Source: Methylobacterium sp. (lineage in GTDB: Bacteria; Pseudomonadota; Alphaproteobacteria; Rhizobiales; Beijerinckiaceae). From it: a stretch of DNA of 37,255 bases. The notes beneath the pieces are model-generated. The model saw only the letters and a program-made list of their open reading frames with translations, made no database searches and was not told where the DNA came from. This document shows positions 1 through 37,255 of the stretch, one piece after another. The stretch is from contig NZ_JAQGKL010000070.1 in NCBI RefSeq assembly GCF_028290105.1, positions 1 through 37,255 of the forward strand, in the 5' to 3' direction. The first letter of the stretch is position 1. Every line of letters begins with the position of its first letter. Made by a program: the position numbers and the translations under genes.

Positions 1-33
1 AACAACAAGCCCTCAAAAACGATCACGCTTTGG

Positions 34-110
<77 letters not shown>

Positions 111-127
111 AATCCATCACCACCACA

Positions 128-157
128 AAGCCCGTCCCGTAACCGCGGGGCGGGCTT
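128..157 (+). terminator. Hairpin terminator after tRNA-fMet
   Basis: The outer arms AAGCCCG (128-134) and CGGGCTT (151-157) pair perfectly, extended inward by TCCCG/CGGGG with one G-T pair and a 6-nt loop. There is only a short T content afterwards. It lies between the tRNA and the end of the convergent minus-strand gene, so it may serve both directions. Confidence 0.65.
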
Positions 158-165
158 CGTGCTGT

Positions 166-996
166 TCAGGGGGCTAGATCGAGGATGCGCCGCGCGTCCG
201 ATGGCGTCGCGATCCTGCGTCCGTGCCGCCGCACCGCGTCTGCCGCTAGGGCGACGAGTTCGGCATTGCTCCCGGCAAGGCGGTCCCGGGTGATCCGGAT
301 ATTGTCCTCGAGGCCGGTGCGCACCGCGCAGGCGCCGCGTGCCAGGGCCCAATCCATCACCTCGGCCTGATGGCGCCCGATGCCGGCCGCCGTCCAGGTG
401 GCTTTCGGCAGGATGCGTCGCGCCTCGCCGAGCAGCAGGTCCAAGAGATGCGGATCCGCCGGCATCGCGTTCTTCACCCCCATGACGAACTGCACGTGCG
501 GTCGCGCGTCGATCAGGCCGGCTTCCACGAGGCGTCGGGCGCCGTGAAGATGGGACAGGTCGAAGATCTCGATTTCGGGACGCACCCCGTAGCGCTGCAT
601 CTGCCCGGCGAGGTCGGCGACCAAGGTGGCGTGGTTCTCGTAGACGATCGTCGGAAAATTCACCGAGCCCGTGGAGAGCGAGGCCATGTCGGGGCGGTGC
701 TGCAGGGAGAGGCCACGACTCGCCGGATCGCGCCCGCGCCCGCCCGTGGAGAATTGCACGATCATGCCCGGGCAGGCCTGGCGCAGTCCGTCCTGCACCG
801 CCGCGAAGCGGCCGGGGTCCGAGGACGGCGTCTCGTCGTCGTTGCGCACGTGGATATGGGCGAGGGTGGCTCCGGCCTCGTAGGCTTCCCGCGTCGAGGC
901 GATCTGCTCGGCCACCGTCACCGGCAAGGCGGGATTGTCGGCCTTTCGCGGCACCGAGCCAGTGATCGCGACGGCGATGACGACGGGCTCGCTCAT
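166..996 (-). CDS. BKACE-family beta-keto acid cleavage enzyme (DUF849)
   Basis: A 276-aa protein of the BKACE (formerly DUF849) family. Characterised members are zinc enzymes that cleave a beta-keto acid with acetyl-CoA to give acetoacetate and a CoA ester; Kce, acting on 3-keto-5-aminohexanoate in lysine fermentation, is the prototype. The TIM-barrel fold is recognisable throughout. The zinc ligands appear as His47 and His49 in AHIHVR and Glu230 in RTGLEDN, and the substrate-loop motif FSTGG is at 82-86. The length is normal for the family (about 270-310 aa). The start is supported by AGGGAG about 10 nt upstream. The gene is divergent from aroQ, and a perfect hairpin (1013-1031) sits just upstream of its ribosome binding site. 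The keto-acid substrate cannot be told from the sequence. Confidence 0.9.
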
Positions 997-1012
997 CGGG
1001 CTTCTCCCTGTA

Positions 1013-1031
1013 CAGAGACGAAGCGTCTCTG
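1013..1031 (-). promoter_or_regulatory. Perfect hairpin in the 5' leader of the BKACE gene
   Basis: The arms CAGAGACG (1013-1020) and CGTCTCTG (1024-1031) are perfect 8-bp inverted repeats around a 3-nt loop. The element ends 16 nt upstream of the BKACE start codon and abuts its Shine-Dalgarno AGGGAG. It could be a DNA operator or an mRNA structure affecting initiation; no T-run follows it, so it is not a typical terminator. Confidence 0.4.
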
Positions 1032-1184
1032 CGCCTTCGCGTCAGGCATGACCCGCAACGGGGAGCGCCGCAAGAGGCCGCGGTCGATCATGGAATGGGG
1101 TTCGCTCACCACCCCCGCGAGACCCGCATCGCTCTCCCCCTCGCCTCTTTGCGCCGGTCGGCGCTGCGCCTAAGGATGGGTGCC

Positions 1185-1628
1185 ATGAGCGACACGATCC
1201 TGATTCTGAACGGCCCGAACCTCAACCTGCTCGGGCTGCGCGAGCCGCACATTTACGGGCACGAGACGCTCGCGGATGTGGAGGCGCGCTGCCGGAGCCT
1301 CGCCACGAGCCTCGGCCTCGAGATCGCCTTCCACCAGAGCAACGCCGAGCACCAACTCATCGACTGGATCCACGCCTACCGGATCGATGCGGCCGGGATC
1401 GTCATCAATCCGGGGGCCTTCACCCACACCTCGATCGCGATCCTCGATGCGCTGAACGCCTGCGAGGTCCCCATCGTCGAGTGTCACATCTCGAACGTGC
1501 ATCGCCGCGAAGACTTTCGGCATCATTCCTACGTGTCGCTGGCGGCCACCGCCGTCATGGCCGGCTTCGGCATCCACGGCTACGAGCTCGCGGTCCGGCA
1601 CATCGCCTACCTGCGCGGCGCCCGCTAG
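1185..1628 (+). CDS. aroQ: Type II 3-dehydroquinate dehydratase
   Basis: A 147-aa shikimate-pathway enzyme that converts 3-dehydroquinate to 3-dehydroshikimate; type II enzymes form cytoplasmic dodecamers. The N-terminal signature [18 protein letters not shown] carries the flexible-lid residues Arg19 and the catalytic Tyr24. [10 protein letters not shown] gives substrate-binding Asn75, and ECHISN gives His101. The length matches the family (about 145-150 aa). ATG at 1185 is preferred because AAGGA (1172-1176) lies 8 nt before it; the in-frame ATG at 1176 would overlap that ribosome binding site. It is monocistronic here: accBC, its usual partner in many bacteria, is not downstream, and it is convergent with rarA. 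Confidence 0.96.
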
Positions 1629-1673
1629 ACTCCCTGCCGGGGCGCGCGGCTCGGCAACGAAGCTTCGCGCCCG

Positions 1674-2987
1674 TCAGCCCTCCTCGCGGCGTTGCCGGCG
1701 CAAGGTCTCCCAATGGCTGAGGCGGTCGCCGTAGCGTTGCTCCATGCCTCGGTCGGTGGGTTCGTAGAAATGCTGCCGGCCGAGTTTTTCCGGCCAGTAA
1801 TCCTGGCCCGAGAAGGCGTCGGGCTCGTCATGGTCGTAGCGATAGCCCTCGCCGTAGCCGATCTTGCGCATCAGCTTGGTCGAGCCGTTGAGGATGGTGC
1901 GGGGCGGGGGTAGCGAGCCGTGCTCCTTGGCGACCCGGGTCGCGGCCTTGTAGGCATTGTAGACCGCATTCGATTTCGGCGCGCAGGCGAGATAGACCGT
2001 GACCTGGGCCAGAGCCAGCTCGCCCTCCGGCGAGCCGAGGAAATCGGAGGCATCCTTGGCCGCCGTGGCGACGACCAGGGCCTGCGGATCGGCGAGCCCG
2101 ATATCCTCCACCGCCATGCGCACGAGGCGGCGGGCGATGAACAGGCGGTCCTCGCCCCCGTCGAGCATCCGGCAGAGGTAGTAGAGCGCCGCATCGGGGT
2201 CGGAGCCGCGCACGGTCTTGTGCAGGGCGCTGATCAGGTTGTAGTGCCCCTCCTGCGACTTGTCGTAGATCGGCGCCCGGCGCTGGATGATCGCCTGCAA
2301 TTGCTCCGCGTCGAAGATTTCGTCGCGCTTGGCCGAGCGCCAGACCTCCTCGGCCAGGGTCAGTGCCGCGCGGCCGTCCCCGTCGGCCATGCGCACCAGC
2401 ACGCCCCGCGCCTCTTCGTCCAGCGGCAGCGGCTGGCCGGTGAGCGCCTCGGCCCGCACCATGAGCTTGGCGATGGCCGCCTCGTCCAGCGCCCGGAACA
2501 GCAGCACGCGGGCCCGCGAGAGGAGCGCGGCGTTGAGCTCGAAGGACGGGTTCTCGGTGGTGGCACCCACGAGCGTCACCGTGCCGTCCTCCATCACGGG
2601 CAGGAAGGCGTCGAGTTGCGCCCGGTTGAAGCGGTGGATCTCGTCGACGAAGAGCAGGGTGCCCCGGCCCATGGCCCGGCGCCCACGTGCCGCGTCGAAG
2701 ACCTTTCGCAGTTCGGCGATGCCGGAGAAGATCGCCGAGATCTGCTCGAAATGCAGGTCGGTCTCGTGGGCTAGCAGGCGCGCCACGGTGGTCTTGCCGG
2801 TGCCGGGCGGGCCCCAGAACACCAGGGAGCCGAAGGACCGGGCGTTGAGGAGGCGGGTGAGTGCCCCGTCGGGGCCGGTCAGGTGCTCCTGGCCCACCAC
2901 CTCGGCGAGGGTCTTGGGGCGCAGGGCGTCGGCGAGGGGGCGGGGGGCGGCGTTCGACAGGCCGGCCGAGGCGAAGAGATCGGACAT
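1674..2987 (-). CDS. rarA: Replication-associated recombination protein A (RarA/MgsA AAA+ ATPase)
   Basis: A 437-aa AAA+ ATPase of the clamp-loader clade, homologous to E. coli RarA and eukaryotic Mgs1/WRNIP1, which act at stalled replication forks. Walker A GPPGTGKT is at residues 59-66 and Walker B LLFVDEIHRFN around 111-121. The sensor-1 region GATTENPSFELN and the C-terminal tetramerisation domain, with motifs such as SALHKTVRGSDPDAALYYL and MLDGGEDRLFIARRL, are all present. ATG 2987 (MSDLFASAG) is chosen over the upstream ATG at 3023 because the family starts a few residues before this point. It lies 150 nt downstream of the DegP gene on the same strand, a common pairing in Rhizobiales. 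Confidence 0.95.
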   Translation of the reverse strand: MSDLFASAGLSNAAPRPLADALRPKTLAEVVGQEHLTGPDGALTRLLNARSFGSLVFWGPPGTGKTTVARLLAHETDLHFEQISAIFSGIAELRKVFDAARGRRAMGRGTLLFVDEIHRFNRAQLDAFLPVMEDGTVTLVGATTENPSFELNAALLSRARVLLFRALDEAAIAKLMVRAEALTGQPLPLDEEARGVLVRMADGDGRAALTLAEEVWRSAKRDEIFDAEQLQAIIQRRAPIYDKSQEGHYNLISALHKTVRGSDPDAALYYLCRMLDGGEDRLFIARRLVRMAVEDIGLADPQALVVATAAKDASDFLGSPEGELALAQVTVYLACAPKSNAVYNAYKAATRVAKEHGSLPPPRTILNGSTKLMRKIGYGEGYRYDHDEPDAFSGQDYWPEKLGRQHFYEPTDRGMEQRYGDRLSHWETLRRQRREEG

Positions 2988-3137
2988 CGGCGCATCAAAG
3001 ACGCGTGCGGGCAGCGACCGCAACCGCGAAAATCATCGTCTCCCCTGCCCGCCTCATGCTTTGCATGAACGACATGAACCGGAAGGACCGGACCACCTCA
3101 TCGAAGGGCGCGCGAGGACCCATCCGAACCCTGGTGC

Positions 3138-4589
3138 TCAGCCTCCGAACACCGAGGTCAGCACCTCGCCGCCTCGGTTGATCGAGACTTCCCACATGTT
3201 GAGGCTGTTGCGGGTGATGCGCTCCAGGTCCTTGGTGGTGGCGACCGGCATGCCGTTGATGGCCACGATCATGTCGCCTTTCCGCAGGCCAGCCCGGGCT
3301 GCGATCGAGCCCTCGTCCACGGAGGACACCGCCACGCCCTCGGCGGGGAAATCGGCCTGGATCTCCTCGGCCACGGCCGGCGAGGTGTTGACCAGGGTCG
3401 CGCCGAGGAAGGGCGAACGGGTCCGCACCTTCAGGGTGTCGCGCGGGCGCGTCTCGGGCGCGGGGCCGAGTTTGACCGCGACATTCGAGCGGCCACTGCC
3501 GCGCAGGATCCCGAACTGGGTCTGGCCGGTGAGGCCCTTGAGGGCGAAACGGTAGCCGAAGGCCTCCGGGTCGTCGACGGCCTTGCCGTCCACGGTGAGG
3601 ATGAGGTCGCCGCGCTTCAGGCCCGCCTCCTCCGCCGGGCTCTTCGGTTGCAGGCTCGCCACGAGGACGCCGGTGGGATGGTCGAGGCCCATGCTCTCGG
3701 CGATGTCGGGGGTGACGCTCTGCACGCGAGCGCCGAGCCAGGGCCGGCGCACGGCGGTGGCCCCGCCCTTGGCGGTCTCCACCACGGCGCGCACCATGCT
3801 CGCCGGAATGGCGAACCCGATGCCGTGGCTGCCACCGGATTGCGAGTAGATCGCAGTGTTGATCCCGACGAGCTGGCCCCGAAGGTCCACGAGCGCGCCG
3901 CCGGAATTGCCCGGATTGATCGCCGCGTCGGTCTGGATGAAGAACTGGTAGTCGGAGGAGCCGACCTGCGTGCGCGCGAGCGCCGAGACGATCCCCTGCG
4001 TCACGGTCTGGCCAACGCCGAAGGGGTTGCCGATCGCCATCACGAAATCGCCGACCTCGAGGGACTCGGAATCGCCGAAGGCCATCGGGGTCAGCCCGCC
4101 GGCCGGGTTCTTGATCTTGATCACCGCGAGGTCGGTGCGGGGATCGCGCAGCACGATGGTGGCCTCGAACTCACGCCGGTCGGCGAGGGAGATCCGCACC
4201 TCGTTCATGTTCTCGATGACGTGGTTGTTGGTGATGACGAGACCCGACTCGTCCACGATCACGCCGGAGCCCAGGGATTTCTGCGCCCGCTCCCCCGGTG
4301 CGCCGCCGGGCCCGCGCCCGCCACCGTTCTCGCCGAAGAACCGGCGCATGAACTCGTCCATGGCGCTGCGGCTCTGGCCGCGCGTCTCCACGTGGGAGGC
4401 ATAGACGTTCACCACGGACGGCGCGGCCCGCTTGACCACGGGGGCGAAGGAGAGCTGCACCTGCCCCTTCGATTGCGGCGCCGCCTTGTCGGGGGCGGCA
4501 TCCGGCGTCTTCATCATCTGCGCCGAGGCGGGTGCGACGGCGAGGGTCGCGGTCAGCAGCGGAACGAGCAGACGGAACGAGCGCGGCAT
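3138..4589 (-). CDS. DegP/HtrA-family periplasmic serine endoprotease
   Basis: A 483-aa secreted quality-control protease that degrades or refolds misfolded envelope proteins. A Sec signal peptide occupies about residues 1-23 (cleavage after ASA). The trypsin-like domain carries the triad His123 (TNNHVIEN), Asp153 (DPRTDLAVIKI) and Ser229 (NPGNSGGAL). Two PDZ domains follow, about residues 280-375 and 390-483, the second with GLRKGDMIVAINGMPV. A glycine-rich LA-loop-like insert (about 85-103) is present. ATG 4589 is supported by GGGAG 7 nt upstream and by the signal peptide; the open frame continues upstream but without protein-like sequence. It is probably followed by rarA in one transcript. 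DegP and DegQ cannot be separated from sequence alone. Confidence 0.95.
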   Translation of the reverse strand: MPRSFRLLVPLLTATLAVAPASAQMMKTPDAAPDKAAPQSKGQVQLSFAPVVKRAAPSVVNVYASHVETRGQSRSAMDEFMRRFFGENGGGRGPGGAPGERAQKSLGSGVIVDESGLVITNNHVIENMNEVRISLADRREFEATIVLRDPRTDLAVIKIKNPAGGLTPMAFGDSESLEVGDFVMAIGNPFGVGQTVTQGIVSALARTQVGSSDYQFFIQTDAAINPGNSGGALVDLRGQLVGINTAIYSQSGGSHGIGFAIPASMVRAVVETAKGGATAVRRPWLGARVQSVTPDIAESMGLDHPTGVLVASLQPKSPAEEAGLKRGDLILTVDGKAVDDPEAFGYRFALKGLTGQTQFGILRGSGRSNVAVKLGPAPETRPRDTLKVRTRSPFLGATLVNTSPAVAEEIQADFPAEGVAVSSVDEGSIAARAGLRKGDMIVAINGMPVATTKDLERITRNSLNMWEVSINRGGEVLTSVFGG

Positions 4590-4744
4590 CGAAGACTCCC
4601 GGAACAGGGCGCGGCAGCCCCGCTCCCGGGTCGGGGATGGGGCCGCGGCGGATGCCGGGATATCTAGACGCACCGGCGCATCGGCGCGAGGGGCCATGAT
4701 GCGCGCGATCTCGCGGCGCGTGGTTTCGTGATCCCTCGCCGCCC

Positions 4745-5563
4745 TTACGACCGGCCGATCACCGAGGTGAACCGGCTGGCGCGCCTGGCCAGGGCCGCAA
4801 AGCAGCTCAACGAGGCATCCGCCGCGCGCTGCATCTCGTCCACCTGGATCCGGAGTGCGTCGGCCGGTGTCTTCGCGCCGGAGAGCGCCTGCCAATGGGC
4901 CAGCGCCGCCGTGCTTTCGCTCCGCAGATAGCTGAGCACCGTGGCGTTGGCCTCGCCGAGTTCTCCCATCACCTCCGCGAGGCGGGGCGCCTTCGCGAGA
5001 TCCATCACCTTGAGGTTCGGGACCTTGCCAAGATCGGGACCGAGATCGGGCAAAGCGGCTGGTGGGGTCGGCAACATGGCGTGCACCTCGGCCAGCGGAA
5101 GGCTCGCCGCGATGGTCTCCGGGACGGCTTCGGCGACGCTCTCGATCGTGGCGCCGACGGCCTCGACGGTTTCGGTCGCGAGCGGGACCGGCTCGGCCGC
5201 CTCCTCCGGTACGACCGTGAGGTCGTCGGCGAGGGGTGCCGCATCCGCCTCGGGTTCCGTCGCCTCGGGTTCCTCCGCCGCGTCGGGTTCGGCAAGGGCG
5301 GTTTGGTGCGAGGCGTCCCCGACGCTGGCCGCCGCGATGGCGTCCGCCGACACGCCTTCCAGCAGCGCCTCGTGGAGGTTCGGCTCGGACCGTTCGATGG
5401 AGGCCGGCGCGAGAGCCTCGGCGCCCGGATGGGGCTTCGTGCCGTGGTCCTCGCTGTGCGTGTTGTCCGCGTTCATCGGTTCACCCTTCTCAGCGCCCGT
5501 GATCTCGGACGGGGCTGCGGCCCGGCCCTGAGCCTTGGGTGGCATCCTGCGCCGTCTCGCCAT
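4745..5563 (-). CDS. Phasin-family protein with long acidic N-terminal region
   Basis: A 272-aa protein. The C-terminal ~100 residues (about 170-272, with VLSYLRSESTAALAHWQAL and VDEMQRAADASLSCFAALARRASR) resemble the phasin domain, an amphipathic helix pair that coats polyhydroxyalkanoate granules. The N-terminal ~150 residues are low-complexity, Ala/Glu/Pro-rich, acidic and probably disordered. Two starts are plausible: ATG 5563 with GGAG 9 nt upstream (chosen), and ATG 5476 (MNADNTHSEDH) with GAAGGG 7 nt upstream; the first adds an Arg-rich leader. It lies directly downstream of a second phasin on the same strand. The granule role is inferred from the family; a granule-unrelated phasin-like function remains possible. 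Confidence 0.78.
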   Translation of the reverse strand: MARRRRMPPKAQGRAAAPSEITGAEKGEPMNADNTHSEDHGTKPHPGAEALAPASIERSEPNLHEALLEGVSADAIAAASVGDASHQTALAEPDAAEEPEATEPEADAAPLADDLTVVPEEAAEPVPLATETVEAVGATIESVAEAVPETIAASLPLAEVHAMLPTPPAALPDLGPDLGKVPNLKVMDLAKAPRLAEVMGELGEANATVLSYLRSESTAALAHWQALSGAKTPADALRIQVDEMQRAADASLSCFAALARRASRFTSVIGRS

Positions 5564-5718
5564 GGCTATGGTCTCCCTGTTGTTTCGGATCGTTGAGTCC
5601 TAACCCGAAACGAGGCCCTCTGGGTCCTGAGCCCGAATCGCCGATGGCCTCGGCCCCGACGTCTAGCCGGCCGAGGTCTCCGGGACAGCGCCGGAAACCC
5701 GAGCCGTCCGCGATCCGC

Positions 5719-6081
5719 TCAGGCGGAGGGGCGCAGGGTGTTCTGGGCGAGCGCGCCGAGATCCTTGGCCTGGGCCTGCAGGTTGGCGATCTGGCTGCGC
5801 AGGAACTCGCTCTGGAGCTCGATGGCCTCGCGCAGGTCGCGGCTGCGGACGAGCTTCTGGGCGAAGTCGAAGGTCGCCGCCGCGTTCTCCTGAACTTGGT
5901 CGAGGCCCTTGGCGACGACATTCTGCATGGAGTCCTGAACCGATTTCGAGGAGGTCTGCACCTGCTCGGCGGTCTTGAGGGCCGTGCCGATGAGGGTGCC
6001 GACGGCGGTGCGGGCCTGGTCGACGCTCTTCTCGGCGAAAGCGCGCATCTCGGCGGGGATCTCGAAGGTCTGGCCGTTCAT
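5719..6081 (-). CDS. Phasin (polyhydroxyalkanoate granule-associated protein)
   Basis: A 120-aa phasin of the short alphaproteobacterial type, almost entirely helical (MNGQTFEIPAEMRAFAEKSVDQ at the start, then EFLRSQIANLQAQAKDLGALAQ). Phasins bind the surface of PHB granules and control their size and number. ATG 6081 has GGAG 9 nt upstream; the longer open frame upstream runs through the promoter region and is not protein-like. The upstream region carries a near-consensus sigma70-type promoter with a palindrome across its -10 and spacer (6137-6165), suggesting repression, as is known for PhaR control of phaP in Paracoccus. It may be co-transcribed with the downstream phasin-like gene 155 nt away. 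Confidence 0.88.
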   Translation of the reverse strand: MNGQTFEIPAEMRAFAEKSVDQARTAVGTLIGTALKTAEQVQTSSKSVQDSMQNVVAKGLDQVQENAAATFDFAQKLVRSRDLREAIELQSEFLRSQIANLQAQAKDLGALAQNTLRPSA

Positions 6082-6136
6082 CTCGGGTCTCTCCAAGGTG
6101 GGTCGCGCGGGTCGAGCGATTCGATGCGCTGCCGCT

Positions 6137-6165
6137 TTTATGTTGCGCTGCAACATAAGCGTCAA
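6137..6165 (-). promoter_or_regulatory. Phasin promoter with overlapping palindromic operator
   Basis: Reading the minus strand, -35 TTGACG (6165-6160) and -10 CATAAA (6142-6137) are separated by exactly 17 nt. A perfect inverted repeat, arms TTATGTTGC (6138-6146) and GCAACATAA (6150-6158) around 3 nt, fills the spacer and covers the -10. It contains TTGC/GCAA half-sites, consistent with the TGC-rich targets reported for the PHB regulator PhaR. The predicted transcript starts about 50 nt before the phasin ATG. Confidence 0.7.
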
Positions 6166-6214
6166 GGGGAGATCCCGACAGGGTGCAGGATCGTGCCGAC
6201 GGTCGGCCTGACCG

Positions 6215-7465
6215 TCATGCCGCCGACGGGATCGTGTCTTGGCTCCGGCGAGGTCCACGCTGCGTGAGAATGCCCTCGTAGACGCGGATGAGCGCCTCGG
6301 CATGGGCGGAGAGCGACATCGGGGCTGCCCAGTATCGGGCATGGGCCGCTGCACCGAGGCGCGCTGCCGCGCCGGAATCGGCCAGCGTCGCGAAGGCGCG
6401 GGTCAGTGCGGCCAGATCGGGGGAAACGGAAAAACCGTTCACCCCGTCGACCACCTTCTCGGAGGCGCCCGAGCGGTTCGAGGCCACCACGGGAAGGCCA
6501 TGGGCCAGGGATTCGTAGACGGTCAGCGGGCCCGTCTCGTACCAGCGGGAAGGCGCGGCGAGGGCGCGCGCACGATGGCGCAGGATGCGCCAGACCGCGT
6601 CGGGGGCCTGCCAGCCTAAGAGTTCGACGCCGGGGCGACCCCGGAGCGACGCCTCCAGGGGCCCGGACCCGATGAACAGGGCGGGCAGGCCGGCCGCCTG
6701 TGCCGCTTCGGCCACGAGGTCGGCCCCCTTCTCCCGGGTGAGGCGCCCGACATACGCGATGGCGTCGCCCCGCGCCGGCTCGGCCGGCGGGCCGTGCTCC
6801 ACCCGCACCGGATTGTCGACCCGGTGGTGGGCGAGCGACAAATCCGGCATGAGTCCGGGGATGCGGGAGAGGCTCGCGTCGCAGACATGGATCACGTCGA
6901 GGTGGTGTCGCCCGAGCGCCCTGCGCAGGGCGACGGAGCGCCCGACCCGCACGAGCTTGTGCAGCCGGCTCCGGCCGTCGCAGGGCGCGGCGATGCAGGC
7001 GGCCGAGAGCGGCCTCAGGGCGCACGGCTCGGCTCGGTCGAAGCGGTAATAGACGCCGTTCGGGCAGGCGAGGAAGTAATCGTGCAGCGTCGCCACCACG
7101 GGCAGACCGCGCGCGAACAGGGCCGGGAAGACGCTCGGCGACAGGCTGCGCGTCCATTGATGGAGATGGACGAGGTCGGGCCGCACGGGCAGCGCGTCGA
7201 GGGCTGCGCCGAGGCGTCGGGCGGCCTGCGCATCCCAGAGGCCGTCGAGGGCGGCCCGGTGGGCGGGGCGGTGCCAGATATCGGTGTTGCCGAGGCTGAT
7301 CCGGCGGATTCGCGGATGGTCGAGGAGCGGGTCGGCCGGCCCGTCGATGGCCTGGAGGTAGGTGACGTCGATGCCGGCCTCGGCCAGACCGCGTGCCGAT
7401 TCCACGGCGACCTTCTCGGCGCCCCCGCTCGCCACCGCGAACTCGGCCAACACGGCGATGTGCAT
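6215..7465 (-). CDS. Family 4 glycosyltransferase (Cys-box type)
   Basis: A 416-aa GT-B-fold glycosyltransferase of family GT4. The N-terminal acceptor domain has the glycine loop ASGGAEKVA (12-20). The C-terminal nucleotide-sugar domain has YVGRLTREKGADL, LFIGSGPLE, and the E-x7-E type motif in RWYETGPLTVYESLAHGLPVVAS. An unusual cysteine box (Cys134, 148, 157, 162) follows HDYFLACPNG; the paralog transcribed divergently from 7590 has cysteines at the same four residue numbers. Substrate is unknown; surface polysaccharide or lipid glycosylation is the likely setting. No good Shine-Dalgarno precedes ATG 7465, but the protein begins exactly like its paralog. The stop lies about 50 nt before the phasin promoter. 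Confidence 0.88.
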   Translation of the reverse strand: MHIAVLAEFAVASGGAEKVAVESARGLAEAGIDVTYLQAIDGPADPLLDHPRIRRISLGNTDIWHRPAHRAALDGLWDAQAARRLGAALDALPVRPDLVHLHQWTRSLSPSVFPALFARGLPVVATLHDYFLACPNGVYYRFDRAEPCALRPLSAACIAAPCDGRSRLHKLVRVGRSVALRRALGRHHLDVIHVCDASLSRIPGLMPDLSLAHHRVDNPVRVEHGPPAEPARGDAIAYVGRLTREKGADLVAEAAQAAGLPALFIGSGPLEASLRGRPGVELLGWQAPDAVWRILRHRARALAAPSRWYETGPLTVYESLAHGLPVVASNRSGASEKVVDGVNGFSVSPDLAALTRAFATLADSGAAARLGAAAHARYWAAPMSLSAHAEALIRVYEGILTQRGPRRSQDTIPSAA

Positions 7466-7513
7466 GGGATGTCCGAAGATGTCAGGGCGACCCGGTCGGC
7501 GGGCCGCCTCGAA

Positions 7514-7530
7514 CTCCGGATTTACCGGAG
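7514..7530. promoter_or_regulatory. Inverted repeat between divergent glycosyltransferase genes
   Basis: CTCCGG (7514-7519) and CCGGAG (7525-7530) form a perfect inverted repeat around ATTTA. A second overlapping pair, TTTACCG (7521-7527) and CGGTAAA (7544-7550), extends across the 124-nt gap. This could be a shared operator for the two divergent genes; no convincing -35/-10 boxes were found. Confidence 0.3.
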
Positions 7531-7589
7531 ATCAACGCACGTTCGGTAAAGATCGAAATTCATCTCGCCGTCGGCCGGGACCGTCCACC

Positions 7590-8864
7590 ATGCACGTCGT
7601 CCTCGTCGTCGACCACGCCTTCGTCAATGGCGGACAGGCCAAGGTGGCGCTCGATGCCGGCCTCGGCCTGCGCCAGCGCGGACACCGCGTCACGGTGTTC
7701 GCCGCCGTGGGCCCCGCCGACCCGCGCCTGGAGGCGGCGGGCATCCGCGTGGTGTGCCTTGGCCAGGACGACATCGCCACCACGACGAACAAGTTCGCCT
7801 TTGCCGCGCAGGCGATCTGGAACCGCACCGCCGCGCGCCGCCTGGCGGCCGAACTCAGCGGCCTCGACCCGCGCGACACGGTGGTCCATGTCCATGCCTT
7901 CGCCAAGGCGCTGTCACCGTCGATCGGACGAAGTCTCGCGGCCTCCGGGCTGCCGCTCCTCTATACCATGCACGAGTTCTTCCTCGTCTGCCCGAATGGC
8001 GGGTTCTACGAGTATCCCTCGGCCCGGATCTGCCACCGCGTGCCGATGTCGATGTCCTGCCTGACCACGAACTGCGATGCCCGCAGCTATCCGCGCAAGC
8101 TCCTGCGGGTGGTGCGCCATGCCGCCCTCGAACACGTCGCGGGCATGAAAAACCTCTTCCCGCACATCGTCACCATCAGCGCCCTGCAGGAGCGGGTGAT
8201 CGCCCCGCACCTGCCCGCCGCGACCCGCTTCCACCGGGTCGACAACCCGATCGCCGTGGCCAAGGCCCCGCCCCGCTCCGGCCCGCCGGGCGAATTCCTG
8301 TTCGTCGGTCGCATCTCCACCGAGAAGGGCGCGCCGATCTTCGCCGAGGCAGCGCGCCGAGCTGGTGTGCGCCCGGTCTTCGTCGGTGACGGGCCGGCCC
8401 GGGCCGAACTCGAAGCGCGCTATCCCGAGGCGGTGATGCTCGGCTGGCGCGACGAGGCGGGCGTCCAGGCGTTGATGCGCGAGGCCCGCGCCCTGGTGTT
8501 CCCGAGCGTCTGGTACGAGGGCCAGCCCCTCACGGTCTACGAAGCCCTGGCCTGCGGCGCGCCGGTCATCGTCAGCGATGCCTGCGCGGGCCGCGAGGCG
8601 GTGGAGGATGGCGAGACCGGGTACTGGTTCCGCTCCGGGGACGCCGATGCGCTCGGCGCCCACCTCACCCGCCTGACGGACGACGACCTCGCCGGCCGGA
8701 TGGGCCGGGCCGCCTACGAGCGCTACTGGGCGGCGCCGCTCACCATCGGAGTGCATCTCGATCGGATCGCCGCGCTCTACGACGTCGTCCTGCGCGACGC
8801 GGTCGGCGCGGGCATACGCAAGGGCCGTATGGGCGCCCGATACACGGTCCCGGCCGCGCCCTGA
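7590..8864 (+). CDS. Family 4 glycosyltransferase (Cys-box type), paralog of the divergent neighbour
   Basis: A 424-aa GT-B-fold GT4 enzyme, clearly paralogous to the gene ending at 6215. Shared blocks include NGGQAKVAL near the N-terminus, LSPS, HEFFLVCPNG, HRVDNPI, FVGRISTEKGA, VFVGDGP, WYEGQPLTVYEALACGAPVIVS and the C-terminal RYWAAP. Cysteines 134, 148, 157 and 162 form the same C-x13-C-x8-C-x4-C box as in the paralog. The upstream frame is open, but ATG 7590 is chosen because the protein then aligns residue for residue with its paralog. Both presumably act in synthesis of a surface glycan; donor and acceptor are unknown. It has no obvious downstream partner gene. Confidence 0.88.
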   Translation: MHVVLVVDHAFVNGGQAKVALDAGLGLRQRGHRVTVFAAVGPADPRLEAAGIRVVCLGQDDIATTTNKFAFAAQAIWNRTAARRLAAELSGLDPRDTVVHVHAFAKALSPSIGRSLAASGLPLLYTMHEFFLVCPNGGFYEYPSARICHRVPMSMSCLTTNCDARSYPRKLLRVVRHAALEHVAGMKNLFPHIVTISALQERVIAPHLPAATRFHRVDNPIAVAKAPPRSGPPGEFLFVGRISTEKGAPIFAEAARRAGVRPVFVGDGPARAELEARYPEAVMLGWRDEAGVQALMREARALVFPSVWYEGQPLTVYEALACGAPVIVSDACAGREAVEDGETGYWFRSGDADALGAHLTRLTDDDLAGRMGRAAYERYWAAPLTIGVHLDRIAALYDVVLRDAVGAGIRKGRMGARYTVPAAP

Positions 8865-9013
8865 TCCCGAGGCTGCCCGGTGTCCGGGACAGCGGGCCCC
8901 AATCCGCCGGCCCCGGCATTCCGCGATGCTGCAGGAAACAGGTTCGCCACACCGGCGTTGAACCGGCTCACGTGCCGATCCAGGCGCTTGCCGCAATGCT
9001 CAAGGAGTGCCCG

Positions 9014-9196
9014 ATGGCCGACCAGCAGAAGAGCCCCGAGACCGACATCATTTCGACGACGGGCAAGCCGGCGCCCGAGGGCTCCGACAAGAACCGCCCG
9101 GAAGCCCAGCCGGGCAAACCCGACCGGCGCCTCGACGAAGCGCTGGAAGAGACCTTTCCGTCGAGCGACCCGATCTCGGTTCAGGTGACGAAGTAG
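9014..9196 (+). CDS. Small acidic protein with an ETFPSSDP motif
   Basis: A 60-aa soluble, charged, probably disordered protein. The C-terminal stretch LDEALEETFPSSDPISV resembles a short motif I recall in many small uncharacterised alphaproteobacterial proteins; no function is known to me. AAGGAG (9002-9007) lies 6 nt before ATG 9014, an excellent ribosome binding site, and a perfect terminator follows 22 nt after the stop, so it looks like a real, well-expressed monocistronic gene. An in-frame upstream start at 8972 has no such support. Confidence 0.75.
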   Translation: MADQQKSPETDIISTTGKPAPEGSDKNRPEAQPGKPDRRLDEALEETFPSSDPISVQVTK

Positions 9197-9218
9197 GCCG
9201 TAGGTCCAGTGGGCGCGT

Positions 9219-9255
9219 GCAAAAGGCCGGGGCGGTCGCCGCCCCGGCCTTTTGC
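9219..9255. terminator. Perfect 17-bp bidirectional terminator
   Basis: The arms 9219-9235 and 9239-9255 are perfectly complementary (core AAAAGGCCGGGGCGG) with a TCG loop; T4 on the right and A4 on the left allow termination in both directions. It separates the small plus-strand gene from the convergent mcd. Confidence 0.92.
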
Positions 9256-9330
9256 GTCGATGGGTCCCGTATTGCCGCGCCCGATCCCCGCGCCCTCCCT
9301 CAGGACGCGGGCATCGGCATTCGAAGCGCC

Positions 9331-11013
9331 TCAGGCGGCTTCGAGCAGGCGGCGGGCGATGACCTGAGCCTGGATCTCGGCGGCACCCTCGAAGATCGAG
9401 AGGATGCGGGCGTCGCAGAGCACGCGGCTGACCGCGTATTCCAGCGCGAAGCCGTTGCCGCCGTGGATCTGCAGGGCGTTGTCGGCCGCCGCCCAGGCCA
9501 CGCGGGCGCCGAGCAGCTTGGCCATGCCGGCCTCGAGATCGCAGCGCTTGCCCTCGTCCTTCTCGCGGGCGGAGAAGTAGGTGAGCTGGCGGGCGATGTT
9601 GATCTCCACAGCCATCATGGCGATCTTGTCGGCTACGCGCGGGAAGGCGATCAGCGGCTTGCCGAACTGCACCCGGTCCTCGGCGTAGCGCAGGCCGAGA
9701 TCGAGGGCGTTCTGGGCCACGCCGATGGCGCGGGCCGCCGTCTGGATGCGGGCGGATTCGAACGTCTGCATGAGCTGGGCGAAGCCCTTGCCCTCGACTT
9801 CGCCGAGCAGGTTGGCCGCCGGCACCGCGAAGTTGTCGAAGGCGAGCTCGTATTCCTTCATGCCGCGATAGCCGAGCACGTGGATCTCGCCACCGGACAG
9901 GCCCTCGACCGGGAACGGGTCGGCGTCGGTGCCCCGTGGCTTCTCCGCGATGAGGAGCGACAGGCCCTTGTGACCCTTCTCCTCGGGCTTGGTGCGCACC
10001 AGACAGGTCATGATGTCGGCGCGCACGGGGTGCGTGATCCAGGTCTTGTTGCCCGAAATCCGCCAGGTGTCCCCGTCCTTGACCGCCTTGGTGCGCAGGG
10101 ACGCCAGATCCGAGCCGGTGTTCGGCTCCGTGAACACGGCGGTGGGGAGGGTGTCGCCGGAGGCGATGCCGGGCAGGAAGCGGTGCTTCTGCTCCTCGGT
10201 GCCGCCGCACAGGATCAACTCGGCGGCGATCTCCGAGCGGGTGCCGAGCGAGCCGACGCCGATATAGGCGCGCGACAACTCCTCCGAGACCACGCACATG
10301 GAGATCTTCGGCAGGCCCATGCCGCCGTATTCCTCGGGGATCGTCAGGCCGAAGACGCCGAGCTCGGCCATCTTGGTGACGATCTCCATCGGGATGTAGG
10401 CGTTCTCGCTGTGCCAGGCGTGGGCGTGCGGCACGACTTCGGCGAGGCCGAAGCGGCGCATCTCGGAGCGGATCGCCTCCATGTCCTCGTCGAGGCCGGA
10501 CTTGCCGATGGTGGCCGAGCCGCCGTTGTCGCGGATGCGGGCGACCAGCGCCGCGCGGTGCTCGGGCGTGTTGCCCTCGGCGATCAGGGTCTCGACGGCG
10601 GGCGTCCGGAACTTGGCGACCTCACGCGGGGCGAGGCCCAGCGAGCCCGTCGGGCGCACCATCTCGCCCTGGCTCATGGGGATGCCGGAGAACATCTGGT
10701 CGAGGTACTCGCCGAGGCCGATCGTCACGAGCAGGCTCTCGGTTTCGCCGAACTCACCCGTGTCCGTCAGGCGCTGCGCGTAGGCGCCGAGCTCTCGCAC
10801 GCCCTCGGCATAGGTGGCGATCCAGGCGAGGCCGTGGGTGGCGTGCTGCTGCAGCTCCATCTTCTCGGCGGAGATCTTGCCCTCGTCCGACAGGATGGTG
10901 GTGCGCACCCGGCGGGTCGCCTCGGCCACGAGGCCCTTGGCGGCCTCGGCCGCCTCGCGGGCCAGGGTCAGGAGATCCTGCGGTTCGGTCGTGACGACGG
11001 GAGAGGCTGACAT
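9331..11013 (-). CDS. mcd: Methylsuccinyl-CoA dehydrogenase (ethylmalonyl-CoA pathway)
   Basis: A 560-aa acyl-CoA dehydrogenase-superfamily flavoenzyme. It is about 170 residues longer than ordinary members because of an N-terminal extension (about 1-170, including ETESLLVTIGLGEYLDQM), which is characteristic of (2S)-methylsuccinyl-CoA dehydrogenase. That enzyme forms mesaconyl-CoA in the ethylmalonyl-CoA pathway, used by Methylobacterium and Rhodobacter for acetyl-CoA assimilation and glyoxylate regeneration. The FAD/substrate region TAVFTEPNTGSDLASL, the YRGMKEYELAFDNF block and the C-terminal LQIHGGNGFALEY are present; the catalytic base is expected at Glu542 (IFEGAAEI). ATG 11013 is chosen because the extension to 11073 is not protein-like and runs over the promoter. 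Function is assigned by family memory, with good confidence because of the extension. Confidence 0.9.
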   Translation of the reverse strand: MSASPVVTTEPQDLLTLAREAAEAAKGLVAEATRRVRTTILSDEGKISAEKMELQQHATHGLAWIATYAEGVRELGAYAQRLTDTGEFGETESLLVTIGLGEYLDQMFSGIPMSQGEMVRPTGSLGLAPREVAKFRTPAVETLIAEGNTPEHRAALVARIRDNGGSATIGKSGLDEDMEAIRSEMRRFGLAEVVPHAHAWHSENAYIPMEIVTKMAELGVFGLTIPEEYGGMGLPKISMCVVSEELSRAYIGVGSLGTRSEIAAELILCGGTEEQKHRFLPGIASGDTLPTAVFTEPNTGSDLASLRTKAVKDGDTWRISGNKTWITHPVRADIMTCLVRTKPEEKGHKGLSLLIAEKPRGTDADPFPVEGLSGGEIHVLGYRGMKEYELAFDNFAVPAANLLGEVEGKGFAQLMQTFESARIQTAARAIGVAQNALDLGLRYAEDRVQFGKPLIAFPRVADKIAMMAVEINIARQLTYFSAREKDEGKRCDLEAGMAKLLGARVAWAAADNALQIHGGNGFALEYAVSRVLCDARILSIFEGAAEIQAQVIARRLLEAA

Positions 11014-11050
11014 GGCGATCTCGCTGTGAAGGAATGAGGCTTTGCCGGTC

Positions 11051-11079
11051 ATTATAGGCAGGTTTGGCCACACTGTAGA
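11051..11079 (-). promoter_or_regulatory. Predicted mcd promoter
   Basis: On the minus strand, TCTACA (11079-11074) and a perfect TATAAT (11056-11051) are separated by 17 nt. The expected start site is about 30 nt upstream of the mcd ATG. A palindrome TTCGCG-AG-CGCGAA at 11123-11136 lies about 45 nt further upstream and could bind an activator; that part is speculative. Confidence 0.65.
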
Positions 11080-11203
11080 GGCGTCTCGCCGCAGCGCGGC
11101 ACTATCCCGCTTGAATGCATTATTCGCGAGCGCGAAAAACCCTGTCTTTTCTTCGCCGACGACGGGTCGATGAATTTTATTGAGCTTCGGTCGAAAGAAA
11201 AAA

Positions 11204-12076
11204 TCATCCCCGGCTGGCGATGGCGACCCCCAGCGTGGCCAGCGCCATGCCGGCCATCTGCACCGGTGACAGGGCTTCCCCGAACAGGCCGTAGGCCATG
11301 ACGGCCGAGACGGGCGGCACGAGGAAGAGCAGGGCGGCGACGCCCGCCACCGCCCCGCGCCGGATCAGCGCCAGGAGCAGCAGGATCCCCGCCACGGAGT
11401 TGATCAGGATCGACCAGGCGAGTCCGAGCCAGAGCGGGGCCGAGCCATCGAAATGGCCGCTGCCGAACAGGAACGCCGCCGGCACGGCGAGGCAGGCGGC
11501 CCCGACGAACTGGATGGCGGCGTTGCTGAGGAGATCCGCTCCCCCGCCCCGTCTCTTCTGCCAGAGCGTCCCGCCGGTCATCGCCACCATGGCGGCGAGG
11601 CACGCCGCGAGAGCCGGGACTGGGATGCCGGCGGAATCCGTGGCCCCCACCTTCGGCGCCAGCACGAGGAGCGCCCCGGAAAACCCGGCGGCGATGCCGA
11701 GCCAGCGGCGCCGGCTCACCCGCTCGCCCAGCACCGGGCCTGCCAGCATCCCGGTCAGCAGCGGCTGCAGGCTGCCGACCAGGGCCGCGATGCCGGCGGG
11801 CAGGCCATGCTGGACCGACCAGAACACACCGATGACGTAGACGCCCTGCATCAGGACCCCCGCCAGCCCGGCATGGAGCCAGCCGGCCCGGTCGCGCGGC
11901 CAGCGTGCCCCGAGGAGCCGGGCGAGGCCGCCGAGGACGAGCGCGACGCCCACCACGCGGATGGCCACGAAGGTGAAAGCCTCGGCATGGGGCGCCACGA
12001 AGCGCGCCGCGACGAAGCCCGTCGCCCAGATCAGGACGAAGAGGCCGGGAATGAGGGCCGGTGCGAGCGGGAGCAT
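11204..12076 (-). CDS. EamA/DMT-family transporter
   Basis: A 290-aa integral membrane protein with about ten hydrophobic segments in two EamA repeats (roughly 8-140 and 150-288), the usual architecture of drug/metabolite transporters such as RhaT and YdcZ-like exporters. Repeat landmarks include GLFVLIWATGFVAARF, the Pro-containing SLQPLLTGMLAGPVLGERVSRRRWLG, and the second-repeat FLVPPVSAVMAYGLFGEALSP. The substrate is not predictable; family members export amino acids, nucleosides or other small metabolites. There is no strong Shine-Dalgarno at ATG 12076, but the first membrane segment begins immediately after it. It is divergent from the YihY-family gene. Confidence 0.88.
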   Translation of the reverse strand: MLPLAPALIPGLFVLIWATGFVAARFVAPHAEAFTFVAIRVVGVALVLGGLARLLGARWPRDRAGWLHAGLAGVLMQGVYVIGVFWSVQHGLPAGIAALVGSLQPLLTGMLAGPVLGERVSRRRWLGIAAGFSGALLVLAPKVGATDSAGIPVPALAACLAAMVAMTGGTLWQKRRGGGADLLSNAAIQFVGAACLAVPAAFLFGSGHFDGSAPLWLGLAWSILINSVAGILLLLALIRRGAVAGVAALLFLVPPVSAVMAYGLFGEALSPVQMAGMALATLGVAIASRG

Positions 12077-12177
12077 GACGGAGCGCAGGCACCACGCCGC
12101 CCCGCGGAATTCAAGCCACTTCGGGGCGGGCGTGCATGCGGCCCGTTGCGCGAACGGCCCCCGTTGCGTTTAGAAGA

Positions 12178-12209
12178 CAGCCCGCCACGTCATCAGCCCG
12201 CCACGTCAT
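12178..12209. repeat. Perfect 16-bp tandem duplication upstream of the YihY-family gene
   Basis: The unit CAGCCCGCCACGTCAT occurs twice back to back (12178-12193 and 12194-12209). It lies in the 154-nt gap between divergent genes and directly abuts the possible TTG start at 12210. Each copy carries CCACGTCA. It could be a duplicated binding site or simple slippage. Confidence 0.85.
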
Positions 12210-12230
12210 TTGAGGACACGCCCCCGCCCC

Positions 12231-13115
12231 GTGAGCCGCATCCGCAAGCCCTTCGAGATCGCGAGCGTCGCCGCGCAGCGCTTCGTCGCCCATGACGGCT
12301 GGGCCATCGCCAGCCACATCGCTCTCTCGACCCTCACCGCCCTGTTCCCCTTCCTCATCCTGCTGGCGGCCCTCGCCGGCCTGTTCGGGACGAAGTCGCT
12401 GGCCGACGAGGCGGGCGTCCTCATCTTCGATGCCTGGCCGCGCGAGGTCGCCAAGCCCATCGTCGCCGAGATGCACCGGGTGCTCACCGAGCAGCGTGGC
12501 GGCGTGCTCACCGTGGGCGCCGTGCTGGCCCTGTACTTCTCGTCCTCCGGCGTCGAGAGCCTGCGGGTGGGGCTGAACCGGGCCTATGGCCTGCGCGAGG
12601 CGCGGCCCTGGTGGCTGACGCGCCTCGAGTCCATCGCCTACGTCGTCTGCGGCGCCTTCGCGATGCTGGCCTTCGCGCTCCTCGTGGTGCTCGGGCCCCT
12701 GATCTGGCGCAAGGTCATCAACGTGGCCCCGGGGCTGGAGCCCCTGAGCCTCACGGTGGCGATCGGCCGGATCAGCATCACGGCCTTCCTGCTGCTCGCC
12801 GTCCTCGTCATCGCCCACAAGTTCGTCGCCACGGGGCGCCGCTCGGTGATCGCCGTGGTCCCGGGCATCGCCGTGACGCTTCTGCTCTGGTTCCTCGCGG
12901 GCCTCGGCTTCGGCTACTATCTCGACCGGTTCTCGAACGCCTACGCCTCCACCTACGGGGGCTTGGCCACCGCCATGGTGTTCCTCGTCTTCCTCTACTG
13001 GCTCGCGGCGATGTTCCTGTTCGGCGGCGAGATCAATGGCACCGTCATTGCAGCGCGCCGGGTGCGGCTCCAGGCGCGGATGCAGGAGAAGCAGGCTCGG
13101 GCCCGGGGGCTCTGA
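12231..13115 (+). CDS. YihY/BrkB-family inner-membrane protein
   Basis: A protein of about 294 aa with six predicted membrane segments, matching the YihY/virulence-factor BrkB family (formerly mis-annotated as ribonuclease BN). Recognisable parts are the N-terminal AHDGWAIASHIALSTLTALFPFLILLAAL, the central YFSSSGVESLRVGLNRAYGL and the C-terminal YASTYGGLATAMVFLVFLYWLAAMFLFGGEING. Molecular function is unsettled. The start is uncertain: there is no ATG, GTG 12231 gives MSRIRKPFEI, and TTG 12210 would add seven residues. AGGA at 12213-12216 is rather far (14 nt) from the GTG. A tandem 16-bp repeat lies immediately upstream. Confidence 0.88.
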   Translation: MSRIRKPFEIASVAAQRFVAHDGWAIASHIALSTLTALFPFLILLAALAGLFGTKSLADEAGVLIFDAWPREVAKPIVAEMHRVLTEQRGGVLTVGAVLALYFSSSGVESLRVGLNRAYGLREARPWWLTRLESIAYVVCGAFAMLAFALLVVLGPLIWRKVINVAPGLEPLSLTVAIGRISITAFLLLAVLVIAHKFVATGRRSVIAVVPGIAVTLLLWFLAGLGFGYYLDRFSNAYASTYGGLATAMVFLVFLYWLAAMFLFGGEINGTVIAARRVRLQARMQEKQARARGL

Positions 13116-13241
13116 GCCGGCTGCTTCATCCGCGCGCGGTGCGTGCAATGACATCCACCTGTGACCTTTGCGGCCTAGTCTCCCCGAACGGGCGCGGGCA
13201 GTGAGGCGCGGGCGGTGGAGCGGCGGCCCGGGGGAGCTTCG

Positions 13242-14066
13242 ATGCGGATCAGGTTCGGTTGCGAGATGGGCTACGAGTTCCCACAACCGACCCCGCTGAT
13301 CGCCCGCCTCAACTCCTATCCGCTGAAGGGACTGGCGGCGGTGCCGCCCGACGTGCTCACCCTCGACCCGCCCCTGCCGGTGCGGACGTTTCGCGATGTC
13401 TTCGGCAATCGGACCGTGCGCTTCGTGGCGCCCGCCGGACCGTTGACGCTCAGCGTCCATGCGGAGGTCGACGACGACGGCTCCCTCGACCCCACCCTGC
13501 CCAAGGCCGAGGAGCATCGCATCGAAGACCTGCCGGAGGAGGCGCTGCCCTTCCTCGTGGCGAGCCGCTACTGCGAGTCCGACCTCCTCTCGGGCGAGGC
13601 CTGGGACCTGTTCGGCCACCTGGAGCCCGGCTGGTCGCGGGTCCAGGCGGTCTGCGACTTCGTCCACGGACACATCAGCTTCGGATACGGCTACGCCCAC
13701 GTGGACCGCACCGCCGCCGACGCCTTCGCGAGCCGGCGCGGCGTCTGCCGCGACTACGCGCACCTGTTCGTGGCCTTCTGCCGGGCGCTCAACATCCCGA
13801 CCCGCTACTGCACCGGCTATCTCAGCTTCATCGGCGAGCCCGAGCCGCACGCGCCCGGCGATTTCGCGGCCTGGACGGAGGTCTATCTCGGCGACGCCTG
13901 GCACGTGTTCGACCCGCGCAACAACGCGCCCCGCCGGGGCCGCATCCTCGTGGCACGCGGCAGGGACGCGGCCGACGTGCCCCTGACCCACACCTTCGGT
14001 TCGAACCGCCTGACCAAGTTCCGGGTCTGGGCCGAGGACGCGGCGACGCCCTTCGTTGTGGACTGA
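13242..14066 (+). CDS. Transglutaminase-like (TGc) domain protein lacking the canonical histidine
   Basis: A 274-aa cytoplasmic protein of the bacterial transglutaminase-like superfamily. An N-terminal beta-rich domain (about 1-130) precedes the TGc domain (about 135-235). The catalytic cysteine is Cys169 in SRRGVCRDYAHLFVAFCRAL, and the acid is Asp224 in WHVFDPRNN. The position where the triad histidine usually stands (H-A-W) reads Ala209 in GDFAAWTEVYL. Such proteins can be cysteine proteases or peptidases; substrate and activity are unknown. ATG 13242 has GGGAG 6 nt upstream; the longer frame is rejected. Neighbours give no functional hint. Confidence 0.85.
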   Translation: MRIRFGCEMGYEFPQPTPLIARLNSYPLKGLAAVPPDVLTLDPPLPVRTFRDVFGNRTVRFVAPAGPLTLSVHAEVDDDGSLDPTLPKAEEHRIEDLPEEALPFLVASRYCESDLLSGEAWDLFGHLEPGWSRVQAVCDFVHGHISFGYGYAHVDRTAADAFASRRGVCRDYAHLFVAFCRALNIPTRYCTGYLSFIGEPEPHAPGDFAAWTEVYLGDAWHVFDPRNNAPRRGRILVARGRDAADVPLTHTFGSNRLTKFRVWAEDAATPFVVD

Positions 14067-14221
14067 TTTTCTGGGATGTTCTTCGTGCCTTTTCAGGCGC
14101 TTCCGGAAACAGCTTCATCCACCTTGGCAGTTCTCAGTTAAACGGAACCGTGTCACGGCGGACGAGCGGAGCGGCTTGGGCACCACCTGAAAAATCTCTC
14201 CTAAATATTTCGCATCACAAG

Positions 14222-14253
14222 AAAAAACCCCCCTCCCGGCGATCGGGAGAGGG
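14222..14253 (-). terminator. Rho-independent terminator of the NdvA-like gene
   Basis: Read on the minus strand, a GC-rich stem (core CTCCCG/CGGGAG, 14233-14238 with 14244-14249, extended by three further C-G pairs after one mismatch) is followed by six T residues (14227-14222). It lies about 30 nt after the stop of the exporter gene. Confidence 0.88.
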
Positions 14254-14284
14254 CTTTTGCCGATGCATCGAAGCTCGCCGCGCG

Positions 14285-16060
14285 TCAGGCTGCCAGGGGC
14301 AGTGCGTCCGGCTCCTGCGCGGCCATGAACTGAGCCCGGGCGAGGTCGGCGAAGCGGCCGTTCTGGGCGACGAGGTCGTCGAAGTCGCCCGACTCCACGA
14401 TCCGGCCCTCGTGGAAGACGAGGATGCGGTCGGCGTTGCGGATCGTCGCGAGGCGGTGGGCGATGACGAAGGTGGTGCGGCCCTCCATCACGGCTTCCAG
14501 GGCGCCCTGGAGCTTGCGCTCGGTGGTCGCGTCGAGGGCGGAGGTCGCCTCGTCGAGGATCAGCACGGGCGGGTTCTTCAGGAGGGCCCGGGCGATCGAG
14601 AGGCGCTGGCGCTCGCCGCCGGAGAGCGAGCGTCCGCGCTCGCCGATCACCGTGTCGAGGCCGTCCGTCTGGCGGGCCATGAACTCGGTGGCCTGGGCGC
14701 GCTCCAGGGCGTCGAGCATCTCGGCATCCGTGGCATCGGGCCGGCCGACCTGCAGGTTCTCGCGGATCGAGCGGGCGAACAGCATCGGCTCCTGGAAGAC
14801 CACGCCGATGTTGTGGCGCAGGGACGAGAGGCCGATGTCGCGGATGTCGGTGCCGTCGATGCGGATGGCGCCATGGTCGGGATCGAAGGCGCGGTGCAGC
14901 AGGCCGAGCGTCGTCGACTTGCCTGAGCCGGTGGTGCCCACGAGCGCGATGGTCTCGCCGGCGCGCGCCGTGAAGGAGACGTCCTCCAGCGCCTTGCGGC
15001 GGGTGTTGTAAGAAAAGCCGACGCCCTCGAACGCGACCTCGCCCTCGAAGCGCGCGACTTGCTGGGCACCCGGACGATCGTGGACGGCCGGTGCGGTGTC
15101 GAGGATCTCGAAGAATTCGTTGATCTTGGGCATCTGCTGGAACAGGCCGTTGATGCAGCTGGCGACCTGATCGAGGCGCGAGACCAGCATGGTGGCGAGG
15201 CTCATGAAGGCCACGACCTCGCCGACGCTGGCCTGGCCGTGCTGGTGGAGCGCAATGCCGGTGATGAAGATCGCCGTCATGGTCAGGGTCGCGGAGGCGC
15301 GGGTGGCGACGTTGGCGAGCGCCCACCAGGACAGGACCGGGATCTGCGCGGCGAGCAGGTTGCGGATGATGTCGTGCATCGCCTCCTTCTCCGCCTTGGC
15401 GCGGGTGAAGGACTGGATAACCGCGACGTTGCCGAGCGCGTCCGAGGCGTGCTCGGCGAGGCCCGACTGATATTCCTCGACCCGGCCCTGCAGCGTCTCG
15501 GTCCGGCGCATGACCATGGTGGTCAGCGCCGTGAAGGCGAGCACGAGGACGACGAGGATCGAGCCGAGCTGCCAGTTCACGAACAGGGTCATGGGCAGGA
15601 GCACGATCAGCGACACGAAGGCCACGAAATGGTCGCGGAAGAAGCCGAGCCAGAGCCAGGACATGCCGTTCGAGCCCTCCAGCATCGCCTTGAGGACGCG
15701 GCCGGAATGGTTCGAGGAGTGGAAGGCCAGCGGCAGTTCGAGCACGTGCTCGAAGTAGTTCGCCATGGCGGACAGGCGGTTGCGGTGGGCCAGCCGATCG
15801 GAATGGAGCGCGATGGTGACGCCGGCCGCGATGGTGAACAGGCCGAAGGCGACCCAGGCCCCGATCAGCGGCGCCAGCGTCGTGAAGGCGTTGCCGTTCC
15901 GGTTGAGGTGGGTGAGCTGGTCGATGATGCGGCCCATCAGCAGCGGCTCGGCGAATGCCGCCACCGCCAGGGCCACGTTGGCGCAGGCCAGCACCGCCGC
16001 GAGGCGGCGGTCGGCGCCGAGAAGGCCCATGACTCGTGCGTAAAGACGAACCAACGACAT
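14285..16060 (-). CDS. NdvA/ChvA-like glucan exporter, ABC transporter (fused permease-ATPase)
   Basis: A 591-aa half-size ABC exporter. The membrane domain (about 1-320) has six predicted segments; the ATPase domain has Walker A GTTGSGKST, signature LSGGERQR, Walker B VLILDEATSALD and switch His in FVIAHRL. The N-terminus (MSLVRLYARVMGLLG) and blocks such as AEPLLMGRIID, DRLAHRNRLSAMANYFEHVLELPLAFHSSNHSG and PVLSWWALAN recall rhizobial NdvA/ChvA, which exports cyclic beta-1,2-glucan. No glucan synthase (NdvB) lies in the window, so the exported polymer is an inference. ATG 16060 is chosen (GGAG 11 nt upstream). It is divergent from motA and followed by a strong terminator. Confidence 0.86.
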   Translation of the reverse strand: MSLVRLYARVMGLLGADRRLAAVLACANVALAVAAFAEPLLMGRIIDQLTHLNRNGNAFTTLAPLIGAWVAFGLFTIAAGVTIALHSDRLAHRNRLSAMANYFEHVLELPLAFHSSNHSGRVLKAMLEGSNGMSWLWLGFFRDHFVAFVSLIVLLPMTLFVNWQLGSILVVLVLAFTALTTMVMRRTETLQGRVEEYQSGLAEHASDALGNVAVIQSFTRAKAEKEAMHDIIRNLLAAQIPVLSWWALANVATRASATLTMTAIFITGIALHQHGQASVGEVVAFMSLATMLVSRLDQVASCINGLFQQMPKINEFFEILDTAPAVHDRPGAQQVARFEGEVAFEGVGFSYNTRRKALEDVSFTARAGETIALVGTTGSGKSTTLGLLHRAFDPDHGAIRIDGTDIRDIGLSSLRHNIGVVFQEPMLFARSIRENLQVGRPDATDAEMLDALERAQATEFMARQTDGLDTVIGERGRSLSGGERQRLSIARALLKNPPVLILDEATSALDATTERKLQGALEAVMEGRTTFVIAHRLATIRNADRILVFHEGRIVESGDFDDLVAQNGRFADLARAQFMAAQEPDALPLAA

Positions 16061-16292
16061 GATACCGTGTGCTCCGATGCCGGCCCGCGAGGAACCGCCA
16101 AATTCGTGCCGCCAAACCTCTGGCATGCCATGCCTTATGTCGGGCGCTCCCTGAACGGGGCATGACACGATCCGCCGGCAGCCAACCAGGGTTTTTACGG
16201 TTCGTTCAACCTGATTCCGTATTCATGGGGACGGCGCCGCGTTTCGCGGCTCCAGCGCGGCATGCGGGCGGCCGCTCAGGCTTCGGGTGATC

Positions 16293-17066
16293 ATGGATCT
16301 CGCAACCGGTATCGGCCTCGTCGGCGGCTTCGCCGTCGTCTTCATCCTGATCATGATCGATGGCGGCAACTTCGGCGCCTACTTCGACAAGCACGCCGTC
16401 ATCGTCATCTTCGGCGGCGCCACCGCCGCCACGATGATGCGCTTCCCGTTCTCGACTATGATGCACGGGCTTCCGATGGGCCTGCGCTACGCGTTCACGA
16501 TGCGCGCGATCAAGCCACGCGATCTCATCGAGGAAATCACTAAGATCGCCGACGTGGTACGGAAATCCGGACCGATGGCCCTCGAGAACATGGAGATCTC
16601 CGATCCGTTCCTGGCCCAGGGCGCGCGCTACATCGCCGACGGCTACGACCGTGAGTTCATCCGCGACACGATGGAGCGCGACCGCGACAACTTCCTGATG
16701 CACCTCGACGAGGGCTCGAAGATCTACCGGGCCTTCGGCGACTGCGCCCCGGCCTGGGGGATGATCGGCACGATTCTCGGCATGGTGACGATGTTCGCCA
16801 ACATGTCCGATCCCTCGAAGCTCGGCCCCGCCATGGCGACCGCGCTGCTCGCGACCCTCTACGGCGCCCTGATCGCCAACATGATCACCCTGCCGCTGGC
16901 CGACAAACTCCACGTCAAGCTCGAGGAAGAGGACGTCTCCCGCTCGCTGATCATCGATGGCATCCTGCTGATCCGCGACGCCAAGAGTTCCTCACTGGTG
17001 CGCGAGATGCTCATCGCCTACCTGCCGCACGCCCACCGCGACGAACTCGCGGCCGAGCCGGCCTGA
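16293..17066 (+). CDS. MotA/PomA-family stator or MotA/TolQ/ExbB channel protein
   Basis: A 257-aa inner-membrane protein with four predicted helices (about 3-25, 32-52, 150-172, 183-205) and a large cytoplasmic loop, the layout of MotA/PomA stator subunits that conduct ions to drive the flagellar motor. The C-terminal helices show the conserved PAWGMIGTILGMVTMFANM and MATALLATLYGALIANM. ATG 16293 is used; a GTG two codons upstream (16287) is possible. The next gene encodes the MotB-like partner, so this is a stator pair, although no other flagellar genes lie nearby. A non-flagellar role cannot be excluded. Confidence 0.87.
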   Translation: MDLATGIGLVGGFAVVFILIMIDGGNFGAYFDKHAVIVIFGGATAATMMRFPFSTMMHGLPMGLRYAFTMRAIKPRDLIEEITKIADVVRKSGPMALENMEISDPFLAQGARYIADGYDREFIRDTMERDRDNFLMHLDEGSKIYRAFGDCAPAWGMIGTILGMVTMFANMSDPSKLGPAMATALLATLYGALIANMITLPLADKLHVKLEEEDVSRSLIIDGILLIRDAKSSSLVREMLIAYLPHAHRDELAAEPA

Positions 17067-17117
17067 TGCAAAGCCCCGACCAACGTGCCGCGGGCGAGAC
17101 CACGCGCGGGCGCGCCG

Positions 17118-17948
17118 ATGGCTAAGAAGAAGCGCGGCGCGCATGGCGGGCACGGCTGGTTCGTGACCTTCGCCGACCTGATGGCTCTGCTCATGAGCTT
17201 CTTCGTGATGATCGCCGCCTATTCCACCCAGGACCAGAAGAAGATGCAGGCGGTGGCCGGCTCCATGCGGGACGCCTTCGGCGTCAACAAGGAGTCCCGC
17301 TTTGCCGGCATCATCGAGAAGGACGGGTTGCCCGACGCCGATCAGGTCAAGCACCGCCGCGACATCCCGCCGGAACTCGCCTCGGATCACACCACACCCC
17401 CAGCGGTGGATGGCCACATCGACGAGGGCATGCCCGATAAGGGCTATCCGGACGGCGCCGGCCTCGCGGCGGCGAGCCTGCGCCAAGCCATGCAGGACAT
17501 GCCGGAGATCGCCGAACTGTCGAAGAACATCATCGTCGCGCCCTCGCAGCGCGGGGTCGACCTGTCCCTCGTCGACCAGGACGGCGCCTCGATGTTCCCG
17601 GACGGCTCGAGCCGCCCCAACGACCGCACGCGCCGCCTCCTGGAGCGCTTGGCCCCGACCCTGCGCAAGATGCCCAACCGCATCGCCATCACGGGCTACA
17701 CGGCCACAGACCGGCCGGGCGCGCGCCCCCCTGCCCCGCCCTGGGAGCTCTCGGCCGGCCGGGCGATGAGCGTGCGCGAGATCCTGGCCAGCAGCGGCGT
17801 GCCCGACGACCGCTTCGCCTCCGTCACCGGGAAGGCCGACACCGAGCCGATGTTTCCCGACAACCCCTACCTGTCCGCCAACCGGCGGGTGACCGTGACG
17901 CTGCTGAGCGAGACGGCGCCGGCCCCGCGCATGAAGAACTTTCCCTGA
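17118..17948 (+). CDS. MotB-like protein with OmpA-type peptidoglycan-binding domain
   Basis: A 276-aa partner of the upstream MotA-like protein. A short basic N-terminus (MAKKKRG) precedes one membrane helix (about 17-35, VTFADLMALLMSFFVMIAAY) carrying the ion-binding Asp20. A linker follows, then an OmpA/MotB domain (about 165-270) with SRPNDRTRRLLERL, WELSAGRAMSVREIL and NRRVTVTLL that anchors to peptidoglycan. An insertion RPGARPPAPP interrupts the usual motif before WELS. ATG 17118 fits MotB N-termini; a GTG at 17085 would add 11 residues. No clear Shine-Dalgarno precedes it, and a 19-codon reading frame bridges the upstream stop and this start, so translational coupling is possible. Confidence 0.87.
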   Translation: MAKKKRGAHGGHGWFVTFADLMALLMSFFVMIAAYSTQDQKKMQAVAGSMRDAFGVNKESRFAGIIEKDGLPDADQVKHRRDIPPELASDHTTPPAVDGHIDEGMPDKGYPDGAGLAAASLRQAMQDMPEIAELSKNIIVAPSQRGVDLSLVDQDGASMFPDGSSRPNDRTRRLLERLAPTLRKMPNRIAITGYTATDRPGARPPAPPWELSAGRAMSVREILASSGVPDDRFASVTGKADTEPMFPDNPYLSANRRVTVTLLSETAPAPRMKNFP

Positions 17949-17971
17949 CGGAACCGGGGCACTTCAGACCG

Positions 17972-18520
17972 CTACTTCGTCACCAGGAGCGCCCAGTAGA
18001 CCTTGTATTTCGAGCCCGGCGCGTAGGCCGTGGCGATGCCCATGCGCTGGCCCTGCGGCGCCAGCAGGGCGGCGTTGTGGGCGGGGCTGTCGCGCCAACC
18101 CGAAAAGGCCTCGGCCAGGGTGTGGTAGCCCGCCGAGAGGTTGGCCTCGGCGCCGGCGAAGCCGAGCCGCTCGACGGCGTTCTTTACGTTCTGCGCCCGG
18201 CTCGGACGGTCGGCGGCGGCCATGGCGGCGGCCTCGGCCTCGGCGAGCTTCTGGAGGTCCGGGTCGAGGCGCAGGGGCGGCAGGCCGCTGCGGGCGCGAT
18301 AGGCCGAGATCATGTCGCGGGCGGTGGCCGCATCGACCTGCGCGCCCTGGCTCGTCATCGGCCAGTACAGGCTCGGCAGCGCGGCGTTGACGGGCTCGGG
18401 CGTCGCGCAGGCGGTGATCTGCAGGGCCGCGAGCGCCACGAGGCCGATGCCGGCCCAACGCCCCATCGTGAACGCATGGTTCGTCGTGAATCCCTGCCCC
18501 GTTCCGAAATTCCGACCCAC
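17972..18520 (-). CDS. CAP/SCP-domain lipoprotein
   Basis: A protein of about 182 aa with a CAP (SCP/PR-1) domain: ARDMISAYRARSGLPPLRLDPDLQKLAEAEAAAMAA, GYHTLAEAFSGWRDSPAHNAALLAP and a C-terminal YWALLV strand. Bacterial CAP proteins are extracytoplasmic and mostly uncharacterised. A hydrophobic segment ends in a lipobox-like QITAC, so it is probably a lipoprotein. Start choice is open: GTG 18520 has AGGAG 6 nt upstream (chosen), ATG 18466 gives a compact signal peptide, and ATG 18547 overlaps the upstream stop as ATGA. It is directly downstream of the MscS-family gene and probably in the same operon. Confidence 0.8.
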   Translation of the reverse strand: MGRNFGTGQGFTTNHAFTMGRWAGIGLVALAALQITACATPEPVNAALPSLYWPMTSQGAQVDAATARDMISAYRARSGLPPLRLDPDLQKLAEAEAAAMAAADRPSRAQNVKNAVERLGFAGAEANLSAGYHTLAEAFSGWRDSPAHNAALLAPQGQRMGIATAYAPGSKYKVYWALLVTK

Positions 18521-18543
18521 GCCCGACTCCTGTCCCGTTCGTC

Positions 18544-21234
18544 TCATGCCCCGGCGCGCCGGCGCGCGGCTTCAGCCGAGCGCATCATGTCAGCCGAGCG
18601 AATGGGCTCGGCCTCGTCGTAGCGCTCCTGTGCCGCCTCGGGGGCCGTCTGCTCCCCCGACCGTTGCTGCGGCGTGAACGCGCTGGCGATCTGACCCACC
18701 GCGTTCTGGAAGGAATCCAGACCCTGCACCGTCACCACGCTGGAGCCCGGGCCGAGGTCCGGGATCATTCCGGCACCGGATAAGGTCTGGAAGACCGCAA
18801 GGTTCAAATCGCTCTGCACTTTCTGGCCGAGGCTCACATCCACGATCATCGCGATGAGCTCGAATTCGAGGAACGGGTCCCCGATCTTGCGGAACACCAC
18901 GCGGGGCGGCGGCTCCTTGAGCACGTCGGCCTGCGCCAGGGCACAGGTCATCAGGAGCTCGGCCGCGCGGACCGGGTCCTGGTTGCGCAGCACGCTGACC
19001 GTGATGCTGACGCGGCCGGTACGGTCCCCCCGCACCCGGTTCTTGACGATGCCGGAGATCAGGTTGGAGTTCGGCACGATCACCGCCGAGCGGTCGAAGG
19101 TCTGGATCTCGGTGGAGCGCACGGAGATGCGCTTCACGATGCCCTCGCTGTCGCCGATGAGCACCTGGTCGCCGACGCGGATCGGGCGCTCCCACAGCAG
19201 CAGGAGCCCCGAGACGAAGTTGTTGACGATGGATTGCAGGCCGAAACCGATACCCACCGAGAGGGCGCCGGCCACGATGGTGAGCTTCTCGAGGCTCAGG
19301 CCCAGATACGAGAAGGCCAGCGCCAGGGTAAGCAGGAAGCCGATATAGCCCGCGATCGTCGAGATCGAGTTGCGCAGGCCCGCATCGAGGTCGGTGGCCG
19401 GCAGGTAGGTCTGTTCGAGCCAGCGCTGGATCGCCCGCGTCAGCGCGATCCCGAGAATCAGCAGCCCGATGGCGAGCGCGATGGTGGAGAGCGAGATCGT
19501 GACGTCGCCGACCTTGAAACCGAAGAAGGCGGTCCGCACGGAGCTGAACACGTCCGTGGAATCGAGCCCCCAGGGCGCCAGCGCGAGGAGCGCCGCGACG
19601 AGGACGAGGACGACGCGCGCCAGGCCGGTCGCCAGCACGGCGATCTGGTTGATCGAGCGCTTGCGCAGGCCCGTGTTGGCCTGCAGCGCCGTCGCGACCT
19701 TCGTGTCGTCGCCGAGCGTTCCCGCCACGAAGGTGTCGGCGCTGGAGATCAGCAGGAACAGCAGCACGAACAAGCCGGCCGTCCAGACCAACTGGTCGAT
19801 GAGGAAGTTCGCGAACGCGACGTAGCCGACGACAGGCGCGATCGTGATCACGACCACCGCCGCCCATCCGAGGAGCCGGGCCGGGCCGCCGATGCCGGTG
19901 CTGGCCTCGGGGGCGACATACGGGCCGAAGCACGCCTCCTCCTTCTCGGCCGTGTCGGCGAAGCGGTGCAGGCCGATGCCGAGGATCAGCGCCGTGGCGA
20001 GCGCCCCGATGCCGCGCGTGGCGATGGAGACCGGCAGGGCCGCCGATATCCCTGAGTTCAAGGCCTCGATCGACTTGATCACCGTGATGACGATGGCGAT
20101 GCCCACCGCCAGCCGCGTCACCCGCGCGGCGGCCGCGTCGTCCATGCTCGTCACGCGCCAGGACGGCTTATCGGGGGAGAGCAGCCCGTCGGCCAACGCC
20201 TCGACGAAGGCGATGAAGGCAAGCCCGCCCAGAATGGCGCCGGCCACCGGCAGGAGCCGCAGGGGCAGGAGATCGGTGGCGTCGAGGGCATAGTAGACCG
20301 CGTAGCTGCCGACGAGGGCCGGTACCGTACCGATCAGCAGGACCCGCCAGGCGGCCAGCAGCTTCATGCGCTTTGACGGCGCCACGGCCTTGGCGTCGCG
20401 CCGCCCGAGGCGGGGCGCGATGTTGCGGCGCCCGAAATACAGGGCGATCGAGATGCCGAAGGCGATCCCGAGCAGCAGCAGATTGCCCAGTGTGCCGTTG
20501 CGGGCGAACAGGGCGGCGGTGTCCTCCACCGCGCTCTGGAGTGCGCGCAGGTCGCGGGGGATGTCGGCGGCGATCCGCATCCAGAGGTCGGGGCTGACGA
20601 GGGCGGTGGAGCGCTCGAACAGGCCGCGCGTGAAGGCGGCGCGGCGGCGATTCGAGACCTGGTCGATGATCTGGTCGCTCTGCACGAGAAGGGAGCGGGC
20701 CAGCCGCTGCGTCTCGTCGATCTCCGCGACCGCGTGCTCGCGCTCCGCGCGCTCGCGGGCCACGTCCTCGCCCTCCTCGCCCTCCTTCGGCTTCGGGCCG
20801 AGCTGCGTCAGGCGCTCGCGGGCGGCCTCCAGGCGCGGCGTGGTGATGTCGATGACGTGGCGGATCTTGTCGGCGATGGCCTCGATGCCGTCGCGCGCGC
20901 GCGTCAGGTCGCCGGGGCCGACATTCGGGCCCGTCACGAGCTTTTCGCGCTGCTCGAGATCGGCCTTGGCCGTGTCGAGCCGGTCGCGGACGTTCTGGAT
21001 CTGCTCGGAGACCGCGGGCTTGGGTGCGGCCGGCTTCGCGACGGCCTTGGGGGCCTCGGCGGGAGCGGGAGCGGGCGCCGGAGCCGGTGCGGCCGGGACC
21101 GGTTTTGCCGGCACGGCGGGCGTCCCCTGCCCCAGGGCGCTCAAGGGCGCCAGCACGAGGCCGCCGAGCCAGGCGGCGCGGACCGCCGTCCTCCGGATGG
21201 CGCCGAACGTCCGGCCTCTCGGTATCCCGCCCAT
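18544..21234 (-). CDS. Large MscS-family mechanosensitive channel with DUF3772-like periplasmic domain
   Basis: An 896-aa channel. The N-terminus has a signal peptide (about 1-35) and an Ala/Pro-rich stretch. A coiled-coil periplasmic domain of the DUF3772 type follows (about 65-230; VRDRLDTAKADLEQREKLV and ITTPRLEAARERLTQLGPKPKEGEEGE). Then come about ten membrane helices and a C-terminal MscS core (roughly 640-830; SVGIGFGLQSIVNNFVSG, RPIRVGDQVLI, VPNSNLISGIVKN). Such MscK/MscM-like proteins release solutes on hypo-osmotic shock. ATG 21234 has AAGGA 6 nt upstream and yields the signal peptide; the 49 upstream codons are not protein-like. The stop overlaps a possible ATG of the next gene. 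Confidence 0.92.
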   Translation of the reverse strand: MGGIPRGRTFGAIRRTAVRAAWLGGLVLAPLSALGQGTPAVPAKPVPAAPAPAPAPAPAEAPKAVAKPAAPKPAVSEQIQNVRDRLDTAKADLEQREKLVTGPNVGPGDLTRARDGIEAIADKIRHVIDITTPRLEAARERLTQLGPKPKEGEEGEDVARERAEREHAVAEIDETQRLARSLLVQSDQIIDQVSNRRRAAFTRGLFERSTALVSPDLWMRIAADIPRDLRALQSAVEDTAALFARNGTLGNLLLLGIAFGISIALYFGRRNIAPRLGRRDAKAVAPSKRMKLLAAWRVLLIGTVPALVGSYAVYYALDATDLLPLRLLPVAGAILGGLAFIAFVEALADGLLSPDKPSWRVTSMDDAAAARVTRLAVGIAIVITVIKSIEALNSGISAALPVSIATRGIGALATALILGIGLHRFADTAEKEEACFGPYVAPEASTGIGGPARLLGWAAVVVITIAPVVGYVAFANFLIDQLVWTAGLFVLLFLLISSADTFVAGTLGDDTKVATALQANTGLRKRSINQIAVLATGLARVVLVLVAALLALAPWGLDSTDVFSSVRTAFFGFKVGDVTISLSTIALAIGLLILGIALTRAIQRWLEQTYLPATDLDAGLRNSISTIAGYIGFLLTLALAFSYLGLSLEKLTIVAGALSVGIGFGLQSIVNNFVSGLLLLWERPIRVGDQVLIGDSEGIVKRISVRSTEIQTFDRSAVIVPNSNLISGIVKNRVRGDRTGRVSITVSVLRNQDPVRAAELLMTCALAQADVLKEPPPRVVFRKIGDPFLEFELIAMIVDVSLGQKVQSDLNLAVFQTLSGAGMIPDLGPGSSVVTVQGLDSFQNAVGQIASAFTPQQRSGEQTAPEAAQERYDEAEPIRSADMMRSAEAARRRAGA

Positions 21235-21805
21235 GATGATCCTTTCGGGCCGCGCCAGAGCGCGGTTCCGGCGCATCACGCGCCTTCGTCGTCGGGTCGC
21301 CGCCGGAGCCCCATGGCCCGAGCTGGAGATGCGCGTGTCGTGGGGCGGGAAGCGACCGGGGCCTGCCCCATCGCCGAGCAATGGGGCGAAAGGCTGACGC
21401 GGCGGCTTTTTTCGGGACGTGAGGCCCCACCCCTGCGTCCTGTGGGCGCGACGTCGCGGGGCCGATGGGCGGCCTTCACAAGCGTGTCATGCTGATATTA
21501 GACTTAGCTCCGATGGACTTGGCCTTTTCGTTCCCGTGCGAAGAGGTGGCGACGGCCCTCCGCGCCGATGAGCGTCGCCACCAACCGGGCGTCTTCGCCC
21601 GATGCGACGGCGTTTGGCCAATCCCCGCATCCGCCGCGCGCGAGCTCAGCCGGCGTGGTCCCCCGATCCGGGTGCCCCGGCATCCCCGCTGCGCGGGCCG
21701 GCGGCCCGGGATGCGAAGATTTCTGATCTTTCACCAACCTGGGACGAAGCGTCGGCCGCCCCCTGCGCGTTGTCCCCACGTCGACCCGTCGAGAGGGTAG
21801 CGCCG
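21235..21805. other. 571-nt gap without a convincing gene
   Basis: It separates the divergent MscS-family and HNH genes. Open frames here lack protein-like composition. A hairpin GCCCCAT/ATGGGGC (21365-21387) is followed about 25 nt later by a T6 run near 21407-21412, although no plus-strand gene lies upstream. A nested hairpin occupies 21680-21714 (outer GCATCCC/GGGATGC, inner CGGGCC/GGCCCG), about 90 nt before the HNH start, and could be part of its leader. An AT-richer patch at 21489-21505 is promoter-like but matches consensus poorly. Confidence 0.5.
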
Positions 21806-22354
21806 ATGCTGGATCTCCAAACGCTCGTCCTGAATGCGGATTACCGACCGCTCTCGTACAATCCGCTCTCGCTCTGGTCCTGGAAGGACGCCTTCACCGC
21901 GCTGTTCCTCGACCGCGTCACCCTCGTGGCCAGCTACGACGTCGAGGCGCGCTCGCCGTCCCGGTCCTTGCGTGTGCCGAGCGTGGTCGCCCTGAAGAGC
22001 TACGTGACGCTGGCCCGCAGCCCCGCCTTCACGCGCTACAACATCTACCTGCGCGACACCTTCTCCTGCCAGTATTGCGGCCTGCGCCTGCCCTCGGGCG
22101 GCCTCACGTTCGACCACGTGGTGCCGCGCTCGCGCGGCGGTCAGTCGAGCTGGGAGAACGTCGTCGCGGCTTGCTCGCCCTGCAACCTGCGCAAGGCCAA
22201 CCGCACTCCGGCCGAGGCCGATATGCCGCTCCTGCACGAGCCGCACCGGCCGACGCGGCACGAACTGCACCGCCGCCAGCCGGAATTCGACCACCGGGAA
22301 TACCACCACACCTGGCTCGACTACCTCTACTGGGACACCGAGCTGGAGAATTGA
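21806..22354 (+). CDS. HNH endonuclease family protein
   Basis: A 182-aa protein with a central HNH nuclease domain. Two zinc-knuckle pairs (Cys88/Cys91 in SCQYCG and Cys123/Cys126 in CSPCN) flank the catalytic core FDHVVPRSRGG (Asp103, His104) and SWENVV. The N-terminal part (MLDLQTLVLNADYRPLSYNPLSLWSWKDA) is typical of a widespread stand-alone bacterial HNH family whose biological role is not established. No methyltransferase or toxin partner is adjacent, so a restriction function is not supported. ATG 21806 has GAGAGG about 9 nt upstream. The gene is preceded by a structured leader region and is convergent with the next gene after only 4 nt. Confidence 0.9.
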   Translation: MLDLQTLVLNADYRPLSYNPLSLWSWKDAFTALFLDRVTLVASYDVEARSPSRSLRVPSVVALKSYVTLARSPAFTRYNIYLRDTFSCQYCGLRLPSGGLTFDHVVPRSRGGQSSWENVVAACSPCNLRKANRTPAEADMPLLHEPHRPTRHELHRRQPEFDHREYHHTWLDYLYWDTELEN

Positions 22355-22358
22355 GGCG

Positions 22359-22607
22359 TCAGGGCACCAGAAAGCGCGGTGGCGGCTCGTTGTAGAGCGG
22401 CAGGGCCAGGTTGCGCGGCGCGACGACGACGGGCACCGCCACCATCTGCCGGAACCGGGGCGGCGGGAGATAGGTCGGGTCGCGATAGGCGATCTCGGGC
22501 GGAAGGCGCGCCCCGCGGCCATAGGGGCCAGGCTGGCCACCGGCCTGTGCCGGCAGCGCGCAGGCGGCCAGGGTGACGGCGCTGCCGAGGAGAACGAGGC
22601 GACGCAT
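22359..22607 (-). CDS. Small secreted proline-rich hypothetical protein
   Basis: An 82-aa protein with a clear signal peptide (MRRLVLLGSAVTLAACALPAQAGG, cleavage probably after AQA at about residue 22; a lipobox-like TLAAC at 12-16 is an alternative). The mature part of about 60 residues is rich in Pro, Arg and Tyr (YLPPPRFRQMVAVPVVVAPRNLALPLYNEPPPRFLVP) with no recognisable domain. GGAG lies 8 nt before the ATG. I do not recognise the family; a periplasmic or envelope location is inferred from the signal only. Confidence 0.65.
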   Translation of the reverse strand: MRRLVLLGSAVTLAACALPAQAGGQPGPYGRGARLPPEIAYRDPTYLPPPRFRQMVAVPVVVAPRNLALPLYNEPPPRFLVP

Positions 22608-22684
22608 GTGCGGACTCCGGGCGGCTCGCTCGCCGCGAACGGCAGTGTAACCGGTCAGGTGCGAGTGAGAGCTTAACGGCGCGC

Positions 22685-23605
22685 TCAGAATTTGACGGCC
22701 GCGCCCGCCCGTACAGTGCTGATCGAGATTCGGTTGCCTGCGCTCTGCTGGAAGTCGTTGAGCATCACGTACTGATATTCGCCGCGCAGCAGAATGTTCT
22801 GGGTGACGGCGAATTCGAGGCCGCCGCCGAGCGTGAACCCACCCATCGTCTTCGTCTTGGTGCTGCGCACCGTATTGGTCGCCGGCCTGCCGGCTTCGGG
22901 AATGTTCGGATCGAAGCCGTTGGCGGTGTATCCGAAGTTCTTGACCGCGATGGGGTTGCCCGTCGTGAGCGCCTGGTTCGACCGATAGGCGGCCACATCG
23001 TACCCGTAATCCCGGATCGCCACCGTCTGATCCGATTGCACCCGGCCGATCGCCAGACCGCCGGTCAGGTAGGGCATGAAGTTGCCCATGACGTAGCCAC
23101 CGCGTGCGCGGATCGTTCCGTAATCCTCCACGCGTGCGCTCGCCATTCCATCCAGCGAAACGGTATGTAGGTAGCCGAGTGAATCGGTCCTGAAGCGGGC
23201 AATACTGTCTCGCGTCGACATCGTCTGGTCGAAGCGGGTATAATCCGCCTCGATACCGACGACGGTGTCCTCGAACTGATAGTTGTAGCCGACGTAAGCT
23301 CCGTAGCTCGCACCTTCCGCGCTGCCGCCCCGCGACGCGAGCAGGCTGGAAGCGTTCAGTTCCGACTCTGCTATTGAGAGCCGGAACGCGTCCGAGAGAA
23401 GGGGCTTGTAGGCGTTCTTGAAGCCTGCGGAAGCCGAGGTGTACCCGCCGTGTCCACCGAAATAGATGCCGTTCCAGTCGATGACCGGCACTTCCGGCTC
23501 GTAATCGGGGCCGCGCAGGACGCCGTAGTCGAGGTCGGCGGCCTGTACGGGGGCGATGGCGCCCAGGGTGAATCCGGCCAGGAGTGCGAGGGTTACGGTA
23601 CGCAT
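22685..23605 (-). CDS. Outer-membrane beta-barrel protein (Omp25/RopB-like)
   Basis: A 306-aa exported protein: signal peptide about 1-22 (ending VQA), then WNGIYFGGHGGYTSA, the first strand typical of small rhizobial porin-like proteins. Alternating hydrophobic strands follow (YGAYVGYNYQFEDTVVGIEADY, ARGGYVMGNFMPYLTGGLAIG, FTLGGGLEFAVTQNILLRGEYQYV), ending in a terminal Phe (AAVKF), the outer-membrane insertion signal. Family members are abundant structural proteins linked to the outer membrane and envelope stability. It is more distantly related to the two other barrels upstream than they are to each other. A TTAAC element lies about 75 nt upstream, but without a good second CtrA half-site. 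Confidence 0.88.
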   Translation of the reverse strand: MRTVTLALLAGFTLGAIAPVQAADLDYGVLRGPDYEPEVPVIDWNGIYFGGHGGYTSASAGFKNAYKPLLSDAFRLSIAESELNASSLLASRGGSAEGASYGAYVGYNYQFEDTVVGIEADYTRFDQTMSTRDSIARFRTDSLGYLHTVSLDGMASARVEDYGTIRARGGYVMGNFMPYLTGGLAIGRVQSDQTVAIRDYGYDVAAYRSNQALTTGNPIAVKNFGYTANGFDPNIPEAGRPATNTVRSTKTKTMGGFTLGGGLEFAVTQNILLRGEYQYVMLNDFQQSAGNRISISTVRAGAAVKF

Positions 23606-23764
23606 CGATGTCGTCCTCAGGGCGTGAGCCCGACGGTCAGAGTGCTGAGCCTGTAGTTAGGTTCTACTTGAGTAACCTTAACGGACCGTTGCGCTTGCCC
23701 TGAATGCATTGTCCCGGAGGCCCTTCGCGCCGGCCGAGCCGAACCCGCGTGGAGGCCATACGCG

Positions 23765-23795
23765 AAAAACCCGGGACGCGTCGCGGCGCCCGGGT
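23765..23795 (-). terminator. Terminator after the second beta-barrel gene
   Basis: On the minus strand, ACCCGGG (23795-23789) pairs with CCCGGGT (23775-23769), and T5 (23769-23765) follows. It lies 25 nt after the stop at 23820. Confidence 0.85.
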
Positions 23796-23819
23796 GCACG
23801 GTCCGGTCCGGCGGGGGAC

Positions 23820-24662
23820 CTACTCGTAGGGATTGCGGTTCCAGGCCGGGAACGACAGGTCCGCCAGGGGGCCGGGCCCGCCCGCGAAGCTGTAGCGCAG
23901 GCCGACGCGAACCTCGTGTGAGGCGAGGTCCTTCAGGCGGGACTCGAAGCCGTAGGCGTCCACACCCGTCCGGGCACGGCCGAGATCGACGTAGCGGTAG
24001 CTCGTATCGATGCTGAGGCCATGGCCGACATCGTACGATACGCCCCCGGTCAGCGCCCAGGCCATGGAGGTGAGCGCATGGCTCGGACGCTTCACGGCAT
24101 CGCGGAGGCCGGTGCCCGCATTGCCGTCGCAGAACGCGACGGTGCAGGTCGTCTGCGTGTAGGCCTTGGCAAAGCCCTTGTCGGCAAAGCCGATGCCTGC
24201 GCCGAGATAGGGCGTCAGGCCCCACCAGGTCCCGAGATCCGCATAAGCCGTGAGGAGCCCGGTGAGCACGTCGAGGTCGCCCGCCTCGACGTTGTAGCCG
24301 GTGCGGAACCCGGAGCCCGAGGAATAGGCGCTGTAGCGGGCCCCGACGCGTTGGTCGACGGTCGCGTCGACGCGCAGCCAGTTGTTGACGCGGTAGCCGA
24401 CACCGCCGCCGTAGCCCGGCACGGTCTCGAGGTTCATGCGCACCAGCGGCGGCGATCCGGGCGGCGGATTGCTCGCATCATGGGGGCGCGCATAATCGCT
24501 CACGGTGGCATCCACCCGCAGGTACCAGCCCTCCCCGATGGTGACAGGTGCTGCCGGCGGAGGCGGCGGGAGGAGATCGGCGGCCCGCGCAGTCCCGCCG
24601 AGGTTTTGAGCCGCCAGCAGGCAGGCGAAGATCGTAATGGTGCGGGCTCTCGAAGCGTCCAT
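23820..24662 (-). CDS. Outer-membrane beta-barrel protein, paralog of the next gene
   Basis: A 280-aa exported protein: signal peptide ending ARA (about residue 27), then ADLLPPPPP and GWYLRVDATVSDY. It matches its upstream neighbour (24930-25805) in several blocks: ADLLPP, GVGY, YADLGTWWGLTPYLGAGIG, SYRYVDLGRARTGV and KDLASHEVRVGLRYSF, showing a tandem duplication. The mature protein is expected to form an eight-stranded barrel. The C-terminus (WNRNPYE) does not end in Phe, which is unusual for outer-membrane insertion. ATG 24662 has GAGG 6 nt upstream. A CtrA-like site (TTAG-N7-TTAAC) lies about 90 nt upstream. Confidence 0.85.
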   Translation of the reverse strand: MDASRARTITIFACLLAAQNLGGTARAADLLPPPPPAAPVTIGEGWYLRVDATVSDYARPHDASNPPPGSPPLVRMNLETVPGYGGGVGYRVNNWLRVDATVDQRVGARYSAYSSGSGFRTGYNVEAGDLDVLTGLLTAYADLGTWWGLTPYLGAGIGFADKGFAKAYTQTTCTVAFCDGNAGTGLRDAVKRPSHALTSMAWALTGGVSYDVGHGLSIDTSYRYVDLGRARTGVDAYGFESRLKDLASHEVRVGLRYSFAGGPGPLADLSFPAWNRNPYE

Positions 24663-24751
24663 GACGTCCTCATACGCAAGATCACAAATGGTACCTCGCG
24701 CGTTGCTTGCGCACAGCGCGGAACCCATCGTGCGATCATGCCTGCGAAAGC

Positions 24752-24767
24752 TTAGAGAGGGCTTAAC
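24752..24767. promoter_or_regulatory. CtrA-like site (8 of 9 consensus positions)
   Basis: TTAG (24752-24755), seven bases, then TTAAC (24763-24767), against the CtrA consensus TTAA-N7-TTAAC. It lies about 90 nt upstream of the beta-barrel gene starting at 24662. TTAA is rare in this GC-rich window, which makes the spacing match notable. Confidence 0.5.
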
Positions 24768-24851
24768 CCTAACGCTTCGTGATGCCCGGTTTCGTGATCA
24801 TCGGTGTTTCGATGGCGCGGGAAACCAACGGGGCACCGGGTCGTCAAAACG

Positions 24852-24883
24852 AAAACGGGGCGCGGATATCGATCCGCGCCCCG
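24852..24883 (-). terminator. Terminator after the third beta-barrel gene
   Basis: Perfect 12-bp arms (24856-24867 and 24872-24883, core GGGGCGCGGAT) with a 4-nt loop; on the minus strand the stem is followed by TTTTCGTTTT. It is 46 nt after the stop at 24930. Confidence 0.9.
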
Positions 24884-24929
24884 CTCTGCTGAACTTCGTC
24901 CTCGAACCGGCGATCCGAGTTGCCTCGGA

Positions 24930-25805
24930 TCAGTACTTGCGCACCAGCGGACCCGGCTCGGGGTGGTACTCGGCGATGATCGGGGCGGCGACACCGCCGA
25001 GCAGCCAGCGCATGCCGATGCGGACGTCGTGGGAGGTAATGTCCTTCAGCTTGTACGACGCGCCGCTGCAATCCGAGCTATTGAAGCACGTCACCACGCC
25101 GGTACCGGCATGGCCGAGGTCGAGGTAGCGGTAGCCAATCTCGAGCTTGAGGTTCGGCGTCACGTTGTAACCGATGCCGGCCATGCCGGCCCAGGCGAGG
25201 CTGGTGGTGTGTTTCGTCGGGGCGATCCCGAAGCCTCCGGCGGCAGACCCTGCACCGGTGTCGTTGAAGCCGCTGACAGAGTGAAAGGCTGCGCCGATGC
25301 CGCCGCCGATGAAGGGCGTCACACCATACCAAGTGCCGAGATCGATGTATCCGTTCGCCATGGTGACGACGGACGACAGGTTGCCCTGGTCGTAGTCGAT
25401 GCCCTTGGCCGGAACTCCGTTGGGATACGGAAGGTCGAACTTCTCGACGAAGGAGAAGCGGCTTCCTCCACGGTACTCACCCGTGATGTCACCGCGCAGG
25501 AAGTTGTTGAACTGATAGCCAACACCGCCACCAGCGAAGAACTGGTCGCCCATGTTCTTCTGGTTTATCTCGTAGCTCGACGGCAACGACCCGCTCTTCA
25601 GCGTGGTGACGACCTTGTCGTAGCTCGCGGCCCCGACACCGATATCGCCGCGCAGGTACCAGCCGCCGCCGATCTCGACCGGCGGAGGCAGCGGCTCGGG
25701 GGGCAGCGGAGGCAGGAGGTCCGCCGCTTGGGCGAGGCAGGGCGCTGCCACGCTCGCAAAGAGCGTGATCGAGCGCGCCAAGGCGGAAAGCTTGGAGCGG
25801 CGCAT
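24930..25805 (-). CDS. Outer-membrane beta-barrel protein, paralog of the downstream gene
   Basis: A 291-aa exported protein: signal peptide ending AQA (about residue 27), then ADLLPPLPPEPLPPP, EIGGGWYLRGDIGVGAASYD, and strands such as FFAGGGVGYQFNNFLRGDITGEY, NGYIDLGTWYGVTPFIGGGIG and LKLEIGYRYLDLGHAGTG. Two cysteines in TCFNSSDCSG lie in a predicted surface loop. It shares organisation and many blocks with the gene at 23820-24662. ATG 25805 has AAGGA 7 nt upstream. Its upstream region holds an exact CtrA-type site and nested inverted repeats, so cell-cycle-linked expression is a reasonable hypothesis. Confidence 0.88.
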   Translation of the reverse strand: MRRSKLSALARSITLFASVAAPCLAQAADLLPPLPPEPLPPPVEIGGGWYLRGDIGVGAASYDKVVTTLKSGSLPSSYEINQKNMGDQFFAGGGVGYQFNNFLRGDITGEYRGGSRFSFVEKFDLPYPNGVPAKGIDYDQGNLSSVVTMANGYIDLGTWYGVTPFIGGGIGAAFHSVSGFNDTGAGSAAGGFGIAPTKHTTSLAWAGMAGIGYNVTPNLKLEIGYRYLDLGHAGTGVVTCFNSSDCSGASYKLKDITSHDVRIGMRWLLGGVAAPIIAEYHPEPGPLVRKY

Positions 25806-25883
25806 CGGGAATCCTTCAATCGACCGTGTGCCGGAAGCCTGAAACGCCGGCGGGATGACGAAGGGCAACATCGCCGATAAGGG

Positions 25884-25899
25884 TTAAGCTCGGTTTAAC
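25884..25899. promoter_or_regulatory. Exact CtrA-type binding site upstream of the beta-barrel gene
   Basis: TTAA (25884-25887), seven bases, TTAAC (25895-25899): a full match to the CtrA consensus. It is nested in further symmetry: TTTAACGTTAAA (25894-25905) is a perfect palindrome, and GATAAG (25876-25881) pairs with CTTATC (25907-25912). The site is about 80 nt upstream of the beta-barrel start at 25805. Confidence 0.68.
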
Positions 25900-26027
25900 G
25901 TTAAATCTTATCCTTGCCGAAGGGTTGACGAGCCGGCCTCGTCTTCATGCGACAGGCTGTTGCTTGCATCCGCGCGCATCGGTTGCGGCCGCAGGTCCGG
26001 GTGCATCGGCGGGTCGATACGCCTAGC

Positions 26028-26363
26028 ATGCCGGCGATGAAGCCCGACGATGTCCGACGCCTCGCCGCCGCCCTGCCCGAAGTCACCGAGGGAGCCCATA
26101 GCGGACACCCGGATTTTCGCGTCGGCGGGCGGATCTTCGCGACGCTCTGGGTCGACGAGGAGCGCGTCGTTCTGCGGCTGAAGCCGGTGGAACAGGCCGC
26201 GTGGATCGAGGCCGAACCGGACCGGTTCGCGGCGGTGGACGGCGCCTGGGGCCGGCGCGGCTGGACCAGCCTCGACCTGTGGGAGACCGAGGAGGAGACC
26301 TTGACGGCAGCCCTCCACGCCGCTTGGCGCGGCGTGGTCTCGGCGGCCTACGACCAGATCTGA
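26028..26363 (+). CDS. MmcQ/YjbR-family protein
   Basis: A 111-aa small cytoplasmic protein of the YjbR/MmcQ (DUF419) fold: KPDDVRRLAAALPEVTEGAHSGHPDFRVGGRIFATLW near the N-terminus, then a strand VVLRLKPVEQAAWI and a C-terminal AWRGVVSAAYDQI. These proteins have a CyaY-like double-wing fold and are suspected DNA- or ligand-binding proteins with no fixed function. The start is ATG 26028 or ATG 26037; neither has a good Shine-Dalgarno. Upstream in-frame codons to 25947 look non-coding. It is convergent with glmM. Confidence 0.85.
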   Translation: MPAMKPDDVRRLAAALPEVTEGAHSGHPDFRVGGRIFATLWVDEERVVLRLKPVEQAAWIEAEPDRFAAVDGAWGRRGWTSLDLWETEEETLTAALHAAWRGVVSAAYDQI

Positions 26364-26475
26364 TCCGCACTCCGATCGATTGGAGCGGAGCCCGGATCCG
26401 CCGGGCCCACCCGGCGATCAAGCGAAGCCGCACCCCGCATTGCGGAGTTCGCAGACGGCGTTCGTATCGGTCGCG

Positions 26476-27819
26476 TCAGGCGGCGGCCCGGGTCACCGCA
26501 TCCACCACCTCGTCCACCACCTGCGTAACGAGGCTGCGATCGTCGCCCTCGGCCATGACGCGGATCACCGTCTCGGTGCCCGACGGGCGAATGACAAGGC
26601 GCCCGGAATTTCCGAGGCGCTCGCGCGCCTGAGCGATAGCGGTAACCACCGCGTCGGCGCGTAGCGGCTCGCCGGAACGGTAGCGCACGTTCTTAAGGAT
26701 CTGCGGCAGCGGCTCGAAGCAGTGGCAGACCGCGCTCACGGGGCGCTCCTGGCGCTTGACCACGCTGAGGAGCTGTAGGGCGGCCACCAGTCCGTCCCCG
26801 GTGGTGGCGTAGTCCGACATGATGATGTGGCCGGATTGCTCACCGCCGAGGTTGTAGCCGTGCTCGCGCATGTGCTCCAGCACGTAGCGGTCGCCCACCG
26901 CCGTGCGGGCAAGGCTGAGCCCGATGCCGCCGAGATAGCGTTCCAGGCCGAGGTTGGACATGATGGTGGCGACAAGCCCCGGCTGGGTCAGGCGATCGTC
27001 CTCCTTCCAGGAGCGGGCGATCACCGCCATGAGCTGGTCGCCGTCGACCGATTGGCCCTTTTCGTCGACGATGAGGACGCGGTCGGCGTCGCCGTCGAGG
27101 GCGATGCCGATATCGGCGCGCAGCTCCCGGACCTTGGCGGCCAGCGCCGCCGGCGCGGTCGAACCGACATCCCGGTTGATGTTGAAGCCATCGGGCTCGA
27201 CGCCGATGGCGATGACCTCCGCGCCGAGTTCCCACAGGGTCTCGGGCGCCACGCGATAGGCCGCGCCGTTGGCGCAATCCACCACGATGCGCAGGCCGTC
27301 CAGGGTGACGTTGCGCGGCAGCGAGCGCTTGGCGAACTCGATGTAGCGGGCATGCACGCTCTCAATGCGCTTGGCGCGGCCGAGATCGCGGGAGCCCGCA
27401 AGGCGCTTGTGCAACTCGCCGTCGATCAGCGACTCGATCTCGCGCTCGACCTCGTCGCTGAGCTTGAAGCCGTCGGGGCCGAACAGCTTGATGCCGTTAT
27501 CCTCGAACGGGTTGTGCGAGGCCGAGATCATCACGCCGATATCGGCGCGCATGGACCGCGTCAGCATGGCGACCGCCGGCGTGGGCATCGGGCCCAATTG
27601 CAGCACGTCCATGCCCACGGAGGTGAAGCCGGCGATCAGCGCCGTCTCGATCATGTAGCCGGAGAGCCGCGTATCCTTGCCGATCACCACCCGGTGACGG
27701 TAATCGCCGCGCTGAAACACCAAGCCGGCCGCTTGGCCGACCTTGAGAGCGAGTTCCGGCGTGATGACGCCGTTGGCCCGACCTCGAATGCCGTCCGTGC
27801 CGAAATACTTGCGCGACAT
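26476..27819 (-). CDS. glmM: Phosphoglucosamine mutase
   Basis: A 447-aa alpha-D-phosphohexomutase that converts glucosamine-6-phosphate to glucosamine-1-phosphate for UDP-GlcNAc, the precursor of peptidoglycan and LPS. The N-terminal [13 protein letters not shown], the active-site phosphoserine loop [13 protein letters not shown] (Ser101), the metal loop DGDADR ([15 protein letters not shown]), the sugar-binding GGEQSGHII and the C-terminal phosphate site [12 protein letters not shown] are all present. The length is typical. It follows ftsH on the same strand with a 245-nt gap that holds a GC-rich hairpin. The position fits the conserved order pal-cpoB-tilS-ftsH-glmM. Confidence 0.97.
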
Positions 27820-28009
27820 CGTCTTGGCGTCCCGTCTTCTGGTCTCGATGCAGGGGAGCTGAGTCCGTCCCGAGACGCAATCCTCAACCGCATCATCGAG
27901 GATGATGCTTCGGGATTAAGCGTCGCTCCCCGGTCTGAAGATCCGGTTGCGCAAACCCGCGCGATTGACGGGTGTTCGCGTCGTAGCGTTACCGGAGCCT
28001 TGATACGAA

Positions 28010-28032
28010 CGAGCCCGCCAGTGGCGGGCTCG
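28010..28032 (-). terminator. GC-rich hairpin after ftsH
   Basis: Perfect 10-bp arms CGAGCCCGCC/GGCGGGCTCG around AGT, 33 nt after the ftsH stop. There is no T-run, so it may attenuate, stabilise the mRNA end or act with other factors rather than being a strong intrinsic terminator. Confidence 0.5.
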
Positions 28033-28064
28033 CGACGTCGAGGTTGGGTGGGATGGAAGCCCGA

Positions 28065-29981
<1,917 letters not shown>

Positions 29982-30050
29982 CGATCAATCCCTGGAGGCG
30001 CCGGGGCCCGCCGCGCGAAATGGGGCGGGTCGATCCTGACGCTCCCAGTC

Positions 30051-30079
30051 AATGTAGGCAGCGTGCCCCCCCTTGCCAA
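30051..30079 (-). promoter_or_regulatory. Predicted ftsH promoter
   Basis: On the minus strand, TTGGCA (30079-30074) and TACATT (30056-30051) are separated by 17 nt, within the 151-nt gap between tilS and ftsH. The expected start site is about 65 nt before the ftsH ATG. Confidence 0.5.
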
Positions 30080-30132
30080 GTCGATGCGCGGGCCGTCCCG
30101 TCCGGCCGCCTGCGGCAAGGCCGCGCCGTCCC

Positions 30133-31137
30133 TTATGCGGGTCCGAGGCCCCTCTCCCGGCGCGGTGGCGCGGGAGACAGGACGAGGTCACCCGCGGGCG
30201 TCACCGCGACCAGGATCGCGCGCAGCGTTCGACGCAGGGGCGTGCCCGCCCGCAGGGCCGGCAGGACCGCTTCCAGGACGAGGCGCTCCAGGCGCGCGAG
30301 GCGCTCGGGCCCATCCGCGCTCACCCGCTCCAGCCCGAGGCCGACGACCCGGAGCACGATCGCGTCGGGCAGAGTCCGCAGCGCTGCGCCGTCGAGGTGG
30401 ATGCGGTCCTCCGGGGAACCCCTGAGGGCCGCCGCGAAGGCGATGGCGGCGGCGCTGTCCAGGGCCGCGCCGTCGCGGGCACAGCGTTCGGCGAGCCGGC
30501 ACAGCCGCGCGGCGGTGAGCCCCTCCCCCGTCAGCATCGGCATCAGGCGGCGCAGGCGGGGCCGCGCGAAGCGATCGTCGTGATTGGACGGGTCGCGCGC
30601 GAAGGCGAGTCCATGCGCCTCGCAATAGGCGACGAGATCGGCCTTCGGGATCGTCAGGAAGGGTCGGGCGAGGCAAAGGCCGCCGGGCAGTGCGCGCTCG
30701 GCCCGCATGCCGGCGAGCCCCGCCGGGCCGCTCCCCGCTAGGAGCCGCAGCAGCACCGTCTCGGCCTGGTCGTCGCGGGTGTGGCCGGTGAGCAGGATTC
30801 CGGCGCCGATCGCGGAGGCGTGGGCCGTGAGAAGCGCGTAGCGCGCCGCCCGGGCCGCCGCCGGGATGCCGCGCGCGGGCTTTGTCCCGGTCCACAGGAG
30901 GGTCCGGTGCGGGAAACCGAAGTGGGCGCTCAAGGCGGCGACCGCGCGCGCTTCCTCGGCGGATTCCGGTCTCAGGCCGTGGTCGACGGTCGCCACATGG
31001 ACCGCGCAAGGCGCGCGGATTTCGGCGGCGGCCGCCAGCAGGGCCGTCGAATCGGGGCCGCCGGAGACGGCGAGGAGGACCGTGCCCGTGAGGTACGGCC
31101 GGAGAGCCCCCTCGATGGCGATATCGGCCGGGTTCAG
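30133..31137 (-). CDS. tilS: tRNA(Ile)-lysidine synthase, with apparent CTG start
   Basis: An enzyme of about 334 aa that modifies C34 of tRNA-Ile(CAU) to lysidine, so AUA is read as Ile. The PP-loop ATPase motif SGGPDS (residues 25-30 from the proposed start) is followed by STALLAAA, VDHGLRPES and GHTRDDQAETVLLRLLAGSG. The frame has no ATG, GTG or TTG before the PP-loop; the first such codon, GTG 30996, lies after it and would remove the catalytic motif. The best candidate is CTG 31137-31135, overlapping the cpoB stop as CTGA. No clear Shine-Dalgarno is present, so initiation may depend on coupling to cpoB. A sequencing error cannot be excluded. Order cpoB-tilS-ftsH is conserved. Confidence 0.88.
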   Translation of the reverse strand: MNPADIAIEGALRPYLTGTVLLAVSGGPDSTALLAAAAEIRAPCAVHVATVDHGLRPESAEEARAVAALSAHFGFPHRTLLWTGTKPARGIPAAARAARYALLTAHASAIGAGILLTGHTRDDQAETVLLRLLAGSGPAGLAGMRAERALPGGLCLARPFLTIPKADLVAYCEAHGLAFARDPSNHDDRFARPRLRRLMPMLTGEGLTAARLCRLAERCARDGAALDSAAAIAFAAALRGSPEDRIHLDGAALRTLPDAIVLRVVGLGLERVSADGPERLARLERLVLEAVLPALRAGTPLRRTLRAILVAVTPAGDLVLSPAPPRRERGLGPA

Positions 31138-32084
31138 GCGCTGCAGCGCGCGCGCTTCTGCTCGCGCGTCACGCCCTGGCGCACGCTGGCGCTGGCGGAG
31201 GGGAACTTGCGCTCGAGTTCGGCCAGCGTCGCGCAGGCCTGCTCGCGGGCGCCGAGCGCGTTGAGCGAGGCGCCGAGTTTCAGCATGGCGTCGGGGGCCT
31301 GGGCCGAGCGGGCGTAGTCGGTGGAGACCTTCAGGAACTGCTCGGCCGCCTCGCGGTTGCGGTTGCGCTGCAGGTAGCTCTCGCCAAGCCAGTAGGTCGC
31401 CGACGGCACCAGGGTGTCGCGCGGATGCGACTGGATGAATTGGCGCAGGCCCATCTCGGCCTGCTCGTACTGGCGCTGGAGGATGTAGGCGTAGGCCGCC
31501 TCGTAATCGGCCCGCGCGTCGCCCGATCCGGTGGAGGCGACGCTCGGCGGCCGGGAGGGGGCCGCCAGGGCGCCCGTGGTCGGCACGCGGGTGGGCGGCG
31601 AGAGGTCGACCGGCCCGCCGAGGCCCGGCGGGGTCAGGCCCGGCTCCTCTTCGTCGGCCTCGACAACGGTGGGCGGCACGCTGCGCGCTCGGGGCGCCTC
31701 GGCGACCGACGACGGCGTGGTGGTGCCGAGCTGCATCGGCGCGCCCGGGCGACCGGGACTCTGCTCGGCATCGAAGGCGTCGCTGCGCTTCTGCGGCTTC
31801 GCTCCAGGATTGGTGCCGGAGGGATTGGTGGGGCCCGACGGCGCGCCCGGGCGGCCGCCCTTGGCTTCCTGCAGGCGGAACTCGACGTCCTCTTGGAACT
31901 TGCGCAGCTGTTCCTTCAGCTGCCGGTTCTCGTGCTGCAGCGTCTCGATCTGCCCGGCGGTCTGGCGGGACTGGTTCTCGAGCCGGTTCAGCCGGACGAC
32001 GAACTCAGAGGCGTCCTGCGCCATCGCCGGGGCGACGAGGCAGGCTGCGGACGCGCAGGTTGCGAGGAGAAGGCGGCGGAGCAT
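31134..32084 (-). CDS. cpoB: Cell division coordinator CpoB (YbgF), periplasmic TPR protein
   Basis: A 316-aa periplasmic protein that, in E. coli, links peptidoglycan synthesis with Tol-Pal outer-membrane constriction. Signal peptide about 1-22 (LVAPAMA cleavage), N-terminal coiled coil (about 28-75; LNRLENQSRQTAGQIETLQHENRQLKEQLRKF), a long Pro/Gly/Ser-rich linker (about 78-185) and C-terminal TPR repeats (about 192-310; ADYEAAYAYILQRQYEQAEMGLRQFI, SATYWLGESYLQ, DAMLKLGASLNAL). ATG 32084 gives the signal peptide; upstream codons are not protein-like. It is downstream of pal (96-nt gap), and its stop overlaps the proposed start of tilS. Confidence 0.94.
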   Translation of the reverse strand: MLRRLLLATCASAACLVAPAMAQDASEFVVRLNRLENQSRQTAGQIETLQHENRQLKEQLRKFQEDVEFRLQEAKGGRPGAPSGPTNPSGTNPGAKPQKRSDAFDAEQSPGRPGAPMQLGTTTPSSVAEAPRARSVPPTVVEADEEEPGLTPPGLGGPVDLSPPTRVPTTGALAAPSRPPSVASTGSGDARADYEAAYAYILQRQYEQAEMGLRQFIQSHPRDTLVPSATYWLGESYLQRNRNREAAEQFLKVSTDYARSAQAPDAMLKLGASLNALGAREQACATLAELERKFPSASASVRQGVTREQKRARCSA

Positions 32085-32180
32085 GGCGTTCGTCACCGGT
32101 GATCGGTTGGCGGAAGGGCGCTGGATAACAGGGGCGCCCCTCCACGGCAAAAGTCGGGCCCGGATTCGATCGGAGACCCC

Positions 32181-32693
32181 TCAGGAGCCGGCGCTGCGAT
32201 CGAGGACCGTGACCGCGCGGCGGTTCTGCGACCAGCACGAGATGTCGTTGCAGACCGCCACCGGACGCTCCTTGCCGTAGGAGACGGTGCGGATCCGCCC
32301 GCCCGCGATCCCACGCGAGGCGAGGTAGTCCTTCACGGACTGGGCCCGGCGCTCGCCGAGGGAGAAGTTGTACTCGCGGGTGCCGCGCTCGTCGGCATGC
32401 CCCTCGATCAGGAAAGTGTAGCGCGGATAGCGCTGGAGCCAGTTCGCCTGCTTGTCGAGGGTTGCGGTGGCGGTGGACGTCAGGTCGGTGGAATCCGACT
32501 CGAAGAACACGCGGTCGCCGATGTTCACCACGAAGTCCTGGGCGCTGCCTGGTGTGTTGGCTCCGCCGTTCAGGCCGCCGCCGAACCCGGAGGCGTCGGC
32601 CAGATCCTTGTCGTTGGTGCAGGCGGCGACGCTGAGGGCGGCGCAGAGGGCGGCCGCCAGCGGAAACACGCGGAAGCGCGCAATCATGGACAT
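32181..32693 (-). CDS. pal: Peptidoglycan-associated lipoprotein Pal
   Basis: A 170-aa outer-membrane lipoprotein of the Tol-Pal complex, which pulls the outer membrane inward during division. The lipobox LSVAAC gives lipidated Cys25. The OmpA-like domain (about 58-165) shows VNIGDRVFFESDSTDLTSTATATLDKQANWL, FLIEGHADERGTREYNFSLGERRAQSVKDYL and GIAGGRIRTVSYGKERPV, with the expected peptidoglycan-binding Asp/Arg residues. ATG 32693 has GGAG 10 nt upstream; ATG 32687, two codons later, is also possible. Unusually, tolB is not upstream: the next minus-strand gene is an HPt protein after a 314-nt gap. Confidence 0.96.
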   Translation of the reverse strand: MSMIARFRVFPLAAALCAALSVAACTNDKDLADASGFGGGLNGGANTPGSAQDFVVNIGDRVFFESDSTDLTSTATATLDKQANWLQRYPRYTFLIEGHADERGTREYNFSLGERRAQSVKDYLASRGIAGGRIRTVSYGKERPVAVCNDISCWSQNRRAVTVLDRSAGS

Positions 32694-33007
32694 GATCCTG
32701 TTTCTCCTCGGGCAGACCCACGGGCCCTTGCGAAAGCCGCTGGCGTCGCCGCGCGCGGCCCCCACGGGGCCCCGTCGACCTCGGGTCTTAGTGGGACTCG
32801 GTTAAGCGAAGGTTCCATCAACCTTGACGGAGCGTTATCGGCGACCGAACCAAGTCTCCGGAGAGGTCCGATCCGGCGCCGTCCGTTCAGGCATGTCCCC
32901 TCGGCCCGGATTGCGGCAGCCGCGCGTCGAACCGAGGCGCGGGGTCGATTGCAGCCAAGCTGTGGCCGGGCCGCAACAGGCGTGGATCCCGTGCGTGACG
33001 CGGGTCG
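32694..33007. other. 314-nt gap upstream of pal without a gene
   Basis: It must hold the promoter of the pal cluster, because the next minus-strand gene is unrelated. A 12-bp GC palindrome ACGGGGCCCCGT (32764-32775) and a TTAA near 32811 are present, but I found no convincing -35/-10 pair, tRNA, or remnant of tolB. Confidence 0.4.
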
Positions 33008-33502
33008 TCAGGCGCCGGCCTCCAGGGCGTCGATGGCGGCGATGGCCTGCACCGCTGCCAGGCGGGCGGCGTCCAGGGGGGTGGCGAGGTCGGCGCCGAG
33101 CAGGAAGGCCTGCTCCATCTCCATGCAGCGCCGGGAGAGATCGACGAAGCCGAGGGAGCCGCTCACCGACAGCAGGGTGTGGGCGTCCTGGCCCAGAGCG
33201 GCGCGTTCCGTGGCGGGGGCGTGCAAACGCTGCGCGATTTCGACCTTCAGGCGTCCGAGTAGGTCCATCAGCTTGGGCCGGCCGAAAATCTCCTGCAGTT
33301 CCCGGAGGGCCTGCGGATCGTAAACCCGCTCACGAGCACTCGGACCCACGTCCTCGAATGCTGCAATATTCAGCGGAAAATCCAAAGCGGCGCAATTATT
33401 TTCTTCCGGCCGCGGCATCTGTACAGGCGGAAGACTCGGCATGGCATGGTCCAGAGATGTGTGGCGCGCATCCAGGCGCGCAGAGTAACGGAAAGACTGC
33501 AT
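33008..33502 (-). CDS. Histidine phosphotransfer (HPt) domain protein
   Basis: A protein of up to 164 aa. The C-terminal ~110 residues form an HPt four-helix bundle: YDPQALRELQEIFGRPKLMDLLGRLKVEIAQRL, then the phosphoacceptor His108 in DAHTLLSVSGSLGFVDLSRRCMEMEQA. HPt proteins relay phosphate between hybrid histidine kinases and response regulators. It is divergent from a single-domain response regulator only 62 nt away, a likely partner. The start is uncertain: ATG 33502 (used), 33442 and 33418 all lack a Shine-Dalgarno. The N-terminal ~45 residues show no domain, and a CtrA-like site lies within 4 nt of the first ATG, which favours a later start. Confidence 0.75.
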   Translation of the reverse strand: MQSFRYSARLDARHTSLDHAMPSLPPVQMPRPEENNCAALDFPLNIAAFEDVGPSARERVYDPQALRELQEIFGRPKLMDLLGRLKVEIAQRLHAPATERAALGQDAHTLLSVSGSLGFVDLSRRCMEMEQAFLLGADLATPLDAARLAAVQAIAAIDALEAGA

Positions 33503-33505
33503 CCG

Positions 33506-33521
33506 TTGATTGGTGTTTAAC
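33506..33521. promoter_or_regulatory. CtrA-like site between HPt and response-regulator genes
   Basis: TTGA (33506-33509), seven bases, TTAAC (33517-33521): 8 of 9 positions of the CtrA consensus. It sits in the 62-nt divergent gap; an imperfectly related inverted repeat CGAAT-N9-ATTCG follows (33521-33539). Confidence 0.45.
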
Positions 33522-33564
33522 GAATATCGGACTAATTCGGCCGTGCAAAGAGTTGGTGCGAGCG

Positions 33565-33999
33565 ATGCGACAGCGTCAAATCCTCATCGTCGAAGACAAT
33601 TACCTGCTTCTCGACATGCTCACGGGCCTGTGCGAGCGGCAGGGGATCGGCGTGATGGCGGTCTCCAGCGGCGAGGCGGCGGTGTCGGCGATCCGGCAGG
33701 CGGGATCGGAGCCGCGCCGTAGCGATCTCGCGCTGCTGATCACCGACATCAACCTGCCGGGGCTGATCGACGGCTGGTCCGTCGCGGAGGCCTTTCGCAC
33801 GCTCAATCCGGATCTGCCGGTGATCTACACCTCGACGGGGGGATGCAGCGACCGGCGCGCCGTATCGGGCAGCATCTTCCTCAGCAAGCCGTTTCGCATC
33901 CAGGACGTGGTCGATCTGGCCGGCGCGCTGATGCGCTCGCCGTCGGAGACACAGGTCCCTCGGACACTCCCGCCTCGGGCGCTTCACGCCACCGGATGA
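33565..33999 (+). CDS. Single-domain response regulator
   Basis: A 144-aa CheY-like receiver. The acidic pair is Glu10/Asp11 (ILIVEDN), the phosphoacceptor Asp61 (LLITDINLPG), the switch Thr89/Ser90 (PVIYTST) and the invariant Lys108 (FLSKPF). There is no output domain; the C-terminal ~20 residues are Pro/Thr-rich and probably disordered. It is divergent from an HPt gene, so the two probably form part of one phosphorelay fed by a kinase elsewhere. ATG 33565 is used; GTG 33556 would add three residues. It is convergent with hemC after 26 nt. Confidence 0.9.
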   Translation: MRQRQILIVEDNYLLLDMLTGLCERQGIGVMAVSSGEAAVSAIRQAGSEPRRSDLALLITDINLPGLIDGWSVAEAFRTLNPDLPVIYTSTGGCSDRRAVSGSIFLSKPFRIQDVVDLAGALMRSPSETQVPRTLPPRALHATG

Positions 34000-34025
34000 A
34001 TCCGGGCGGCGGGGAGGATCCGCCG

Positions 34026-34949
34026 TTACTGAAGGTGCCGGGCGTAGGTATCGCCCGCCAGCCGCTTGAGTTCGGCGCCGGCCTCCTGCCCGATCCGCGC
34101 CGCATCCGTCACCAGGCCTTCGCGCCGTACAGCCCAATGGGCGCTGCCATCGGGGAGGAACAGCAGGCCGTCGAGGTCGAGCCGGTCCCCCGTGATCCGG
34201 GCCAGCGCCGCGATCGGGGTGCGGCAGGAGCCGTCGAGTTCCGCGAGCAGGCCGCGCTCGGCGGCGAGTTCGGCCGTCGCACGCGCCGAGACCAGGGGGG
34301 CGAGCAGGGCGCGCACGTCCGTGTCGGCCTCGCGGCACTCGATGCCGAGCGCCCCCTGGGCCACCGCCGGCAGCATCTCGTCGACGGAGAGGACGCTGCG
34401 AGCCATGTCGGCCATGCCGAGCCGTTCCAGGCCGCACAGCGCCAGCAGGGTGGCGTCGCAGGTGCCCTCCTCCAGCTTGCGCATCCGGGTGTTGGCGTTT
34501 CCGCGCAGGGGCACGATACGCAGGTCGGGCCGGCGCATCAGGACTTGCGCGGCCCGGCGCAGGGACGAGGTGCCCACCCGCGCGCCAGCTGCGAGCTCGC
34601 CGAATCCGCTGGCTTTGTGGGACAGGAAGGCGTCGCGCGGGTCGTCCCGCTCGAGGATGCAGGCGATGACGAGCCCGTCCGGAAGCCAGGTCTCGACATC
34701 CTTCATCGAGTGGACCGCGACGTCGACGGATTCGGCGTAGAGCGCCTGTTCCAGTTCCTTGGTGAACAGGCCCTTGCCGCCGATCTCCGAGAGGGGCCGG
34801 TCGAGGATGCGGTCGGCCACCGTGTTGACCACCACGATCTCGGTCTGGAGCCCCGGATTTGCGGCGACGATCTGGTCGCGAACCATGCCCGTCTGGGCCA
34901 GGGCCATCGGGCTGCCGCGCGTACCGATGCGAAGAGGGCGTTGGATCAT
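34026..34949 (-). CDS. hemC: Porphobilinogen deaminase (hydroxymethylbilane synthase)
   Basis: A 307-aa heme, siroheme and cobalamin pathway enzyme that polymerises four porphobilinogens into hydroxymethylbilane. The N-terminal LRIGTRGSPMALAQ, the catalytic Asp84 in VHSMKD, the substrate-binding VGTSSLRRAAQ and GNANTRMRKLEEG, and the dipyrromethane cofactor attachment Cys242 (AELDGSCRTPIAAL) are present. The length is normal. hemD is not adjacent downstream, where the convergent response regulator lies. Upstream (34950-35193) is a 244-nt non-coding stretch with four TGTCAC copies. Confidence 0.97.
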   Translation of the reverse strand: MIQRPLRIGTRGSPMALAQTGMVRDQIVAANPGLQTEIVVVNTVADRILDRPLSEIGGKGLFTKELEQALYAESVDVAVHSMKDVETWLPDGLVIACILERDDPRDAFLSHKASGFGELAAGARVGTSSLRRAAQVLMRRPDLRIVPLRGNANTRMRKLEEGTCDATLLALCGLERLGMADMARSVLSVDEMLPAVAQGALGIECREADTDVRALLAPLVSARATAELAAERGLLAELDGSCRTPIAALARITGDRLDLDGLLFLPDGSAHWAVRREGLVTDAARIGQEAGAELKRLAGDTYARHLQ

Positions 34950-35013
34950 GGGCGCGGATCGCTCAAGGGTAGGATCAAGGACGTCGGCTCTAGGTACGCA
35001 GTCCGGGCAGCGC

Positions 35014-35153
35014 TGTCACCGGGGCGTGTCACGAGTGTCCGTCAAAACGGCCGGACCGGCGTTAAGATGTCTGAAACCACTCTTCCAACTTGTTGCACTC
35101 AGAGAGCGCAGCGTTAGGCCGGCCTTGTCACACATCATCGAGATTTCGTGACA
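35014..35153. promoter_or_regulatory. Four TGTCAC/GTGACA elements in the hemC upstream region
   Basis: TGTCAC occurs at 35014-35019, 35027-35032 and 35126-35131, and its complement GTGACA at 35148-35153. The first two are direct repeats 13 bp apart; the last two form an inverted repeat with a 16-bp spacer, 40 nt before the plus-strand gene at 35194. They may be operators for hemC, for the plus-strand genes, or for both. Confidence 0.45.
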
Positions 35154-35193
35154 CAGGTTGATCCCCGATCGAGGATCCTCGGACGTCCGGCCG

Positions 35194-35541
35194 ATGAAGC
35201 GCAGTAAGCTCGAAACCTATTATCGCGACCAGTTCGGCGCTCCGGAAATGCCGGAGGACGAACCGGACGAGCCGGCGCCGACGCGGTCTCAACGCGGGCG
35301 TGGCGAGCCACCGCCCCGGCGCCGCGGCTTCGGTGTTTTTCGTCTCTTCAAGCTGACGCTGATGCTCGGCCCGATGGCGATCCTGCTCGGCGCGACGCTG
35401 CTGATGGATTGCCAGAGTGCGCCACAGGGCTCCTGGATACCGGGTGTCGTCCGCAGCACGGCCTGTGCCCGGCGTGATCTCGGCTCTCGGGTCCTCTCCC
35501 TCGAGGGCAACCTTCGCATGGTCGCCAACAGCATCCGATAG
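35194..35541 (+). CDS. Bitopic membrane protein of unknown function (MDC-x17-C), copy 1
   Basis: A 115-aa protein I do not recognise. A charged, Pro-rich N-terminal half ends in a basic cluster (PPRRRGFGVFRLFK). One membrane helix follows (about 52-71, LFKLTLMLGPMAILLGATLL), then a short C-terminal domain starting MDC. By the positive-inside rule the C-terminus is periplasmic. Its two cysteines, Cys73 and Cys91, are 18 residues apart and may form a disulfide. The tail after Cys91 matches the tail of the next gene position by position (Gly+6, Arg+8, Leu+12, acidic+13, Met+18). ATG 35194 starts MKRSKLETYYRDQFG; an in-frame TTG at 35158 is less likely. Confidence 0.7.
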   Translation: MKRSKLETYYRDQFGAPEMPEDEPDEPAPTRSQRGRGEPPPRRRGFGVFRLFKLTLMLGPMAILLGATLLMDCQSAPQGSWIPGVVRSTACARRDLGSRVLSLEGNLRMVANSIR

Positions 35542-35548
35542 GGTCCGA

Positions 35549-35611
35549 GTCGTCGATCAATCTCAGAATGTCGTCGATCAAGCCGAGGATGTCGGCGGCC
35601 AAACCGAGAAT
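35549..35611. repeat. Three tandem imperfect 21-bp repeats
   Basis: Units at 35549-35569, 35570-35590 and 35591-35611. Units 1 and 2 both begin GTCGTCGATCAA; unit 3 begins GTCGGCGGCCAA; all end in an AAT or GAT preceded by a CAG or GAG. They start 7 nt after the stop of copy 1 and lie between the two paralogous membrane-protein genes. Confidence 0.85.
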
Positions 35612-35685
35612 TCCGCACCCCCGCGCCGATGCCCGGGAGGTGCCAGTCTCCCTGCGTTGGGCAAAGTTCAGGACGTGAGGTCGGA

Positions 35686-36114
35686 ATGAAACCTGGATCG
35701 GCCGCGATCGCCGGAAGCGACATACGGCTCGGCGCGGAGGACGCTTCGAGCGAGGAGGAGGCCAGGAGCCAGGCCCGGGAACGGGCATTGGCGGCGCGAC
35801 TCGACTCGGCCACGATGCAGGAATTCCGCAGGGCGCGCAGTTCCACCTGGCGGCGCGCCAGCAACGTGGAGGCCCCGGCCTGGGACTTCCGCATCGGCTG
35901 GAAGACCTCGCTTCTCCTCAACCTGCTTCTGCTCGGCGGACCGCTCGTGCTCGCCGTCGCCTTGCCGCCGGTGATGGACTGTCGCGACCGGGAAGCCCGC
36001 TTCGGTTTCTTCGCTGGCGAAACCCTCCAGAGCTGCAGCATCCTCAAGATCGGGCAGCGCCTGCGGCGCCTCGACGACCGCATCAAGATGCTGGTGCGCG
36101 GCTCCGGCCGCTGA
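35686..36114 (+). CDS. Bitopic membrane protein of unknown function (MDC-x17-C), copy 2
   Basis: A 142-aa paralog of the preceding gene, family not recognised. The N-terminal ~65 residues are charged and helical (ASSEEEARSQARERALAARL). A basic segment (RRARSSTWRRASN) and one membrane helix (about 74-96, TSLLLNLLLLGGPLVLAVALPPV) lead into MDC with Cys99, and Cys117 follows exactly 18 residues later, as in copy 1. The tail ILKIGQRLRRLDDRIKML aligns with that of copy 1. Predicted N-in, C-out. GAGG lies 7 nt before ATG 35686. Tandem arrangement on one strand suggests duplication and shared expression; the role is unknown. Confidence 0.72.
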   Translation: MKPGSAAIAGSDIRLGAEDASSEEEARSQARERALAARLDSATMQEFRRARSSTWRRASNVEAPAWDFRIGWKTSLLLNLLLLGGPLVLAVALPPVMDCRDREARFGFFAGETLQSCSILKIGQRLRRLDDRIKMLVRGSGR

Positions 36115-36118
36115 GCCT

Positions 36119-36418
36119 TCAGAAGGCCTGCAGGGCGAGTTCGGTGTGTTCCACGCTGGGCGGCGCCTCGAAGCAGGGCGAGACCATGGCCCGGTATTCC
36201 TTCCAGGCCTCGGAGCCGGTGAAATCCACGGTGTGGTTCTCCAGGGTCTCCCATTCGATGTGGAGGCGGTAGCGCTGCGGCTTCTCGATGGAGCGGCGCA
36301 CCGCGAAGCTACGGCAGCCCTTGGCGGCCTTGAAGATCGCCGAGGCCTTGGCGATGCCGGCCTCGAATTCCGCCTCCATGCCGGGCTTGATGTCGATCTG
36401 CGCGATTTCGAGGATCAT
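36119..36418 (-). CDS. ABM-domain (antibiotic biosynthesis monooxygenase-like) protein
   Basis: A 99-aa dimeric alpha+beta-barrel protein of the ABM superfamily: MILEIAQIDIKPGMEAEFEAGI, KGCRSFAVRRSIEKPQRYRLHIEWETLENH and FEAPPSVEHTELA. Members range from quinol monooxygenases to heme-degrading enzymes; most small stand-alone ones, like this, have no assigned substrate. The heme-binding pattern of IsdG is not evident. The stop is 4 nt from the convergent membrane-protein gene. It lies 58 nt downstream of the Kdo hydroxylase gene on the same strand and may be co-transcribed. Confidence 0.88.
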   Translation of the reverse strand: MILEIAQIDIKPGMEAEFEAGIAKASAIFKAAKGCRSFAVRRSIEKPQRYRLHIEWETLENHTVDFTGSEAWKEYRAMVSPCFEAPPSVEHTELALQAF

Positions 36419-36476
36419 GGGACTGTCTCGGGCTGGATTGGACGGGGCTGAGGCGCGTTCGGCGCCGAACGGGCGT

Positions 36477-37255
36477 TCAGCGTAACGGCCGTCCGAGCGC
36501 CTGGGCGAGGAGGCGCTGCGGGCTGCGCTCGGGTCGGGCCTGGTCGGCCACCGCGAGGTAGGCCGTCTGCTCGAGCATGTACTGGCCGCCCATGGCCCCG
36601 TGCATGACGAGGTCCGAGAAGGTCACCCAGGTTTGGCCGGGGGCGAAGTGCACGTCGGCCTGCGGCGCGGTCTCCTGGTAGGCCAGGTCCTGCTTCAGGG
36701 CGTCGTGCAGGTGCAGCATCAGGTGGTCGTATTCCGAGCGCCGCGCTTTGGTGATCTTCAGGGCTGCCAGCAGACGCGCCGAGAGCGGCGAGTAGCCCGG
36801 CAGGCGCGGCAGGAACTTCTGCGCCATCGCGGAGAAATCCTCGCCGACCCGCCAGTGGCGGGGCTGCCCGTTCGGGTTGATGTTGCGGAAGATGCGCAGG
36901 ATGCGCTTCTCGCCGATCGGGTTCGACGGGAAGGCGTCGACGTGCAGCCGGGTGTCGTCGCGCCGCCAGCTCAGCTTTCGCTTGTCGACGTCGAAGGGCC
37001 GGTAGGATGTGCCGGCGAGCGAGACCTTGCCCGCATAGGTCGGCAGGTGCCGGGCGATGAGGCCTTCGGCGAAGGCGCGGTAGCGGATCAGCACCTGGCG
37101 CAGGGCCTCTTGCTCCTCCGGCGTGCCGGCCGCGCCCTTCAGGGCGGCGGAGGCACCCCGGATGTTGACGTTCTTGGCCTTTCCGTCGGCGAAAGGCCGC
37201 TCGACGAAGCGCTGATCGAAGGCGCTCAACGGAAAGTCGAGGTCGGGGAACATCA
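36477..37255 (-). CDS. Kdo hydroxylase family protein, 5'-truncated by the window
   Basis: At least 258 residues of a Kdo hydroxylase-like (KdoO, DUF2843) non-heme Fe(II)/alpha-ketoglutarate/O2 enzyme. In Burkholderia and Yersinia this family hydroxylates the Kdo of LPS to Ko. Visible blocks: GKAKNVNIRG, TSYRPFDVDKRKLSWRRDDTRLHVDAFPSNP (the HxD metal motif), RIFRNINPNGQPRHWRVGEDF and the distal His in FSDLVMHGAMGGQYMLEQT. The ATG at 37253 is probably internal: family members carry some 30-40 further N-terminal residues, and the frame runs off the window end. The role in LPS core modification is inferred from the family. Confidence 0.86.
   Translation of the reverse strand, partial: MFPDLDFPLSAFDQRFVERPFADGKAKNVNIRGASAALKGAAGTPEEQEALRQVLIRYRAFAEGLIARHLPTYAGKVSLAGTSYRPFDVDKRKLSWRRDDTRLHVDAFPSNPIGEKRILRIFRNINPNGQPRHWRVGEDFSAMAQKFLPRLPGYSPLSARLLAALKITKARRSEYDHLMLHLHDALKQDLAYQETAPQADVHFAPGQTWVTFSDLVMHGAMGGQYMLEQTAYLAVADQARPERSPQRLLAQALGRPLR

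Follow-up and report, generated by a model that had tools for sequence, protein, structure and literature searches.

Tandem genes encoding two small paralogous membrane proteins with a conserved cysteine pair represent an apparently undescribed family in Methylobacterium

In a 37,255-nucleotide stretch of DNA from a Methylobacterium strain (the window, meaning the whole stretch that was analysed), two small genes, here called A and B, are found head to tail between hemC and the gene of an ABM-domain protein. A preliminary description, made from the letters of the window, had presented their products as tandem paralogues built on a common plan, with a membrane helix followed by two precisely spaced cysteines. 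The question raised by this locus is whether A and B are members of a real protein family and, if so, which role such proteins could play in the cell envelope. The features concerned are the following, the context genes being given last.

35194..35541, + strand: gene A, predicted bitopic membrane protein of 115 residues (18-row alignment; dN/dS 0.14-0.49 by segment)
35194..35247, + strand: A residues 1-18, conserved and putatively cytosolic N-terminal motif SKLExYYxxxFG (dN/dS, alignment)
35344..35400, + strand: A membrane helix, residues 51-69 (hydropathy 1.77, sole segment; model helix 48-70)
35410..35412, + strand: codon of A Cys73 (invariant in 18/18 aligned A proteins)
35464..35466, + strand: codon of A Cys91, followed by Ala-Arg (CAR; Cys invariant in 18/18, CAR in 17/18)
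35542..35685, + strand: A-B intergenic stretch (three imperfect 21-nt repeats)
35686..36114, + strand: gene B, predicted bitopic membrane protein of 142 residues (19-row alignment; C-tail dN/dS 0.38)
35908..35964, + strand: B membrane helix, residues 75-93 (hydropathy 2.28, sole segment; inside model helix 72-105, pLDDT about 90)
35980..35982, + strand: codon of B Cys99, PPxxxCR motif (invariant in 19/19)
36034..36036, + strand: codon of B Cys117, within the second model helix 114-138 (invariant in 19/19)
34026..34949, - strand: hemC, divergent neighbour of A, context only (TIGR00212, E 3.6e-102)
36119..36418, - strand: ABM-domain protein gene, convergent neighbour of B, context (PF03992, E 8.2e-13)
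36477..37253, - strand: Kdo hydroxylase gene kdoO, context (NF053719, E 1.4e-102)

The intergenic repeats are direct repeats located at 35549-35611 and are 100, 81 and 71% identical to the first. On the - strand, a 321-residue open frame (35289-36254) runs antisense to both A and B and is probably a high-GC shadow frame. Next to hemC, the gene of an Hpt-domain protein (PF01627; 33008-33502, - strand) lies beside a receiver-domain frame within 32824-33999 (+ strand; PF00072, E 2.1e-11), and the two are a possible orphan phosphorelay pair. A scan for promoters and terminators was uninformative, and the sole Rfam match at the gathering threshold was a tRNA at 34-107.

The pattern pointed out in A and B turned out to be exact. 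Both proteins contain MDC, with a second cysteine 18 residues further on (Cys73 and Cys91 in A, Cys99 and Cys117 in B), and a hand count gave identical positions after the second cysteine for Gly (+6), Arg (+8), Leu (+12), an acidic residue (+13) and Met (+18). Each has a single hydrophobic helix and two cysteines, no more. When compared by BLASTP, the two proteins were not significantly similar over the conserved region (E 54), and A as query retrieved B in its own genome at an E value of 0.27 only, so that a chance pattern was possible judging from the window alone. Comparison of an A profile (18 rows) with a B profile (19 rows) by hhalign gave an alignment spanning the helix, both cysteines and the tail, with an E value of 3.3e-7 and a probability of 93%. 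Furthermore, iterated profiles built from A recovered B-type proteins and those built from B recovered A-type proteins. At the level of profiles, A and B were thus shown to be homologous, i.e. paralogues.

No credible family for A or B was found in Pfam, NCBIfam, PHROGs, PADLOC or the PDB sequences. Weak matches to DUF2889, DUF2045, DUF3040, DUF7155 and PBP1_TM concerned one or two members each (E 0.016 or worse), and those to one PHROG (E 0.038) and to PDB chains (E 2.5 or worse) were not credible either. A literature search, whose scope stopped short of subscription papers, revealed no account of the family. The earlier remark that no described family with this signature is known was supported. 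We consider it very nearly certain that A and B belong to a real protein family, apparently undescribed and restricted to Methylobacterium.

In order to align its members, two fragments were removed from 76 profile matches (L052, without the first cysteine, and L016, truncated), and the remaining 74 rows were thinned to 47. Three A proteins, with a 10-residue insert, a short insert and a scrambled helix, respectively, but all with both cysteines, were also omitted, leaving an alignment of 44 rows. Start codons of the relatives were picked by eye and gene neighbours were obtained with a simple GC-frame picker. The two cysteines were the only invariant columns in these 44 mixed rows, and likewise in an alignment of 22 rows. 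As had been anticipated, both were kept in all intact members aligned, including every aligned row of the divergent types. In one lineage, 10 residues are inserted between the A cysteines and both cysteines are intact, as expected for a loop closed by a disulfide.

The spacing of 18 residues, exact in A and B of the window, proved to be a tendency rather than a rule among their relatives. It was found in 15/18 A orthologues (17, 19 and 28 in the others) and in all 19 B-type proteins; a third paralogue of the same genome (L063) has a spacing of 17. Over 90 rows, 62 spacings were 18, 21 were 17, three were 19, three were 21 and one was 22, these values being picked automatically and possibly off where the helix contains an extra cysteine. 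Exactly two cysteines were present in 17/18 A and 16/19 B proteins. A Gly-[Phe/Leu]-[Phe/Tyr] stretch separates the cysteines in 19/19 B-type rows, and SKLE was observed in 11/18 A proteins, the seven without it including all five of a second gene neighbourhood described below. The members share one helix followed by two cysteines usually 17 or 18 residues apart; in B-like types these enclose the Gly-aromatic stretch.

By our own labelling, the family comprises about six sequence types. The third paralogue lies on another contig, flanked by clpB and the gene of a short-chain fatty acid transporter. Among divergent types from other clades, one is adjacent to an aldehyde dehydrogenase gene, one to a flagellin or 2Fe-2S protein gene, and a further, very divergent one is located downstream of genes that by eye resemble those of sulfite reductase. 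In genome G326, this last type is itself arranged in tandem (L188, 3943-4950), possibly through an independent duplication.

A family member was present in 80 of 111 Methylobacterium genomes with a broad profile, which left 31 genomes of the genus with no match, and in 76/111 with the A/B profile. A contig scan with one pattern returned 18 loci: 16 from Methylobacterium species or strains, one from a Methylobacterium MAG and one from a Beijerinckiaceae MAG. The relatives that had been expected across alphaproteobacteria do exist beyond this strain, but the order and family searches placed them in one genus only. These profile searches covered 397, 248, 397, 248 and 259 genomes, in overlapping samples that partly include the genus itself; orders beyond its own were covered solely by the one-pattern contig scan. 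Single-sequence searches of 99 relatives gave five marginal matches outside the genus (G092, G094, G078, G084 and G089), which the family profiles scored at E 0.06 or worse, and the profile searches gave six others (G411, G520, G191, G544, G555 and G613). In none of the eleven does an open frame encode a hydrophobic helix followed by the two spaced cysteines. As far as the profiles and samples reach, the family thus appears to be restricted to the genus. No relative was found on viral contigs scanned with one single peptide pattern. A plasmid search gave one weak match to B (E 0.03, 32% covered), in a 2.8-Mb Methylobacterium bullatum record; A and one divergent member had none. The SKLExYYxxxFG motif occurs in A alone in this genome and had no plasmid match.

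To follow the constraint along each protein, dN/dS was determined against five orthologous loci. For A, the values were 0.14 for residues 1-18, 0.49 for the linker, 0.25 for the helix and 0.26 for the C-tail; for B, they were 1.04 for the N-tail, 0.48 for the helix and 0.38 for the C-tail. These ratios showed that A and B encode proteins under purifying selection. The idea that conservation and function reside in the periplasmic end was right for B, whose N-tail appears unconstrained (1.04 vs 0.38 for its C-tail), and did not hold for A, in which residues 1-18 have the lowest dN/dS of all segments, below that of its own C-tail (0.14 vs 0.26).

The one-helix topology proposed for the pair was kept in its relatives, a single hydrophobic helix being predicted in 37/37 A and B proteins. 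The A protein has seven Lys and Arg in the 20 residues preceding the helix and one in those that follow. When Lys and Arg were counted within 20 residues, the N side was richer in 18/18 A and 15/19 B proteins, four B proteins being tied. Following the positive-inside rule, this excess of basic residues ahead of the helix points to a cytosolic N-terminus and a periplasmic C-terminus, and would place both cysteines in the periplasm. By net charge, the N side was more positive in just 13/18 A and 14/19 B proteins, which makes the orientation less sure for some of them. An intramolecular disulfide between the two cysteines is plausible, given that they are paired, conserved and assigned to a compartment with DsbA-type enzymes. 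The genome encodes three DsbA-family proteins, which could oxidise periplasmic A and B cysteines; they belong to a Pfam family that also contains other enzymes.

The structure models of both proteins were weak. In the AlphaFold model of B (19 rows; pTM 0.39), helix 72-105 crosses the membrane and extends past it, and a turn connects it to helix 114-138; pLDDT is about 90 in this region, and Cys99 and Cys117 are on the two arms. The model of A (pTM 0.31) contains helices 5-14, 48-70 and 84-114. We infer from these models that a helical hairpin may form just outside the membrane in each protein. At E <= 0.001, Foldseek returned no match for B in PDB or BFVD, nor for A in PDB. A second-look structural alignment, restricted to Foldseek's own candidates, gave 3dxr_B as its best match, a middling helical hairpin (Z 5.4, rmsd 4.6, 68 aligned residues) from the TIM9.10 assembly. 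The small Tim chaperones are disulfide-stapled, soluble, mitochondrial proteins with a helical hairpin like the one predicted for A and B; no relation is claimed, the tool itself cautioning that helical proteins with Z under 8 to 13 may share just a common arrangement.

Two other explanations of the cysteines were considered and rejected. A lipobox consists of an N-terminal signal with a small residue immediately before the modified cysteine; A and B have none, as the helix starts at residue 51 in A and at residue 75 in B and is not N-terminal, and Asp precedes the first cysteine in both. Haem-binding proteins of the cytochrome c type carry CXXCH, which is missing from A and B, where the only two cysteines are 18 residues apart.

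The functional analogue that fits A and B best is MgrB, through a likeness of design and not through homology. Passages of one account (PMC10576120) describe MgrB as a small bitopic inner-membrane protein that has its N-terminus in the cytosol and its C-terminus in the periplasm, where two conserved cysteines are suggested to form a disulfide; they also report that MgrB inhibits the sensor kinase PhoQ and that its two periplasmic cysteines are essential. In the same way, A and B have one membrane helix followed by two conserved cysteines (37/37), which we place on the periplasmic side. Unlike the A/B pair, MgrB is single and far shorter (about 47 residues), and its cysteines (C28 and C39) are 11 residues apart instead of about 18. 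No MgrB match at E <= 1 was obtained in Pfam, which we take to include an MgrB model, for A, for B or for any of the aligned proteins (19 of the B type, 18 of the A type).

A and B, which are paralogous and co-encoded, would be bitopic inner-membrane proteins, each with a short helical hairpin just outside the membrane that is stapled by one intramolecular disulfide. They would bind one another and, in addition, a larger envelope protein via the membrane helix and the hairpin, A supplying the sole conserved cytosolic contact, SKLExYYxxxFG, and the pair would act as an adaptor or regulator of its larger partner in the manner of MgrB on PhoQ. As a whole, this mechanism is put forward tentatively, with a probability of roughly 0.4. 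The named neighbours of the family (hemC, ABM, kdoO, receiver, ClpB, short-chain fatty acid transporter, aldehyde dehydrogenase and flagellin genes) indicated no shared pathway.

The linkage of A and B bears directly on this proposal. Recurrent tandem occurrence, which had been expected of a functional family, was observed: among the matches listed (150 places, 75 of 76 genomes), a same-strand pair within 1.5 kb was present in 46/75 genomes. A was 5' of B in all 17 named tandem loci. In 12/18 named loci the pair stands between hemC and the ABM gene, kdoO following in 11 of these 12 (none lies within the stretch of the other), and in 5/18 it is downstream of genes for a phosphoribosyltransferase and a receiver-domain protein; the remaining named locus (L150) carries B but lacks A. 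In a quick tree, the A proteins grouped in a single clade with an SH-aLRT of 99 and the B proteins in a second one with 87, each containing members from both neighbourhoods. The tree was built on 82 columns for 90 rows, excluded two A rows with the insert and the fragments, L175 included, and came with a program warning that long branches join the A and non-A sides. As both clades contain both settings, the duplication seems older than the move, and the presence of the tandem in two different neighbourhoods suggests that the pair moved together.

The pairing is not obligatory, since some genomes keep one gene plus a remnant of the other: A is kept beside a short B remnant in G004, and B with an A remnant without the first cysteine in G058. 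In the A homologue of G010 (L058, 2012-2401), the membrane helix appears by eye to be replaced by unrelated residues, perhaps through frameshifts; the tail and the two cysteines are still present. Survival of either gene alone would be expected if A and B were independent small proteins with separate partners, the tandem being merely an old in-place duplication. The additional paralogues that occur singly at other sites, among them the ClpB-linked copy of the genome studied here, and the unrelated N-tails of A and B agree with such independence, which we regard as possible, though somewhat unlikely. However, order and strand persist across two neighbourhoods and diverged lineages, and this is unexplained by simple descent at one site.

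It could also be imagined that the disulfide is reversible, the hairpin opening under periplasmic reducing stress so that a partner, for instance a sensor kinase, is switched. The two invariant cysteines, with few others, are compatible with a redox sensor, and there is a precedent in MgrB, for which the same passages (PMC10576120) give C28 and C39 as essential and mention redox sensing as a proposal. A purely structural staple, however, predicts the same conservation, and among the neighbours that received a name, a minority of the total, no kinase was recognised and only one site showed a receiver-domain gene. Redox sensing of this kind is considered unlikely. It is decidedly improbable that A and B form a trans-envelope signalling adaptor peculiar to Methylobacterium, in which the conserved cytosolic motif of A would dock a partner in the cytosol or the membrane and the disulfide hairpins of the two proteins would together read a periplasmic state (redox or envelope stress). 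If this were true, the ClpB-, aldehyde-dehydrogenase- and sulfite-reductase-linked and other types would be parallel channels on the same module.

The divergent pairing with hemC at 12/18 named loci might suggest that the cysteines carry metal, haem or copper, or exchange thiols. Such a role is very improbable, as A and B have neither CXXCH nor CXXC, no His is invariant, no Met is invariant except the start Met, and the second neighbourhood contains no hemC within the fetched stretch. Finally, the two genes are small, without a known domain and partly antisense to the 321-residue frame, and some remnants exist, but it is hardly credible that they are spurious or decaying open reading frames, with dN/dS clearly below 1 throughout A and in the helix and C-tail of B and with the family present in most genomes of the genus.

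Like bacterial taxonomically restricted genes in general, A and B are small, lineage-bound, fast-changing and without a database family; unlike these, their family is strongly conserved within the genus and its tandem linkage is kept. The family is no mere artefact, yet it falls short of a novel kind of system. For Methylobacterium, a plant-associated genus, this means that most sampled species carry an unannotated family with a well-defined gene pair amenable to deletion and tagging. More generally, the family offers a well-sampled, genus-restricted case, with repeated duplication and an apparent joint move, that is useful for understanding the origin of new envelope proteins.
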